From Idiomarina sp. (GTDB taxonomy: Bacteria > Pseudomonadota > Gammaproteobacteria > Enterobacterales > Alteromonadaceae), in assembly GCA_020831965.1 (NCBI GenBank), contig JAFIFP010000010.1, positions 52,195 through 116,194 on the forward strand: 64,000 nt of DNA, given 5' to 3'. The notes beneath the pieces were generated by a model. The model searched no databases. It had not been told where the DNA came from and saw nothing but the letters and a program-made list of their open reading frames with translations. Within the stretch, counting starts at the first letter, position 1, and every line of letters begins with the position of its first letter. The position numbers were made by a program, and so were the translations under genes. Shown piece after piece: positions 1 to 64,000 of this stretch.

Positions 1-646
1 ACGTGATCATCTGATCAATAGGATAATCCGCAACTGCAGTGCGACGCAGTACCTGCACATGCGCACCACAACCGAGCACCTGACCCAAATCATCCACTAA
101 AGTACGAATGTAAGTGCCTTTGCTACAATCCACATCCAGTGTCACCGTGTCGGTGGTCATCTCGACCACGTCCACGCGGTAAATCTCGATACTCCGCGGT
201 TCTCTGGGGACGGTTTTACCGGCACGGGCATACTCATACAAAGGCTTCCCTTCGTATTTCAACGCGGAGAACATAGAAGGAATTTGCTGAATAGAGCCAC
301 GGAATTGCACCAAAGCGGCATCGAGCTGCGCCCGTGAAACGTCGACTGACTTTGTTTCTACCACAGTACCATCGGCGTCGCTGGTATCCGTGCGTTCACC
401 CAGTTTAGCCACCACGCGATAACTCTTATCGGCGTCGAGCAAAAACTGTGAGAACTTGGTCGCTTCGCCCAAACAGACCGGCAACATACCTGTCGCCAAG
501 GGATCAAGTGCACCAGTGTGCCCGGCTTTATTCGCATTAAAAAGCCGGCGGACAACCTGAACAACACGGTTCGAAGTCATGCCCTGAGGCTTATCGATGA
601 GGATCATGCCGTGAATGACACGCCCTTTACGATGACGACGCCCCAC
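1..646 (-). CDS. truB: tRNA pseudouridine synthase TruB (3' end outside window)
   Basis: Makes pseudouridine 55 in the T-loop of tRNAs. The reading frame starts at a GTG at 646 and runs off the left edge, giving about 215 N-terminal residues. The early part reads [19 protein letters not shown], followed by the family signature with the catalytic Asp ([15 protein letters not shown]) and later [18 protein letters not shown] and [14 protein letters not shown]. The GTG abuts the rbfA stop codon with no gap, and an AGGAGG ribosome binding site lies inside the end of rbfA, so translation is probably coupled. This is the usual last gene before rpsO in the nusA-infB-rbfA-truB operon. The identity is secure; only the C-terminus is missing. 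Confidence 0.96.
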
Positions 647-1024
647 TTAATCCTCCTGGTTCTTCTTCCGCTCGTCTTCTGCACGAGCTTCGTTAACCAG
701 GCGTGACATCCGCATTCCTTCAGAGGTTGAGGTGTCGAGGACAAACTTCAAATGCGGGGTAATTCGCGAGCTGATCCGTTTGCCCAACAACGAACGGATA
801 TAACCACTCGCTTCATTGAGTACATCAACCGCTTTATCCAAACCATCGGAATCCTCTAGCAAAAAAGTAATAAACACTTTTGCATAGGCAAGATCGCGGG
901 ACACTTCAACGTCTGAAACCGTCGGCATAACCACGCGCGGATCTTTAATTTCGCGTTGCAGAATCATAGCGATTTCACGCTGTAGCTGCTGAGCGAAACG
1001 ATCGGATCGACTAAAATTACTCAT
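647..1024 (-). CDS. rbfA: 30S ribosome-binding factor RbfA
   Basis: Small KH-fold protein that binds the 30S subunit during late maturation of the 16S rRNA 5' end and matters in cold growth. The 125-residue product matches the family over its length: an N-terminal [18 protein letters not shown] helix, then [24 protein letters not shown] with the KH-like core, and [22 protein letters not shown]. The C-terminal tail is charged ([13 protein letters not shown]), as is common. It lies 63 bp after infB and directly abuts truB, inside the nusA-infB operon. Confidence 0.97.
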
Positions 1025-1087
1025 GAGAAACTCCTAAAAATAGAAAACCGACCGGTGCGTGCACCGGCCGGTTTCAGTTGTCGAACC

Positions 1088-3742
1088 TTAGAGTGTGCGC
1101 TCAACCTGTACGGTTTCGAACACCTCGATTTGATCGCCAACTTTCACGTCATTGTAGTTCTTGACGCCGATACCACATTCCATGCCGTTGCGAACTTCTT
1201 GTACATCGTCTTTGAAACGACGTAGTGATTCAAGTTCACCTTCGTAAATCACCACGTTCTCACGTAGGACACGAATTGGCGCAGAACGCTTGACGATACC
1301 TTCAGTCACCATACAACCGGCGATAGCGCCAATCTTCGGCGATTTGAAGACGTCACGAACTTCAGCCAAACCAATAATTTGTTGCTTGAATTCAGGCGAC
1401 AGCATACCGGTCATCGCTTGCTTGATTTCATCAATCAAGTCGTAGATAACGCTGTAGTAACGCAACTCAATGCTTTCGTTCTCGACAATCTTACGTGCCG
1501 TGGCATCTGCCCGAACGTTAAAGCCAAGTACAATGGCGTTTGAAGCACCCGCGAGTGATACGTCAGTTTCCGTAATACCACCCACACCGCTACCAACGAT
1601 ATTCACTTTCACTTCATCAGTAGAAAGCTTAGTCAGTGAGTCGGTAATAGCTTCCAACGAACCTTGAACGTCAGACTTCAGAACAATATTCAGTTCTGAC
1701 ACGTCGCCTTCTTCCATGTTGCTAAACATGTTTTCTAGCTTCGCTTTTTGCTGACGTGCTAGTTTCACGTCACGGTATTTACCCTGACGATAGTTAGACA
1801 CTTCACGCGCTTTACGCTCATCTTTCACCACAGTCACTTCATCGCCCGCGGCTGGAACACCAGACAAACCGAGAATCTCAACTGGGATAGATGGACCTGC
1901 TTCGTTCACATCACGACCAAGTTCATCGCGCATGGCTCGAATACGACCGTATTCCAGACCACATAGCACGATATCACCTTTGTTCAATGTGCCGCCTTGC
2001 ACCAAGATAGTTGCCACTGGGCCACGACCTTTGTCCAAACGTGATTCAATTACCAGACCGTGTGCCATGCCTGCATGATCCGCTTTCAAATCAAGCAGTT
2101 CAGCTTGTAACAGAATCGCTTCCAACAAGGCGTCAATATTCTCACCAGACTTTGCTGATACGTGAACAAACTGGGTGTCACCGCCCCACTCTTCAGAGAG
2201 GACATCATGCTGCGACAACTCAGACTTCACGCGATCAGGATCGGCTTCTGGCTTATCCATTTTGTTCACCGCAACCACCAGTGGTACACCTGCCGCTTTG
2301 GCATGTTGGACCGCTTCGATGGTTTGTGGCATCACACCGTCATCCGCCGCAACTACGAGGATAACCACGTCTGTTGCGCTTGCACCACGTGCACGCATAG
2401 AGGTAAAGGCCGCGTGACCTGGTGTATCAAGGAAGGTGATCATGCCGTGACCCGTGTCTACGTGGTAGGCACCAATATGCTGCGTAATACCACCCGCTTC
2501 ACCGTCGGCAACTTTGGTTTTCCGAATGTAATCAAGCAATGACGTTTTCCCATGGTCGACGTGACCCATAACGGTGACGACTGGCGCGCGAGCGCTCAAT
2601 TCACCCTCGGTGCCACGGTCACTCAGTACCGCTTGCTCGAGTTCGTTATCGCTCACTACAACTGGCTTATGGCCCAATTCTTCAACCACCAGTGATGCAG
2701 TTTCCTGATCAAGGACTTGGTTGATGGTCACCATTTCACCCATTTTCATCATGGTTTTAATCAGTTCAGATGCTTTTACCGACATCCGGCTGGCCAATTC
2801 GCCCACAGTAATGGTTTCCGGTACACGAACATCACGAGTCACAGGTGCGGCCGGCTTATTAAAGCCATGCTGCAATGACTGTGGCGCACGCATTTTGCCA
2901 CCTTTGCGGCGACGCTCACGACGTGGCTGATCTTCGTCTTCCTTCGTTTTACGCTGCTTCGTCTTCTTACGACGCGCGCTACGCTCTTCTTCAGTATCTT
3001 GTTGCTCTTCTGCGTACTTCGCCGTTTCCGACGTAGTGAAGTGAACATCCGCTTCTTCTTCTTTCTTGCGACGACGTTCTTCTTCTTCCCAGCGAGCTTG
3101 GTTTTCTTCCGCTAGCTTGCGTGCTTCTTCCGCTTGACGCTTGGCTTCTTCTTCAGCTTTCTTCGCTGCTTCAGTTTCTTGAATCTTGCGTAGACGCTCA
3201 GCTTCTGCACGTGCAGCTTCAGCCGCAGCTTTCTCTTCCGGAGTTTTCTCCGGCATTGCTTTCGCTTTTGCTGCTTCTTGTGCTTTACGTTTTTCTTCGC
3301 GCTGCTTGCGCAATTCCGCTTCTTTCTCTTCAGCTTCCGCTTTTGCTTTTGCACGTGCTTCCGCTTCGGCTTGCGCCTTTTCGGCTGCTTCACGCTCTGC
3401 AGATAAACGCTCTTCTTCCAAGCGTTGCTCTTCTTCAGCAGATGGACGCTTCACATAAGTACGCTTCTTGCGTACTTCAACTTGCACAGCTTTAGCGCGG
3501 CCTGGGCCCGCACCCACACTCAGGGTACTGCGGCTTTTCCGCTTCAGAGTCATTCGCTCAGGTGCAGATGCACCGTCACCACCGTGCTGCTTATTTAAGT
3601 GCACGAGCAGTTGCTGTTTCTCATCTTCCGTGACCGAGTCACCCTCTTTCTTGGTGATACCCGCTTCACTGAACTGTTTTAGCAAGCGATCAACGGAGGT
3701 ACCGATATCACTGGCAAGTTTCTCAATTTTAACTTCTGCCAT
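1088..3742 (-). CDS. infB: translation initiation factor IF-2
   Basis: GTPase that brings initiator tRNA to the 30S subunit and promotes subunit joining. It has 884 residues, about the length of the long enterobacterial form (890). The N-terminal IF2-N module ([20 protein letters not shown]) is followed by a long Ala/Glu/Lys/Arg-rich linker (about residues 80-280), a second IF2-N-like segment, then the G domain. The G1 loop GHVDHGKT lies near residue 393, followed by DTPGH and NKMDKP, and the C-terminal C1/C2 domains end in [11 protein letters not shown]. It starts 12 bp after nusA with a good GAGGTGAG site. The initiator tRNA it binds is encoded upstream in the same cluster. Confidence 0.99.
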
Positions 3743-3754
3743 TTAACTCTCACC

Positions 3755-5263
3755 TCACTTGTTTTCTTCTTCACTGAACCAGCAAATATTGCGGGCCTTC
3801 ATAATTAACTCACCCGCCTGCTCCGCTGTCAGCGATTCAATCTCAGATAAATCATCAATGCCTTGCTCAGCAAGGTCTTCAAGCGTACGAACACCTTTCG
3901 AGGCCAATTCAAACGCCAAGTGACGCTCCAGCCCTTCCAGGTTTAACAGAGTCTCGTCTGGCTCAGCACCTTCCAATGACTCTTCGTTCGCTAATGCTTG
4001 TGTTGTTAAATAATCACGAGCGCGAGCACGTAATTCTTCAACAGTATCTTCATCAAGGCCGTTAATCGCGAGTAACTCCGCCACTGGGACATAAGCCACT
4101 TCTTCTAATGAAGAGAAACCTTCATCAATTAACAGTCCTGCGAAATCTTCATCGATATCCAAACCATCGATAAACAATTTAGTCAGGCGCTCAGACTCAG
4201 CTTCATTGCGCGCATTGAAGTCTTCCACCGTCATCACGTTCAAATCCCAACCGGTCAATTGACCTGCCAAGCGTACGTTCTGACCGTTACGGCCAATGGC
4301 TTGCGCCAAATTGCCTTCTTCGACCGCAATGTCCATCGTATGGGTTTCTTCGTCCATGACGATAGAGACAACCTCAGCCGGTGCCATGGCATTAATAACG
4401 AACTGTGCAGGGTTATCATCCCACAGGACGATATCTACACGCTCGCCAGCTAATTCGCCCGACACGGCTTGTACGCGCGCACCGCGCATACCCACACACG
4501 CGCCTACTGGGTCAATGCGACGATCATTGCTTTTCACAGCAATTTTCGCGCGCGAACCTGGGTCACGTGCTGCACCTTTCACTTCAATCATTTCTTCGCC
4601 AATTTCTGGCACTTCAATGCGGAACAGCTCAATCAAGAAATCTGGATGTATGCGGCTCACGAACAACTGAGCGCCACGCGCTTCAGGACGCACAGCAAAG
4701 AGTAACCCACGTACACGATCGCCAGGGCGAACATTCTCGCGTGGCAGCATATCTTCACGGAAAATAACTGCTTCAGCGTTGTTGCCCAAATCAAGGATAA
4801 CGTTGTCACGTGACGTCTTCTTGACGATACCACTGATCAAACTACCCACTTGGTCTTCGTACTGCTCAACCACTTGCGCACGCTCAGCTTCACGGACCTT
4901 CTGGAAGATCACTTGCTTAGCGGTTTGCGTGGTAATGCGGTCAAACACAATGGAGTCAATTTGTTCTTCAACATAATCGCCCGCCTTCACTGACGGATCT
5001 TCATATTGTGCCGCTGACAGAGAAATCTCTGAATAAGGATTCTCTAAACCACCATCAGATGGGTCTTCGACCACCATCCAACGACGGAATGTATCAAATT
5101 CGCCTGTTTGGCGATTAATCGCCACGCGCACATCGATGTCGCCATCGTATTTCTTCCGGGTCGCAGTCGCGATTGCAATCTCTAATGCCTCAAAGATTTT
5201 TTCTCTTGGCACGGCCTTCTCGTGAGAAACGGCCTCTGCAACCAGCAAAATTTCTTTATTCAT
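3755..5263 (-). CDS. nusA: transcription termination/antitermination factor NusA
   Basis: RNA-polymerase-bound factor acting in pausing, termination and antitermination. From the ATG at 5263 it is 502 residues (E. coli 495). I chose this start, not one 11 codons upstream, because [20 protein letters not shown] is the conserved N-terminus and an AAGGGG site lies just before it. Order: N-terminal polymerase-binding domain, S1 domain (about 135-200), two KH domains ([19 protein letters not shown] in the second), and two C-terminal acidic helix-hairpin repeats ending in [10 protein letters not shown]. It follows rimP after 25 bp. The tandem terminators upstream of rimP fit NusA autoregulation as known in E. 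coli. Confidence 0.98.
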
Positions 5264-5288
5264 GCCCCTTGCCTCGTCAACTCTTGGT

Positions 5289-5747
5289 TCAATCAAACTT
5301 CGGAACTAAGTGCGCTTTCTTAACTACTGGAAACGCCACTTCGAATGGTTGGTCTTCAACAGTGAACTTCAGTAGTTCACCTTCGACCGCAGTCAAGGTA
5401 CCTGTAAATTTACGGCGATTCGCCACAGGCACTTGTAATTGCACACTAATCTCTTCACCGATTAACGGTTCATAATGTGCGAGTTTAAACAATGGGCGAT
5501 CCATCCCAGGGGAGGACACCTCAAGATTGTACTCAGAACTAATCGGGTCTTCGACGTCTAACAACGCACTCACCTGACGGCTCACGAGTGCGCAGTCTTC
5601 AATCACCACACCATTTTCATGATCGATATAAAGACGCAGCGTGGAATGTTTTCCCGCACGTACAAACTCAATCCCTAACAACTCAAACCCAGTGGCTTCC
5701 ACCGCGGGCTCAAGCATCGATGTCAAACGTTCTACCAACGTTGCCAA
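5289..5747 (-). CDS. rimP: ribosome maturation factor RimP
   Basis: Assists early assembly of the 30S subunit. The proposed start is a TTG at 5747, with GGAGG five bases ahead. It gives a 152-residue protein ([19 protein letters not shown]...), close to the 150 residues of E. coli RimP. The ATG further upstream at 5765 lies inside the upstream terminator stem and would add six unconserved residues. Family hallmarks are [39 protein letters not shown] text ([20 protein letters not shown] here) and KAHLVPKFD at the end. It is the first protein gene of the rimP-nusA-infB-rbfA-truB run. Confidence 0.96.
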
Positions 5748-5763
5748 CGCAACCTCCAGAAAC

Positions 5764-5783
5764 AAAAAAAGGGCATAATGCCC
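5764..5783 (-). terminator. second Rho-independent terminator before rimP
   Basis: Read on the minus strand, GGGCATTATGCCC is followed at once by seven T. The T-tract ends seven bases before the GGAGG site of rimP. Because rimP-nusA must be transcribed through it when transcription starts at the tRNA-fMet promoter, it probably acts as a partial terminator or attenuator. Confidence 0.75.
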
Positions 5784-5823
5784 AGTTCGCAGGTCAACTT
5801 ACCAGAGTCGAGGCCTAGATAGC

Positions 5824-5851
5824 AAAAAGCCCCGTACGCTGTCGGGGCTTT
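5824..5851 (-). terminator. first Rho-independent terminator after tRNA-fMet
   Basis: On the minus strand AAAGCCCCG and CGGGGCTTT form a stem of about nine pairs around a short loop, followed by five T. It lies 68 bp after the tRNA-fMet gene. Together with the second hairpin at 5764-5783 it forms a tandem terminator pair ahead of rimP-nusA. Confidence 0.85.
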
Positions 5852-5918
5852 ACAATCATTTTCAGCCTGTCGACCCGAGTTTTGCAACCGCTTACGCCGT
5901 TGTCTTATAAACTCGAAC

Positions 5919-5995
<77 letters not shown>

Positions 5996-6008
5996 TCCGA
6001 ATGTCTTT

Positions 6009-6036
6009 ATTATACCGTGGCGCACCCTAATTGCAA
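6009..6036 (-). promoter_or_regulatory. sigma-70 promoter for tRNA-fMet and rimP operon
   Basis: On the minus strand TTGCAA (6031-6036) and a perfect TATAAT (6009-6014) are 16 bp apart. The expected start lies about 6-8 bases before the mature tRNA 5' end. This promoter would drive tRNA-fMet and, by readthrough of two terminators, rimP-nusA-infB. Confidence 0.8.
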
Positions 6037-6086
6037 CCGCTGCTGCCCTTAGAAAGCCCGTTTTTACTGATATAACAAAGATTTAT

Positions 6087-6173
6087 TGGTGCCGAAGACG
6101 AGACTTGAACTCGTACGCTCAGAAGAGCACCACCCCCTCAAGATGGCGTGTCTACCAATTCCACCACTTCGGC
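6087..6173 (-). tRNA. tRNA-Leu (GAG)
   Basis: 87 nt including CCA. It starts GCCGAAGTGGTGGAATTGGTAG, has anticodon loop TTGAGGG (anticodon GAG) on a CCATC/GGTGG stem, a long class-II variable arm, and T-arm GTTCAAG. It sits 21 bp after secG, as leuU does in E. coli, and is probably processed from the secG transcript. Confidence 0.97.
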
Positions 6174-6194
6174 AATTCTTGTACTACGTCTTCC

Positions 6195-6509
6195 TTAGTT
6201 AACCGGTGGTAATTCGTTGCGATCTGATGCTTGCTCAGACGCTGGAACTTCCAAATCCATCCAGTCTTCTTCACCGCCGGTATTTGCGGCCATGTTACCT
6301 AACATAAGGCTGAGTAGAAAAAAGGTTACGGCCATAATTGCCGTCATGCGCGTCAGGAAGTTACCTGAACCGCCAGAGCCAAACACTGTGTTTGACGCAC
6401 CCGCACCGAAAGAGGCACCCATTTCTGCGCCTTTTCCTTTTTGAAGCAGGATCAGAGCGATGAGACCAACCGCTACGAGTAAATAAATAACCATCAATAG
6501 TTCATACAT
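6195..6509 (-). CDS. secG: preprotein translocase subunit SecG
   Basis: Small inner-membrane subunit of the SecYEG translocon. It is 104 residues with two membrane helices (about 1-22 and 54-72). The conserved cytoplasmic loop between them reads LQKGKGAEMGASFGAGASNT, followed by FGSGGSGNFLTRMT. The hydrophilic C-terminal tail is acidic. It begins three bases after the tpiA stop, so the two are probably coupled, and it is followed by tRNA-Leu and tRNA-fMet as in E. coli. Confidence 0.97.
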   Translation of the reverse strand: MYELLMVIYLLVAVGLIALILLQKGKGAEMGASFGAGASNTVFGSGGSGNFLTRMTAIMAVTFFLLSLMLGNMAANTGGEEDWMDLEVPASEQASDRNELPPVN

Positions 6510-6512
6510 AAA

Positions 6513-7262
6513 TTAACTATCCTGTGCTGCCTTGCATATGGCGGCGAATTGATGCGGCTCTAAACTTGCGGCGCCAATCAAACCACCATCGATGTCGACT
6601 TGACTAAACAAGTCCCGGGCATTATCCGGCTTCACACTGCCACCGTAGAGTAATTGCATGTTCTCGGCGACACTTGAATTCTGTTTCTGCAGCCAACTCC
6701 GAATCAATGCATGCACTTCTTGTGCTTGTTCGGGGCTTGCTGTTTTGCCTGTGCCAATGGCCCAAACGGGTTCGTATGCAATGACCAGTTTCGCTAAGTC
6801 AACGCCCTCGAGCCCTGCTTCCAGCTGCTTCAGAATCACCGCGGACGTTTCATTGCCGTCACGCTCAGCTTCTGTTTCACCAACACACACTACAGGTGTC
6901 ATGCCGGCTTGCTGGATGGCTTTCGCTTTTGCTGCAACTTGAGCATCTGTTTCACCAAAAAGAGCTCGGCGTTCAGAGTGTCCAACTAACACGTAGCGAC
7001 AACCCACACTTTGCAGCATGCCGGTAGAAGTTTCTCCGGTAAACGCGCCGCTTGTGTGTTCGCTGCAATGCTGTGCACCAAATACCATATCCGGGTATTG
7101 GCGAACGGCTTCAGCCAAAAAGATTACAGGTGGACAAATCACTTGTGCAACCGGTAGCGTAGCGCTCTCTGCTGATTGGCTCGTTGCGTAATCCGCAAAA
7201 GCTTTCAACAAGTCTCGACTACCATTTAGCTTCCAGTTTGCAATGACCAGTGGTTGGCGCAC
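6513..7262 (-). CDS. tpiA: triosephosphate isomerase
   Basis: Interconverts dihydroxyacetone phosphate and glyceraldehyde 3-phosphate in glycolysis. It has 249 residues, the usual length. Visible are the N-terminal substrate Lys (ANWKLNGS), the catalytic His (VLVGHSERR), the catalytic Glu with the flexible loop (AYEPVWAIGTGK) and the phosphate-binding YGGSVKPDNA and GLIGAASL. It starts with a GTG at 7262 behind an AGGAGG site. The gene sits between glmM and secG, as in Pseudomonas, and has its own promoter just upstream. Confidence 0.98.
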   Translation of the reverse strand: MRQPLVIANWKLNGSRDLLKAFADYATSQSAESATLPVAQVICPPVIFLAEAVRQYPDMVFGAQHCSEHTSGAFTGETSTGMLQSVGCRYVLVGHSERRALFGETDAQVAAKAKAIQQAGMTPVVCVGETEAERDGNETSAVILKQLEAGLEGVDLAKLVIAYEPVWAIGTGKTASPEQAQEVHALIRSWLQKQNSSVAENMQLLYGGSVKPDNARDLFSQVDIDGGLIGAASLEPHQFAAICKAAQDS

Positions 7263-7295
7263 AAGGCCTCCTGTCCTGTTCTCTAAGCGGCGCAG

Positions 7296-7324
7296 ATAGT
7301 ACCGAACATCCCGTTCGGATACAA
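7296..7324 (-). promoter_or_regulatory. tpiA promoter with palindrome in the spacer
   Basis: On the minus strand TTGTAT (7319-7324) and TACTAT (7296-7301) are separated by exactly 17 bp. The whole spacer (7302-7318) is a perfect inverted repeat, CCGAAC-GGGAT-GTTCGG, so a repressor could bind between the -35 and -10 boxes. As RNA the same repeat could be a weak hairpin. Confidence 0.6.
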
Positions 7325-7364
7325 GCTCCGCTCACAAGTTTTTGTAAAAATCATGACTGATTGG

Positions 7365-8702
7365 TTACTCTGCATTCACTGCTTCAACTTCTTGCGCAAT
7401 TTGCTGTGCATAAGCGCGCACAGCGCTTAATTCTTCACCTTCAACCATGACGCGGATTAAGGGTTCTGTACCAGACTTACGAAGGAGCACACGTCCCTTC
7501 TTACCCAGCGCACGTTCTACTTCTTCGGCCGCCGACTTTACGTTGTCAGCCGCAAGTGGTTGCGTACCTTTTTGGAACCGCACGTTCACAAGTATTTGCG
7601 GGAATTTCGTCATACCTTCGAGCAATTCGCGAGCACCGCATTCTTTGCGGGCCATGGCAGTCAAAAACTGTAAAGCAGCGAGAATGCCGTCGCCGGTCGT
7701 GTGATGTTTCAGGTTAATAATATGCCCTGAGTTCTCGCCACCGATAGCCCAGCGGTGTTCTGCCAGCGCCTCCATGACATGGCGGTCACCAACATTTGTA
7801 CGAATAAAGGGAACACCCAAACGCTCAAGCGCAAGCTCTAAGCCCATATTCGACATTAAGGTGCCAGCAACGCCGCCCTCAAGATCGCCATCGGCAAGCG
7901 CTTGCTTCACCAGTGCATAAACAATTTCATCACCATCAATCAATTGCCCTTTCGCGTCGACCACCATTAATCGGTCACCATCACCGTCTAACGCCAGGCC
8001 TACCTCAGCTTTATGTTCAACTACCGCTTTGGCAAGTGCCGCGGTGTTCGTCGCGCCGCAGTCCTTATTAATGTTCAAACCGTCTGGCCGGGTGCCAACT
8101 TCAATCACTTCTGCACCGAGCTCACGAAACACATTCGGGGCAATGTGATAGGTGGCGCCGTTGGCGCAATCCACCACAATCTTGCGCCCAACAAGCGACA
8201 GCTCAGACGGGAAGATACTCTTACAAAACTCGATGTAGCGACCTGCAGCATCATGCACGCGAGATGCACGCCCGAGCTGTTCTGATGGAACACAGTCCAT
8301 CGGCTCATCCATCATCGCTTCAATTTGCTGCTCAATATCATCAGAGAGCTTGTAACCCGCGTCGGAGAAGAACTTAATTCCATTGTCATAATAAGGATTG
8401 TGCGAGGCGCTAATCACAATACCAGCGGCCGCTCGGAACGTCCGCGTGAGATAGGCAATAGCAGGCGTTGGCATGGGGCCTAAAAACTCAACATTCACAC
8501 CCGCAGCGGAAAACCCAGCTTCAAGCGCTGACTCCAACATATAACCAGAAATGCGTGTGTCTTTACCGATCAGTACCCGCTTATTGCCTTGTGCAGCAAA
8601 TACTTTTCCTGCCGCCCAGCCAAGTTTCAATACAAACTCAGGTGTGATCGGATAGTCACCAACATGGCCACGAATGCCATCTGTTCCAAAATACTTCCCC
8701 AT
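7365..8702 (-). CDS. glmM: phosphoglucosamine mutase
   Basis: Converts glucosamine 6-phosphate to glucosamine 1-phosphate for peptidoglycan and LPS precursors. From the ATG at 8702 it is 445 residues, exactly the E. coli length. A GTG four codons upstream, overlapping folP, is possible but sits too close to the AGGAG site. The phosphorylated Ser is in [16 protein letters not shown] (about residue 100), the metal loop is LDGDGDRL (about 240), the sugar loop is GGENSGH, and the phosphate loop [12 protein letters not shown] is near the end. It follows folP directly, as in most gammaproteobacteria. Confidence 0.98.
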
Positions 8703-8707
8703 TGTAC

Positions 8708-9520
8708 TTAACACTCTCCTGTTAGTGTTGCAGTGACCACTTTCAGTGCGTCTACTGTTTCCGCAACATCATGAACTCGAATAATTTGGGCACCTTTTAA
8801 CGCTGCAATCACCGCCGCAGCCAGGCTGGCGGCCAAGCGCTCATCGACAGCCCGACCAGTGACATGCCCCAACATTGATTTACGCGAAATGCCAGCTAAC
8901 ACAGGCAACCTAAACTCTTGAAATGCCTGTAACCGCTGCAATAATTCGTAATTGTGCCGCATGCTCTTACCAAAACCAAACCCTGGATCAAGAATAAGTC
9001 GCTGCCGCTCAATCCCGACGCGCTCACAGTCTCGAATCCTGGACTCAAAAAACTGCTTCACTTCATTCACTACATCTTCATATATCGGATTATCTTGCAT
9101 ATTTCGAGGTTTGCCCTGCATGTGCATCAGGCAAATCTGTGCTTGCGTTGCAGCAGCAGCCTCTAAAGCTCCTTCTTCACGCAACGCTCGAACATCATTA
9201 ATCATTGCAGCCCCTGCAGCCACCGCAGCGGTCATCACTTGCGCTTTACTGGTATCAATAGAGACCTGCACATTCAGCTCAGCACGCAGCCGCTCAATCA
9301 CCGGAATCACGCGTTTAAGCTCATCGTCTAGGGCAACATCAGGCGCACCGGGTCGAGTTGACTCTCCACCCACATCAATCCAATCCGCGCCTGCCGCTAC
9401 CATGGCTTCAGCGTGGCGTAGTGCCATATCGAGTCGATGAAATTGACCCCCATCAGAAAACGAGTCTGGGGTAACATTCAAGATCCCCATGACCTGAATC
9501 GGTACGGTTGAGACGGGCAT
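8708..9520 (-). CDS. folP: dihydropteroate synthase
   Basis: Joins p-aminobenzoate to the pterin pyrophosphate in folate synthesis and is the sulfonamide target. It is 270 residues with the TIM-barrel signatures [16 protein letters not shown] near residue 10, [14 protein letters not shown], and [17 protein letters not shown]. The GISRKSMLG loop and IRVHDVAET end complete the family pattern. It lies between ftsH (with a terminator in the 78-bp gap) and glmM. Confidence 0.98.
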
Positions 9521-9564
9521 GGACAGGCTCCTCTGTATAATTTACCAGCAGCGTCATTGAACCT

Positions 9565-9592
9565 AAAAAAATGCCCCGTAAACGGGGCATTT
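9565..9592 (-). terminator. Rho-independent terminator after ftsH
   Basis: AAATGCCCCG and CGGGGCATTT form a nine- to ten-pair stem with a four-base loop. Read on the minus strand it is followed by a run of T. It separates rlmE-ftsH from folP-glmM. Confidence 0.85.
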
Positions 9593-9598
9593 AATTAT

Positions 9599-11536
9599 TT
9601 AACTTGCGGGCGACTCATCGGGTTTATCTAACCCAAGCTTCGGCTCATCTTTATCTTTCGCCTTTTCCGCTTCGCCGCCAGAGCTTCCTGAGCTCTTTTT
9701 GTCATCTTTATCGTGCCAGCTCTCTGGCTCACGAACTTCACGACGCGCCATTAAATCGTCAATCTGCGCCGCATCAATGGTTTCATACTTCATCAATGCA
9801 TCTTTCATAGAGTGCAGAATGTCGATATTTTCTTCGAGTATGTTCTTCGCACGCTGGTAGTTGCGATCAATAACTTCGCGGATTTCTGCGTCAATCGCCC
9901 GCATTGTGTCATCCGACATCTGTTTATTTTGCGCAACCGAACGTCCTAAGAATACTTGGCCGTCATCTTCGGCATACAGCAACGGTCCCATTTTATCGGA
10001 CAGTCCCCATTGGGTCACCATCTTACGTGCGATCGCAGTCGCCCGTTCGATATCATTCGATGCGCCCGTGGTAACTTTTTCATCACCATAAATAATCTGT
10101 TCAGCCAAACGCCCACCGTACAAGCTTGACAGCATACTTTCTAAATGTTGCTTGCTATGGCTCCAGCGGTCTTGTTCAGGTAAGTACATGGTCACACCCA
10201 GCGCACGACCGCGCGGAATGATAGACACTTTGTACACTGGGTCATGATCAGGGACTAAGCGCCCAACAATGGCATGTCCTGCTTCATGATAAGCCGTCAT
10301 TTCTTTCTCAGACTCAGTCATGACCATCGACTTGCGCTCGGAACCCATCAAAATCTTATCTTTGGCTTTCTCAAACTCGGCCATAGAAACCATGCGACGA
10401 TTCTCGCGTGCTGCAAACAGCGCGGCTTCGTTCACCAAGTTAGCGAGATCCGCACCAGAGAAGCCAGGCGTACCACGAGCGATAAGTGCTGGCTCAACGT
10501 CGTCAGCAATTGGCACTTTGCGCATATGTACTTTCAAAATTTGTTCACGGCCACGAACATCTGGCAAACCAACAGTCACCTGACGGTCAAAGCGACCTGG
10601 ACGCAACAACGCTGGATCGAGTACGTCTGGGCGGTTGGTCGCGGCAATCACGATGATGCCCTCGTTCCCTTCAAAGCCGTCCATTTCTACAAGCATCTGG
10701 TTCAGTGTTTGCTCACGCTCATCATGTCCGCCACCTAAACCGGCGCCACGTTGGCGACCTACCGCGTCGATCTCATCGATAAAAATGATACAAGGTGCGG
10801 CTTTCTTCGCTTGCTCAAACATGTCACGCACGCGTGACGCACCAACACCCACAAACATTTCGACGAAGTCAGAGCCGGAAATCGTGTAGAAAGGTACTTT
10901 CGCTTCACCAGCAACTGCCTTCGCAAGCAATGTTTTACCGGTTCCCGGAGGACCAACCATCAGGACGCCCTTAGGAATACGACCACCCAGTCGTTGGAAT
11001 TTCGATGGGTCGCGTAAGAAGTCGACCAACTCAGCAACTTCTTCCTTCGCTTCTTCACAGCCAGCAACGTCCGCTAGCGTCGTTTTAACTTGGTCTTCAC
11101 CCATCAAGCGGGCCTTGCTTTTACCGAAGGACATCGCGCCTCGGCCACCGCCGCCCTGCATTTGACGCATGAAGAAAATCCACACGGCAATCAGGAGTAA
11201 CATGGGGAACCAGGAGATAAAGATGGTTCCTAACAGGCTACGCTGTTCAGGTTCGACATACTGAATTTGAACATTGCCTTGGCTGAGCAGTTCATTAAGT
11301 AGGTCTGGGTCTTGGGCAGGCATGACGCTGCGGAACTGGTCACCTGTCCGCATCGTACCTGTGATGGTTCTCTTCGATTCATTAATCGTGACTTCACGCA
11401 CATCGCCGCGGTTCACATACTGCACAAATTCTGAGTATGTGTACGAGCGGGCGTCACCACCACCTGTGTTAATTCCCTGGAACACGCTCATCAGGACGAC
11501 GGCGATAACCAACCAGAGAATAAGATTCTTAGCCAT
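9599..11536 (-). CDS. ftsH: ATP-dependent zinc metalloprotease FtsH
   Basis: Membrane-anchored AAA+ protease that degrades misfolded membrane proteins and short-lived regulators, in E. coli including sigma-32 and LpxC. It has 645 residues from the ATG at 11536. A GTG three codons upstream, with an AGAGGT site, is an alternative start. Two membrane helices (about 4-22 and 100-120) flank a periplasmic domain. Walker A GPPGTGKT is near residue 195, Walker B IIFIDEID follows, then the second region of homology [20 protein letters not shown]. The zinc site HEAGH is near residue 415. The C-terminal tail is charged and Gly/Ser-rich. It follows rlmE as in E. coli. Confidence 0.98.
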
Positions 11537-11583
11537 GTCGCTCACTGCTGTTACCTCTCACTACTTTGCTACCCTCAAGGGTA

Positions 11584-12213
11584 CTACACTTTATACCCGG
11601 TCGCTACCAAGTACACCTCGCGTGAACGGGCTCTAGACGAGTCCGGTTTGCGTACACGAACTTGCTTAAACGCACCTCGTACATCTTTCAGGAAGGGATC
11701 AAATCCTTCCCCTTGAAATACTTTGACGACAAAAACACCGTCAGGTTTCAATACTTGCCGACACATATCCAATGCCAACTCAACCAAATACATTGACCGA
11801 GGAATGTCGACGGCATCACTACCACTCATATTCGGCGCCATATCTGACAATACTACATCAACGTTGGGACCGCCGATTCGGTTCAATAACGCACCAAGAA
11901 CAGCTTCCTCGCGGAAGTCACCTTGTAAAAATTCGACTCCAGGCAACGGGTCCATTTCCAAGATATCGCAGGCGATAACCTCTCCGTCACCATCCTGCAG
12001 CGCGGCCACATATTGAGACCACCCTCCGGGAGCTGCACCGAGGTCAACTACAATCTGGCCCTTACGCAACACGCGGTCACGCTTCTGGATTTCTTCTAAC
12101 TTAAATACTGCCCGCGAACGAAAGCCTTGTTTCTGCGCCTTCAATACATAGGGATCATCGAAGTGTTCTTTTAGCCAGCGGCGACTACTTGCGCTACGCT
12201 TTTTTTGTGCCAT
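11584..12213 (-). CDS. rlmE: 23S rRNA 2'-O-methyltransferase RlmE (FtsJ/RrmJ)
   Basis: Methylates the 2'-OH of U2552 in 23S rRNA using S-adenosylmethionine, a late step of 50S assembly. The 209-residue product shows [19 protein letters not shown] at the N-terminus, the methyl-donor motif [15 protein letters not shown], the catalytic region [15 protein letters not shown] and [12 protein letters not shown] with the catalytic Lys. It is first in the rlmE-ftsH operon, 47 bp ahead of ftsH. A sigma-32-like promoter precedes it, and rlmE is a known heat-shock gene in E. coli. Confidence 0.98.
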
Positions 12214-12251
12214 TTTCCCTCTCTCGCCTCATCAGGCTGGCCCACATTCAT

Positions 12252-12280
12252 AGATGGCGGTAGAATACCCGAAATTCAAG
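12252..12280 (-). promoter_or_regulatory. sigma-32-like promoter for rlmE-ftsH
   Basis: On the minus strand CTTGAA (12275-12280) and CGCCATCT (12252-12259) are 15 bp apart. The -10 has one mismatch to CCCCATNT. It lies about 40 bp before the rlmE start codon. In E. coli the equivalent operon is heat-shock controlled. Confidence 0.6.
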
Positions 12281-12317
12281 GCCAAAGTCAGTCTGGCTGT
12301 GTAAGGAATAGGAAACA

Positions 12318-12614
12318 ATGCAACTAAGCACGAAACAAAAGCAATTTTTAAAATCGAAGGCTCACCCTCTGAAGCCTGTTGTACTCTTGGGTGCCAATGG
12401 ACTCACAGAAGGTGTTCTCGCGGAGATCGAGTTAGCGCTAGAGCATCATGAGTTAATTAAAGTGAAAGTACCGGGTGATGAGCGTGATATGCGCGTTGCC
12501 ATCAGCGATGCCATTATCCGTGAAACGAAAGCGGCATTAGTGCAAAGCATTGGTAAAACCTTGGTTCTATACCGCCCTGCGCAAGAACCAAAGATTCGCA
12601 TTCCACGCAGCTAG
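12318..12614 (+). CDS. yhbY: CRM-domain RNA-binding protein YhbY
   Basis: 98-residue single CRM domain protein associated with pre-50S ribosomal particles. The family pattern is clear: LSTKQKQFLKSKAHPLKPVV, the GANGLTEGVLAEIELALEHHELIKVK block, and the C-terminal IGKTLVLYRP. It is divergent from rlmE with a 104-bp gap, as in Pseudomonas and E. coli, and ends in a hairpin. Confidence 0.96.
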   Translation: MQLSTKQKQFLKSKAHPLKPVVLLGANGLTEGVLAEIELALEHHELIKVKVPGDERDMRVAISDAIIRETKAALVQSIGKTLVLYRPAQEPKIRIPRS

Positions 12615-12645
12615 CACTCCATCAGGAGTGCTATGCGCGCTTTTT
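12613..12645 (+). terminator. probable terminator of yhbY
   Basis: AGCACTCC-ATCA-GGAGTGCT is a perfect eight-pair hairpin overlapping the last bases of yhbY. A run of five T follows, but only after eight more bases, so termination may be weak. The convergent regulator gene ends 10 bp further on. Confidence 0.5.
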
Positions 12646-12654
12646 CTGGCGCAC

Positions 12655-13161
12655 TTAAAGCAAATCAGAATCCGCCCCCAGATGCTTTGCCAGAGTCGCT
12701 TGAGTTTCTGGTTGGCTAAACCACAATCCACCGTCTAATAACCATAAGTCGACTAGGAAGCGGACTAAGCCGTCCGTCTTCTCCACCTTATGCCGCGCCA
12801 TAAACGCGGTGACTTGCTGAGTCGCCTCAATTGCATCGGCCTTCGCAGCATCAGTTTTTCCATAAGACTGCGCCTCGCCCAACACCAGTTCACTTGGGAT
12901 CGCCAGCGGTTGTTGTGGCGAAAAAAACACGTCGAGAGAAATTCCTTTTTCGAGCAGAACTTCCACTAAAGCTTTGTATGGAATCGTGTCGCGGCGACGC
13001 CAATTTCCATAGCTTGACGGGCTTACACCCATCCAACGCATAATTCCGGCGACATTACGCTCGCCCGATATTTTCCCCAAACGCTCCATTAATGAAGCCA
13101 AGCTCATTTCGCCCTGCTTGACCTCGCTCGTAGCCTGTGATGTAGTTGCGTTTATCTTCAT
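12655..13161 (-). CDS. phage CI repressor-like helix-turn-helix regulator
   Basis: 168 residues from the ATG at 13161; a TTG at 13203 would add 14 unconserved residues. The N-terminal half matches the phage CI-repressor HTH family: SLASLMERLGKI, then RWMGVSPSSYGNWRRRDTIP and YKALVEVLLEKGISLDVFF. The C-terminal half (about residues 80-168) is a helical, unassigned segment and not the LexA-like Ser-Lys peptidase of classical CI proteins, so RecA-stimulated self-cleavage is unlikely. It is divergent from a Ner-like gene, with an array of TTGAA repeats over its start. No other phage gene is near, so a domesticated regulatory pair is the best reading. Confidence 0.75.
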   Translation of the reverse strand: MKINATTSQATSEVKQGEMSLASLMERLGKISGERNVAGIMRWMGVSPSSYGNWRRRDTIPYKALVEVLLEKGISLDVFFSPQQPLAIPSELVLGEAQSYGKTDAAKADAIEATQQVTAFMARHKVEKTDGLVRFLVDLWLLDGGLWFSQPETQATLAKHLGADSDLL

Positions 13162-13210
13162 TTGAATACTATTTATCTTCTTTTGAACTACTTTTGACCT
13201 CAACTTGAAC
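13151..13210. repeat. helically phased direct repeats, probable operators
   Basis: Four same-direction TTGAA/TTGAC cores start at 13162, 13183, 13194 and 13205. The spacings are 21, 11 and 11 bp, close to whole helical turns. The first two sit in a longer 21-bp direct repeat, each starting TTTATCTTC (13151 and 13172). The array covers the ATG and upstream region of the CI-like gene and lies just ahead of the Ner-like gene. It is therefore a likely binding array for one or both proteins. The stretch is much more A+T rich than its neighbours. Confidence 0.65.
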
Positions 13211-13281
13211 TAGCATGTAATTACAAAAATGAAAAAAATCAAATAAAGAAAGAACTTGCGCAGCTTGGATACGACTTTAGC

Positions 13282-13515
13282 ATGGTGGCTGAAGCACTCG
13301 GTAAGAGCCCTTCGATCATCACCAAAGTGGTCTCTAGGCAGGCGAAATCGCGTTTGGTTGCGGAAGCAATTGCGCGAATTCTGCAACGGGATGTCAAAGA
13401 CGTCTTTCCCGATGTACCTGAGTATCAACTCGCTCCAGTGGCAAGTGGCGAAGAACGCGACGCACGTGTAGAGGAGTTAAAAGCATTGTTGAAAACAAAT
13501 TCAGAGCAGAACTAA
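13282..13515 (+). CDS. Ner-like small DNA-binding protein
   Basis: 77 residues from the first ATG. The text AEALGKSPSIITKVVSRQAKSR, AEAIARILQRDVKDVFPDV resembles the Ner/SfsB family of phage Mu-type regulators. The same frame stays open upstream and encodes IKKELAQLGYDFS (from 13243), which looks like the missing first helix of the domain, yet no ATG, GTG or TTG precedes it. An ATG at 13229 followed by seven A is one base out of frame. The true start may therefore use ATA, a frameshift, or hide a one-base deletion. The gene is divergent from the CI-like regulator and ends at a good terminator. Confidence 0.65.
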   Translation: MVAEALGKSPSIITKVVSRQAKSRLVAEAIARILQRDVKDVFPDVPEYQLAPVASGEERDARVEELKALLKTNSEQN

Positions 13516-13538
13516 AACTTGGAATGAACCAGAAGAGT

Positions 13539-13571
13539 CACCTGACCCGCGCATGCGAGTCAGGTGTTTTT
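13539..13571 (+). terminator. terminator between the Ner-like gene and greA
   Basis: CACCTGAC and GTCAGGTG form an eight-pair stem around a 12-base loop, followed by TTTTT. It lies 24 bp after the Ner-like stop and nine bases before the greA stop, so it may serve both converging genes. Confidence 0.85.
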
Positions 13572-13579
13572 ATTGCAGA

Positions 13580-14056
13580 TTATTTATGAACCACGTTGAC
13601 GACTTCATACTCCACGTCACCGCTTGGCGTACCGACAATCGCTACATCGTCGACACTTTTACCGATGAGCGCACGCGCAATCGGTGAATTCACAGAGATC
13701 AGATTTTTCTTAATATCCGCTTCATCGTCGCCGACAATAGTGTAAGTCACTTCTTCTTCGATTTTCGTGTTGAACACCGTCACTGTGGCGCCAAAAATAA
13801 CTCGGCCAGTCTCTGGCAATTTGGTCACGTCAATCACCTGAGCATTCGACAGCTTCGCTTCGATCTCCTGAATTCGCCCTTCACAGAAACTCTGCTGTTC
13901 CCGCGCAGCATGATATTCAGCATTCTCTTTAAGATCGCCGTGTTCACGCGCATCTGCGATGGCCTGAATAATCTTTGGCCGTTCTTCGCTTTTCAGGCGC
14001 TTCAGTTCTTCTCTTAAAGCTTCTGCGCCAGCTACCGTCATTGGAATTTGATTCAT
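13580..14056 (-). CDS. greA: transcript cleavage factor GreA
   Basis: Rescues backtracked RNA polymerase by stimulating cleavage of the transcript 3' end. The 158-residue product is the usual length. An N-terminal coiled coil ([22 protein letters not shown]) carries the acidic tip [19 protein letters not shown] (about residues 35-55). The C-terminal globular domain includes [14 protein letters not shown] and [10 protein letters not shown]. Its start overlaps the carB stop by four bases, so it is translationally coupled to carB. A carA-carB-greA operon is known in Pseudomonas aeruginosa. Confidence 0.98.
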
Positions 14057-17000
14057 GCTTCCTTCACTCGTTTGTGTAGGTCCTGTACCGAGCTCACTCG
14101 CGCTCGGTCATCAACCGTGTGTGCTTTTACTGTGGCAAAACCTGCATTTAATGTGATGGTATAGATCACATTATTCAAGAGTGCTTCACGACGAATGTAT
14201 ACCGAGTCCGTAATCGCTTGGCGACCTTCGACCGTGTTTACAATATAGCTATATTCGCCGTTTTTAATGGCGTCTACAATGTTTGGACGACCTTCTTGCA
14301 GTTTATTAACCACTGTACACTGAATTCCGGCATCTTTCAGGGCCGCCGCCGTACCGCGCGTCGCTTCAACAGTAAAGCCAAGTGAAATTAACCCACGCGC
14401 AAGTTCAACGACTCGGCGCTTATCTCCTGGACGCACCGACAACAAGGCTTTGCCTTTACGCGGTAACGCTTGCCCGCAACCCAAGTTAGCTTTGGCATAG
14501 GCTTCTTCGAAACTTTCACCCACGCCCATCACTTCACCCGTCGAGCGCATTTCAGGGCCACGAATTGGGTCTACCCCTTGGAATTTCGCGAAAGGCACCA
14601 CAACTTCTTTCACCGAGTAATAAGGTGGAATCACTTCCTTGGTATAGCCTTGCTTCTTCAATGACTGCCCTGCCATTACTCGCGCCGCAACTTTAGCCAA
14701 AGGAACACCTGTTGCTTTTGATACGAATGGCACTGTACGCGCAGCCCGCGGATTCACTTCAATCAGATAAATCTCATTGTCTTGAATCGCAAACTGGGTG
14801 TTCATTAGGCCGCGAACATTTAATTCAAATGCCAATTTACGCACTTGTTCCCGTAATTGGCTCTGAATCACGTCGCTCAGTGAGTACGGAGGCAAACTAC
14901 AAGCAGAATCACCTGAGTGAACACCCGCTTGCTCAATGTGCTGCATAATGCCACCGATAAACACATCTTCACCGTCACAAATGGCATCAATATCAACTTC
15001 AATCGCATCGTCCAAGAAACGGTCCAGCAGTACCGGCGCGTCGTTGGATACTTTTACCGCTTCGGTAAGATAACGACGCAAGTCTTGCTCGTCATAAACA
15101 ATTTCCATGGCACGGCCACCCAAGACATAAGACGGACGAACCACCAATGGATAACCAATGCGACGCGACTCGTTCATGGCCTGGTCGAAATTGGTCACTG
15201 TCGCGTTCTCAGGCTGCTTCAGACCCAAGCGCACCACTGCATTCTGGAAGCGCTCACGGTCTTCAGCGCGGTCAATCGCGTCAGGTGAGGTACCAATAAT
15301 TGGCACGCCATTCGCTTCAAGCGCACGCGCAAGTTTCAAAGGTGTTTGGCCACCATACTGCACAATGACACCCTTCGGCTGCTCAATGCGTACGATCTCA
15401 AGAACATCTTCGAGCGTAATCGATTCAAAATAGAGGCGATCCGAAGTGTCGTAATCTGTTGAAACCGTTTCCGGGTTACAGTTCACCATAATGGTTTCGT
15501 AACCGTCTTCACGCATTGCTAAAGCCGCATGAACACAGCAATAGTCGAACTCAATTCCTTGCCCAATCCGGTTCGGCCCACCGCCAATAACCATGATTTT
15601 CTCACGGTCAGACGGCCGCGACTCGCACTCTTCGTCATAAGTGGAGTACATGTAAGCCGTTTCTGATGAGAATTCTGCAGCACAAGTATCGACCCGCTTA
15701 TACACCGGGAACACACTGTACTTTTCACGCAGTTTGCGAATTTCCTGTTCGCCGACATCTAGAATTGAAGCCAAACGCTGGTCCGAGAAACCTTTCCGCT
15801 TCAGTAAGCGCAACGCATGTTCATCTAAACCGGTGAGTCCGAGTTCACTCACTTCATCCTCAAGCTTCACGAGCTCTTCGATTTGTACCAAGAACCACGG
15901 ATCCACTTTGGTTAAACCGTAGACTTCGTCCACTGACATGCCGATCCGGAAAGCATCAGCAATGTACCAAATGCGCTCGGCACCTGGCTCTTTCAACTCC
16001 CGGATAATCTTCGCGCGGGCCGCATCAGCGTCATCCGTTTCAATCATGGAATCGAAGCCTGATGAACCTAGCTCCAAACCGCGTAGTGCTTTTTGTACCG
16101 ACTCTTGGAAATTACGGCCAATCGCCATCACTTCGCCGACCGACTTCATTTGCGTCGTTAAGCGATCGTTTGCGCCGGCAAACTTTTCGAAATTAAAGCG
16201 TGGAATTTTAGTGACCACGTAATCAATAGCAGGCTCGAACGATGCTGGTGTCACGCCGCCAGTAATCTCGTTCTCTAATTCATCAAGGGTGTAACCCACG
16301 GCTAACTTTGCTGCCACTTTAGCAATTGGGAAGCCAGTTGCCTTCGATGCTAAGGCTGAAGACCGGCTCACCCGCGGGTTCATCTCAATAATGACCATGC
16401 GGCCGGTATCAGGACAGATACCAAACTGAACGTTTGAACCGCCGGTTTCTACGCCGATTTCACGCAGGACTGCCATCGAGGCGTCACGCATGATTTGATA
16501 TTCTTTGTCCGACAACGTTTGCGACGGCGCGACGGTGATAGAGTCGCCCGTATGAATTCCCATCGCATCGAAGTTCTCAATGGCACAGACGATGATGCAG
16601 TTGTCGTTTTTATCACGCACGACTTCCATCTCGTACTCTTTCCAACCGATCAGGGATTCATCAATCAACAACTCATTGTTTCTTGATAACGCCAAGCCTC
16701 GACGGCAAATCTCTTCGAACTCTTCGCGGTTATATGCAATACCACCGCCACTACCACCCATAGTAAAGGACGGTCGAATAATACAGGGGAAGCCCACGCG
16801 GTCGAGTACATCAAATGCCTCTTCCATACTGTGTGCCATTTCTGCAACCGGTGTTTCCAAACCGATAGACTTCATCGCTTTGTCGAAACGGTCTCGGTCT
16901 TCCGCTTTGTCGATGGCGTCTGCGGTCGCACCGATCATTTCAACATTGTACTTTTCAAGCACACCGCGCTGATCAAGTTCAAGCGCACAGTTCAATGCGG

Positions 17001-17280
17001 TTTGCCCACCCATGGTTGGCAAAATGGCGTCGGGGCGTTCAATTGAAATGATTTTCTCAACCACTTCCCAATGAATGGGTTCAATGTAAGTGGCATCCGC
17101 CATTTCTGGATCGGTCATGATTGTGGCCGGATTCGAGTTTACCAGGATAACCCGGTACCCCTCTTCCCGTAGGGCTTTACATGCCTGTGCACCCGAGTAA
17201 TCAAATTCGCAGGCTTGGCCAATCACGATAGGGCCAGCGCCGATGATCAGAATGCTTTTTATGTCTGTACGTTTTGGCAT
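14053..17280 (-). CDS. carB: carbamoyl phosphate synthase large subunit
   Basis: Makes carbamoyl phosphate from bicarbonate, ammonia released by CarA, and two ATP, feeding pyrimidine and arginine synthesis. It has 1075 residues (E. coli 1073). Two homologous ATP-grasp halves are visible. The first starts [29 protein letters not shown] with [13 protein letters not shown]; the second starts [20 protein letters not shown] with [13 protein letters not shown]. The C-terminal allosteric domain (about 940-1075) contains [16 protein letters not shown] and [15 protein letters not shown]. It starts 18 bp after carA. Confidence 0.99.
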
Positions 17281-17298
17281 AGTGAGCTCAGATCCTTT

Positions 17299-18471
17299 CT
17301 AACTGGCTTGGGTGGTCGCATGAGTGCGCATAAGGTCGATAAAGTGGTCAAACAGGTTTGCTGCATCATGAGGACCAGGACTCGCTTCTGGGTGCCCCTG
17401 GAAACCAAATGCAGGCTTGTCCGTCCGATGAATTCCTTGCAGAGAACCATCGAAAAGCGACTTGTGAGTTGCCTTTAAATGTTTCGGCAAGGTTCGCTCG
17501 TCCACTGCAAAGCCATGGTTTTGACTGGTAATCATGACCGTGCCTTTTTCAATATCGAGCACTGGATGGTTAGCACCATGATGACCAAATTTCATCTTGC
17601 TCGTCTTAGCGCCAGACGCGAGTGCTAGCAGCTGATGGCCTAAACAAATCCCGAAGGTTGGAATATCTTTGTCTAAGAAGGTCTTGATGGCCTTAATGGC
17701 ATAGGTGCAAGGTTCTGGATCACCCGGACCATTCGAGAGAAACACGCCATCGGGGTTCATCGCTAGTACCTCTTTCGCTGAGGTTTCCGCCGGAACAACA
17801 GTGACCCGGCAACCGCGGTCTGCCAACATACGCAGAATATTAATTTTGACCCCAAAATCGTAAGCGACCACATGGAAAGACGTATCTTGCTGAGACGAAA
17901 ACCCATGTCCCAACTGCCATGTACCCTCAGTCCAAGGGTATTTAGACTCACAGGTCGCTACTTTGGCTAAATCTAAACCAGCTAACCCACCGAAACCTTT
18001 CGCCGCGGCAAGCGCTTCTTCAATCGGCGCTTTCGCGTCGGCGGCATAAGTCATAATACAGCCGCTCTGTGCTCCAGTATCCCGCAAACGGTTCGTCAAG
18101 CGACGCGTGTCAATGTCTGCAATACCTACCACATTATTCTCGGCCAGATAATCCGGGAGTGACTGGGTATTGCGGAAATTGCTTGGAATTAACGAGCAAT
18201 CTCGAATGACCAAACCTTTGGCCCAAACGCTGTTAGATTCTGCGTCTTCTGGAGTTGTGCCGTAATTACCAATGTGGGGATAAGTGAGAGTAACAATTTG
18301 TTCTGCGTAAGAGGGGTCAGTCAAAATTTCTTGATAGCCTGTCATGGCTGTATTGAATACCACTTCACCGACAGTCTGTCCGTCAGCGCCAATAGCGCGT
18401 CCGTGAAAAACAGTACCGTCAGCGAGGACCAAAATAGCTTTGCGTGCAGTCTTGCTCGCTTTAATGCTCAA
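17299..18471 (-). CDS. carA: carbamoyl phosphate synthase small subunit (glutaminase)
   Basis: Hydrolyses glutamine and passes ammonia to CarB. I place the start at a TTG (18471) with GGAGG five bases ahead, giving 390 residues that begin [19 protein letters not shown], where homology begins. The ATG-led extension to 18513 would run through the attenuator T-tract. Features are [18 protein letters not shown] in the N-terminal domain, the nucleophile Cys in [13 protein letters not shown], and the His/Glu pair in [11 protein letters not shown]. Non-ATG starts are known for carA in other gammaproteobacteria. It lies behind a leader peptide and terminator-like hairpin. Confidence 0.97.
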
Positions 18472-18487
18472 GGGAACCTCCGAACAT

Positions 18488-18520
18488 AAAAAAACGGGCA
18501 AGCATGCTTCCACTTCCCCG
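18488..18520 (-). terminator. carA leader attenuator hairpin
   Basis: On the minus strand CGGGGAAG pairs with CTTGCCCG (one internal G-G mismatch) around a ten-base loop capped by a small palindrome, GGAAGCATGCTT. Seven T follow. It starts two bases after the stop codon of the short leader frame and ends just before the carA ribosome binding site. A ribosome at the end of the leader frame would cover the 5' arm. Confidence 0.65.
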
Positions 18521-18522
18521 CT

Positions 18523-18564
18523 TTACACCGTATCTGGCACAACCTTAAGAGCCTGCATTTGCAT
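18523..18564 (-). CDS. candidate carA leader peptide
   Basis: A 13-codon frame reading MQMQALKVVPDTV and ending in TAA. AGGAG lies three bases before the first ATG and nine before the second, so either can be the start. The frame lies between dapB and carA and stops two bases before the attenuator stem. It has no run of Arg codons. That arrangement fits attenuation by coupling of ribosome and polymerase, as described for pyrimidine control of carAB in Pseudomonas, better than amino-acid starvation sensing. Confidence 0.5.
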   Translation of the reverse strand: MQMQALKVVPDTV

Positions 18565-18587
18565 GAGCTCCTGCGTCCACTCCGAAG

Positions 18588-18618
18588 ATTGTACAGTGAG
18601 CTTGCCGGCGTTCGGCAA
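18588..18618 (-). promoter_or_regulatory. candidate carA promoter
   Basis: A good -10 TACAAT (18588-18593) has TTGCCG (18613-18618) upstream at a long 19-bp spacing. The TTGCCG also forms a hairpin with CGGCAA. Transcription from here would start just before the leader peptide. The spacing makes this uncertain. Confidence 0.35.
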
Positions 18619-18645
18619 ATTGCTCGTATTCTACGAGAATTGACC

Positions 18646-19458
18646 TTAAAGGTCTACCCCAAGCACGTCCCTCATCTGATAAAAACCCGGTTGTTTTTGA
18701 GCCAACCAACAGGCCGCGCGCGCAGCCCCTTCTGCAAAGGTACTGCGTGATGAAACCCGATGCGTTAATTCAAGCCGTTCACCACCAGTGACTAAGAACA
18801 CCGTATGCTCTCCAACAATATCGCCAGCCCGAATGGTGGCAAATCCAATGCTGCCTTCAGTGTGCAAATGACCCGGTGCATTGCGGTTAAGTGCAGCAAC
18901 CTGATCCAATTGTTGACCACGCCCGCGCGCCGCGGCTTCACCAAGCGCTAAGGCAGTGCCTGAGGGTGCATCCTTCTTCGCTGTGTGATGCGCTTCGAGA
19001 ATTTCGATGTCTGCGGCAATACCTAGAGCCCGTGCCGACTGCTCCACAAGCAATTGTAATAGGTTGATGCCCATACTGGTATTGGCCGCATGCAGCATCG
19101 CCACGGTTTGACTGGAATGCTCAATCAACTGAAGTTGTTCAGTGCTTAATCCGGTTGTACAGATCACCGCCGGCACGGACATGTCTTGATAAGCTTGCAA
19201 GCGCGCTTCAATACCTTCGGGAAGCGCGAAATCAATCACCACATCCGCCTGCGTTAACACCGACAAGTCTGCTGTGAAACTTAGATCAAGCCCATCCACT
19301 CCCGCAGCTAAGCCGACGTTGGTGCTAAGATGCGCAGAGTCAGGACGCACTAATGCAGCCACCAGCGCTAGATTTTGCTTTACCAAGGCTCGCACAACTT
19401 CACGCCCCATTCGGCCCGACGCTCCAACAATGGCTACCGCAATCGATTGATTATTCAC
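18646..19458 (-). CDS. dapB: 4-hydroxy-tetrahydrodipicolinate reductase
   Basis: Reduces hydroxy-tetrahydrodipicolinate with NAD(P)H in lysine and diaminopimelate synthesis. It is 270 residues. The nucleotide-binding loop VAIVGASGRMGREVVRAL starts at about residue 8. The catalytic His/Lys region is EILEAHHTAKKDAPSGTAL (about 150-170). FVTGGERLELTHRVSSR lies near the C-terminus. It is followed by the carA leader and preceded by a symporter gene 40 bp upstream. In Pseudomonas dapB directly follows dnaJ. Confidence 0.98.
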   Translation of the reverse strand: MNNQSIAVAIVGASGRMGREVVRALVKQNLALVAALVRPDSAHLSTNVGLAAGVDGLDLSFTADLSVLTQADVVIDFALPEGIEARLQAYQDMSVPAVICTTGLSTEQLQLIEHSSQTVAMLHAANTSMGINLLQLLVEQSARALGIAADIEILEAHHTAKKDAPSGTALALGEAAARGRGQQLDQVAALNRNAPGHLHTEGSIGFATIRAGDIVGEHTVFLVTGGERLELTHRVSSRSTFAEGAARAACWLAQKQPGFYQMRDVLGVDL

Positions 19459-19498
19459 TCGCTCAAATCCCTAAATAAAATTCCTAACCTGAAATATA

Positions 19499-20752
19499 TC
19501 AGCCTTGTGGTTGAGTTTCAGTTACTAATGCAGCGGTCTCTTGCGACTCCTCCAACAACAAACCTTCGTGACGCGCAATCACTCTTGAAATCGTCATGTC
19601 ACCCGTCACGTTTGTCGCGGTGCGCGCCATATCCACCACACGATCAATAGCGGCAATAAACGCAATTCCCTCAATCGGCAAGCCAACAACCGCTAGAGTC
19701 ACGCTGAGCATCACGACAGCCGACCCCGGAACACCTGCCGTACCAAGTGCTGCGATAGTTGCAGTACCAATAATGAGTAGGTAGTCGAAGAAACTCAAAT
19801 CAATGCCAAACAATTGGGCAATAAATACCGCGGCTATAGCAGGATATATCCCGCCACAACCATCCATATTCATCGTCGCACCGAGAGGTAGTGAAAAGCT
19901 GGCATACTTTGGATCCACGTGGAGTCGCTCAGTCGTCGTTTTTAACGTCGAAGGTAAAGTGCCATAACTACTAGAGGTGGTATAGGCAATCAGCTGCGTC
20001 GGGAAAATGGCTTTGAAATATTGCGCCACACCCATGCCGCCCCAGAATTTAATCAGGCCACCATAGACAAAGAAAATATGCAGGAAGCACGCAAGGTAAA
20101 TCGCCAGAATGAATTTCCCCAGCGGTAGCAGCATATCGAGACCAAAGTTTCCGGTCACCCAAGCCATCAGCCCAAATACGCCAATCGGCGTCAACTCCAA
20201 AACCCAGCGGGTCAACTGAAACATGACCTCGCGACCGGCCTCAAATCCGCGGCGTAGGGTTGCTACCTTCTCGCCCAATACTTGAATTGCCAACCCGACT
20301 AAAACCGCAAAGAAGATAATTTGCAACACGCGACCTTCCACCAAAGCCGCAAATGGATTGGTAGGAATAAAGTTCAGGAAAACCTCACTGACTGGTGGCA
20401 CTTCGCGCTCTGTGTAGCTGCTCGGCTCCAGTTGCGAGGTAGGCGATAAGTCCATAAGAAGCGCCACAGCGAGGCCGATCAAGCTAGCGAGAAAAGCCGT
20501 CAGGGCAAATAAACCAATGGTTTTACCTGCGACACGACCGAAACCTTGATTGCTGCCCATACTAAACATGGCGCAAACAATTGCGACAAAGATAAGCGGT
20601 GCCACGAGCATTTGAATGGCCCGAATGAACAGTTGTCCGAGAGGCTGCGCAGCAACACCCCACTCGGGCAGAGCTAAGCCTAACAGTGAACCCAGCAAAA
20701 AGGCGCCAAGCACACGCTGCCAGAACGGAATTTCGAACCATCGACGCAACAT
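19499..20752 (-). CDS. dicarboxylate/amino acid:cation symporter (DAACS family)
   Basis: Inner-membrane transporter of the GltP/DctA type that moves glutamate, aspartate or C4-dicarboxylates with Na+ or H+. The start at 20752 is set by GAGG five bases before the ATG and gives 417 residues (MLRRWFEIPFWQRVLGAF...), with about eight membrane segments. Family motifs are the Ser-rich re-entrant loop SSSYGTLPSTLKTT, the ion-binding NMDGCGGIYPAIAAVFIAQ and the second hairpin GTAGVPGSAVVMLS. The exact substrate cannot be read from the sequence. It sits, with the M48 gene, between dnaJ and dapB, where many relatives have neither. Confidence 0.9.
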   Translation of the reverse strand: MLRRWFEIPFWQRVLGAFLLGSLLGLALPEWGVAAQPLGQLFIRAIQMLVAPLIFVAIVCAMFSMGSNQGFGRVAGKTIGLFALTAFLASLIGLAVALLMDLSPTSQLEPSSYTEREVPPVSEVFLNFIPTNPFAALVEGRVLQIIFFAVLVGLAIQVLGEKVATLRRGFEAGREVMFQLTRWVLELTPIGVFGLMAWVTGNFGLDMLLPLGKFILAIYLACFLHIFFVYGGLIKFWGGMGVAQYFKAIFPTQLIAYTTSSSYGTLPSTLKTTTERLHVDPKYASFSLPLGATMNMDGCGGIYPAIAAVFIAQLFGIDLSFFDYLLIIGTATIAALGTAGVPGSAVVMLSVTLAVVGLPIEGIAFIAAIDRVVDMARTATNVTGDMTISRVIARHEGLLLEESQETAALVTETQPQG

Positions 20753-20849
20753 GAGTACCTCTTCATATTGTCCATAAAAGAAACCCACCGACTCTAGATA
20801 GTCAGTGGCTTGTCGGAAAGTTCAATTTTGTCTTAGTTATAACGGACCG

Positions 20850-21677
20850 TTATGAACGTGACTCGAAGTCAGGACGCGGGCAATTTGGTGGTGGTCCTTG
20901 GTGTAGCCGTTCTTCGTAGAGTGGCATCACATCAGGCAGCTGACGACCTAAGTCCCGAATACGTGTTTGAGGTGCCGGGTGCGTGGACAGGAACTGCGGA
21001 CCGCCGCCACCTCCAAGCTCAGCCATACGCTCCCATAGACGTACCGACTCTTCTGGGTTAAACCCAGCACGAGCCATCAGATCCATACCAATTTCGTCTG
21101 CTTCCGATTCATGGCGGCGACTAAAGGGCAACATTACACCAACCTGTGCGCCAACACCGAGTGAAGCAAGCATAAGGTTACGTTGCGCCGGCGGACGGTC
21201 GGATAACAAAATATCTGCTCCCACCATACCCGCAGTAAATACCAGTTGGCTACTTACCCGTTCACCACCATGTTCAGCAATCACGTGGCCTACTTCATGT
21301 CCCATCACTGCCGCGAGCTGGTGCTCGTTCTGCGCCAGTTTCATCATTCCGGTGTAAACCCCCATGTAACCGCCTGGCAAAGCAAAAGCATTAACGACGT
21401 CCTCGTCGAAAACAGCTACTTCCCAGTCGTAATCACGATATTGGTCGGGTAACACAGCCACAATGGCGTCGGTCAAGCACTGGGCATATGCGATAAGTTC
21501 AGGATCAGTCGATATCGTGCCTTCGTCTTTCATTTGTTGAAAAGAATGGCGGCCCATCTCATTTAACTGGCTTCCACTCATAAAATTCAGAGTTGAGCGC
21601 CCCGTAGGTGATGTGGAGCATGCCGTAACTACGACTGCAGCAACAATACCAAGTACCCAGGATGACGCCTTACGCAT
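20850..21677 (-). CDS. M48 family zinc metallopeptidase, lipoprotein
   Basis: 275 residues with a lipoprotein signal ending VVVTAC (Cys20), so it should be anchored in the outer membrane facing the periplasm. The zinc site is HEVGH at residues 127-131. The third ligand probably lies in RHESEADEIGMDLMARAGF. GGYMGVYTGMM and STHPAPQTRIRDL are also typical of M48 proteins such as E. coli LoiP and YcaL, which act in envelope quality control. It is not an HtpX because it lacks membrane helices. It lies between the dnaJ terminator-like hairpin and the symporter gene. Confidence 0.92.
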   Translation of the reverse strand: MRKASSWVLGIVAAVVVTACSTSPTGRSTLNFMSGSQLNEMGRHSFQQMKDEGTISTDPELIAYAQCLTDAIVAVLPDQYRDYDWEVAVFDEDVVNAFALPGGYMGVYTGMMKLAQNEHQLAAVMGHEVGHVIAEHGGERVSSQLVFTAGMVGADILLSDRPPAQRNLMLASLGVGAQVGVMLPFSRRHESEADEIGMDLMARAGFNPEESVRLWERMAELGGGGGPQFLSTHPAPQTRIRDLGRQLPDVMPLYEERLHQGPPPNCPRPDFESRS

Positions 21678-21797
21678 AACGAACTCCTTCAGTAATACTT
21701 CATGAACACACAGATAAGCTTATAGCCCACGCTCTTATAAAGCTAGGTAGCCCATAGGATAAACTGAAAAGCTTTTTAAAAGTGAAGTGATGAGTGC

Positions 21798-21829
21798 AAT
21801 GAAGAGGTTGCCGAAGCAACCTCTTCATT
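21798..21829 (-). terminator. strong stem-loop ending the grpE-dnaK-dnaJ transcript
   Basis: A 14-pair perfect stem with a TTCG tetraloop (AATGAAGAGGTTGC on one arm) starts three bases after the dnaJ stop. It lacks a clear T-run, so it may work as an RNA 3'-end stabiliser or a terminator needing help. Confidence 0.65.
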
Positions 21830-21832
21830 GAT

Positions 21833-22978
21833 TTAGCTACCGGTCAGGTCGTCGAAGAACTTCTTCACGCCATCAAAAAAACCGCGTTCCTTCGGACGGT
21901 ACTTTGCTGCTTCCGCCCCCTTCCCCATGGAGTCTTCAAACTCCTGAAGTAATTCTTTCTGACGACCAGAGAGATTCACTGGGGTTTCCAATACAGCGCG
22001 ACAAACGAGATCACCCGTTACGCCACTGCGCACCGATTTGACACCCTTACCACGCAGCCTGAACATACGCCCCGTTTGAGTCTCTGCTGGGATCTTGAGC
22101 TTCACGCGACCGTCCAAGGTAGGTACTTCAACTTCGCCACCCAAAGCGGCATGAGTGAAGCTAATCGGTACATCGCAATACAGGTTATTGCCATCGCGAC
22201 GGAAAATCGGGTGTTCACGAACATGCACTTGCACGTACAAATCACCAGCTCCCGCGCCATGCTCTCCGGCTTCACCTTCACCAGACAGTCGAATGCGGTC
22301 ACCCGTATCAACACCCGCAGGAATCTTCACACTCAGTGTCTTCGTTTTTTCTACGCGGCCTTCGCCATGACAGGTCCGACAAGGGTCTTTAATAACCTGA
22401 CCACGCCCGCCACATTTCGGGCAAGTTTGCTGCACGGCAAAGAAGCCCTGACGCATTTGAATCTGGCCACTGCCATGACAGTAATCACAGGTTTCTGCTT
22501 TTGAGCCCTTTGCTGCACCCGAGCCATCACAATCCCCACAGTTTACGAGGGTTGGAATTTTTAGCTCAGCGGTTTTGCCTCGTACCGCTTCTTCCAGCGA
22601 TAGCTCAAGGTTATAACGCAGATCCGCGCCACGTTGCGCACGGCTCCGCTGACGTCCACGACCGCCCCCGAAAATATCACCGAAAACATCACCAAAAATA
22701 TCAGCGAACTCTGCGCCACCGCCGCCAAAACCACCAGCACCACCCTGACCTTGCTCGAATGCTGCATGACCATATTGATCGTAGGCTTGGCGTTTCTGTG
22801 GATTACTCAGAATTTCATAAGCCTCTTTCACTTCCTTAAACTTGGCTTCGAGGTCTTTGTCACCTTTGGTGCGATCCGGGTGAAATTTCATCGCGAGACG
22901 CTTGTACGCCTTCTTAATTTCGCGTTCATCTGCGTTCTTTTCGACGCCGAGAATCTGATAGTAGTCGGTCTTAGCCAT
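21833..22978 (-). CDS. dnaJ: chaperone DnaJ
   Basis: Hsp40 co-chaperone that delivers substrates to DnaK and stimulates its ATPase. It has 381 residues. The J domain (1-70) has the HPD motif in [12 protein letters not shown], followed by a Gly/Phe-rich linker (about 75-110). Four zinc-binding repeats are present: [24 protein letters not shown] and CRTCHGEG. The C-terminal substrate-binding domains follow. It is the last gene of grpE-dnaK-dnaJ, 100 bp after dnaK, with a long hairpin in that gap. Confidence 0.99.
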
Positions 22979-23024
22979 AAGTACGTCTTCTTCGCTTAAT
23001 TGCTGCCAAACTGCTTAACGAACA

Positions 23025-23054
23025 CACGGGCGTTACCAAATGGCAACGCCCGTG
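23025..23054 (-). promoter_or_regulatory. dnaK-dnaJ intercistronic hairpin
   Basis: CACGGGCGTT and AACGCCCGTG form a ten-pair perfect stem, extended by two more pairs, around a short TTT-type loop. There is no T-run after it, so it is more likely an RNA stability or partial-termination element that sets the dnaK to dnaJ ratio. Confidence 0.55.
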
Positions 23055-23078
23055 CGGTAAAGTTACGAATCACAAGAA

Positions 23079-24998
23079 TTACTTTTTCTCGTCATCCTGA
23101 ACTTCTTCGAACTCAGCGTCGACAACATCATCTGCCGCGTTTTCAGCTGGGCCCTGCTCACCTGCGTCAGCGCTTTGCTGCGCTTTCTGCTGAGCCACTT
23201 CCATCAATTTGGCAGAAGCTTCAATTAACGCCTGAGACTTCGCTTCAATCGCTTCTTTATCGCCCTGCTTGATTGCATCTTCCAAGTCGCTAATGGCGCT
23301 CTCAATGCCTTCCTTGTCTTCAGAGCTCAGCGCATCGCCTGCCTCTTCAAGCTGTTTGCGAGTGGCATGAACCAATCCATCAGCTTGGTTCCGTGCTTGC
23401 ACCATCTCTTCGAACTTGCGATCTTCTTCTGCGTTCAATTCCGCATCGCGAACCATTTTTTCGACTTCGTCATCACTCAGGCCCGAAGACGCTTTAATCG
23501 TAATCTTCTGCTCTTTACCTGTGTCTTTGTCTTTGGCGGACACATTCAAGATACCGTCAGCATCAATATCAAAAGTGACTTCGATTTGGGGTGCACCACG
23601 AGGCGCTGAACGAATACCTTCAAGATTAAACTGACCTAGCGACTTGTTGTCTGCTGAACGCTTGCGCTCACCTTGGAGCACATGAATCGTCACAGCTGAC
23701 TGATTGTCATCCGCAGTCGAGAAAGTTTGCGACTTCTTCGTTGGAATCGTCGTGTTTTTCTCGATCAGGGTCGTCATCACGCCACCCATGGTTTCGATAC
23801 CCAGAGACAATGGACACACGTCGAGTAATAACACGTCTTTCACGTCACCCTGCAATACCCCGGCCTGCACCGCAGCACCTACTGCGACTGCTTCATCAGG
23901 ATTCACGTCTTTCCGTGCTTCCTTACCGAAGAAGTCGGCAACTGTTTGCTGTACTTTTGGCATCCGTGTTTGACCACCGACCAAGATAATGTCGTCGATA
24001 TCACTTACTTTCAGGCCCGCATCAGCCAAAGCTTGCTTCACCGGATCCAGAGTCTTCTGCACCATGTCTTCAACCAACGACTCTAATTTTGAGCGCGTCA
24101 GTTTGATTGCTAAGTGCTTCGGACCTGAAGCGTCTGCCGTGATATATGGCAAGTTCACTTCAGTTTGCTGTGCTGATGACAACTCGATTTTGGCTTTCTC
24201 GCCCGCTTCTTTCAGGCGCTGCATCGCCAATGGATCTTTCGTTAAGTCGATCCCTTGGTCTTTCTTAAACTGTTCAACGAGATAGTTGATGACACGGTTG
24301 TCAAAGTCTTCACCACCTAAATGGGTATCACCATTGGTAGCCAATACTTCGAACGTGTGCTCACCTTCAACTTCATCAATTTCAATAATTGAGATATCGA
24401 AGGTACCGCCACCTAAGTCGTATACCGCAACAACGTTATCGCCTTTCTTACGGTCCATACCATAAGCCAGCGCAGCCGCAGTTGGCTCGTTAATAATGCG
24501 CTTCACTTCAAGACCTGCAATACGCCCCGCATCTTTAGTCGCCTGGCGTTGTGCATCGTTAAAGTAAGCTGGAACTGTGATAACCGCTTCGGTGACTTTC
24601 TCACCTAGATAGTCTTCCGCAGTTTTCTTCATTTTCTTCAGAACTTCTGCAGAGATCTGCGGCGGCGCTTTCTTGTCGCCTTTCACTTCAACCCACGCGT
24701 CACCGTTGTCCGCCTTCGCAATTTTGAAAGGCATGATTTTGATGTCGCGCTGTACTTCTTGGTCTTCAAACCGACGACCGATCAGACGCTTAATCGCGAA
24801 CAAAGTGTTCTGCGGGTTGGTGACCGCTTGGCGTTTTGCCGGCGAACCGACCAGAATTTCGCCTTCTTCAGTGAACGCAACAACAGAGGGCGTTGTGCGA
24901 TCACCTTCAGCATTCTCAAGAACGCGCGCTTTATCGCCGTCCATGATTGCAACACACGAGTTGGTGGTGCCTAAGTCAATTCCAATTATCTTACCCAT
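23079..24998 (-). CDS. dnaK: chaperone DnaK (Hsp70)
   Basis: ATP-driven folding chaperone of the cytosol. It has 639 residues (E. coli 638). The nucleotide-binding domain has [17 protein letters not shown] at the start, then [16 protein letters not shown] and [13 protein letters not shown]. The linker [14 protein letters not shown] leads into the substrate-binding domain. The lid is rich in Gln/Ala/Glu and the tail is acidic ([17 protein letters not shown]). It follows grpE after 88 bp, in which a second heat-shock-type promoter is visible. Confidence 0.99.
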
Positions 24999-25040
24999 AA
25001 TGCTTCTCCCAAACTTCCTATTCTTTCCGGGTTACCCCTG

Positions 25041-25067
25041 ATCTGGGGTCACCAAAATTTATTTCAA
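25041..25067 (-). promoter_or_regulatory. sigma-32-like promoter for dnaK
   Basis: On the minus strand TTGAAA (25062-25067) is followed after 13 bp by CCCCAGAT (25041-25048), close to the CCCCATNT consensus. The -10 lies inside an inverted repeat, ACCCC-N6-GGGGT. The spacing equals that of the grpE promoter. It would let dnaK-dnaJ be made in excess over grpE. Confidence 0.6.
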
Positions 25068-25086
25068 TACTTTGTGTAAGGACTTT

Positions 25087-25716
25087 TTATGCCTCAGTGT
25101 CGACACCTGCAGTCGGCGCACGAGACACCATAACCATTGCTGGACGCAGTAACCGTCCATTCAGCAAGTAACCCTTTTGCATCACATACAACACCGTATT
25201 CGGTGCAACTTCATCACTCTCTTGCATCCCCATGGCTTGGTGATGCTGAGGATCAAATGGCGAACCTTCTGGATTGATCGCTTCAATGCCAAACTTAGCC
25301 GTAGTACTCAAGAAGCCTTTGTAAGTCATCTCAATCCCTTCAGCGATGCTCGCGAGCGCTTCGTCATTGTGATCGATGGCCTGCAATGCACGTTCTAAGT
25401 TATCAATAACCGACAACAGCTCACCGGCAAACTTCTCGAGTGCGAAGTTGCGCGCCTTCTCGACTTCTTGCGCGGAGCGACGGCGCACATTCTCAGCTTC
25501 AGCGGCGACCCGCAGTGCTTTGTCCTTCTCCGCCGCTAGCTCAGCTTTTGCTGCGAGCAAAGAAGCCTCGAGTTCGGCAATGCGAAGCTCTGAGTTTTGT
25601 TCCTGCGAGCCCGACTCCTCAGGAGTGGCTTCCACTTCTGCCGAAGTGGTCTCGTCGTGTTCCGCTGCGTGCTCTGCCGCATTGACTTCCGGTTCTTGGT
25701 TTTCCGGCTGATTCAT
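25087..25716 (-). CDS. grpE: nucleotide exchange factor GrpE
   Basis: Releases ADP from DnaK. It has 209 residues: an acidic N-terminal tail, a long dimerising coiled coil (about 40-110, with [20 protein letters not shown]), then a beta domain with [33 protein letters not shown] and [20 protein letters not shown]. It is first in the grpE-dnaK-dnaJ operon, behind a sigma-32-like promoter, and divergent from nadK as in E. coli. Confidence 0.98.
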
Positions 25717-25792
25717 GCTGTAACTCCATGACAGGGTTAGTTCTACAATTTCGGAAAATTCACGAGCGTATTCTCGTGCTGCTTTGCACGGG

Positions 25793-25819
25793 ATATGGGG
25801 GCGCTTCTTGGCATTTCAA
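25793..25819 (-). promoter_or_regulatory. sigma-32-like promoter for grpE-dnaK-dnaJ
   Basis: On the minus strand TTGAAA (25814-25819), 13 bp, then CCCCATAT (25793-25800) match the heat-shock sigma factor consensus almost perfectly. The leader between it and grpE carries the inverted repeat CACGAG-N6-CTCGTG (25761-25778). Confidence 0.8.
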
Positions 25820-25898
25820 TAGAAATTTCTTACTTCAAGTTGAATTTCCTCGCTAAACTTCATAGCTTAAGTCTCACTCTTAGCGGTTAGAGAAAATC

Positions 25899-26807
25899 AT
25901 GGCGGCAAAACCAGTGACCACCCCAGTGTCACAATCTGCATTCAAAACCCTCGGCTTATTGGGGATCCCTTCCTCGTCGGCAGCGAGCGAAACTTTCCAG
26001 GAGCTATATACCGCGCTGGTAACACAAGGCTATCGAGTGCTCGTTGAAGATCGTGCGGCTGCCCAATGTGAAGTGGCGAATGCGGAAGTACGTAGCGTGC
26101 GTGAAATCGGCGAGCTCGCCGACCTCGCAATAGTCGTTGGCGGTGACGGGAATATGCTCGGAGCGGCACGCGAACTGAGTCAACATGATATTGGCGTCAT
26201 TGGAGTAAACCGCGGTAGTTTAGGATTTTTGACTGATTTACCTCCCGAGCAAGCGGCGGCAATCCTAAGCGAAGTCTTAGCTGGCGACTACCACACCGAA
26301 ATGCGATTTCTACTCGATGCGCAAGTGAGCAACCCGGGTCAATCAACACTGCGCAGTAATGCAATGAATGAAGTCGTTTTACACTCGGACAAAGTTGCGC
26401 ACATGATTGAGTTTGAAGTGTTCGTTGATCATCAATTTGTATTTAGTCAACGCTCCGATGGCTTGATCATCGCTACGCCGACTGGCTCAACTGCTTACTC
26501 CCTCTCTGCTGGAGGCTCGATTCTTCACCCGGGCATTAACGCAATTAATTTAATTCCGATGTTTCCTCACACCTTGAGTAGTCGCCCTTTAGTGGTGCCG
26601 GCAACAAGTCATATCACATTACGCGTTGCCTCGGATAATGAACCGTTACACATAAGCTGTGATGGTCATGTGTCACTGGCAGTAGCTCCGGGTGCCGAGG
26701 TCACTATTGAGCGTCAGGAGCATCACTTACGCCTAATTCATCCCCGTTCCTACGACTATTTCCACGTTCTGCGCAATAAGCTCGCTTGGGGCAGCCGACT
26801 ATTCTAA
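25899..26807 (+). CDS. nadK: NAD kinase
   Basis: Phosphorylates NAD to NADP. It has 302 residues (E. coli 292). The hallmark GGDGN lies in IVVGGDGNMLGAAREL (about residue 80). VNRGSLGFLTDL follows, then the second signature NAMNEVVLHSDK and the loop IIATPTGSTAYSLSAGGSI. It is divergent from grpE with a 182-bp intergenic region and is followed by recN, the order also found in E. coli. Confidence 0.98.
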   Translation: MAAKPVTTPVSQSAFKTLGLLGIPSSSAASETFQELYTALVTQGYRVLVEDRAAAQCEVANAEVRSVREIGELADLAIVVGGDGNMLGAARELSQHDIGVIGVNRGSLGFLTDLPPEQAAAILSEVLAGDYHTEMRFLLDAQVSNPGQSTLRSNAMNEVVLHSDKVAHMIEFEVFVDHQFVFSQRSDGLIIATPTGSTAYSLSAGGSILHPGINAINLIPMFPHTLSSRPLVVPATSHITLRVASDNEPLHISCDGHVSLAVAPGAEVTIERQEHHLRLIHPRSYDYFHVLRNKLAWGSRLF

Positions 26808-26837
26808 ATATTTTTTTCAGTCTGACCTGTCCAAATC

Positions 26838-26865
26838 TTGCACTACTGGATAAACACTGTATATT
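26838..26865 (+). promoter_or_regulatory. recN promoter
   Basis: TTGCAC (26838-26843) and TATATT (26860-26865) are separated by 16 bp, and the LexA box starts three bases downstream. The arrangement is typical of a strongly repressed SOS promoter. Confidence 0.7.
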
Positions 26866-26867
26866 TA

Positions 26868-26883
26868 CTGTATAAACCAACAG
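26868..26883 (+). promoter_or_regulatory. LexA (SOS) box of recN
   Basis: CTGT-ATAAACCA-ACAG fits the gammaproteobacterial SOS consensus CTGT-N8-ACAG. It lies just downstream of the -10 box and 20 bp before the recN ATG. recN is one of the most strongly SOS-induced genes in E. coli. Confidence 0.8.
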
Positions 26884-26903
26884 GTGTTTAGCAGGAATCG
26901 GAT

Positions 26904-28568
26904 ATGCTTACGCAACTTTATATTCGCCAATTTGCTATCGTCGACGAGTTGACGATTGAATTCACTCACGGCATGAGTGCCATCACAGGTGAAACCGGAG
27001 CAGGTAAGTCTATTGCTCTCGACGCCCTCAGTTTGTGCTTAGGTGCCCGCGCAGAGGCCGGCATGGTGAGAGCCGATGCTGAGAAAGCAGAAATAGCCGC
27101 TGAATTTAGTCTTACCACATTGCCCACCGTGCTTGCTTGGCTGGAAGAGCGTGAGCTCGATGCAGGCCAAGAATGTATTCTGCGCCGCACTATTTCTGCC
27201 GAAGGGCGCTCGAAAGCATTTATTAACGGCGCACCAGTGCCTGTCGCTTTGCTAAAAGAAATTGGCACATTACTGGTCTGCCTGCATGGCCAACATGACC
27301 ATCATCAGCTTCTAAAGCCAGAGCAGCAGCTGGCTCTACTAGACCAATATGGTGGGCATGGCGAACAACTAAGTAAAACAGCGACTGCATGGCGCGCGTT
27401 ACAAACGCTGCGCAAAGAAAAAAATAATCTCCAGGCAGAGCATGACCAGCATCAGTCTCGACGCCAATTAATTGATTATCAGGTGCGAGAACTCGATGAG
27501 TTTGCACTTGCTGAAGGTGAGTTTGATCAGCTTGAAACCGACTATAAGCGGTTGGCCAATAGTCAGGCGCTGAAAGATGATGCGTCTTACAGCTTAAATT
27601 CCCTGTACGATGGCGAACACAACAATGCATATAGCCTCGTAGAGTCTGTTGCTGAGCGTTTGCGGGCAAATATTGAGCTTGACCCGGCACTCTCCCCTAT
27701 TGTCGACTTACTCGACGAAGCTAGCGTGCGAATTGAAGAAGCAGTGCATGAATTGCGCCATTACCATGAAAATATGGAGGGGGATCCAGAGACACTGCAA
27801 ATCAATGAAGAGCGTATTAGCACAGCCTTACAATTGGCTCGGAAGCATCACGTTGCCGCTGCCGAATTGCCGGCTTTACAACAACAACTGCATCAAGAAC
27901 TTGCCTCCCTCGACCATGCGACCGACCGTCTCGATGAGTTGACGGCTCTGATTGATGACGCTCAAACAAACTATCAAAGTATGGCCAATGCATTGTCAGA
28001 GGCACGTCAAAAGACAGCTAAACAACTGGCTCAGCGCATTATGGAAACCATGCACCAGCTGAATATGCCCGATGGTAGCTTTCATATCGAGGTTGTTCAG
28101 CTTGGCTTAACGCATGCCACGGCTCAGGGTTTTGACGCAGTGAGTTTCGATGTGTCCGTGAATGCCGGACAAAAGCCTCAAGCCCTGCAGAAGGTCGCGT
28201 CAGGTGGTGAGTTGTCCCGCATCAGCCTTGCAATACAAGTGCTTACTGCACAACGAGAAGGCTTGCCTACACTCATTTTCGACGAGGTCGATGTGGGAGT
28301 CAGTGGCCCTACTGCTGCTACCGTTGGCAAACTTATGCGCCAATTAGGCGAGAAGAATCAAGTGATTTGCGTAACCCATTTACCACAAGTTGCCGCTCGG
28401 GCACATCATCAGTTGCAGGTGACAAAGCATACTCGCGATGGGCAAACCTACACGGGCATGCAAACATTGAATGCTGATGAGCGTGTGATGGCATTGGCGC
28501 AACTCCTAGGTGGTGATAGCGTTACCCAGAACACCATCGCAAATGCCGAGGAACTCTTAGCGGGCTAG
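26904..28568 (+). CDS. recN: DNA repair protein RecN
   Basis: SMC-like ATPase that holds broken DNA ends and sister chromosomes together during double-strand break repair. It has 554 residues (E. coli 553). The N-terminal Walker A is in AITGETGAGKSIALDALSLC (about 28-47). A long coiled coil occupies the middle (about 150-370). The signature region KVASGGELSRISLAIQ and Walker B LIFDEVDVGVSG follow, and the end is ICVTHLPQVAARAHHQ. A promoter with a LexA box precedes it. Confidence 0.98.
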   Translation: MLTQLYIRQFAIVDELTIEFTHGMSAITGETGAGKSIALDALSLCLGARAEAGMVRADAEKAEIAAEFSLTTLPTVLAWLEERELDAGQECILRRTISAEGRSKAFINGAPVPVALLKEIGTLLVCLHGQHDHHQLLKPEQQLALLDQYGGHGEQLSKTATAWRALQTLRKEKNNLQAEHDQHQSRRQLIDYQVRELDEFALAEGEFDQLETDYKRLANSQALKDDASYSLNSLYDGEHNNAYSLVESVAERLRANIELDPALSPIVDLLDEASVRIEEAVHELRHYHENMEGDPETLQINEERISTALQLARKHHVAAAELPALQQQLHQELASLDHATDRLDELTALIDDAQTNYQSMANALSEARQKTAKQLAQRIMETMHQLNMPDGSFHIEVVQLGLTHATAQGFDAVSFDVSVNAGQKPQALQKVASGGELSRISLAIQVLTAQREGLPTLIFDEVDVGVSGPTAATVGKLMRQLGEKNQVICVTHLPQVAARAHHQLQVTKHTRDGQTYTGMQTLNADERVMALAQLLGGDSVTQNTIANAEELLAG

Positions 28569-28598
28569 TTTTTATTAGCGTTTCTTTTTGCAGTCGAG

Positions 28599-28638
28599 AG
28601 TTCACAGTCCGTAGTTTACGGTCCATGGTTTACAGTGC
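28599..28638. repeat. short degenerate direct repeats
   Basis: Three tandem units of 12-14 bp share a GTTyACrGTsC-like core: AGTTCACAGTCC, GTAGTTTACGGTCC and ATGGTTTACAGTGC. They lie in the 221-bp gap between recN and bamE. Their role is unknown. Confidence 0.5.
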
Positions 28639-28646
28639 ATAGCTAG

Positions 28647-28736
28647 GCTGCTAGCGGCTTAATTTAAAGGTGCGATGAATCTGAGGGAACTTTTCCGGTA
28701 AGAAAGACACGAAACATCTCGCGCATCGCTAGCAGC
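28647..28736. repeat. spaced 10-bp inverted repeat
   Basis: GCTGCTAGCG (28647-28656) and CGCTAGCAGC (28727-28736) are exact complements 70 bp apart, flanking the candidate bamE promoter. They could close an RNA or DNA loop, or be two sites for one protein. Confidence 0.4.
28686..28714 (+). promoter_or_regulatory. candidate sigma-E promoter of bamE
   Basis: GGAACTT (28686-28692) matches the sigma-E -35 exactly. A weak -10 (ACGAAA) follows at about 16 bp. Genes of the outer-membrane assembly machine are commonly under sigma-E. The weak -10 keeps confidence low. Confidence 0.3.
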
Positions 28737-28789
28737 TGGGTGCTCTTTTGCGTTATGATTTCCCTGAACAGACTTGTCGTGGTTGGATT

Positions 28790-29137
28790 ATGAGAATTAT
28801 TAGTATTTCTTTATTCGCGTTAGCTTTAAGTGCATGTAGCTTGATTGATCCCTTGGTGTACAAAATTGATATCCCCCAAGGAAACTTTCTCGAGCAACGT
28901 GACGTAAATCGTTTACGTATCGGGATGACGCAAGAGCAAGTTGCTTTTGTGCTGGGCTCGCCCGTGGTGGAAGACGCGTATCGGAGCGACCGCTGGCACT
29001 ATATCTACCGCTTAAAGCCCGGCCGTGGAGACATTGTGACACGCGAGCTCACGGCCTATTTTGTTGATGGGAAATTAGCTGAATTGTCTGGTGACTTTGA
29101 AGTTCATGAAGACTTCTATACGCCGTTAGACTCCTAA
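28790..29137 (+). CDS. bamE: outer membrane assembly factor BamE (SmpA)
   Basis: Small lipoprotein of the BAM complex that inserts beta-barrel proteins into the outer membrane. I start it at 28790, which puts a lipoprotein signal at the N-terminus (SLFALALSAC, Cys16) and gives 115 residues (E. coli 113). Family text is DIPQGNFLEQRDVNRLRIGM, TQEQVAFVLGSPVVEDAY and RWHYIYRLKPGRG. The nadK-recN-bamE order matches E. coli. It ends at a strong terminator. Confidence 0.96.
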   Translation: MRIISISLFALALSACSLIDPLVYKIDIPQGNFLEQRDVNRLRIGMTQEQVAFVLGSPVVEDAYRSDRWHYIYRLKPGRGDIVTRELTAYFVDGKLAELSGDFEVHEDFYTPLDS

Positions 29138-29170
29138 CGCTTCGTTGTACCCATTGTTGTACCCGGTACT

Positions 29171-29196
29171 GGCAAACTGCTTGTTTGCCGTTTTTT
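29171..29196 (+). terminator. Rho-independent terminator after bamE
   Basis: GGCAAAC-TGCTT-GTTTGCC is a perfect seven-pair hairpin, followed by G and six T. It separates bamE from the M16 protease gene that begins 25 bp on. Confidence 0.9.
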
Positions 29197-29220
29197 ACTT
29201 TCTAGACGGGACACCGATGC

Positions 29221-31953
29221 ATGACGAGTGGACAGACCAAGCGAAATTTCGCGCCAGAATCGAGCCCTGAAGATGCGCGCGAATATCGCTGGTGTTGGCT
29301 ACCCAACGGTTTACCTGCCCTTCTTGTCCATATTCCTGAGGCGGAGCAAGCCGCAGCTGCGATCGCTGTGCGTGCAGGTCATTTTCAAGACCCACGAGGT
29401 ATCGCAGGCTTAGCTCACTTCCTTGAGCATATGTTGTTTTTAGGCAGTGAAGCCTATCCAGACGCTGAGTCTTATTCAGACTTTATTAGCTATAGTGGCG
29501 GTCATCACAACGCTTGGACTGGCACCGAGCACAGTAATTTCTACCTCGAACTCCCAATTCAATTTTTCGACGAAGGCCTGGGCCGTTTTAGTAGTTTATT
29601 TACCGCTCCCTTATTCGCTCCCGACTGGATTGAAAAAGAACGCCAAGCCGTTGAAGCGGAGTACCGAATGAAGGTGAAGGATGAACTTCGCCGCCTCTAC
29701 GACGTGCACAAAGAAACAAGTAATCCAGCGCACCCCTTTGCTCAATTTTCCGTTGGCAATGCAGAAACACTCGCCGACACCGAAATACCTTTAAGAACTC
29801 GATTACAAGACTTCTTTGCAACCTATTACCATGCTGGCAATATGGCCCTCACTTTGGCCGGACCGCAATCTATCAATGAACTCGAGCAGCTTGCAACCAA
29901 ACACTTTAGCCAGCTTGCGCAAGCGAAAGAACCAACACCGACTCCAACAGTGCCCCTCTACGAGTCGGCACAGTTAGGCCAGTGGATAGAAGTACAACCA
30001 TTGAAAGAAGCGAATCGGTTGCTGCTAACATTCCCGTTGCCTAGCATTAACGAAGATTACCTATGTAAAACAACAAGCTTCATCGCTCATCTACTTGGTT
30101 ATGAAGGTCAAGATTCTTTGTGTGCTGCATTAAGGCGTAAAGGATGGATTCAGAATTTGTCTGCCGGCGGCGGTGCGAGTGGCAGTAACTTTAAAGACTT
30201 CAATATCAATATTCAGCTTACGGATCTTGGTCGTAAGCACATGCATGAAGTCATTCAAGCATGTTTCACATATATTCGACTTATTCGCGAACAAGGCCTT
30301 GATGAGCAGTTATATCTAGAACGCCAACGTATGGTAGGGCTGGCTTTCCTTTTTCCAGAAACACTAAGACCCGTCGACCTTGCCTCGCAACTCGCGATTA
30401 ATATGCTCCATTACTCACCAGAGCATGTGGTCAGCGGTGATTATCGCATGGATGGACTCAACCTCGCTTTTGCGAACCAACTCCTTGCACACATGACTCC
30501 CGCTAACATGCGAGTCACCGTCATTCATCCTGAAGCCAAGGTTGAGCGGGTTTCTAAGTGGTATCAAGCGCATTACAGCATGCGCCCAATCTCAGGAGAC
30601 GAGCAGGAGTTTTACCTTGCCCCATGGTCTGCTGCACCACTAAAGATTTCGCCAGCAAACCCTTATATTCCTGACCGCAAACTTGCGCTCCCACTCGAGC
30701 ATGAACCTGAACAGCGTGTTTTCCCCCGTCATTACAACGCCTCCGCCGCACTCGACTTGTGGCACCTTCAAGATGCACAGTTCCGCGTCCCGAAAGGTCA
30801 TTTGTATTTAATGCTCAAGATGCCTTTCGCAAATGCTAGTGCGCGTAACTATGCCTGTAGCCGAATCTGGTGCGAGCTCGGTCTGGAATTACTTAATGAG
30901 CGCTTTTATGACGCAGAAGTTGCTGGCATTCATTTCAACTTATACCCCCAGCACGGCGGTATTACACTGCATATTGCTGGCTTTTCATGTCGCCAAGAGC
31001 AATTGTTTGCGGACCTAGTACAGACACTCGGCTCAATGAATCCGGCACAAGCAACCTTTGAAATGATTAAACGTCAGCTAGAAAGTAGTTGGCTCTCTGT
31101 GCACAAGAACAATCCAATTAATCACTTATTCGCCATGTTGCACCATCATCTTCAACAAGGCGCTTTTACCTCGAAGCAACTCGCAGAAAGTGTCGCGGAT
31201 CTTGATTACTCGCATTTTATCAACTTACTCCCAGGCCTCTTCAGAGATGCGCAAGCGACCCTGCTCGTCCATGGCGACTGGACACTTAGCCAAGCTCAAA
31301 CAATGGCTGCTATTGCGACTAAAGAGCTGCCGCTAACCGAAGCTCCGACGACTCGAACGGGTCGCTACGTGCGCCGATTGCCACCAGGAATAGAGCAAAG
31401 TCGATTTGCCAGTAGTCACCCCGATCACGCCACCGCATTCTTTTTACAAGGTGAAGACACGAGTCTCGAAGAAAAAGCTGTTTTCTTATTATTAAACCAT
31501 TTTGCCGGCCCTGAGTTTTTTAGTGAGTTACGCACTCGGCAGCAACTAGGTTATCTGGTGGGGAGTAGTTATGTTCCAATGCATGGTTTACCTGGTTTAC
31601 TGTTCTATGTGCAATCACCACAAACGACACCAGACGAGTTAACCACAGCGATTCGCGCCTTTTTGCAAGACTTTGTAACGCGTTTACCTGACCTTACCGC
31701 CGAGCAATGGCAACAGGCATTGCGCGCTGTGGCACATCATTTAAGAGATCATGATCCAAGCCTAAGAATTCGAGCACAAAGGTTCTGGCAGACACTCACG
31801 AACAATCAAGGCGACTTTACGCTTGCCAGACGTTTAGCCGAGACCATTGAAGCCTTGACCTTTGATCATTTTTTAGACCGAGCTCAGCACTACCTCACAG
31901 GCCAGCTGACAGGAATGGAATTAAGCACTTCTGCTTTGACAGATCAGCCGTAA
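29221..31953 (+). CDS. M16 family insulinase-like zinc protease
   Basis: 910-residue protein of the insulysin/pitrilysin family, which degrades peptides inside a closed chamber made of two halves. The inverted zinc motif HFLEH lies at residues 66-70, and the third ligand is probably Glu147 (in RQAVEAEYRM), exactly 76 residues after His70 as the family requires. FLGSEAYPDAESYSDFIS and GGHHNAWTGTEHSNFYLEL flank the active site. The second half has the degenerate repeat of the fold (RTRQQLGYLVGSSYVP near residue 780). No signal peptide is visible, unlike E. coli Ptr, so a cytosolic role is likely. It is a single-gene unit between a terminator and the next gene. Confidence 0.93.
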   Translation: MTSGQTKRNFAPESSPEDAREYRWCWLPNGLPALLVHIPEAEQAAAAIAVRAGHFQDPRGIAGLAHFLEHMLFLGSEAYPDAESYSDFISYSGGHHNAWTGTEHSNFYLELPIQFFDEGLGRFSSLFTAPLFAPDWIEKERQAVEAEYRMKVKDELRRLYDVHKETSNPAHPFAQFSVGNAETLADTEIPLRTRLQDFFATYYHAGNMALTLAGPQSINELEQLATKHFSQLAQAKEPTPTPTVPLYESAQLGQWIEVQPLKEANRLLLTFPLPSINEDYLCKTTSFIAHLLGYEGQDSLCAALRRKGWIQNLSAGGGASGSNFKDFNINIQLTDLGRKHMHEVIQACFTYIRLIREQGLDEQLYLERQRMVGLAFLFPETLRPVDLASQLAINMLHYSPEHVVSGDYRMDGLNLAFANQLLAHMTPANMRVTVIHPEAKVERVSKWYQAHYSMRPISGDEQEFYLAPWSAAPLKISPANPYIPDRKLALPLEHEPEQRVFPRHYNASAALDLWHLQDAQFRVPKGHLYLMLKMPFANASARNYACSRIWCELGLELLNERFYDAEVAGIHFNLYPQHGGITLHIAGFSCRQEQLFADLVQTLGSMNPAQATFEMIKRQLESSWLSVHKNNPINHLFAMLHHHLQQGAFTSKQLAESVADLDYSHFINLLPGLFRDAQATLLVHGDWTLSQAQTMAAIATKELPLTEAPTTRTGRYVRRLPPGIEQSRFASSHPDHATAFFLQGEDTSLEEKAVFLLLNHFAGPEFFSELRTRQQLGYLVGSSYVPMHGLPGLLFYVQSPQTTPDELTTAIRAFLQDFVTRLPDLTAEQWQQALRAVAHHLRDHDPSLRIRAQRFWQTLTNNQGDFTLARRLAETIEALTFDHFLDRAQHYLTGQLTGMELSTSALTDQP

Positions 31954-32014
31954 TCCGATAAGTTTGTCAGCAGAATAAGAGTGGCCACGGAGGCCACCCA
32001 CAATGGGGTATTAG

Positions 32015-34264
32015 GTGCGCTTAACCCACTATTTTTTCAGCATTGGATTTCTGATGTTCTGTCTCAGTGCATTTCCTGCGCTGGCGACTCCCAATGGCAT
32101 CGAACAATTGGCCTCGCCTTGGTGGCGATCAGGTTGGGTTGTTGCTTTCTTTGCGTTCTTCACCATTGCTCTGATTGGACTCGCCGTTGAATTCACACGC
32201 GCACGTAGAGCAACCATAGGTAAGCTGCGCGCCAGTGAAGAGCGACTCAAGCTCTCACTTTGGGGAAGTGGCGATCAACTCTGGGACTGGGAAATTCCAA
32301 CTCAGCAACTCTATTGCCAGAACGATTGGACTCAGCTTGCCGATTTCCCGTCCGATGGCGAACGCAATAATACTCAGCATACAGCGGTCCATGAAGATGA
32401 CATTGATAGCGTGCGCGACGAGCTGCGCAAGCATCTGAATGGCGAAACTGAGCATTATGAGCGCACCTACCGTGTGCTTGCGACAGATGGCTCGTGGCGA
32501 TGGCTGTTAGATCGCGGGAAGGTCGTGGAACGAGACGCACAAGGTCATGCGATTCGCATGACGGGCACACTCAAAGATGTTCATGAGTTATTTATTGCCC
32601 AAGAACGGGTGCGATTATTTGCCGCTTCATTTACCAATATTTCAGATGGCGTATGTATTTACGATCGTAAATTTCGTGCCGTAGAAATGAATCAAGCGTT
32701 CGAGACTATTACTGGGTTAACCCGCCAGCAAGCCATTGGTCGTCCTTTCTCACTCGCTCTCTATTCAGACCAATTTACTGCGCATATCATCGAACAATTA
32801 AATGCCGAACAAAGTTGGCGTGGCGAAGTGGATGATTTGCGCGCCAATGGCGAACGCTACACCATGGAAATTAGTATTGACGCGATTCGCCAAGACAGCG
32901 GCGCGATTACGCATTATGTTGCAAGCTTTGCCGATATTACTCAACGTAAGAGCACCGAAACCGAACTGAGGCGCTTAGCCAATACGGATACACTGACCGG
33001 CTTACCAAACCGTTCCTATTTCCAAGTCAGTCACTCCACATTAGTTCGTAAACGCATACAACATGCTTTACTGGTCTTCGACTTGGATAACTTCAAAAAA
33101 ATCAACGACTCACTAAGCCACGATATTGGTGACTTATTACTCTGCCAAGTTGCCGAGCGCATCAGTAGCTTAATGTCGACACAAGATAGCTTGTATCGAC
33201 TCGGCGGTGATGAATTCGCTATCGTCATCGAAGAGTTTGATGACCTCAGCACTGTCGCTTCTATCTCGGAACAGATTGTCGGTGCACTCCACGCGTCATT
33301 CGCTATCGAAGAGCACGAGCTGGTGGTCAACGGCTCCCTTGGTGTCGTCGTATACCCAGGAGACGGCGAGAGTTCTCTAGAGCTTCTCCAGAACGCAGAC
33401 ACCGCTATGTATCACGCGAAATATCGCGGTGGAAATACTTACCAGTTCTTTAGTGAGTCAATGAACCAAGCGGCAGTGAATCGACTACAACTCGAAAACC
33501 AACTGCGGCAGTGTTTGAAGGACGATAATTTACGCGTTCACTACCAACCTAAGTTGAATCTGGTTTCAGGTAAGATTGAAGGACTTGAAGCCCTCGCGCG
33601 AATTTTTGTGCCAGAGCGCGGCGAACTCAGCCCAGCGGAATTTATCCCGCTTGCTGAAGAAACAGGCATGATTATCGAACTTGGCGAACGTGTTCTAGCG
33701 CAAGCCTGCCGAGATGCCAAAGAGTGGCTGGAAAACGATATATTCTCTGGTCGCGTTGCAGTGAACCTCTCGGCTCGCCAGTTCAATCAACCGGACTTAG
33801 TCGCCCGGATCCAAGCCATTCTGCATGAGACTGGGCTCGCACCCACTGCGCTCGAACTCGAGATCACCGAAGGTATGGTAATGACCGATCCTGAGAAGGC
33901 GATACGCATTATGACCGAACTGCAGCGTATTGGTATTCATCTCGCGTTGGACGACTTCGGCACAGGCTATTCGAGTCTGGCCTACCTGAAACGTTTCCCA
34001 ATTCATTGTTTGAAGATCGACAAAGCCTTCATCGACGATATTCACCAGAGTGCACGCGAACGCAACATGGTGGCGTCCATTATTTCGATGGCACATAACT
34101 TGGGATTATCGGTGGTAGCTGAAGGGGTTGAACATGCGGAGCAACTGACGGTATTGAGCACCCTACGTTGCGAATCCATTCAAGGTTTCTATTTCTCACG
34201 TCCGCTGAATGGTGCTCAGCTCGAAGAATTTTCCTCTGAACACAGCGCTGCGATTATTCTCTAA
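32015..34264 (+). CDS. PAS-PAS-GGDEF-EAL cyclic-di-GMP protein
   Basis: 749 residues from a GTG with GGGG six bases ahead. It has an N-terminal hydrophobic segment (about 6-24) and a second membrane helix (about 40-60). Two PAS domains (about 75-195 and 200-310) lead into the GGDEF domain, with the intact site RLGGDEF at 397-401. The EAL domain has LEAL at 524-527, NLSARQF, LEITEG, LDDFGTGYSSLAYL, LKIDKAFIDD and EGVEHAEQ. Both catalytic sets look complete, so it could make and break cyclic-di-GMP; which activity dominates cannot be read. No RxxD inhibitory site precedes GGDEF. Confidence 0.94.
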   Translation: MRLTHYFFSIGFLMFCLSAFPALATPNGIEQLASPWWRSGWVVAFFAFFTIALIGLAVEFTRARRATIGKLRASEERLKLSLWGSGDQLWDWEIPTQQLYCQNDWTQLADFPSDGERNNTQHTAVHEDDIDSVRDELRKHLNGETEHYERTYRVLATDGSWRWLLDRGKVVERDAQGHAIRMTGTLKDVHELFIAQERVRLFAASFTNISDGVCIYDRKFRAVEMNQAFETITGLTRQQAIGRPFSLALYSDQFTAHIIEQLNAEQSWRGEVDDLRANGERYTMEISIDAIRQDSGAITHYVASFADITQRKSTETELRRLANTDTLTGLPNRSYFQVSHSTLVRKRIQHALLVFDLDNFKKINDSLSHDIGDLLLCQVAERISSLMSTQDSLYRLGGDEFAIVIEEFDDLSTVASISEQIVGALHASFAIEEHELVVNGSLGVVVYPGDGESSLELLQNADTAMYHAKYRGGNTYQFFSESMNQAAVNRLQLENQLRQCLKDDNLRVHYQPKLNLVSGKIEGLEALARIFVPERGELSPAEFIPLAEETGMIIELGERVLAQACRDAKEWLENDIFSGRVAVNLSARQFNQPDLVARIQAILHETGLAPTALELEITEGMVMTDPEKAIRIMTELQRIGIHLALDDFGTGYSSLAYLKRFPIHCLKIDKAFIDDIHQSARERNMVASIISMAHNLGLSVVAEGVEHAEQLTVLSTLRCESIQGFYFSRPLNGAQLEEFSSEHSAAIIL

Positions 34265-34300
34265 CTCACCCGCCCTTTCCCAGGTTTGGCAGCCCCTGAA

Positions 34301-34498
34301 TCACGCGTGGAAACGCACGGCATTTGGGCCTAATGCTTTCAGCAAACGGAATTGCTGGTGAGTCCGAAACATTGGCCAAATAAGTGGACCGAAACACAGA
34401 CCTAAAATACCCCAGCGGCGCGGCCCCATGGCGTACTTATGCGCTTGGATATAGAAAAATACTGCTGAGCAAACAGCTAACACAACAAACAGAAGCAT
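34301..34498 (-). CDS. small membrane protein of unknown function
   Basis: 65 residues from the ATG at 34498, chosen because GGAGG lies eight bases ahead; two ATGs lie 6 and 15 bases upstream. It has two hydrophobic stretches (MLLFVVLAVCSAVFFYIQAH and RRWGILGLCFGPLIWPMF) separated by a short basic loop, then a basic tail. I do not recognise a family. The good ribosome binding site and clean membrane pattern support a real gene. It converges on the GGDEF-EAL gene. Confidence 0.7.
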   Translation of the reverse strand: MLLFVVLAVCSAVFFYIQAHKYAMGPRRWGILGLCFGPLIWPMFRTHQQFRLLKALGPNAVRFHA

Positions 34499-34627
34499 GC
34501 CCATCTCCTCCATATAGCTTAGGAGAAATTATACCGAAGCCATAGAGTGGAATCATTGCGAGTGATGTTATGGAGACGCGCTGCTTACTAACATTTTTCT
34601 GACGTAAGCAGCGCATTAAGTGCGGAA

Positions 34628-36757
34628 TTAGCCGTAGAACGACTCGTTGTTCTTAGCCATATTGCGGAGCAGTTCGCACGGAGCGAAACGCTCGCCTTCG
34701 GCTTTTGCCAGTGCCTCAAGCTTATCCACCACAGCTTGAATACCCAAGCTATCCATATACCGGAATGGACCACCACGGAATGGCGGGAAGCCAATTCCAA
34801 AGATGGCACCAATGTCACCGTCGCGTGGCGAGCGAATGATATTCTCCTGCAAACACCAAGCCGCTTCATTCAGCATCGGTAGTACACAACGTTCGGCAAT
34901 ATCGTCGCCCTTCCGTTGCGCCTGCGGCGTAATTCCTAATACTTGGTAAACTGAAGTGTCAACTTGCTTGCCTTTCGCCTTCGCATCATAGCGATAGAAG
35001 CCCTTCTTGGTCTTTCGACCTTTGCGACCATCGTCGATCAATTTGCTAAATGCGTCCGGAGCTGCAAATCGCTCACCCAGTTCATTCTGAAGAATTGGCG
35101 CAACTTTACTCGCTACATCAATGCCTACTTCATCAAGCAGCGCCACCGGACCAACTGGGAAACCAAACTGCACTAAAGCCTTATCAAGAGCCTCAACAGG
35201 TTCGCCCGATAACAACAAACGGGCCGCTTCATTCATATACGGAGCCAAGATACGATTCACATAGAAACCTGCGCCATCGGATACGACGATCGGGGTTTTA
35301 CCTTGCTTCTTCGCAAACTCAACCGTGGTTGCAATGGTCTCTGGCGAGGTCCCCGGGTGCGTAATAATCTCGGCCAATGGCATCTTTTCTACTGGAGAAA
35401 AGTAATGCAGACCAATGACTTGCTCAGGACGTTGGGCCGTTGCCGCAATCTGAGTGATCGGCAGCGACGACGTATTGGTTGCGAAAATGGTGTGCTTCGC
35501 AGCGTTTGCTTCAACATCAGCCACCATTGCCTGCTTTAGGTTGAGGTCTTCAAATACTGCTTCAACCACTATGTCTACATCCCGGAACCCCGAATAGTCG
35601 AGCGTGCCAGTAAGCATCAGTACTTGCTTCTCAACTTCCGCTTTCGACATGTGACGACGCTTTAGCTTCGGTTCGAGTAGCTTATAGTGATAGCCCATTG
35701 CGTTACGAATGCCGTCGTGATTGATATCTTTTAAACGCACAGGTACTTTCGCTTTATTAATGGTGACGTGGGCGATACCACCGCCCATAAGTCCCCCACC
35801 CAAGACTGCCGCTTTTTTCACCTTGGCTGGCGATACGCCTTCCGCGCCCGTTTCTTTCTTCATTTCCGTTGTGGCAAAGAAAATATTTCTCAGCTGATAT
35901 GACTCGGGTGACATCGCGAGCTCACCAAACTGCTTCGCTTCATATTCGAGTCCCGCTTTCATGCCTTTGGTAACGCCCACACGAATGGTATCAATGATCC
36001 GATCGATAGCAGGGTAATTATTCTTCGCCTTCTTCTGAGCTTGTTCGCGAGCTTTCTTGAACACGATCCCTTTCAATGGCCCTTCGAGTAACTTACCCAC
36101 CAAGTTCAGCTGGGGCTTAGGACGTTTCGGCTTGCCTTGCAAAGCAAGTTCAACGGCGGCTTTCAACAAAATACTCTGAGGTACCACTTCGTTGGCCAAG
36201 CCTAATTTCTTTGCCTGCTTTGGACGTAATTGTTTGCCCGTCAGCATTAACGTAAGGCCTTGCTGAATGCCGACAATTCGCGGTAAACGCTGTGTACCAC
36301 CCGAGCCCGGCAACAAACCGAGCTGAACTTCTGGCAGACCCAGTACTGTTTTTGGAGAGTCGGTAATTACGCGGCCATGGCATGCTAGTGCGAGTTCCAA
36401 ACCACCACCAAGGGCAGGCCCATGAATTGCTGCAATGACTGGAATCGATAAAGCTTCGATGCGATCAAACAAGGCTTGCCCCTGACGCGCTAAACTCTCA
36501 GCATCCGCTGCAGAACGACACGAGTCGATCATACGAATATCTGCACCAGCCACGAACGAGCTGGGTTTGCCGCTAATAAAGACAACACCTTTCAACGTAT
36601 CATCGTCTTCAATTCGATCCATCAGTGCAGTCACTTCGTCAGCGAAGTCTGCCTTGAGGGTATTCATAGATTCGCCCGGGACATCAATGGTAACAACCGC
36701 AATCCCATCTTCGCGAACATCTAACTGAAAAGCGCCTTGCTTCATTTCCGTTGTCAT
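34628..36757 (-). CDS. fadJ: fatty acid oxidation complex alpha subunit FadJ
   Basis: Bifunctional enoyl-CoA hydratase and 3-hydroxyacyl-CoA dehydrogenase for beta-oxidation, with epimerase activity in the family. It has 709 residues (E. coli FadJ 714). The N-terminal hydratase half shows [31 protein letters not shown] and [19 protein letters not shown]. The dehydrogenase half (from about 320) has the NAD loop [15 protein letters not shown] and [17 protein letters not shown]. It overlaps the fadI stop by one base, so the two subunits are translated together. The FadJ rather than FadB assignment rests on the fadI-fadJ gene order and length. Confidence 0.95.
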
Positions 36758-38070
36758 TATTCTGTCTCCACAATCACTGCAGCACCTAAACCACCTGCCG
36801 CACAGGCAGTCGTTAGTGCGGTTCCACCACCACGACGTTGCAACTCACGCAGAACTTGGGTGAGCATACGCGCGCCCGTGGCAGCGAACGGATGACCATA
36901 AGCGATAGAGCTGCCGAGCACATTAAACTTACTCTCATCAATCTCGCCAATAGCGGACGAGCGATTCAGTTGCTCTTCAGCAAATTTCTTACTCGCAAAC
37001 ATTTTTACATTCGCAAGTGCTTGTGCTGCGAAGGCTTCATGCATGTCGATTAAATCGAGATCGGCGAGCGTCATACCGGCGCGATCCAACGCCAGCGGGG
37101 TCGCATAAGAAGGCCCCATCAGCATATCTTCATGCACATCGATAGCAGCAAATGCATAGCTACGGATATAGCCTAAAGGCTGATAACCAAGCGCCTTCGC
37201 GCGACTCTCTGTCATCATCAGGATTGCCGCCGCGCCATCAGTTAATGGCGTCGCATTAGCCGCTGTAACGGTACCGTGCTTGCGATCAAACACGGGGCGT
37301 AACTTGGCGTAAGACTCAAGCTCGGCGTTACCACGGATATTATTATCTCGTTCTAAATATTCTTGATAGGGCGCTTGGTGAGCGGTCATCACTTCAGCGG
37401 TAAGCAAACCGTCTTCCCATGCTTGGTGAGCTAGACGATGCGACCGATGTGCTAGTTTGTCCTGATCTTCACGACTGATCTGATGGGTTTTCGCCATCTG
37501 TTCTGCAGTTTGCCCCATGCTCAGGCCAGTTGAATACTCAGCGACCGCCGGCGGTACAGGCAATAAATCTTTCAAACCTAAACGTCGTAAAATAGCGATT
37601 CGTTGTCCCGCTGATCGGGCTTTGTTCAGGTCAACCAAAGCGCGTGCGAGGCGTTTTGAAACGCCGATCGGTAATACCGATGAAGAGTCAGCGCCCCCAG
37701 CAATTCCGACGTCAATAGTTCCTGCCAACATAGATTCGGCAACATTTACTGCAGCTTGAAAGCTCGTTGCACAGGCTCGAGTAACACTGTAAGCATCGGT
37801 CGCCACAGGCAAACTGGTGCCCAGCACAATTTCCCGTGCAATGTTTGGGGCCTCAGGCATTTGAACGACTTGCCCGAAGACAAGCTGCTGAACCAATTCT
37901 GGATCTAAATCATTCCGTTGAATCAGTTCCTGCACCACCATTTTGCCCATATCGAGGGCGGACACACCATGGAAGAAAGTTGCCTGCTTGGCAAAGGGTG
38001 TGCGAAGTCCCGCGACAATCGCGATACGATCGCCTTTAGCCGTGAGCAGGCGCTGTTGCGATGTTGACAT
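36757..38070 (-). CDS. fadI: 3-ketoacyl-CoA thiolase FadI
   Basis: Beta subunit that cleaves 3-ketoacyl-CoA to acetyl-CoA and a shortened acyl-CoA. It has 437 residues (E. coli 436). The nucleophile Cys is in [20 protein letters not shown]. Then come the family loops [21 protein letters not shown] and the proton-donor Cys in [17 protein letters not shown]. The first gene of fadI-fadJ, it is preceded by a FadR-like operator 18-34 bp before the start codon. Confidence 0.97.
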
Positions 38071-38087
38071 ATGAATCCCCTGTCTAA

Positions 38088-38104
38088 TTACTGGTCAGAC
38101 CACG
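38088..38104 (-). promoter_or_regulatory. FadR-like operator of fadIJ
   Basis: The 17-bp site contains CTGGTCAGACCA, matching the core TGGTCNGACCA of the FadR consensus. It lies immediately upstream of the fadI start. A plausible -10 TAGAAT lies just before it, so the repressor would block transcription when long-chain acyl-CoA is absent. Confidence 0.7.
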
Positions 38105-38316
38105 AATCCTAAGATTCTATCGGCTTATTCAGCAGAATGAAACCTTGGATTTAGCCATTGTATCCCCCATTTCCTTCCTATCGAGAGAATTACGCCTCAG
38201 TATAGCTGTTTGTCGTCGCACAGACGTGTAAGTCTGTGGAACCCGGCGTATGATTAACTGTCGTAACAACCACTTACTGCGATTGTGCCCGACAAGATAA
38301 TAGGAGTTCAGCATTC

Positions 38317-39276
38317 ATGACTACAGTTGCCCACTTTCGGCAGTTAAGGACACACCTAGAACAACAAGTGCTGGGTCAGCCGGCTCTCGTAGAGCATCTT
38401 CTCATTGCCTTGCTTGCTGACGGTCATCTCTTGGTTGAAGGACCCCCAGGTCTTGCCAAAACCCGAGCAGTACAGGCGCTTGCAAATGGCGTTGAGGGTG
38501 ACTTCCATCGCATTCAATTCACGCCAGATCTACTTCCAGCCGATTTAACGGGTACCGACATTTACCGTCCTGAAACCGGTGAATTTAAGTTCCAACGTGG
38601 CCCGTTATTCCACAATCTGATCTTGGCTGATGAGATCAATCGAGCACCTGCTAAAGTGCAATCGGCGTTGCTTGAAGCCATGGCCGAGCGGCAGATCACA
38701 GTGGGCAAACGCACTTATCCACTGCCGCCTTTGTTTACTGTCATGGCGACGCAGAACCCGCTTGAACAAGAAGGAACTTACCCGCTGCCAGAAGCACAGC
38801 TCGACCGATTTTTAATGCATCTGACTGTGGACTATCCGGGCGCTGAGACTGAGCAACAAATTCTCAAGTTAAACCGTCAAGAGTCGATGCAAAGTGACGC
38901 TGCTCCGGTCACGCCGCTGCCACAAACGGCCATTTTCGCAGCCCGCAAGACACTCCTTACCTTGCATATGGACGAAGCCGTGGAGCGCTACTTAGTCGCA
39001 TTAGTCATGGCAACACGACAGCCGAGCGATTATGACGACGAGCTTGCGGGCTGGATTCAAGTGGGCGCAAGCCCTCGTGCGACAATTGCACTTGATCGCT
39101 GTGCTCGTGCGAAAGCATGGTTGGCAGGCCGGGATTTTGTGACCCCTGATGATATCAATGCCCTACTTCATTCAGTCCTACGCCACCGTATAATTCTGAG
39201 CTACGAAGCCGAAGCCGATGGCGTATCCAAAGACGAAGTCATCGACCGAATTCTTGCGAGGGTTGCCACGCCGTGA
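38317..39276 (+). CDS. MoxR-type AAA+ ATPase
   Basis: 319-residue chaperone-like ATPase that heads many operons with von Willebrand A proteins. Walker A is in VEGPPGLAKTRAVQALA (about residue 40). Then come FTPDLLPADLTGTDIYRPE, Walker B LILADEINRAPAKVQSALLEAM, and MATQNPLEQEGTYPLPEAQLDRF-type sensor text. It starts with ATG behind AGGAG. Its stop overlaps the next start by four bases (GTGA). It is first of six genes that together look like the Bat/MoxR envelope-stress operon. It probably remodels the VWA partners downstream. Confidence 0.93.
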   Translation: MTTVAHFRQLRTHLEQQVLGQPALVEHLLIALLADGHLLVEGPPGLAKTRAVQALANGVEGDFHRIQFTPDLLPADLTGTDIYRPETGEFKFQRGPLFHNLILADEINRAPAKVQSALLEAMAERQITVGKRTYPLPPLFTVMATQNPLEQEGTYPLPEAQLDRFLMHLTVDYPGAETEQQILKLNRQESMQSDAAPVTPLPQTAIFAARKTLLTLHMDEAVERYLVALVMATRQPSDYDDELAGWIQVGASPRATIALDRCARAKAWLAGRDFVTPDDINALLHSVLRHRIILSYEAEADGVSKDEVIDRILARVATP

Positions 39277-40229
39277 AACTCGCCGATCGTCGTCAATCTC
39301 TGACCACGACCGACTGGCTTACTCGCTGGTCAAGCAACGGCTACTTTCCCGATAGCCGAGAACTCCTTTATTATCGGCGTTTACCTATCACGCCACCTTA
39401 TGTGCGCAGCCGCGGTACTGGCCTTCAACAAGGAACACGGTTAAGTGCATGGCGCGGGCGTGGCATGGAGTTTGATGAAGTTCGTCATTACCAAGCGGGC
39501 GATGACATTCGCGCTATCGACTGGCGAGTGACTGCTCGTACCGGAAAAACGCATACCAAACTCTTTCGCGAAGAACGTGAACGCCCAATCTTCGTCTGTG
39601 TCGACTTTAGCGACACCATGCTGTTCGGTAGCCAACTATTATTCAAGGCTGTGCAGGCGAGTCACCTTGCCGCCGCGATAGCATGGGGAGCGCTCAAACG
39701 AGGCGACCGGATTGGCGGCGTGTTTTTCTCTTCGCAAGACGTTACTGAAGCAAAGCCGGCCGCACGTCAACGCGGTGTGATGCACTTTATCGAACAACTG
39801 TTGCGCGCGTATCCAGCCGAGAGCTCCAGTGCTCCAGCCAGCCAAACCCTGAATCAACAACTACAGCGGTTGCTACAACTCGCTCACCCCGGCTCAGACA
39901 TTGTCATAGTCAGTGACTTTGCGCAGCTCAACGAAGACAGTATTGCCCTACTCAAGGGCTTGCAGCGACATAGCGCCGTGACTGCTATTCGAATCACTGA
40001 CCCACTGGAACAGCAGCTACCCGACGAACCAGCGGATAACCTTCGCGTGCGCGATGGCGAGCATTCGCTTTCACTGAACCTTGGTAGTTCCGTATTTCGT
40101 CAAGACTTCTCTACACGGGCCGAACAGATTAAAGCCGCGCAGGCGCAATGTTTTCGGCAAGCGGGTACGGCCGTGATTGATATTTCGGCAGGCCTGCCAC
40201 TAGAACTGCAATGGGGACGTCGGCGATGA
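39273..40229 (+). CDS. DUF58 domain protein
   Basis: 318 residues from a GTG that overlaps the MoxR stop. The DUF58 signature is clear: RGRGMEFDEVRHYQAGDD, IRAIDWRVTARTGKTHTK and FREERERPIFVCVDFSDTM, the last being part of a VWA-like fold. In MoxR operons this protein is the usual second gene and is thought to link the ATPase to its VWA substrates. No membrane helix is visible. It overlaps the next gene by four bases (ATGA). Confidence 0.9.
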   Translation: MKLADRRQSLTTTDWLTRWSSNGYFPDSRELLYYRRLPITPPYVRSRGTGLQQGTRLSAWRGRGMEFDEVRHYQAGDDIRAIDWRVTARTGKTHTKLFREERERPIFVCVDFSDTMLFGSQLLFKAVQASHLAAAIAWGALKRGDRIGGVFFSSQDVTEAKPAARQRGVMHFIEQLLRAYPAESSSAPASQTLNQQLQRLLQLAHPGSDIVIVSDFAQLNEDSIALLKGLQRHSAVTAIRITDPLEQQLPDEPADNLRVRDGEHSLSLNLGSSVFRQDFSTRAEQIKAAQAQCFRQAGTAVIDISAGLPLELQWGRRR

Positions 40230-40711
40230 TCACTGAAGCATTGCAACAGCTCCATGATATTAGCGAGGCCGATACGAGCCAATTATGGCCATTAGCTTGG
40301 GGCTGGTGGATTGTGATTCTACTCACACTCCTCACTTTTGCGCTGACCCGCTACGGATGGCGACGTTACAGTCAACGTCATCATGTACGTAAACAAGCTC
40401 TCAACGCGCTTAAGACTGCCCATGTCAGACGCGCAACTGAGCTTACGGCACTATGCAAGCGCGTGGCGCTACATTACTTCCCTACACAACCTATTGAGGA
40501 AATGACAGGCCCTACTTGGTTGGAGTTTATGCAACAAACGTTGCCCATGCATCGCCAAATCGATCAGAACGCGCTTAATCTCATTGCCCAGTCGATGTAT
40601 GGCCCAGAACAAGAGCAGAGCCTGTCTGAGTATCAGATGCTTGCCGAACGTTGGTTGCGGGAAGCAGTCCCACCGCGAAATTCAGCAGTTGGAGGCAGTC
40701 ACGATGTTTGA
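40226..40711 (+). CDS. DUF4381 membrane protein
   Basis: 161 residues from the ATG that overlaps the DUF58 stop (ATGA). One membrane helix (about residues 22-42: WWIVILLTLLTFALTRYGW) is followed by a cytosolic helical part with basic residues. Position and pattern (LHDI then PLAWGWW, later TWLEFMQ) fit the DUF4381 family, which is a steady member of MoxR/Bat operons. Its molecular job is not known. It ends eight bases inside the next gene. Confidence 0.85.
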   Translation: MITEALQQLHDISEADTSQLWPLAWGWWIVILLTLLTFALTRYGWRRYSQRHHVRKQALNALKTAHVRRATELTALCKRVALHYFPTQPIEEMTGPTWLEFMQQTLPMHRQIDQNALNLIAQSMYGPEQEQSLSEYQMLAERWLREAVPPRNSAVGGSHDV

Positions 40712-41705
40712 GTTTGGCTGGCCTTGGCTTGGCCTATTATTGCTGTTGCCCCCCTGCCTTCGATTACTTAAGCGACGAAATTCTAAGCGCGCTGCAGCGA
40801 TTCGATTCCCTGGTATTCGCCAACGGCTGCCTGCCCAAGGTCATATTGCCGTACCAGGCTGGCGTCGCGACCTCCTCAGCTACCTCTTGTGGTCACTCGT
40901 AGTCCTCGCCACGATGCAACCACGATGGGTGGGAGAACCTATCCCATTGCAAGAAGAAGCTCGCGAAATGATGATTGCGCTCGATCTCTCCATGAGCATG
41001 ACAATGGAAGATATGACTTTGAACGGTGAAATAGTCTCTCGACTCAAAGCAGCGCACAAAATACTTGCTGACTTCATTCGCCGTCGACATGGCGACCGAA
41101 TTGGCTTGATTGTCTATGCAGATTCAGCTCATGTGTATGTCCCCGTAACCTCTGATCTTGAAAGCGTTGCGCGTTTAGCCGAAGAAGCTGAGATTGGACT
41201 GGCGGGTCAACGCACAGCGCTTGGTGATGCCATTGCCTTGTCCATTCGCTATTTTCAAGACCGCGACACGAAGGACCCTGTCGTACTCATGCTCACCGAC
41301 GGTATGATTAATACTGGCTCCATTAATGCGGAAGAAGCCTTAATACTTGCACAAGGTCATGACGTACGAATTCATACTATCGGAATTGGCTCCGATGAAA
41401 TGATAATTCCGGGTATTTTTGGTAACCGCAGAATTAACCCAAGTGCAGATCTCGATGAGGTGTTTCTTACGCGCATTGCGCAGGCGAGCGGTGGTGAATA
41501 CTTTCGAGCGCGGAACGTCGATGAAATGAATCGCATCTACGACATTATCGATCAGATTGAGCCTGTATTGGGTGATGAAGAGTTCTTTCGCCCACGCACC
41601 AGCTTAAGCCATTGGCCACTGCTGGCGGCATTTATTTTGAGTATCCTTATGCTAGTCCGGGCATTATGGCAAAGATTACCCTCGCGCCGAGAGGTTCCAG
41701 TATGA
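40704..41705 (+). CDS. BatA-like von Willebrand A membrane protein
   Basis: 333 residues from the ATG at 40704, with GGAGG eight bases ahead inside the preceding gene. The pattern is N-terminal helices (MFEFGWPWLGLLLLL and DLLSYLLWSLVVLAT), a VWA domain (about 85-280), and a C-terminal helix (WPLLAAFILSILMLV). The metal site is complete: ALDLSMSMTMEDM supplies DxSxS and MLTDGMINTG the distal Asp. It is similar to Bacteroides-type BatA and probably a substrate of the MoxR ATPase. The stop overlaps the next start (ATGA). Confidence 0.88.
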   Translation: MFEFGWPWLGLLLLLPPCLRLLKRRNSKRAAAIRFPGIRQRLPAQGHIAVPGWRRDLLSYLLWSLVVLATMQPRWVGEPIPLQEEAREMMIALDLSMSMTMEDMTLNGEIVSRLKAAHKILADFIRRRHGDRIGLIVYADSAHVYVPVTSDLESVARLAEEAEIGLAGQRTALGDAIALSIRYFQDRDTKDPVVLMLTDGMINTGSINAEEALILAQGHDVRIHTIGIGSDEMIIPGIFGNRRINPSADLDEVFLTRIAQASGGEYFRARNVDEMNRIYDIIDQIEPVLGDEEFFRPRTSLSHWPLLAAFILSILMLVRALWQRLPSRREVPV

Positions 41706-43513
41706 TCGAGTTTCATATTATTCGGCCTTATGCGCTCTTCGCCTTGGTGCCAATTCTCGCCCTTTTGCCTTGGTGGTGGTCGTGGGTAAAACGGCCACAA
41801 GGTGCTGGTCGCGTGATTGCTCCTCATTTATTAAATGCGCTGACCGCAGAACGTGACACGACACAGTATCAGCCTCGTCCTCTGTGGCTGCTATTAGCAT
41901 GGGTTATTGCGACCCTCGCTCTCGCAGGTCCAACCTGGATAAAGATCGAAACGCCAGTGCTCAATGTTCAATCGGGTCGCGTCATACTCATGGACATGAG
42001 CCAATTAACACGCGCCACGGATATTACTCCTGATCGACACACGCGCCTAAAGTTCAAAGCTCAGGACTTAGTGCAGTCGCTCACAGATGGCCAAACGGGC
42101 TTAGTCGCATATGCAGGTGACGCTTTCGTAATTACACCACTCACGCGAGATCCAGAAAACCTCAGACACTTGCTTCCAGCACTCAGTCCTGAGGTCATGC
42201 CAGATCCGGGGCATGACCCAGTGGCGGGCTTTCGCCAAGCAATTAACATGCTCACACAAGCAGGCTACGACCGAGGTGACATCATATGGTTAACTGGTGG
42301 CGTACAGCGTGCAGATGTGCAGGACATTCTGAATCTATTGCGACGCCATAGCTATCGCGTGTCTATTCTCTCATTTGGAACGTCCGATGGCGGCCCTGTG
42401 CGTAACGCTGATGGCAGTCTAGCTCGAGATCGTCAAGGGCAATTGCTCTTGCCTCGTTTAATTCCAGACTATCTCGAACGTATTGCAAACAGTACGCAAG
42501 GAATTCATCTTCCCTATCGTACTGACCGCTCTGATATCGAACAACTCCTTGCATTGCAGCCCTTAGTGCAGGATGTAACCGAAGACGAGCAGCGTTTCGC
42601 AGAGGACCAATGGTTGGATACAGGCCCCTATTTAGCGGTACTGTTAATTCCCCTGTTGCTCATTATTGCGCGTGAACGGGCGCTATTGAGCCTCGGTATG
42701 ATTGCAATGTTAAGTCTACTCATGCCACCACAAGTGATGGCCTCGACGAAAAGCCAAGCAAGCACCTCGTGGCTGCAGCAAATTTTTCAAAACCGCAGTC
42801 AGCAAGCGCAAAATGCCTATACCGCCCAAGATTTCGATACTGCAGAACGACGTGCTAGCGATCCCATGATGCGCGGGATGGCCCTCTATCGGCAAGGCCG
42901 TTTCGAGGAAGCTGCATTAGAGTTCGCTCGCCTTGATACACCGGACGCTCATTATAATCGGGGCAATAGCCTCGCTTATGCCGGTGACATTGAACAAGCT
43001 ATCCTAGCCTATAAAGAGGCACTCAGCCTTCGCCCTGATTGGTCTGAAGCATATGACAATAAAACACTACTCGAGCAGTTACAGTCAGAACAAGGGAATG
43101 AGGGGGGAGACAGTCCCCAGAATGGTGACCAAACTCATGAAGACCTTGCGAACGATGGCGATGAGGCAGACCAACAGCCCGAGGAATCGGAACAGGAATC
43201 TGAAGCAGACGATAGTGACAGCACTGATGGCTCTCAGGATCAAACCACTGAGTCGCAGAGTAGCGACGAGCAGCAAGAACAAGAGCCAAGAGAACAGGAC
43301 CCTGTGGAGCAACGACAGGACGACACAGGTGAACTCATTGATGAGCAAGCCCTGCCAGACTTTGATGACTTGAGTGAAGAAGAACGCGAGCAACTTGAGC
43401 AATTAATGCGCCGCCTGCAGGATGACCCTGCGTGGCTGCTTCGAAATCGACTACGCATGGAGGCAGAACGACGCCGCTTTCAAAGCGGACGTTCCAGCCC
43501 AAACATGAGGTAA
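41702..43513 (+). CDS. BatB/BatC-like VWA and TPR protein
   Basis: 603 residues. Two N-terminal helices lead into a VWA domain (about 80-290). A membrane segment (about 308-350) follows, then a TPR region (about 375-460; YRQGRFEEAALEFARL, YNRGNSLAYAGDIEQAI). The C-terminal tail is long, acidic and Gln/Asp/Glu-rich. It thus fuses what are BatB and BatC in Bacteroidetes. The first metal motif is altered: LMDMSQLTRA gives D-x-S but not the second Ser. The tail ends in a basic segment (RMEAERRRFQSGR). It is translated with the upstream BatA through ATGA overlap. Confidence 0.87.
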   Translation: MIEFHIIRPYALFALVPILALLPWWWSWVKRPQGAGRVIAPHLLNALTAERDTTQYQPRPLWLLLAWVIATLALAGPTWIKIETPVLNVQSGRVILMDMSQLTRATDITPDRHTRLKFKAQDLVQSLTDGQTGLVAYAGDAFVITPLTRDPENLRHLLPALSPEVMPDPGHDPVAGFRQAINMLTQAGYDRGDIIWLTGGVQRADVQDILNLLRRHSYRVSILSFGTSDGGPVRNADGSLARDRQGQLLLPRLIPDYLERIANSTQGIHLPYRTDRSDIEQLLALQPLVQDVTEDEQRFAEDQWLDTGPYLAVLLIPLLLIIARERALLSLGMIAMLSLLMPPQVMASTKSQASTSWLQQIFQNRSQQAQNAYTAQDFDTAERRASDPMMRGMALYRQGRFEEAALEFARLDTPDAHYNRGNSLAYAGDIEQAILAYKEALSLRPDWSEAYDNKTLLEQLQSEQGNEGGDSPQNGDQTHEDLANDGDEADQQPEESEQESEADDSDSTDGSQDQTTESQSSDEQQEQEPREQDPVEQRQDDTGELIDEQALPDFDDLSEEEREQLEQLMRRLQDDPAWLLRNRLRMEAERRRFQSGRSSPNMR

Positions 43514-43518
43514 TAAGC

Positions 43519-45228
43519 ATGACCCGTTGGTTGTCCTTTATAGGTACATTTCTCATCTTTTACATGTTCGCGTCTCCGGCATTCGCGCAAAGTCTTGAAG
43601 TACGCGCCGAGATTGACCGCAATCCAGTGATTGTAAATGAGTCTTTTACCCTAACCGTCACGGCAAATGACGACCTACCTCGTTGGGCCTTTAGTTCAGA
43701 GCCATTACTCAGAGATTTCGTTGTTGGCGCCACGTCTATTGATACCTCGAGTGTAACCACACAAGGGCGTGTCGAACGCACAACTCGCTGGACCGTGCGC
43801 TTAACCGCTAGACAACCGGGGCGCTTCATTATTCCTGCATTTACGATTGAAGGGGCACAAACCTTACCTATTGATCTTGAAGTCATACAAGCGACCCAAC
43901 AAGCTGATGGCGAACAACGCCCCTTCTTCATTCAAGCGCGAGTCAGCAATGAAACGCCTTTCGTGCAACAACAAGTCTTGTACGAAATTGAACTTTTTCT
44001 GCGCAATGATTTCCCTCTTGAGAGTGGTCAAATTGCCGCGCCCGAGGCAGAAAACGCCGATATTGAGCAAATTGCGCAAAACCGGGAACGACAAGAAATC
44101 GTCAACGGCCAGAGGTATCGTGTGATTAGCCAAGAGTACGCCATTATCCCAAGACGTAGCGGACCTCTAGAGATTCAAGGCGCACGTTTTGATGGTCGCT
44201 ATCGAGCAACGTCGAGCCGCAGCCTCACGGGTTTTACACGCCCAGAACAAACCACGCTCTTTGCCGAGGATGTCATCATTGACGTGCAGCCTCGCCCTCG
44301 CGACTTTCCCGGTGCTTGGCTGCCAAGCTCACGGGTTGAACTCCATGAAGAGTGGAACCCTGATACCGTCATGTTGCCCTTGGGTGAACCCATTACGCGT
44401 ACCATCTCGATCACGGCCGAAGGGGTTCGTCCTGAGCAACTACCAGATATCAACCTTGAATGGCCTGAGAGTATTCGAATCTATCCCGACCGCGGGCAGC
44501 CTGAGTCAATTCCTGCCCGAAGTACCCGGATCTCGCAAATGCGTTACAGCATAGCGCTCATTCCTACCGAGCTCGGAACCTTTGAGCTACCAGAGGTACG
44601 GGTGCCGTGGTTTAACACAAGAACAAATCGCGTCGAGTATGCCACGCTACCGGCTCGAGAGCTGACCGTAACCTCACCACCAGGGGGTATCCCCTCTCCT
44701 CGCGCAATTACGCCACCAGACGCTGTTACTGCGGAACGCACTGGTGTCGCCGATCGTCCTGACCGAGATTCTATGATTGAAGCGAGTCGTGGACCAAGCA
44801 CACTGTGGTTCGTCGTAGTATTTGTGCTGTGGCTGCTTACTTTATTCGCTTTAATTGCGGTCGTTCAACGTTATCGTAAGAAACCGCTCGCACAAGAGCC
44901 CGGCACTCACATTCCAGAACATGCGAGAACAGCCCTGAATCGACTCAAGAAGGCCTGTTATGACAACCAGCCCCACGAGGCACGAGAAGCTCTGCTCGCT
45001 TGGCAGAGCGCACGACATGGTAAACCAGTCACCAGCTTACAAGCCATTATCGATGAGTTCGCCAACGAGTCAGAGCTAGCATCGACACTCATAGCGTTGC
45101 AACAAACTCTGTATAGTGCAGAGAAGCCAATGTGGCAGCAAGGAAGACAGCTCTGGGCTGCAGTCAAGTCTTTACACCAACGCCAGAACGTCACGTCACC
45201 CAATAGCTTCTCTCTCTATCCCAGTTAG
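43519..45228 (+). CDS. BatD-like (oxygen tolerance) membrane protein
   Basis: 569 residues with a signal peptide (FLIFYMFASPAFAQS), a periplasmic part of beta-rich repeats (SLEVRAEIDRNPVIVNESFT, then several domains to about 440), one membrane helix (LWFVVVFVLWLLTLFALIAV, about 462-482) and a short cytosolic tail. It matches the BatD family that ends Bat operons. It starts five bases after the TPR gene stop and is followed by a strong terminator, so the six-gene operon ends here. Confidence 0.87.
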   Translation: MTRWLSFIGTFLIFYMFASPAFAQSLEVRAEIDRNPVIVNESFTLTVTANDDLPRWAFSSEPLLRDFVVGATSIDTSSVTTQGRVERTTRWTVRLTARQPGRFIIPAFTIEGAQTLPIDLEVIQATQQADGEQRPFFIQARVSNETPFVQQQVLYEIELFLRNDFPLESGQIAAPEAENADIEQIAQNRERQEIVNGQRYRVISQEYAIIPRRSGPLEIQGARFDGRYRATSSRSLTGFTRPEQTTLFAEDVIIDVQPRPRDFPGAWLPSSRVELHEEWNPDTVMLPLGEPITRTISITAEGVRPEQLPDINLEWPESIRIYPDRGQPESIPARSTRISQMRYSIALIPTELGTFELPEVRVPWFNTRTNRVEYATLPARELTVTSPPGGIPSPRAITPPDAVTAERTGVADRPDRDSMIEASRGPSTLWFVVVFVLWLLTLFALIAVVQRYRKKPLAQEPGTHIPEHARTALNRLKKACYDNQPHEAREALLAWQSARHGKPVTSLQAIIDEFANESELASTLIALQQTLYSAEKPMWQQGRQLWAAVKSLHQRQNVTSPNSFSLYPS

Positions 45229-45252
45229 CGGAACAGCTAGCAAGCGGAAACA

Positions 45253-45280
45253 AAAAAGCCGATACAACGTATCGGCTTTT
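45253..45280. terminator. bidirectional terminator between batD and ppiD
   Basis: AAAAAGCCGATAC and GTATCGGCTTTT make an eight-pair G/C-containing stem with flanking A and T runs. It serves both converging genes. Confidence 0.9.
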
Positions 45281-45315
45281 CTTTATGACTTCACTAGCTC
45301 TTCATTTGATGAAGC

Positions 45316-47178
45316 TTAGAGTCGACGACGAATATCCGCGTCGCTCTTTAATGCGTTCATCAAGCCTTGATACAAACGCTCAGCGTGTTGTACTTCAAGC
45401 TGACGGGAATAGCGGTCTGCTAACTCTTCGTCTGCAATACCAGGCGTCACACCCGTTAACTCGAGAACCGCAACATCGCCAGTATTCAATGAAACGCGAG
45501 CGATCTCAGGAGATTCTTCGTTCAACGCCATGCGGAACAAACGTTGACGAATCTCACCTGGCAAGTCCGCGCCAAAGCGACTTGCTGCTTCGATATACTC
45601 GAAACTACGGCCAGTGCGTTCACGAGCACGCATCTGCGCAACAATCTCATCGGCTTGGCTCAGGGCTAACTCTTGGGCGCGTTCACGCTGCAAACGGCTT
45701 ACAATAGTGTCTCGCACTTCGTCGAGCGGACGAATACGCGGCGGTTCATAATTCTCCGCACGCACTACGATAGAGCGTTCACTCAACTCAATTAACTCAC
45801 TATTGAGCTCTCGCTCAGTCACGTCTGAAGAAAACGCCTGAGTTAACAACTGCGGAGAGTCAAAACCTGAAGGCGGGTTGCCGCGCGTGATCAGTGGACT
45901 CTGACGAATCGTCAAACCAAGCTCTTGGGCAACTTCGTCCAGTGAGTCTGGAATCTCAAAGCTCATGCGTGCGAGCTCTTGTTGCAAACGGAAGTATTCT
46001 GTCTCGGCCTCTACTCGCGCTAAGTTCTCGCGAATTTCATCAGCAACTTCGTCAAACGAAGTTTGCTGCGCAGCACTCAATTGCGTCAATTTCACAATGT
46101 GGAAACCAAACTCTGAACGCACCACGTCAGACACTTCACCCTCGCTCTGCAGAGCAAAACCGGCATCTTCAATATCCGGATCGATGGCACCGCGTTCAAG
46201 GGTTCCAAGATCACCACCATCTTCGGCACTGAAAATGTCTTGCGACGAGCGAGCGGCAACTTCTACGAAGTCTGCACCCGCACGAATTTCAGCAAGCAAG
46301 GTCTCTGCTTCTACGCGAGCTGCTGCTTCGTCGGCACCAAACTCAACCAGAATGTGGGCAATACGACGCTGCTCTGCGGCACTGAAAGCGGCAGGATTGC
46401 GGTCGTAATACTCACGAACCGTATCGTCGTCGATTGTTGTACGCGCAACCACATCGTCAAAGCGAAGCTCTACATAAGCCAATTGAATCTGCTCTTCAAC
46501 TTCAAAACGTTCTTGATTGTTGAAGTACCAAGCTTCGATTTCTTCATCGCTTAGTTCAACTTGACCGAGGAAGTCTTCGCCACGAATCAGTGTATAACGA
46601 CCACTACGGCGCTCGTTCTGCAATACCTGCAGACGGTCAACTTCGTTGGGTAACGCGAACTCTGAACCAAATGCGCCTTGCAACATGAGCACACGCACGC
46701 TTTGTTCTTCCATATACTGACGGAACTGCGATGGTGTAAAGCCCAAGCTCATTAACGCTCGGTTATAGAGATCGTTGCTAAACTGACCGTTGATCTGGAA
46801 GTCAGGCAATTCGCGAATCATTTGACGCAAAACGTCAGGTGATTGGCGCATTCCCAGGCTTTGAGCCAACTGAATCGTCAACTGATCTTCAATAAGCTGT
46901 TCAAGCACGCTCGCACGAAGTTGACGAGTGTATCCCTCATCAGCAGCCAGCATCTGGAACATTTCGCCATACTGCTCTTCTAGCATGGCACGCTGATTCT
47001 GATACGCACGGTCAAACTGTACGCGGCTGATTTCGGTCCCATTGACCTTCGCCACATAAGTCTCTGTACTTCCGCCCAGATAAGCATTCACCCCAGTCAG
47101 GGCAAACGCGACTACGATCAGAAAAATAATTACTTTAACTACGGGCCCTTGTGCGCCCTCACGGATCCTTTCGAGCAT
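45316..47178 (-). CDS. ppiD: periplasmic peptidyl-prolyl isomerase chaperone PpiD
   Basis: Inner-membrane-anchored folding factor near the Sec exit. It has 620 residues (E. coli 623). The N-terminus MLERIREGAQGPVVKVIIFLIVVAFALTG-type anchor is followed by a SurA-like N-terminal chaperone region. One parvulin domain (about 265-360) shows RRIAHILVEFG, SQDIFSAEDGGDLGTLERG and SEFGFHIVKL. It follows hupB, as in E. coli (lon-hupB-ppiD). Confidence 0.96.
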   Translation of the reverse strand: MLERIREGAQGPVVKVIIFLIVVAFALTGVNAYLGGSTETYVAKVNGTEISRVQFDRAYQNQRAMLEEQYGEMFQMLAADEGYTRQLRASVLEQLIEDQLTIQLAQSLGMRQSPDVLRQMIRELPDFQINGQFSNDLYNRALMSLGFTPSQFRQYMEEQSVRVLMLQGAFGSEFALPNEVDRLQVLQNERRSGRYTLIRGEDFLGQVELSDEEIEAWYFNNQERFEVEEQIQLAYVELRFDDVVARTTIDDDTVREYYDRNPAAFSAAEQRRIAHILVEFGADEAAARVEAETLLAEIRAGADFVEVAARSSQDIFSAEDGGDLGTLERGAIDPDIEDAGFALQSEGEVSDVVRSEFGFHIVKLTQLSAAQQTSFDEVADEIRENLARVEAETEYFRLQQELARMSFEIPDSLDEVAQELGLTIRQSPLITRGNPPSGFDSPQLLTQAFSSDVTERELNSELIELSERSIVVRAENYEPPRIRPLDEVRDTIVSRLQRERAQELALSQADEIVAQMRARERTGRSFEYIEAASRFGADLPGEIRQRLFRMALNEESPEIARVSLNTGDVAVLELTGVTPGIADEELADRYSRQLEVQHAERLYQGLMNALKSDADIRRRL

Positions 47179-47318
47179 ACGCTGTCTCTTTTGTCGCCGA
47201 CCACTAATACTTATCTCTGTGTGTGCGTGCCGACAGCTTCGTTTTTTAAGCTGCTCGCCAACGCGCGCAAGAGTATATCACAGAAAATGTGCAGCGTTTT
47301 AGCTACTCCACCAACAAC

Positions 47319-47341
47319 AAAGGCGCCTATCGGCGCCTTTG
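47319..47341 (-). terminator. hairpin terminator after hupB
   Basis: AAAGGCGCC-TATC-GGCGCCTTT forms a nine-pair stem. On the minus strand the following bases are TTGTTGTTGG, only moderately T-rich, so some readthrough into ppiD is possible. Confidence 0.6.
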
Positions 47342-47360
47342 CTTACTAAAACAGTAATGT

Positions 47361-47633
47361 TTAGTTTACTGCATCTTTCAGTGCTTTACCGGCTTTGAAA
47401 GCTGGTACTTTAGCTGCTGAAATTTGAATAGTCTGACCAGTTTGTGGATTACGGCCTGTACGAGCTGAACGCTCACGTACAGAGAAAGTTCCGAAACCAA
47501 CTAGCGCAACTTGGTCACCGCTTTTCAATGCTTCAGTTACTGCGCCGATTACTGAGTCCAGAGCACGACCGGCAGCGGCCTTAGAAAGTTCTGCGTCTGC
47601 TGCGATTTTGTCAATAAGCTGAGACTTGTTCAC
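47361..47633 (-). CDS. hupB: DNA-binding protein HU-beta
   Basis: 90-residue nucleoid protein that bends DNA as a dimer. The HU pattern is complete: [40 protein letters not shown] (the signature with the intercalating arm) and the [18 protein letters not shown] end. The sequence is close to E. coli HU-beta. It follows lon after a 261-bp gap that carries its own promoter. Confidence 0.98.
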
Positions 47634-47699
47634 AGTATCATCCCCTTAGATTGTTATTATGGAGTTCCATGGTTCCAATTAAATATTGGGCCAGCAAAG

Positions 47700-47728
47700 T
47701 TTATAACAAGCTTATATCTTTAGTTCAA
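47700..47728 (-). promoter_or_regulatory. hupB promoter
   Basis: On the minus strand TTGAAC (47723-47728) and TATAAA (47700-47705) are separated by 17 bp. The start codon is about 65 bp downstream. A second TTGACA lies about 15 bp upstream of the -35, so more than one start is possible. The rest of the hupB-lon gap shows no other clear element. Confidence 0.65.
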
Positions 47729-47894
47729 GCACTCAAAGACGCCTGTCAAAAAAGTTTACCGAATCCCTACGACCCTTGGCCTGTAAGGCTTCAGACAACT
47801 GCCCCTAGGCTATCACAGTCGGCGGGGATGAAAAGCATTTTTCGGTAAAAATTAACATTTTTTCCCCTACCGTTCAGAATGAGCTTCTGAAACA

Positions 47895-50252
47895 CTATGA
47901 CTTCTTCTTACTTTTCAATGCTTTAAATGGACTATTAGACATTGAAAGAGTAAGCACTTCATCGATCCATTGGACCGGATGAATCTCTAAATCACCCTTC
48001 ACATTATCCGCGATTTCCTTGAGATCACGCTCGTTTTCCTTCGGAATGAGTACGCGTTTTATACCACCGCGATGGGCTGCTAATAATTTTTCTTTCAAAC
48101 CACCGATCGCCAGAACTTCACCCCGCAACGTGATTTCTCCGGTCATGGCGACATCGGCCCGAACTGGATTACCCGTTAATGAAGAAACCAAGGCTGTAAC
48201 CATGGCGATACCTGCGCTAGGCCCGTCTTTCGGAGTTGCCCCCTCAGGAACGTGCACATGCACATCTTGCTTTTCATAAAAGTCTGCTGCAATACCCAGT
48301 TTATCCGCGCGACTGCGCACCACTGTCATCGCCGTACTGATAGACTCTTTCATGACGTCACCAAGAGACCCAGTAAAGACCATTTTGCCTTTACCCGGCA
48401 CACTAGTCGCTTCAATGGTGAGTAAATCTCCACCCACCGACGTCCAAGCTAACCCTGTCACCTGCCCAACTTGGTCAGCATCCTCCGCTTTACCAAAGTC
48501 GAACCGGCGCACACCGAGAAACTCTTCCAAGTCTGCCGGACCAATACGCACTTTCTTTAACTTTTTATCCAGCAAAATGCGGCGTACTGATTTACGACAG
48601 AGCGTGGATAGCTCGCGTTCAAGATTCCGCACACCCGCCTCACGCGTGTAATAGCGAATGATGCCCAAAATCGCATCGTCTTGAACTTCGATTTCTTCAG
48701 GACGCAAGCCGTTCCGCTCAACTTGCTTCGCTAATAAATGCCGACGCGCAATATTCAATTTCTCGTCTTCCGTGTAGCCCGACAAACGAATCACTTCCAT
48801 TCGATCTAACAGAGGCGCAGGAATACGCATACTGTTTGACGTTGCAACGAACATCACATCAGACAGGTCATAATCAACTTCTAAGTAGTGGTCATTGAAT
48901 GAGCTATTTTGTTCTGGATCGAGTACTTCCAGCAAAGCTGACGACGGATCGCCTCGCATATCTGATGACATCTTATCGATCTCATCAAGCAAGAATAATG
49001 GGTTCCGCACTTCTACCTTGGCCATTTTCTGCATCAACTTACCCGGCATAGAGCCAATGTAAGTCCGACGGTGACCGCGTATCTCTGCCTCGTCCCGCAC
49101 ACCACCGAGCGCCATACGCACATACTTCCGGCCAGTCGCTCGAGCGATCGACTGTCCCAACGAGGTTTTCCCTACGCCGGGAGGTCCGACTAAACATAAA
49201 ATAGGACCGCGCACTTTCTTACTGCGTTGTTGTACCGCGAGGTAATCAAGAATTCGTTCTTTAACTTTTTCCAGACCATAGTGGTCTGCATTAAGAATTT
49301 CCTCGGCCTTCGCCAGGTCTTTCTTCACCCGACTCTTCTTGTGCCAAGGCACACTGGTCATCCAATCAATATAGCTTCGAACCACCGTTGCTTCCGCAGA
49401 CATCGGTGACATCATGCGTAACTTTTGGAGTTCTGCGCGGGTTTTATCCGCTGCTTCTTTAGGCATCTGCGCTTCGTCAATACGCTTCGCTAATGCTTCA
49501 AATTCGTCAACACCATCTTCGCCTTCGCCGAGTTCTTTCTGAATCGCTTTCATTTGCTCATTCAGATAGTACTCACGTTGCGACTTCTCCATCTGCTGCT
49601 TCACACGATTGCGGATCTTACGCTCCACTTGCAGAATATCGATTTCGCCTTCCATCAGCGCCATCAAATACTCCATCCGCTCACGTACATCAGTGATTTC
49701 TAACACATGCTGCTTGTCAGCAAGCTTCAATGGCATATGCGCAGCCATCGTGTCGGCAAGACGGTCTGCATCATCTATTCCAGACAAGGAGGTCAGCACT
49801 TCCGGTGGAATCTTTTTGTTCAGCTTCACATAACCTTCAAACTGGTTCATCGCCGAACGACTCATCACCTCTTCTTCTTTCTCTGGCATTAACTCACAAT
49901 CGAGTGTTTCGATATCTGCCGTAAAGAAATCTTCTTCGTCACGCCATTTCTTTACCTTGGCGCGACGCGTACCTTCCACGAGAACTTTCACAGTCCCATC
50001 TGGCAGCTTGAGCATTTGCAAAATCGTCGCGATCGAGCCCACTTCGTAAATATCTTTACGTTTCGGCTCGTCCACGGCAGGGTCTTTCTGCGCAACCAGA
50101 AATACTTGCTTGTCGTTGTCCATCGCCGCATCCAAGCAACGAATCGATTTTTCTCTACCAACAAAAAGTGGAATCACCATATGCGGGTACACCACCACAT
50201 CACGTAATGGTAGGACCGGCATTGTGAAGTGTTCAACGCTCTGTTCAGTCAT
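47895..50252 (-). CDS. lon: ATP-dependent Lon protease
   Basis: Cytosolic AAA+ serine protease for damaged and regulatory proteins. It has 785 residues from the ATG at 50252, set by GGAG six bases ahead (E. coli 784); an ATG four codons earlier lacks a site. The N-terminal substrate domain begins [20 protein letters not shown]. Walker A is [15 protein letters not shown] (about 355). The catalytic Ser lies in [11 protein letters not shown] and the Lys in [15 protein letters not shown]. It is preceded by clpX and a sigma-32-like promoter, and followed by hupB, as in E. coli. Confidence 0.98.
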
Positions 50253-50298
50253 TGTGTTCTCCATAGTGGAGCGTCCATCAAAAAAGTCTTATCCCTTT

Positions 50299-50325
50299 AT
50301 ATGCGGGTGACACGACAAAGTTCAA
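50299..50325 (-). promoter_or_regulatory. sigma-32-like promoter for lon
   Basis: On the minus strand TTGAAC (50320-50325), 13 bp, then CCGCATAT (50299-50306) each differ by one base from the heat-shock consensus. E. coli lon is a heat-shock gene. It is placed between the clpX terminator and lon. Confidence 0.5.
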
Positions 50326-50336
50326 TGAGAGATTAC

Positions 50337-50358
50337 AAAAAAGGGGCCCGAAGGCCCC
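50337..50358 (-). terminator. Rho-independent terminator after clpX
   Basis: GGGGCC-TTCG-GGCCCC followed by six T on the minus strand, starting 11 bases after the clpX stop. Confidence 0.93.
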
Positions 50359-50369
50359 TGATTGATTGT

Positions 50370-51647
50370 TTATTCGCCAGATGCCTGTGCTTCTTTCGTA
50401 TTTGCGTAGATAATTATCGGATCTGACTCACCGCTAATTACCGTTTCATCGACCACCACTTTGCTGACATTACTCATAGATGGCAATTCATACATTGTGG
50501 ACAGCAACACATCTTCAACGATAGACCGCAGGCCGCGAGCTCCCGTTTTCCGCTTCATCGCTTTGCGAGCAATGGCACGTAACGCATCTTCACGGAATTC
50601 TAACTCAACGTCTTCCATATCGAAAAGCGCAGCATACTGCTTGGTTAACGCATTCTTAGGCTGTTGCAGAATTTGGATTAATGCATCCTCATCCAGCTCA
50701 GTCAAACTCGCAACGACCGGCAATCGACCAATGAATTCAGGAATTAAACCGTACTTCACGAGATCACCTGGTTCAACTTCGGTCAGTACATTCTTGATTT
50801 CTTTTTCTTTGGCGGACTTCACTTCCGCCGAGAAGCCGATTCCAGTGCCGGTAGCCAAGCGCTGTTCAATCACTTTCTCAAGACCCGCAAACGCCCCACC
50901 GCAGACAAAGAGAATCTTCGAGGTATCAACCTGCACAAATTCTTGCTGTGGATGCTTACGCCCGCCCTGCGGCGGAACCGAAGCAACAGTCCCTTCGATC
51001 AGCTTCAACAAAGCCTGCTGAACACCTTCACCGGAAACATCACGGGTAATTGATGGATTATCAGACTTCCGCGAGATCTTGTCGATTTCGTCAATATAAA
51101 CAATGCCACGCTCTGCTTTCTTCGGATCATAATCACACTTTTGCAGGAGCTTTTGGATGATATTCTCGACGTCTTCCCCAACATAGCCCGCTTCGGTCAG
51201 AGTTGTCGCGTCGGCCATAGTGAAAGGCACATCAAGATAACGCGCTAAGGTTTCTGCCAATAAGGTTTTACCGCTACCCGTTGGACCAATCAGTAGAATG
51301 TTACTTTTACCTAATTCAATATTGTCGTGCACACCGGAGTTTTGCAGGCGTTTGTAGTGATTATAAACCGCTACGGCAAGTACTCGTTTGGCACGATCTT
51401 GACCGATTACATAGTCGTCAAGGTGGGACCGAATCTCTTTTGGAGTCGGAACCTTCTCACGCTGGCCTTGTGCCGCGATTTCTTTAATTTCTTCCCGCAA
51501 AATGTCATTACACAAGTCCACACACTCATCACAGATGAATACGGAAGGCCCTGCAATTAACTTTTTCACTTCGTGCTGGCTCTTACCACAGAACGTACAA
51601 TACAGTGATTTGCCGCCCTGTTGGTTGCCACCGGTTTTTTCTGTCAT
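50370..51647 (-). CDS. clpX: ATP-dependent Clp protease ATPase subunit ClpX
   Basis: AAA+ unfoldase that feeds tagged proteins to ClpP. It has 425 residues (E. coli 424). An N-terminal zinc domain has [11 protein letters not shown] and [10 protein letters not shown]. Walker A is [16 protein letters not shown] (about 118), then [10 protein letters not shown], Walker [12 protein letters not shown] and the IGF-type ClpP loop (TGIGFSAEV). It starts 74 bp after clpP and ends at a strong terminator. The tig-clpP-clpX-lon-hupB-ppiD order equals E. coli. Confidence 0.99.
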
Positions 51648-51721
51648 TTACTTCTCCAGCACCCGACTCTTTTCTTTAATACTTAAAAATACTGCGAAAA
51701 CGATTACTTCGCACGTCAGAA

Positions 51722-52333
51722 TTAACGTTTAGTTAAGACCGAGTCGACCAAACCATACTCCACCGCACGTTCCGCGCTCATGAAATTGTCTCGGTCGGTA
51801 TCACGAGCAATTGTTTCCAAATCCTGTCCTGTGTGCTCGGCAAGAATCCGGTTCAGTTTGTCTTTGATATACAGGATTTCTTTCGCATGAATTTCAATGT
51901 CCGAGGCTTGGCCACGGAAGCCACCGAGTGGCTGATGAATCATAACGCGAGAGTTAGGCAAACAATAACGCTTCCCTTTAGTACCCCCCGCTAACAAGAA
52001 TGCTCCCATGCTCGCCGCTTGGCCCATACACATAGTCGACACATCATTGCGGATGAATTGCATGGTGTCATAGATTGCCATACCTGCTGTCACTGAGCCG
52101 CCCGGCGAATTAATATAAAGATGAATGTCTTTTTCAGGGTTTTCAGACTCAAGAAATAACATTTGGGCGACGATCAGATTGGCCATGTTCTCTTCAACCG
52201 GGCCACACAAAAAAATCACGTTCTCTTTTAACAGACGCGAATAGATATCAAACGAACGCTCACCTTTTGCAGTCTGCTCAATCACCATAGGGATCAAAGC
52301 AGCCATCGGCTCTGGCGTAGAATTCTGCATCAT
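51722..52333 (-). CDS. clpP: ATP-dependent Clp protease proteolytic subunit ClpP
   Basis: Serine protease that forms a double ring of fourteen subunits. It has 203 residues with a short propeptide. The catalytic Ser is in [12 protein letters not shown], the His in [13 protein letters not shown] and the Asp in [10 protein letters not shown]. The start is supported by GAGGAG seven bases ahead. The gap to tig contains a strong hairpin terminator that ends just before this site, so clpP may be partly uncoupled from tig. Confidence 0.99.
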
Positions 52334-52346
52334 GAACTAACTCCTC

Positions 52347-52382
52347 AAAAAAAATGGCTCGGATGCGGACACCCGAGCCATT
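52347..52382 (-). terminator. terminator or attenuator between tig and clpP
   Basis: AATGGCTCGG and CCGAGCCATT form a ten-pair stem around a ten-base loop, followed by eight T on the minus strand. The T-run adjoins the clpP ribosome binding site. Confidence 0.9.
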
Positions 52383-52412
52383 AAACCAATTCCTGACAAT
52401 TTCAGCAAACGC

Positions 52413-53717
52413 TTATTGCGCTGGCGGGTTCATCACGTCATCAAAGCTGACTGACTTTTCGCTCACTTTGGCTTTTTCCAGAATCAGTTCGATCGCCTGT
52501 TCTTCCAATGCGACGTTCCGGACCTGTTGCATCAATTCTTCGTTTTGATGGTAATAGGCAACCACTTGCTGTGGGTCTTCATAAGCAGAAGCATTGTTCT
52601 CGATCAGCGCTTCAACTCGTGCGTCATCCACTTTCAGCTCATTACCACGGATCACTTCACCCAGTAACAGACCAACGCGCACGCGCTCATTGGCTTGCTC
52701 TTCAAACAGCTCAGCTGGAAGCTCAGGCATGTTCTTCGCGTTACCGCCAAAGCGTTGCATCGCTTGCTGACGTAGCACCTGAATTTCCTGCTCTTTCAAT
52801 GCGGCTGGAACTGGCACATCGTCGTTAGCCGCGAGCAGGCCTTTAATCACCTGCTGCTTCACTTTATTTTTGATGGCAGTGGTAAGCTCGCGCTCCATGT
52901 TTTTACGGACTTCGTTCTTCAGTCCTTCAACGCCTGCTTCTGCGATACCAAACTGATTCGCAAACTCATCATTCAACTCAGGTAACTCCGGCGCTTCAAC
53001 TTTCTGCACGGAAATATCGAACTCAGCCGCTTTACCTTTCAGGTTTTCTGCATGGTAGTCTTCTGGGAAAGTCACTTCGATGGTTTTTTCAGCGCCAGGC
53101 TTTAAACCTTTTACACCATCTTCGAAGCCTGGAATCATTCGGCCTTGGCCCATTTCAAGCGCAAAACCTTCAGCTTTACCACCTTCGAACTCTTCACCAT
53201 CAACCCGACCAACAAAATCCATGGTCACGCGGTCGCCATCTTTCGCACCGCGCTTCACTTCTTTCCAACCAGCGTTTTGCTTACGCAGCGTTTCGAGCAT
53301 TTTCTCGAGGTCTGCATCAGTGACTTCGGCAACTGGCTTTTCAACTGCTACTTTGTCGAGGTCTTTTAGCTCAATCTCTGGATACACTTCAGTGATTGCA
53401 ACAAACTCAACGTCCTTACCTGGGGCGTCAGTCTTCGCTTCAAAACGCGGAGCACCCGCTGGATTGATTTTTTCTTGAACTAAGGCTTCTACGTAATGGC
53501 GCTGCATTTGCTCCATCACCACGTCTTGACGAATCGCAGGACCAAAGCGCTTTTCAACCATGCTCACAGGCACTTTGCCAGGACGGAAGCCGTCCATGCG
53601 AACCGTACGCGCACGCTGTTTAATTTGATTGCGTACTTCATTATCAATTTTGTCTGCAGGGATAGTAATCGTAATACGACGCTCTAACCCTTGAGTTGTT
53701 TCAACAGAAACCTGCAT
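52413..53717 (-). CDS. tig: trigger factor
   Basis: Ribosome-bound chaperone with peptidyl-prolyl isomerase activity. It has 434 residues (E. coli 432). The ribosome-binding tail is in the N-terminal domain ([21 protein letters not shown]). The FKBP-like domain (about 150-245) shows [18 protein letters not shown] and [15 protein letters not shown]. The C-terminal arms are helical. A promoter with a perfect TATAAT lies about 145 bp upstream. Confidence 0.98.
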
Positions 53718-53860
53718 TGCGTTGTTACCTCAGTATCACTAGAAGGTATAAGACCAATAAACACGGCGCTCGTACTCATTACCAGAAAATTCCTGCATGG
53801 GTACTCGCCTGCAGCACGTTTACCTTTACCGCACTGCCGCTTCGGAAAAAATGACGCGAC

Positions 53861-53889
53861 ATTATAACGAGGGTTTTCGATTCAGTCGA
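53861..53889 (-). promoter_or_regulatory. tig promoter
   Basis: On the minus strand a perfect TATAAT (53861-53866) has TCGACT (53884-53889) 17 bp upstream, four of six matches to TTGACA. The leader to tig would be about 135 bases. The rest of the 315-bp tig to GGDEF gene gap holds the inverted repeat at 53895-53943 and an A+T-rich run before the GGDEF gene. Confidence 0.6.
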
Positions 53890-53894
53890 GCCGA

Positions 53895-53943
53895 GCCGTT
53901 AAGTTTTAACGCCTCGGATTCACTAAGCACTCAACTTAACGGC
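53895..53943. repeat. 11-bp perfect inverted repeat in divergent region
   Basis: GCCGTTAAGTT (53895-53905) and AACTTAACGGC (53933-53943) are exact complements, 27 bp apart. The left arm also overlaps a smaller palindrome, GTTAA-GTT-TTAAC. The pair lies just upstream of the tig promoter and about 90 bp before the GGDEF gene, so it may be an operator for either. Confidence 0.55.
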
Positions 53944-54032
53944 AAATATTAAGCGTTGACAACTAATCTTAGTGCTTGCACTCTTAAACTCGCAGCAACA
54001 AATTTTACATAACAATAAAACATAGGCCTCTT

Positions 54033-55601
54033 ATGTCACCTTCTGAAAAGGATGTGCGGTCACTAAATTCTGAGGTCGTATTCGCACTGATTAATGCGAT
54101 GGATACCGGCGTTATTGCAGCGCAGTACGACTCTGATGGCCAATTAATTGGTCAGTACTTCGCGAATACGGCGGCACAGCATCTTCTTTCATTGAGCTCC
54201 GAAACACCGTCGCGCGACGAGCTTGAAGCTGTTTCCTTTGCGATTGACGCCGAATTGATTGGCACCACACAGCCGCTTAAGCCCGTACATTCACCCATTC
54301 AAGAGGCTTTGTCTGCCCGACCCGCAGAGCGGCGCGATCTGACGGTAAAGGGGCGCGCGCTCAGTATGAAAAGTAAGCGCGTGCCACTGCCCTCCGGCGA
54401 GTTGCGCTTCCTCATGCTACTTGAACGAGACCATCGTCTGTTTACTCAGTCAGCTGATAGCTCCGACTTGCTTAGTAGCGAGATTTCTCTAAAAGATTTA
54501 ATTGGCTTCGACAAACTCATGTCGCAGCTTTCTACCGACTTAATTAACGCCCAAGGCGGGGATTGCGAGCCGCATATTCAAAGAGCACTCGAGGCATTAG
54601 GCGAGTTTTGCCATGCCGATCGTACATATATCTTCGAATTTGATGAAGGCATTACTAAACAAACAAACACCTTCGAGTGGGTGCGCGAAGGTATTACTAG
54701 CCATATCGACGAACTACAAAATATACCGAGAAACGCTCTCCCCTGGTTCTTCAAAGTCATAGAAACAGAAGGGCTTTTTGTTGTCCACGATGTCGATACC
54801 ATCCCGGAAGAGGGCAACAACGAACAAGCTGAGTTTAATAGTGAAGACATTCGCTCAGTCATCTGTGTCGGCATGTATGCGCAGAATCGACTCATTGGCT
54901 TTGTCGGCTGTGACATGGTTGCGCGCAAGCGCCACTGGACTGAAGCAGATATTCGACGGTTAAAATTAGTCGGCGAAATGATTGCCAACGCCTTGCAAAG
55001 TGAACGCTATCTGCGCTCACTCAGAGCTGCTCATGAAGAACTTTTAACAGCGAATGAAAGTCTTCAAGAGCTTGCACACCGAGATGGTCTGACGGGCATT
55101 GCGAATCGCCGTCACTTCGACGAGCAACTTTCCCATGAGGTGCATCGCTGTTTACGGCACGGCGCGCCTTTAACTGTAGTACTGGTGGATATCGATTTCT
55201 TTAAGCCATTTAACGATCATTATGGTCACATTGCTGGAGACCATGCCTTACGAGCTGTCGCTCGTGTTCTCAGCGAGCATTTTCGAAGAAGTGGCGAGCT
55301 AGTGAGTCGATTTGGCGGTGAAGAATTCGCTATATTATTGCCTGAAGTGGAGGCTCAAGAAGCCTCGGAGCGCCTACAAGACGTCCTCTTCGGGATAGAA
55401 CAAATGAATATCCCACACGCAACCTCCGAATGTTCCGATGTCTTGACTGTGAGCGCTGGCATTAGTGCGTTGTCCATCTCTCCGCGTGTGGAACCTGAGG
55501 AGCTCTTAACGGTCGCAGATAAGGCGCTATACAGCGCCAAGGCGCAAGGGCGTAATCGTGTAGTCGTTGCAGATCACAATGGGACCAAAGACGCGCTATG
55601 A
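54033..55601 (+). CDS. GAF-GGDEF diguanylate cyclase
   Basis: 522 residues with no membrane helix, so it should be cytosolic. The N-terminal part (about 15-130) looks PAS-like, a GAF-type domain follows (about 165-325; HADRTYIFEFDEG, VICVGMYAQNRLIGFVGCD), then a short coiled coil and a GGDEF domain. The active motif RFGGEEF (428-432), DGLTGIANRRHF and DIDFFKPFNDHYGH are intact, so it should make cyclic-di-GMP. At the inhibitory-site position it has RSGE (419-422) in place of RxxD. It is on the same strand as the lipoprotein-amidoligase pair, 136 bp upstream. Confidence 0.92.
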   Translation: MSPSEKDVRSLNSEVVFALINAMDTGVIAAQYDSDGQLIGQYFANTAAQHLLSLSSETPSRDELEAVSFAIDAELIGTTQPLKPVHSPIQEALSARPAERRDLTVKGRALSMKSKRVPLPSGELRFLMLLERDHRLFTQSADSSDLLSSEISLKDLIGFDKLMSQLSTDLINAQGGDCEPHIQRALEALGEFCHADRTYIFEFDEGITKQTNTFEWVREGITSHIDELQNIPRNALPWFFKVIETEGLFVVHDVDTIPEEGNNEQAEFNSEDIRSVICVGMYAQNRLIGFVGCDMVARKRHWTEADIRRLKLVGEMIANALQSERYLRSLRAAHEELLTANESLQELAHRDGLTGIANRRHFDEQLSHEVHRCLRHGAPLTVVLVDIDFFKPFNDHYGHIAGDHALRAVARVLSEHFRRSGELVSRFGGEEFAILLPEVEAQEASERLQDVLFGIEQMNIPHATSECSDVLTVSAGISALSISPRVEPEELLTVADKALYSAKAQGRNRVVVADHNGTKDAL

Positions 55602-55614
55602 TTAAAGGGAGTCA

Positions 55615-55722
55615 ATTTCCGGGGCACAATTTCCAGGTAACAGTTTCCCGGTAACAATTCCCAAGTAACAGTGTTCCCTAATAGTTTTCTCTAACGATTT
55701 TCTAAAACAGTTTCCTATAACA
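55615..55722. repeat. degenerate 13-14 bp tandem repeat (8 units)
   Basis: Eight contiguous units fill most of the gap between the GGDEF gene and the lipoprotein gene. Examples are ATTTCCAGGTAACA, GTTTCCCGGTAACA, ATTCCCAAGTAACA, ATTTTCTAAAACA and GTTTCCTATAACA. The consensus is RTTTCC-rich then TAACA. The first four units are 14 bp and the last four 13 bp. It could be a binding array or a decayed minisatellite. Confidence 0.7.
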
Positions 55723-55737
55723 GAGAGTTTCGAAGTT

Positions 55738-56472
55738 ATGTGGCCTAAAGCATTGTCGACTTTTCTATCATTGAGTGCCTTAGCTCTCGTAGTCAGCGGC
55801 TGCGCACAAGCTCCTGATGCAATTGAGGGAGGACGTGTTAGCGTAGATGAAGATGCGATCGTTCTGGATGGCCCAGCGACTGCAGCCACTGTTCGTGAAC
55901 TACTAGCCACTGCTGAAGCCAACCCCAATATTAGGACATTTCGTGTCCGTTCTGACGCGGGTGACCCGATGGCGGCTATGCAATGGGGTTACCACTTATA
56001 TCGCAACGAGTTCAATCTCGAAGTATGGGATTACTGTCTCGACAGCTGCTCGAACTATTTTTTTACCGCGGCACATCGACGGGTCTTGCAGGATAATGCA
56101 ATTGTAGCTTGGTCCGGTGGTGCCATGGATGAGAGCTGGGTTCAACAACTGAGATTTTATATTTTCCCAGGTATCCGCAACGTGGCGACCCAATATTTAG
56201 ACGCTTTTCTTCGTCGCGAAACGCGATTCTTCGATCGAATCAATGTCGACCAACGCATCGTCAGCTATGGGTTCGATGACCATGTGGGCTGCATGACAGA
56301 TTCGACCCGAGGGTTTTACTACGGTGTTGCGGATTTACTTGCGCTTGGCATTGGCCGTACGTCTCGGGAAGGTGTTAGTTGGGATCGAACCTTTCGACAT
56401 ATGAGCGACGAGTGGTGTGAAGTTGAACTTGACCCACTGCAAATTCTACGCGGCAAACAGGGCAACTCATGA
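55738..56472 (+). CDS. lipoprotein with ClpP/crotonase-like core, unknown function
   Basis: 244 residues with a lipoprotein signal (SALALVVSGC, Cys22), so it sits in the envelope. The middle resembles periplasmic ClpP/crotonase-fold proteins: strand-like FRVRSDAGDPMAAMQWGYHL, then DYCLDSCSNYFFTAAHRRVL (99-118), which has the position and look of a nucleophile elbow, then AIVAWSGGAM. The Ser/Cys residues 103-105 are candidates for a nucleophile, but no Ser-His-Asp triad can be proved. Its stop overlaps the amidoligase start by four bases (ATGA), so the two products are made together. I do not recognise a named gene. Confidence 0.8.
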   Translation: MWPKALSTFLSLSALALVVSGCAQAPDAIEGGRVSVDEDAIVLDGPATAATVRELLATAEANPNIRTFRVRSDAGDPMAAMQWGYHLYRNEFNLEVWDYCLDSCSNYFFTAAHRRVLQDNAIVAWSGGAMDESWVQQLRFYIFPGIRNVATQYLDAFLRRETRFFDRINVDQRIVSYGFDDHVGCMTDSTRGFYYGVADLLALGIGRTSREGVSWDRTFRHMSDEWCEVELDPLQILRGKQGNS

Positions 56473-57467
56473 CACAACTCGGAGCCTCTCCCTGGCAGAC
56501 GAATCATGATGGCGATGAACGCCGGGTTGGAATCGAGATCGAACTGAATGGCATCGCATTTCCTCACCTTGTCGACACCGTTGCGAAGCATCTTAAGCTT
56601 GAGCGCGTTGATGAAAGCCGTTATCGCAGTAAACTCAATGGTGCAGAAGAAGGCGACTGGGTTATTGAGCTCGACTTTGACCTGCTGCAAAAAATGGCAA
56701 GCGACAAACGAAACAAAAGCGCGTTATCGGACAACATTGAACAATTGCTTGGACACATTAGTGCACCTCTGGTGCCCTTAGAGATCGTAAGTCCTCCACT
56801 GCCGCTATCAAAGCTTCAAGATGTCGAAAACTTAATTCAAACACTACGCGAGGAAGGGGCTCAAGGCACCTCTGGAAGCATGTGGTACGCTTTCGGTTTA
56901 CAGCTCAACCCCGAAATTCATTCACAGGAGCCGGAGCATTTACTCGCGCAATTAAAAGCATTCCTGCTGCTTTATGACTGGCTGGCTGAAGAGTCAGCAG
57001 TGAACCTAACCCGTAAGTTGACCTTTTTCGTTGACCCTTTTCCTGAGCGTTACCTGAAGCAAGTGCTGCGCTCAAACTATTGGCCAACGTCTAATAGATC
57101 ATGGGCAGAAGATTATTTACAGGACAACCCAACTCGCAATCGCGCCCTGGATTTATTACCTCTATTGGCGTGGCTTGATGAGGAGCAAGTTGCACAACAC
57201 ACGCAAGACCCATTGATTAAGAAGCGCCCCGCTCTGCACTATCGGCTACCGAATTGCGAGATTCACATTCCCGATTGGGGCTTAGCCAATCCTTGGAATC
57301 GCTGGCTACAAGTAGAATACTTGGCAGCAGATCGGCAGCGTTTAGATGCCTGTTGTGACGCATGGCAAGAGTTTCATAATCGCCCCTTCTGGAGTCATTG
57401 GGGGTTGCGTAAAAGCTGGGCAGACCGAGTTCGCCGGCAATGGTTAGTGCCCATCAAAAAAGATTGA
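56469..57467 (+). CDS. amidoligase-family enzyme (PF12224-like)
   Basis: 332 residues. The opening RRVGIEIELNG (18-28), then GDWVIELDFDL (62-72), LEIVSPPLPLSKLQDVENL (104-122) and WYAFGLQLNPEIH follow the motif order of the putative amidoligase family, a glutamine-synthetase-like fold expected to form amide bonds with ATP. No signal or membrane segment is seen, so it is cytosolic. Family members often lie beside a glutamine amidotransferase; none is present here. It is instead coupled by ATGA overlap to an envelope lipoprotein. The substrate is unknown. Confidence 0.82.
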   Translation: MTQLGASPWQTNHDGDERRVGIEIELNGIAFPHLVDTVAKHLKLERVDESRYRSKLNGAEEGDWVIELDFDLLQKMASDKRNKSALSDNIEQLLGHISAPLVPLEIVSPPLPLSKLQDVENLIQTLREEGAQGTSGSMWYAFGLQLNPEIHSQEPEHLLAQLKAFLLLYDWLAEESAVNLTRKLTFFVDPFPERYLKQVLRSNYWPTSNRSWAEDYLQDNPTRNRALDLLPLLAWLDEEQVAQHTQDPLIKKRPALHYRLPNCEIHIPDWGLANPWNRWLQVEYLAADRQRLDACCDAWQEFHNRPFWSHWGLRKSWADRVRRQWLVPIKKD

Positions 57468-57495
57468 TTCGAATAAAACCAGACAAATTATGCCG

Positions 57496-58098
57496 TTACT
57501 GCTGAACGATGGCGTCGACACTTTCCGAGAATGCAACCAAAGGCTCGAAGTCGGCTACTGGCACATCGACTTTGAGTAAAACCTCTTCGCCATAGTCTGC
57601 GCCAGTGACATGTCCTTGATGTTGCTCTAGCCAATGGCGAATCAGCTGTTCGTGAGCGAAGCCACAGCGCACTTTACAGGAAGTCGTTGGTACATGCTGA
57701 GTTAGCTTCAGTGCTCGCACAGACAGCTCCGCAGCTGATGAATAAGCCCGTACTAAACCTCCCGCGCCTAGTTTTACACCACCGAAGTAACGACTCACGA
57801 TAATCATGACATCGCCGATCGCCTTGTGTTGCAGCACCTTAAGGATAGGCCGGCCAGCTGTACCACTAGGCTCTCCATCATCATTCATCGCTGCGCTGCG
57901 TGGTGACACTGGATTACCGAGTACATAGGCCCAACAATGATGCCGGGCGTCAGGATATTTGGCTCGCACTAACTCCAACTGTGCCATTGCTGACTCTCTG
58001 TCCACCACGCTTGTCGCATAAGCGATAAAGCGTGACTTCTTCACTTCCGAGATGACTTCGACAGCGTTTGCGGGAGTCGGGTAGAGCGCTTTCATCAC
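57496..58098 (-). CDS. IMPACT/YigZ family protein
   Basis: 200 residues of the UPF0029/IMPACT family. The signature is clear: EVKKSRFIAYATSV, ARHHCWAYVLG, NDDGEPSGTAGRPIL and VSRYFGGVKLGAGGLVRAY. The C-terminal ferredoxin-like domain follows (about 140-200). E. coli YigZ is its likely counterpart, though its cellular role is not settled. The start overlaps the stop of the upstream PLP enzyme by four bases. Confidence 0.93.
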   Translation of the reverse strand: MMKALYPTPANAVEVISEVKKSRFIAYATSVVDRESAMAQLELVRAKYPDARHHCWAYVLGNPVSPRSAAMNDDGEPSGTAGRPILKVLQHKAIGDVMIIVSRYFGGVKLGAGGLVRAYSSAAELSVRALKLTQHVPTTSCKVRCGFAHEQLIRHWLEQHQGHVTGADYGEEVLLKVDVPVADFEPLVAFSESVDAIVQQ

Positions 58099-59261
58099 TG
58101 GCTTTGTTTGGCCTGATCAATCGCCGCGTAAAGGTCTTCCAATAAGTCATGGGTCGACTCAATGCCCACCGATAGCCTTAAAAGATCATCGGGTACCGGT
58201 GTATCGGGGCCTTCAATCGAAGCCCGATGTTCAATCAGGCTTTCAACGGCTCCCAATGAGGTGGCGCGTTTCCACAGCTTGGTATGCGCCGCAACGGCAA
58301 TGGCAAATCCTGCACCACGCCGAAACCGCAAAGATAACATGCCACCAAAGCCGCCTTTCATCTGCTCAGACGCCAACGCATGATCCGGCGCACTTGAGAG
58401 TCCTGGGTAAAGTACCTGACTCACTTCGGTATGATCTTTCAGCGCTTCTGCGAGTTGCAAGGCGGACGCTGAACTGTATCGCACACGCAATGCGAGAGTA
58501 CGCATTCCGCGTAACAGTTGTGAAGCATCAAAGGGCGACAAAACTGCTCCCGATTGTTTGCGAACATTGCGAACACGCGCCCAAAATTCATCTTTCTTGC
58601 GAGTGACTAGCGCCCCCGCCATGACATCCGAATGACCATTCAAATATTTTGTAGCGGAGTGCATCACAATATCCGCACCCAATGTGAGTGGCTGGCAAAG
58701 AATCGGAGTGGCCACCGTCGAGTCTACCGCCACAATCACATTGAACGGCTTTGCTAACGCTGCGATGCCAGCAATATCAGTCACGCCCCATAGAGGATTC
58801 GCTGGCGACTCTATCCAGATTAACTTCGTCTGCCCCGGTCGTAACTGGCGTTCAACGTCCTGCAAGCTCGACATATCAACTAGCTCAACCTCTAAGCCCC
58901 ACTCCGTGGCGAACTGCAAGAGCCACTGCCGCAACGCCCAATACATTACTTTCGGCGCCAGCACATGGTCACCAGGACGCAGCGCTTGAAAGACCGCCAC
59001 TGCGGCCGCCATTCCGGAAGCAAAAAGCAACGCCTCTTCGCCTTCCTCAAGATCAGCTAAAAGAGCTTCCGCTGGCAAATACGTAGGATTATCCGCGCGA
59101 CCATAGACTCGACCGCTGCGGTATTGGTTGTCCGCATCGCGATAATAAGTTGTCGCCGGATGAATTGCTGGCACCACTCCCCCCGTCGCATCATCAACAG
59201 CGCCGAGTGCCTGTGCAGCTTTAGTATCAGAGGAGTATTTAGAACGCTTAGCCGTAGTCAT
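58095..59261 (-). CDS. PLP-dependent trans-sulfuration-type enzyme
   Basis: 388 residues of the Cys/Met metabolism PLP family (cystathionine gamma-synthase/beta-lyase type). The PLP Lys is in MHSATKYLNGHSDVMAGAL. Phosphate-binding and ring-stacking regions are FASGMAAAVAVF, YGRADNPTYLPAE and WIESPANPLWGVTDI. The specific reaction (gamma-synthase, gamma-lyase or beta-lyase) cannot be told from the sequence. It is coupled to yigZ and preceded by the DUF1704 gene nine bases upstream. Confidence 0.9.
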   Translation of the reverse strand: MTTAKRSKYSSDTKAAQALGAVDDATGGVVPAIHPATTYYRDADNQYRSGRVYGRADNPTYLPAEALLADLEEGEEALLFASGMAAAVAVFQALRPGDHVLAPKVMYWALRQWLLQFATEWGLEVELVDMSSLQDVERQLRPGQTKLIWIESPANPLWGVTDIAGIAALAKPFNVIVAVDSTVATPILCQPLTLGADIVMHSATKYLNGHSDVMAGALVTRKKDEFWARVRNVRKQSGAVLSPFDASQLLRGMRTLALRVRYSSASALQLAEALKDHTEVSQVLYPGLSSAPDHALASEQMKGGFGGMLSLRFRRGAGFAIAVAAHTKLWKRATSLGAVESLIEHRASIEGPDTPVPDDLLRLSVGIESTHDLLEDLYAAIDQAKQSQ

Positions 59262-59270
59262 TTAACTGCC

Positions 59271-60548
59271 TTAGGAAATAAGAGGTCGATAATCGTTTTC
59301 AAGCTGTGCGAAAGAGAAGTCACCGATGAACCGGCCCACACTTAACCATGTCGCTAAGCCACGCAAATCTTTAAAGTGGGGTGGCACATATTTAGGTGCT
59401 GCAATCACACCAGAGTCATGAAGCTCACAAATTTGACGGAAATCATCCACTGCAATTTTACCCGTGAGTAAAAGTGGTAATCGTTCGATTTTACCAAGCT
59501 GAATCGCCACACGAATCAGGTTATACACCAACACAAAGCCGCGAATATAGGCTAGGTCTTTAGTGAACGGACGCCCATCTGGTGTACTGCCACGGAAGAC
59601 TCGCTGCGTTAGTGTGTAGGCCTCTTCCTTCGACATACCTTGAGCTACACAGGAACGAAACACTTCGATGAAATCGGCTCCATCAGCCGCTTGCTTAACC
59701 GCCTGAATACGCCCCACTAGCTTCGCAAGCCGGCGCGGCGTTGAACGCATGGTGATAACCTCAGTAAGGACGGCAAGTCCCTCCTGCGTGATTGTGGCGC
59801 TCGGTGTTCCTTTACTCAAACAAGTTAAATAAGGCTGAGCAAGGCCGTTCTGTGTTGTACCCACATGAATCCAACCTTCATGCACTTCAAGAATATCCAA
59901 CTCTCGCTGTGAGAACATAATATCTTGATTCATTTTAATGCGATCAGCCCCTGCCGCAGCATCACTCACAATTCCGTCCGAAATCATGACTTTGACGTCT
60001 AGACCCGGCATGCTGCTATTCAGTTGTTGTTGCAATTTCTCGACCGCAAGAGGCGCTTCAATATCCTTATTTTCTTCTGGTAGTGCATCACTTTCGAGTA
60101 AGTTGGCCAGCGGGCTTTGCAGCATATTCGCAAGCTCAGATAAAGTAGGCTCTCCCGCATGAAAGACATCATCGGGATGACCATAGAGCTCCACTGAAAG
60201 CTCGTGAAAGTCCTGCGTACCGCGAGCTTCAATCATACGCACAACATCACGATATTCGCGACACGCACGAGTCATTAACTGGGAAATGGGACTCAACTGA
60301 CCGAGCTGCCGCACCATATCTCGTTGCAAATCGGCAAGTGCATGACGCAGCGCTGCGGTATCAAAACCCGGCGGCCGATTTTGGTAGAACTCTCGATCGA
60401 CTTCAGGCAACCGCTGCATTTTATGCTTAAAGAACTCTTCGCGAATCGGTTTACTCCAGTTCACTGCATCGAGCACTCGAATTGGAGCTTGTAGTTGAAC
60501 GAGCCGATCGGACAGCTCACGCGCACGATCTAACAACTGTTGTTCCAT
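59271..60548 (-). CDS. DUF1704 (QEGLA-motif) putative metallopeptidase
   Basis: 425 residues of the DUF1704 family, annotated as flavohemoglobin-expression-modulating QEGLA proteins in bacteria and related to the MATCAP tyrosine carboxypeptidases of animals. The zinc site is HEGWIH (223-228, an HExxxH form) and the family motif TQEGLAVLTE lies at 254-263, with Glu263 a candidate third ligand. No signal peptide is seen. It is 58 bp downstream of a serine hydrolase gene and nine bases before the PLP gene. The substrate is unknown; C-terminal residue removal is suggested only by the eukaryotic relatives. Confidence 0.88.
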   Translation of the reverse strand: MEQQLLDRARELSDRLVQLQAPIRVLDAVNWSKPIREEFFKHKMQRLPEVDREFYQNRPPGFDTAALRHALADLQRDMVRQLGQLSPISQLMTRACREYRDVVRMIEARGTQDFHELSVELYGHPDDVFHAGEPTLSELANMLQSPLANLLESDALPEENKDIEAPLAVEKLQQQLNSSMPGLDVKVMISDGIVSDAAAGADRIKMNQDIMFSQRELDILEVHEGWIHVGTTQNGLAQPYLTCLSKGTPSATITQEGLAVLTEVITMRSTPRRLAKLVGRIQAVKQAADGADFIEVFRSCVAQGMSKEEAYTLTQRVFRGSTPDGRPFTKDLAYIRGFVLVYNLIRVAIQLGKIERLPLLLTGKIAVDDFRQICELHDSGVIAAPKYVPPHFKDLRGLATWLSVGRFIGDFSFAQLENDYRPLIS

Positions 60549-60606
60549 AGCTTATCGGTCCCTTTCTCAGCGTGTTTGGCGCAAGTGTTTTGCTTGGGTT
60601 TATCGC

Positions 60607-62025
60607 CTAATTCTTTGCCTTCGGCCGTTGAAGCTCGACCTGAGGCTCAGTCGCGGGCGACTCATCTGTCGTGGGTTGAAGAATTCTTTCTCCACGCAGT
60701 TGCTGCCCTGCTTGATGCAAGGTGACCGCAATAATCTCACCATTCGCGTTGCGTTCAAAGACAAACCGCGCCCCATGGGCCACATTTTCAAACACATCAG
60801 GCTCAACGAATCGCACTTCAGCAGCACCCTGACCTGTTCCTTGAATCATTAAAGCCCCCGCTTGTTCAAAAACACGAACCGAAAACCCGGGGAACAAGGG
60901 GTACTCGCCTGTATAGTCAGCCAAAGAAATGTCTTCCGGAACTTCCGCTACCACGTAGGCTTGGCCTGGAGGAATCGCTTGGTCGAGCAGGTGTAATCCG
61001 AGCAACTGGATATCTCCAGTCTGATGTAACGCGCCATTAGTTGAAACAATGGACGCACTTTGATTGGACGGGTCGATGAAAACTGCAGCAGTGAAGCCGC
61101 CTGTTCCTCCCCCATGGCTCACATAGACGCGCTCACCTACCGGCGCCAAAATCCAGCCCCAAGCCATCTCAGTCGAATCCGCTGTTTCAAGTGCTTGTTG
61201 ACTCAGCTTTAATGCTTCAATCACTGCGGGTGAGCCTTGTCCAAGTTGTGCCCGTACCCAACGCTCCATGTCTCGGAGAGTCGAGCGCACACCACCGACG
61301 CCCTCCATATTGGTCGGAAAGTTCCAGTTTGGCATAGGCCGCCCTTCGCCACTCATGCCCTGCATAGTGTCACCGGTAAAGCTCGTATGTGTCATACCTA
61401 TGGGAGTGTAGAGATAGTCTTGATAGAGCTCGCTGAGTGGGCGTCCCGCCGCTCGACTGACAACATAAGAGAGCGTCATGACTGCAAAATTGGAATAACC
61501 AAAGCGTTCGTTAAGTGCGAATTCGGGAGTAAACTGACTCAACGCCTCGAGAAGCTGCGCTTCTGTGTAGTCAGCGTATGGATCTTGAACATTGGCGGGA
61601 GATAGATTTGCAGGTAAACGCGGAAGTCCCGAGCTATGGGTGAGTAAATGACGAATCCGTATCACCTCACCATTATGCGTAGGTAGCTGCACTCCATCGG
61701 GTAACCAGCGGTCCACGGGATCATCCACGGATAAGACTTCATCCTGATGTAATCGCGCAACAATACCGCCCAACATGGCTTTACTGATTGAGCCAATTTC
61801 AAATCGGGTATCTGCGGTAATGGAGCGATGCGATCCATTTGCGCAACGAAATGAACGCTCAACTTGCAATTCACCTTGGGCGTTTGGTTGAATTCGACTC
61901 GCCGCAATACACGCGCCTGAGGCATCGCCATCAATCCGTTGAGCGAGCGCAGAACTCATCTCGGTATCGGCTGAAACCGCGAGCGGCGAAAGCAGCCATA
62001 AGGTCGTCAATAACACCCGTTTCAT
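60607..62025 (-). CDS. secreted class-C beta-lactamase-like serine hydrolase
   Basis: 472 residues with a signal peptide (LLTTLWLLSPLAVSAD), so it is periplasmic. The beta-lactamase/PBP-like catalytic set is whole: SISK (79-82) for Ser-x-x-Lys, YSN in GYSNFAVMTLSYVVS, and HGG in VSHGGGTGGFTAAVF. The extra C-terminal beta domain (about 370-455) and Pro/Glu-rich tail are typical of D-aminopeptidase or esterase-like members. A true beta-lactamase is less likely because of that domain. It is divergent from the DUF1415 gene. Confidence 0.9.
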   Translation of the reverse strand: MKRVLLTTLWLLSPLAVSADTEMSSALAQRIDGDASGACIAASRIQPNAQGELQVERSFRCANGSHRSITADTRFEIGSISKAMLGGIVARLHQDEVLSVDDPVDRWLPDGVQLPTHNGEVIRIRHLLTHSSGLPRLPANLSPANVQDPYADYTEAQLLEALSQFTPEFALNERFGYSNFAVMTLSYVVSRAAGRPLSELYQDYLYTPIGMTHTSFTGDTMQGMSGEGRPMPNWNFPTNMEGVGGVRSTLRDMERWVRAQLGQGSPAVIEALKLSQQALETADSTEMAWGWILAPVGERVYVSHGGGTGGFTAAVFIDPSNQSASIVSTNGALHQTGDIQLLGLHLLDQAIPPGQAYVVAEVPEDISLADYTGEYPLFPGFSVRVFEQAGALMIQGTGQGAAEVRFVEPDVFENVAHGARFVFERNANGEIIAVTLHQAGQQLRGERILQPTTDESPATEPQVELQRPKAKN

Positions 62026-62075
62026 ATATAATCCTTCATGGTTTTATAGCAGTCATCGGCCTCAAGGAATATACC

Positions 62076-62621
62076 ATGCATTCGCCAGAAAGCATGATTA
62101 CGCAGACTCAGGATTGGCTTGAACGTCTGGTGATCGGCGAGAACCTCTGCCCTTTCGCACACCGTGAGTTTGCTCGCGCCACCATTCGTTATGAAGCCAC
62201 CGAAAGTGCCGATGAGCATGTCATTTACGACACAATTTGTAACGAAATACTAAAACTAGACCAAGAACCAGCTATCAGCACAACACTTCTTCTCTTGCCC
62301 GCTTATCAGGACTTCGCTAGTTTTTTAAGTATTGTTGGTATGGCGGAGCACATGCTCGTAACCCATGGTTGGCAGCACCGCTATCAGTTCGCACACTTTC
62401 ATCCTGACTACGTTTTCAGTAACGCTGATCCTGATGACCCGGCCAATTACACAAACCGTTCGCCTGTCGCAATTTTGCACTTCCTTCGCAGTGAACATAT
62501 GACGAAAGTCCTTGAGCGCTGCCCTGACCCTGAGAATATTCCGGTAAGAAATGTGGCTCGCCTGCGCGAATTGGGCATCGAGGGCATACTAACTATTCTG
62601 AACAAAGGTGCAGCCTCTTAA
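62076..62621 (+). CDS. DUF1415 domain protein
   Basis: 181 residues from the ATG at 62076, preceded by AAGGAA. An in-frame extension back to 61839 would overlap the divergent hydrolase gene by 187 bp and lacks conservation. The text QDWLERLVIGENLCPFAHRE, LLLLPAYQDFASFL and QFAHFHPDYVFSNADPDDPANYTNRS is the DUF1415 pattern, with conserved Cys, His and Asp residues that could bind metal. Function unknown. Confidence 0.9.
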   Translation: MHSPESMITQTQDWLERLVIGENLCPFAHREFARATIRYEATESADEHVIYDTICNEILKLDQEPAISTTLLLLPAYQDFASFLSIVGMAEHMLVTHGWQHRYQFAHFHPDYVFSNADPDDPANYTNRSPVAILHFLRSEHMTKVLERCPDPENIPVRNVARLRELGIEGILTILNKGAAS

Positions 62622-62687
62622 GTATTCAAGCGCTGCCGAATTCGCTAGTATAGTTAGCATGTTCATTTTGCGAACCAAGGTATACAG

Positions 62688-63422
62688 ATGATTCGAATGC
62701 CTCAAATTGTTCCTCTTATTATCGGTAGTATCGCATTGCTCTCTGTCATCAGTTCAGCCCCTTTATTCCGCCAAGGCTCGATTAGCATTGAACAAGGTTG
62801 GTCACTAATTTATTTGGGCTGGGGACTTGGTATGTTAGGAGTGAGCGCAATTGTCTGGGCCGTCAGTCATGAACGTGCACTGCTAGTAAAGCGCCCACCG
62901 ATACTCGTGTTAGGAACAGCAACGAGTCTCGGGGCACTCGTATTGGCCACCGCATTAATATACCCACGCCATACGACTCCGTCGCTCTCAGATGTCAGTA
63001 CTGACGTCTTTGATCCTCCAGAGTTCGCTTTACTGGCGCAACGCAGAGATGCAGCAGGCGCAACTTTAGCATTCGATTTAGCTACAGGACCTTTGCAACG
63101 TGAAGGTCTTCCCGACGTGATCCCGATGCAGTTCCCATCCGACCGAGAAACACTCTATTTAACCTCACAGCGTGTGGTTCAGCGTTTGGGTTGGCAGCTA
63201 GTAGGAGCGAGTTATCAGGAAGGACGCGTTGAAGCACAGGCCACCACTCGGTGGTTCGGGCTTACTAGCGATATTGTTATTCGCATTCAGGCCGACGGCC
63301 GCCAAACGCGAGTCGATGTGCGGAGTGCATCACGTCATGACCTTAACGACGCAGGTGCGAATGCTCGTTTTATTCGCCAATATCGGAACGATATAAATCG
63401 CCAGCTTGGCGTTACGCATTAG
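62688..63422 (+). CDS. DUF1499 membrane protein
   Basis: 244 residues. Three membrane helices fill the first 95 residues (IVPLIIGSIALLSVISS, LIYLGWGLGMLGVSAIVWAV and ILVLGTATSLGALVLATALI). The C-terminal DUF1499 domain (about 140-244) follows: RVVQRLGWQLVGASYQEGR, EAQATTRWFGLTSDIVIRI and VRSASRHDLNDAGANARFIR. Function unknown. It converges on the tRNA repeats. Confidence 0.87.
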   Translation: MIRMPQIVPLIIGSIALLSVISSAPLFRQGSISIEQGWSLIYLGWGLGMLGVSAIVWAVSHERALLVKRPPILVLGTATSLGALVLATALIYPRHTTPSLSDVSTDVFDPPEFALLAQRRDAAGATLAFDLATGPLQREGLPDVIPMQFPSDRETLYLTSQRVVQRLGWQLVGASYQEGRVEAQATTRWFGLTSDIVIRIQADGRQTRVDVRSASRHDLNDAGANARFIRQYRNDINRQLGVTH

Positions 63423-63433
63423 AAGTTTGGGGA

Positions 63434-63738
63434 CGAATAAGCAACCGAAGTAGATAAGAGAAACAAAATGGTCGGCGAGACTGGGTGAGGGCCGCCCGGA
63501 AATTGCACTGCAATTTCAGGCCCGAACGCGAGGCCATGGATGGACGAGCCGGACACATGCCACAGGGATGTATAAGTAACCGAAGCAGATAAGAGAAACA
63601 AAATGGTCGGCGAGACTGGGTGAGGGCCGCCCGGAAATTGCACTACAATTTCAGGCCCGAACGCGAGGCCATGGATGGACGAGCCGGACACGTGCCACAG
63701 GGATGTATAAGCAACTGAATCAGATAAGAGAAACAAAA
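63434..63738 (-). repeat. 135-bp tandem repeats derived from the tRNA-Pro 3' end
   Basis: Exact copies of the last 16 bases of tRNA-Pro lie at 63469-63484 and 63604-63619, and the real one at 63739-63754, so the period is 135 bp. Each fragment is followed, in the direction of tRNA transcription, by the same spacer of about 119 bp; the two full units differ at only a few bases and the last copy is cut after 35 bp. Each spacer can fold the hairpin GAAATTG-N5-CAATTTC. This fills the 316-bp gap between DUF1499 and tRNA-Pro and resembles the repeats behind E. coli tyrT. No protein gene is supported here. Confidence 0.9.
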
Positions 63739-63815
63739 TGGTCGGCGAGACTGGATTCGAACCAGCGACCCCTTGGACCCAAACCAAGTGCGCTACCAAG
63801 CTGCGCTACTCGCCG
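63739..63815 (-). tRNA. tRNA-Pro (TGG)
   Basis: 77 nt including CCA. It starts CGGCGAGTAGCGCAGCTTGG, has anticodon loop TTTGGGT (anticodon TGG) on a CTTGG/CCAAG stem, and T-arm GGTTCGAATCC. It is last in the Arg-His-Pro operon. The E. coli argX-hisR-leuT-proM operon has the same order with an extra tRNA-Leu. Confidence 0.98.
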
Positions 63816-63861
63816 ACATATTGTTCGTATTGATTTTCCAAGGGATAAACCAAGGAAGGAA

Positions 63862-63937
63862 TGGGGTGGATGATGGGACTCGAACCCACGACAACCGGAA
63901 TCACAATCCGGGGCTCTACCAACTGAGCTACACCCAC
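63862..63937 (-). tRNA. tRNA-His (GTG)
   Basis: 76 nt including CCA. It starts GTGGGTGTAGCTCAG, has anticodon GTG in GATTGTGATTC, and T-arm GGTTCGAGTCC. A G at 63938 provides the extra G-1 that histidine tRNAs need. It is separated by 46 bp from tRNA-Pro. Confidence 0.98.
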
Positions 63938-63978
63938 CACTGATAGGTATTCCTGAGACCGTTACCGGTCAGTACGTA

Positions 63979-64000
63979 TGGCACGCCCGGCAGGATTCGA
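63979..64000 (-). tRNA. tRNA-Arg, 3' end only
   Basis: 22 bases read TCGAATCCTG then CCGGGCGTGCCA, which is the T-loop, acceptor stem and CCA of a tRNA-Arg like E. coli argX. The rest, including the anticodon, is beyond the right edge, so the anticodon is inferred from operon order only. Confidence 0.8.

Follow-up and report, generated by a model that had tools for sequence, protein, structure and literature searches.

On balance, we think that a dispersed structured element, present in two tandem copies, accounts for the repeats adjoining the tRNA-Pro gene in the window (the whole 64,000-nucleotide stretch of DNA analysed). A GG in the T arm of tRNA-Pro is the likely site of insertion, the element lies on the opposite strand, and its RNA is predicted to bind CsrA via two GGA-loop hairpins per copy. 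The tRNA-Pro gene itself is intact (anticodon TGG; 63739..63815; identified by ARAGORN, with 63.9 bits for the Rfam tRNA model) and is on the minus strand, so that the array 'behind' it extends towards lower coordinates; the array adjoins the gene directly. Two ungapped direct repeats of 135 nt each (63430-63564 and 63565-63699) are 96% identical, and a third copy of 55 nt (63700-63754) overlaps the end of the gene; a chance origin of ungapped 135-bp repeats at this identity is far beyond expectation. The 16-base sequence TGGTCGGCGAGACTGG, i.e. the antisense of the tRNA-Pro 3' end, is present at 63469-63484 (minus-strand copy, the outermost presumed footprint), at 63604-63619 (minus-strand copy, between the two elements) and within the gene at 63739-63754; these bases are identical at the three places, and trailer sequence is copied with them. 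A tail-like stretch beginning GGGACGAATAAGCAACC (63430..63468, plus strand) is probably the end of an older unit; its identity to the two further 55-nt copies is 93% and 91%. These results agree with the first-pass annotation in that the 16 terminal tRNA-Pro bases recur at an exact 135-bp period (63469, 63604 and 63739), that the units are near-identical with a truncated third copy, and that one difference between them, G/A at 63510/63645, lies within a hairpin, namely the inner hairpin of the arm P1 described below.

Given that repeats are error-prone in assembly, and that the last base of the window is also the end of its contig (C4), which stops 63 bp past tRNA-His, the array might be considered an assembly artefact, or else a functionless neutral tandem duplication behind the tRNA. 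We regard this explanation as highly improbable: simple assembly error is disfavoured because the units differ at several positions, and the same kind of element is found at RNA genes of other genomes, with arrays also present in the single-contig genome G021. As 135 is a multiple of three, the units are traversed by a 126-codon minus-strand ORF (63419-63799) that repeats every 45 residues; it brings to mind the annotated tpr ORF of E. coli rtT and is probably a by-product.

Each 135-bp unit is a copy of a dispersed element, about 105 nt long, whose order on the strand opposite to tRNA-Pro is GGGTGA, the arm P1 (about five closing pairs), GAACG, the hairpin P2, TGG and the hairpin P3. Copy 1 (63483..63586) and copy 2 (63618..63721), both on the plus strand, score 72.0 and 71.0 bits, respectively, with the covariance model R1 and 68.2 and 67.7 bits with the model R2, the window units belonging to the training sets of both models. 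P1 of copy 1 (63489..63523) consists of GGGCC/GGCCC enclosing the inner hairpin GAAATTGCA/TGCAATTTC, with pairs that covary family-wide, and P1 of copy 2 (63624-63658) has a single change with respect to it, at 63645. P2 is at 63528..63549 in copy 1, with the loop motif CATGGATG and one G-A stem mismatch, and at 63663-63684 in copy 2. P3 of copy 1 (CACAGGGATGTA, 63561..63572) includes ACAGGGATGT, corresponding to the ACARGGAUGU of the CsrA SELEX consensus, RUACARGGAUGU, as given in PMC7652899; P3 of copy 2 is at 63696-63707. The GG of the presumed insertion target, in the antisense T arm of tRNA-Pro, is at 63753..63754 on the plus strand, where CTGG is followed directly by ATTCGAACC. With single-sequence folding, the window units fold no better than shuffled sequences (z -1.07 and -0.35).

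The first DNA search gave matches in 6 of 58 genomes, including that of the window. A pattern built on the P2 region only returned 36 stretches in named genomes, including those of Aliidiomarina, Alteromonas, Aestuariibacter, Aliiglaciecola, Lacimicrobium, Alkalimonas, Halothiobacillus and the Solemya velum symbiont, as well as of Methylococcaceae, Chromatiales, Thiotrichales and Natronospirales. Excluded from these stretches were L050, L056 and L065 (judged by eye to be chance coding hits), L054, L061, L063 and L084 (cut by contig ends), L053 (a duplicate of L055) and one unit of L049 (lacking GGTGA); 32 seeds then yielded the alignment A1 and, from it, R1. The stronger R1 matches provided the alignment A2, and R2 was built from 122 aligned matches. 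R1 matches at least 21 of 76 related genomes at E 0.05 and at least 16 at E 0.001, and R2 at least 21 of 274 genomes of the class (Gammaproteobacteria) at E 1e-4, the window's genome being included each time; these counts are lower bounds because the filters were strict and a limited number of candidates was scored per genome. The numbers of R1 matches per genome at E 0.05 (and E 0.001) are 21 (19) for G029, with the most copies in one genome at the stricter threshold, 20 (15) for G021, 15 (15) for G031, 10 (4) for G012 and 3 (3) for the window's own genome, G000. The first-pass annotation had proposed a search of related genomes for the spacer, and our searches place the element beside tRNA and 5S rRNA genes of other genomes; a related copy also lies near 5S rRNA in the window's own genome (C1:773-875). 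The second tRNA-Pro copy of that genome (C12:242-320, locus L194) is without an element-model match, and an R2 match is likewise missing at all 15 congener tRNA-Pro loci (L176-L190). No element was found in a sequence-level search of plasmids and phages, and an Rfam scan of 17 sources (the window end, 7 loci and a further 9 loci) placed no family at gathering score on the element. In G021, a five-copy array with a 119-bp period (L142, G021:C1:2398693-2399290) follows a terminator-like sequence and has no called tRNA next to it.

Across the family, the stems covary while the loops stay constant. Covariation was assessed on A2 with a consensus structure specified by the analyst, shuffled alignments and a slid structure being used as controls. 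Paired cells amount to 75.3%, compared with 55.6% in the shuffles and at most 36.0% with the slid structure, and 332 cells are altered on both sides, compared with 111.5 and at most 61, respectively, part of this covariation leaning towards the structure since the alignment had itself been fitted to a related model. A further measure, how many pairs change on both sides, is weak: there are 13 such pairs, compared with 11.6 after shuffling, and 13 is attained in 30 of 500 shuffles. Each of the five P1 pairs shows at least four kinds of standard pair, and two positions of P2 form a tandem G-A/A-G in 83 of 118 rows and are mostly Watson-Crick in the remainder. With respect to strand, G-U pairs outnumber A-C mismatches by 55 to 20 over 12 pairs (one loop-closing pair supplying 27 and 7 of these, respectively), and the plus strand, i.e. 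the folded sense, is more stable than its complement in 94 of 112 cases.

Loop statistics were compiled over 90 clusters at 85% identity, with four sequences of fewer than 80 letters excluded. The stems of P2 and P3 vary between cluster members, with 16 different 3-bp arms at the loop in P2 and 15 in P3, and the loop is NGGANG, or near to it, in most. A GGA hairpin with a net stem score of at least 3 is present in 80 clusters for P2 and 69 for P3, and absent in 10 and 21, respectively. Among the scoring clusters, in all of which GGA was required, the surroundings of the P3 motif read C (91%), A (91%), N, GGA, N, G (96%), and those of the P2 motif C (79%), A (44%; G in 31%), N, GGA, N, G (97%). 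CA(N)GGANG occurs in P3 of all 32 seeds, this motif lying outside the seed pattern. Model hits lean towards GGA loops because the survey models contain them; in a held-out set of 36 elements, i.e. 40 from the class survey minus four alike to the training set, CA(N)GGANG is found in P2 of 29, in P3 of 29 and in both of 24, and is missing from one or both loops in 12, compared with 3 occurrences in 107 control segments. PMC6849547 gives CANGGANG as an Rsm-binding motif, and GGA hairpin loops with the CANGGANG/ACARGGAUGU consensus, at more than one site, are expected of a CsrA-sequestering RNA and are present in the element. csrA was found in all 16 genomes tested, that of the window having two. 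Judged from these motifs, the RNA of the element likely acts as a CsrA decoy.

Comparisons of flanks and neighbours used 113 of the 122 matches, after removal of two loci as duplicates and of seven rows as partial or weak. The last 15 bases up to the first G of the element recur within 400 bp downstream in 63 of 113 elements, compared with 20 of 113 control words, some recurrences of which sit in tandem arrays; elements of one array were counted separately, and the counts take no account of shared ancestry. The corresponding values for the class set are 23 and 8 of 40. A tRNA lies within 700 bp downstream of 50 elements, 41 of which have a duplicated flank, in 39 cases ending at GG, although the compared word includes the first two letters of the element, GG, so that the frequency of GG here and in the target consensus is partly conditioned. 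In 32 of these cases the tRNA has the same direction; 28 of the copies stop at the D-loop GG (tRNA position 18 or 19), one at position 51 (T arm), two at an AG at position 15 and one at position 2. The duplicated length in the same-direction cases is 16-30 bp in 25, spanning from close to the tRNA 5' end as far as the D-loop GG, 56 bp in one, 60 bp in one and at the 62-base comparison limit in five; a duplication of 99 bp occurs at another gene. We do not claim a target-site duplication of fixed length. All nine antisense tRNA cases, including the two window units, end at GG, and the antisense target of the window, GG followed by ATTYGA, is also found at other tRNAs (L125, L137, L222, L231).

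Other elements adjoin 5S in either direction, or lie within P2 or P3 of other copies or within type I-F CRISPR repeats, in the latter case at the array edge. In L153 (991-1676, G062), TTTCTAAGCTGCC...TGTGG is joined to GTGAAG, compared with an intact ...TGTGCGG followed by CAGTGAAC, and in L169 (987-1218, G061) GTTCACTGCCACACAGGCAGCTTAG is joined to GTGACG or GTAACG. Because other elements thus carry tRNA 5' ends, 5S or CRISPR-repeat pieces, the tRNA-end copies in the window are most simply taken as putative insertion footprints that leave the gene intact, and the suggestion of the first-pass annotation that they serve as a tRNA-maturation decoy is not borne out. From this distribution we infer that the element is mobile.

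Duplicated flanks reaching up to GG, seen also at CRISPR repeats and at the P2 and P3 loops of the element itself, together with tandem arrays, patchy occurrence and the presence of both orientations, would also suit a miniature element that functions purely at the DNA level, its hairpins being read as single-stranded DNA by a trans-acting transposase, with the loop GGA as cleavage or target site and the RNA as a by-product. We consider this possible, but doubtful. Over 46 distinct sites the target is GG followed by A (46%) or T (37%), and the C, A and downstream G of the P3 loop are present at only 26%, 20% and 37% of them; since the target is without the C, A and G that frame the P3 GGA, targeting alone does not explain the loops. 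The element's own GGA loops do serve as insertion targets in L069, L071 and L153, and part of the loop conservation may therefore be at the DNA level. A search for Y1 transposases (PF01797) gave one match in the window's genome and none in G021, G058, G020 and G061, all of which have elements (G021 despite 20 R1 matches at E 0.05); the absence in these four genomes would speak against the DNA-level explanation, as does the orientation of the element relative to its neighbours. No mobilising enzyme or autonomous form of the element came to light, the search having been directed at Y1 transposases. With ORFs called by a simple rule and one element counted per locus, the upstream neighbour is on the element's strand in 57 of 82 loci and on the opposite strand in 25; for loci without a close RNA gene, the same-strand fraction is 33 of 50. 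The TGA/TAA of GGGTRA is the stop codon of a same-strand upstream ORF in 7 of 113 elements (L115, L118, L120, L123, L126, L083 and L068; 5-base overlap).

The conserved structured strand is opposite to tRNA-Pro, with model matches on the plus and the tRNA on the minus strand; the window element is antisense to tRNA-Pro, and the tRNA transcript would therefore carry the complement, without GGA loops. The small RNA put forward in the first-pass annotation is retained in altered form, as an RNA proposed to come from the opposite strand and to bear CsrA-type hairpins. A DUF1499 gene (62688..63422, plus strand; Pfam PF07386, E 1.2e-16) lies 61 bp upstream of element copy 1, and read-through of this gene would transcribe the element in the folded sense; a simple scan for terminator-like sites and a simple consensus scan for sigma-70-like promoters each found none on the plus strand between 62600 and 64000. 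In 28 of 84 loci a same-direction RNA gene begins within 100 bp downstream, which would place the element in a tRNA leader. We propose that the element would insert at the GG in the antisense T arm of tRNA-Pro, each insertion copying the end of the RNA gene so as to keep the host gene intact, and that the 135-bp array would then have formed by duplication of the whole unit. Plus-strand RNA would arise by DUF1499 read-through, the four hairpins of the window array may titrate CsrA dimers and, where an element is in the leader of a same-direction tRNA, the decoy would be produced along with the tRNA.

More tentatively, and as a proposal that we would not yet expect to hold in full, the element may be a mobile CsrA decoy, i.e. 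a miniature element spreading through the Gammaproteobacteria that sets pairs of CsrA-binding hairpins into structured-RNA loci (tRNA, 5S, CRISPR repeats and itself) at GG, copies the end of the host gene and so ties CsrA activity to stable-RNA synthesis, with the E. coli tRNA-linked repeats and the dual rrn terminators arising from the same process. The family offers a testable answer concerning both of the latter, namely GG insertion with copying of the RNA-gene end, and a CsrA-type hairpin pair as the cargo. If the RNA does bind CsrA, many genomes would hold a dispersed, copy-number-variable control layer over a global regulator that has been overlooked by annotation.

REP/REPIN sequences with their RAYT transposases are short dispersed hairpin elements. 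The element described here is likewise short, dispersed and made of hairpins, but it is longer and has a three-part structure; a REP/RAYT origin was disfavoured, since the presence of a Y1 transposase does not follow element copy number in the five genomes named above. An E. coli ERIC sequence (L247, 280-299) carries ACTGGGGTGAGCGAACGC, which is near to the start and middle of the element (GGGTGAG ... GAACGC); ERIC membership was rejected, with the one ERIC copy tested scoring 4.3 bits for R2 with filters off.

In searches of the open-licence literature on CsrA sites in dispersed repeats, tRNA-linked repeats and RtT RNA, PMC8144298 was the one paper found directly on the subject. It uses the name 'tRNA-linked repeats' for an E. 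coli class, which dates from 1978; it describes these repeats as without known function and terms the dual terminators of rrn operons puzzling. The E. coli repeats, including rtT (tyrT/tyrV, RF00391), are the closest known system. In them, as in the window array, units in tandem adjoin a tRNA or rRNA gene, and every unit carries part of that gene's end, 18-19 bp of the 3' end in E. coli and 16 bp in the window; the first tyrT repeat likewise starts with GG followed by GTGAG, which is a lead rather than a test. On the strength of this shared architecture, the array might be an rtT-like tRNA-Pro repeat, the tRNA strand of which yields a small RNA or a decoy in tRNA maturation, and PMC8144298 suggests RNase E processing of one such RNA, RrB, at the tail copy. 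We consider this explanation unlikely. The E. coli repeats run with the tRNA, whereas the window element, on its conserved strand, runs against tRNA-Pro, and the element family, unlike the E. coli repeats, also involves tRNA 5' ends, antisense ends and CRISPR repeats; the copies of tRNA 5' ends, 5S or CRISPR repeats are left unexplained by a 3'-end decoy. The Rfam RtT model (RF00391) recognises the E. coli repeats but has no match in the window, and the best match of R1/R2 on a repeat at E. coli tyrT and rrnB was 6.9 bits (E 0.72, filters off), compared with 7.2 bits for a nar gene stretch. Membership of the E. coli class is thus unsupported; the analogy with tyrT/rtT drawn in the first-pass annotation stands for the architecture of tandem units with tRNA end pieces, but does not extend to detectable homology.

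The RrA, RrB and RrF small RNAs belong to E. coli rrn operons, and PMC8144298 describes them only in Enterobacteriales. RrB is an E. coli tRNA-linked repeat lying between the two rrnB terminators; as reported there, CsrA was the most enriched protein in an RrB pull-down and bound with a KD of about 100 nM in vitro, and the CsrA shift was gone when three GGA motifs were changed. The phenotypes reported in that study were modest, and the CsrA-binding scores of the 19 E. coli repeats that belong to tRNA operons were below 0.01 in the analysis presented, binding not being predicted for them. RrA/RrB/RrF resemble elements of our family in having two flanking terminators downstream of 5S, a copy of the 5S tail and GGA hairpin loops. 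L003/L162 has the rrnB T1-T2 layout, consisting of 5S, a terminator, a 5S-like tail ending in GTAGG, the element, the rest of the 5S tail and a terminator, and the 5S-associated copy in the window's own genome (L002/L174, G000:C1:773-875) mostly follows it, with a less exact second 5S-like tail. RrA/RrB/RrF differ in being without an R1/R2 match. CsrB, CsrC and RsmX/Y/Z share with the element repeated GGA hairpin loops of the CANGGANG consensus; CsrB has about 18 sites according to PMC7652899, whereas the element has two per unit, in copies that are dispersed beside other genes.
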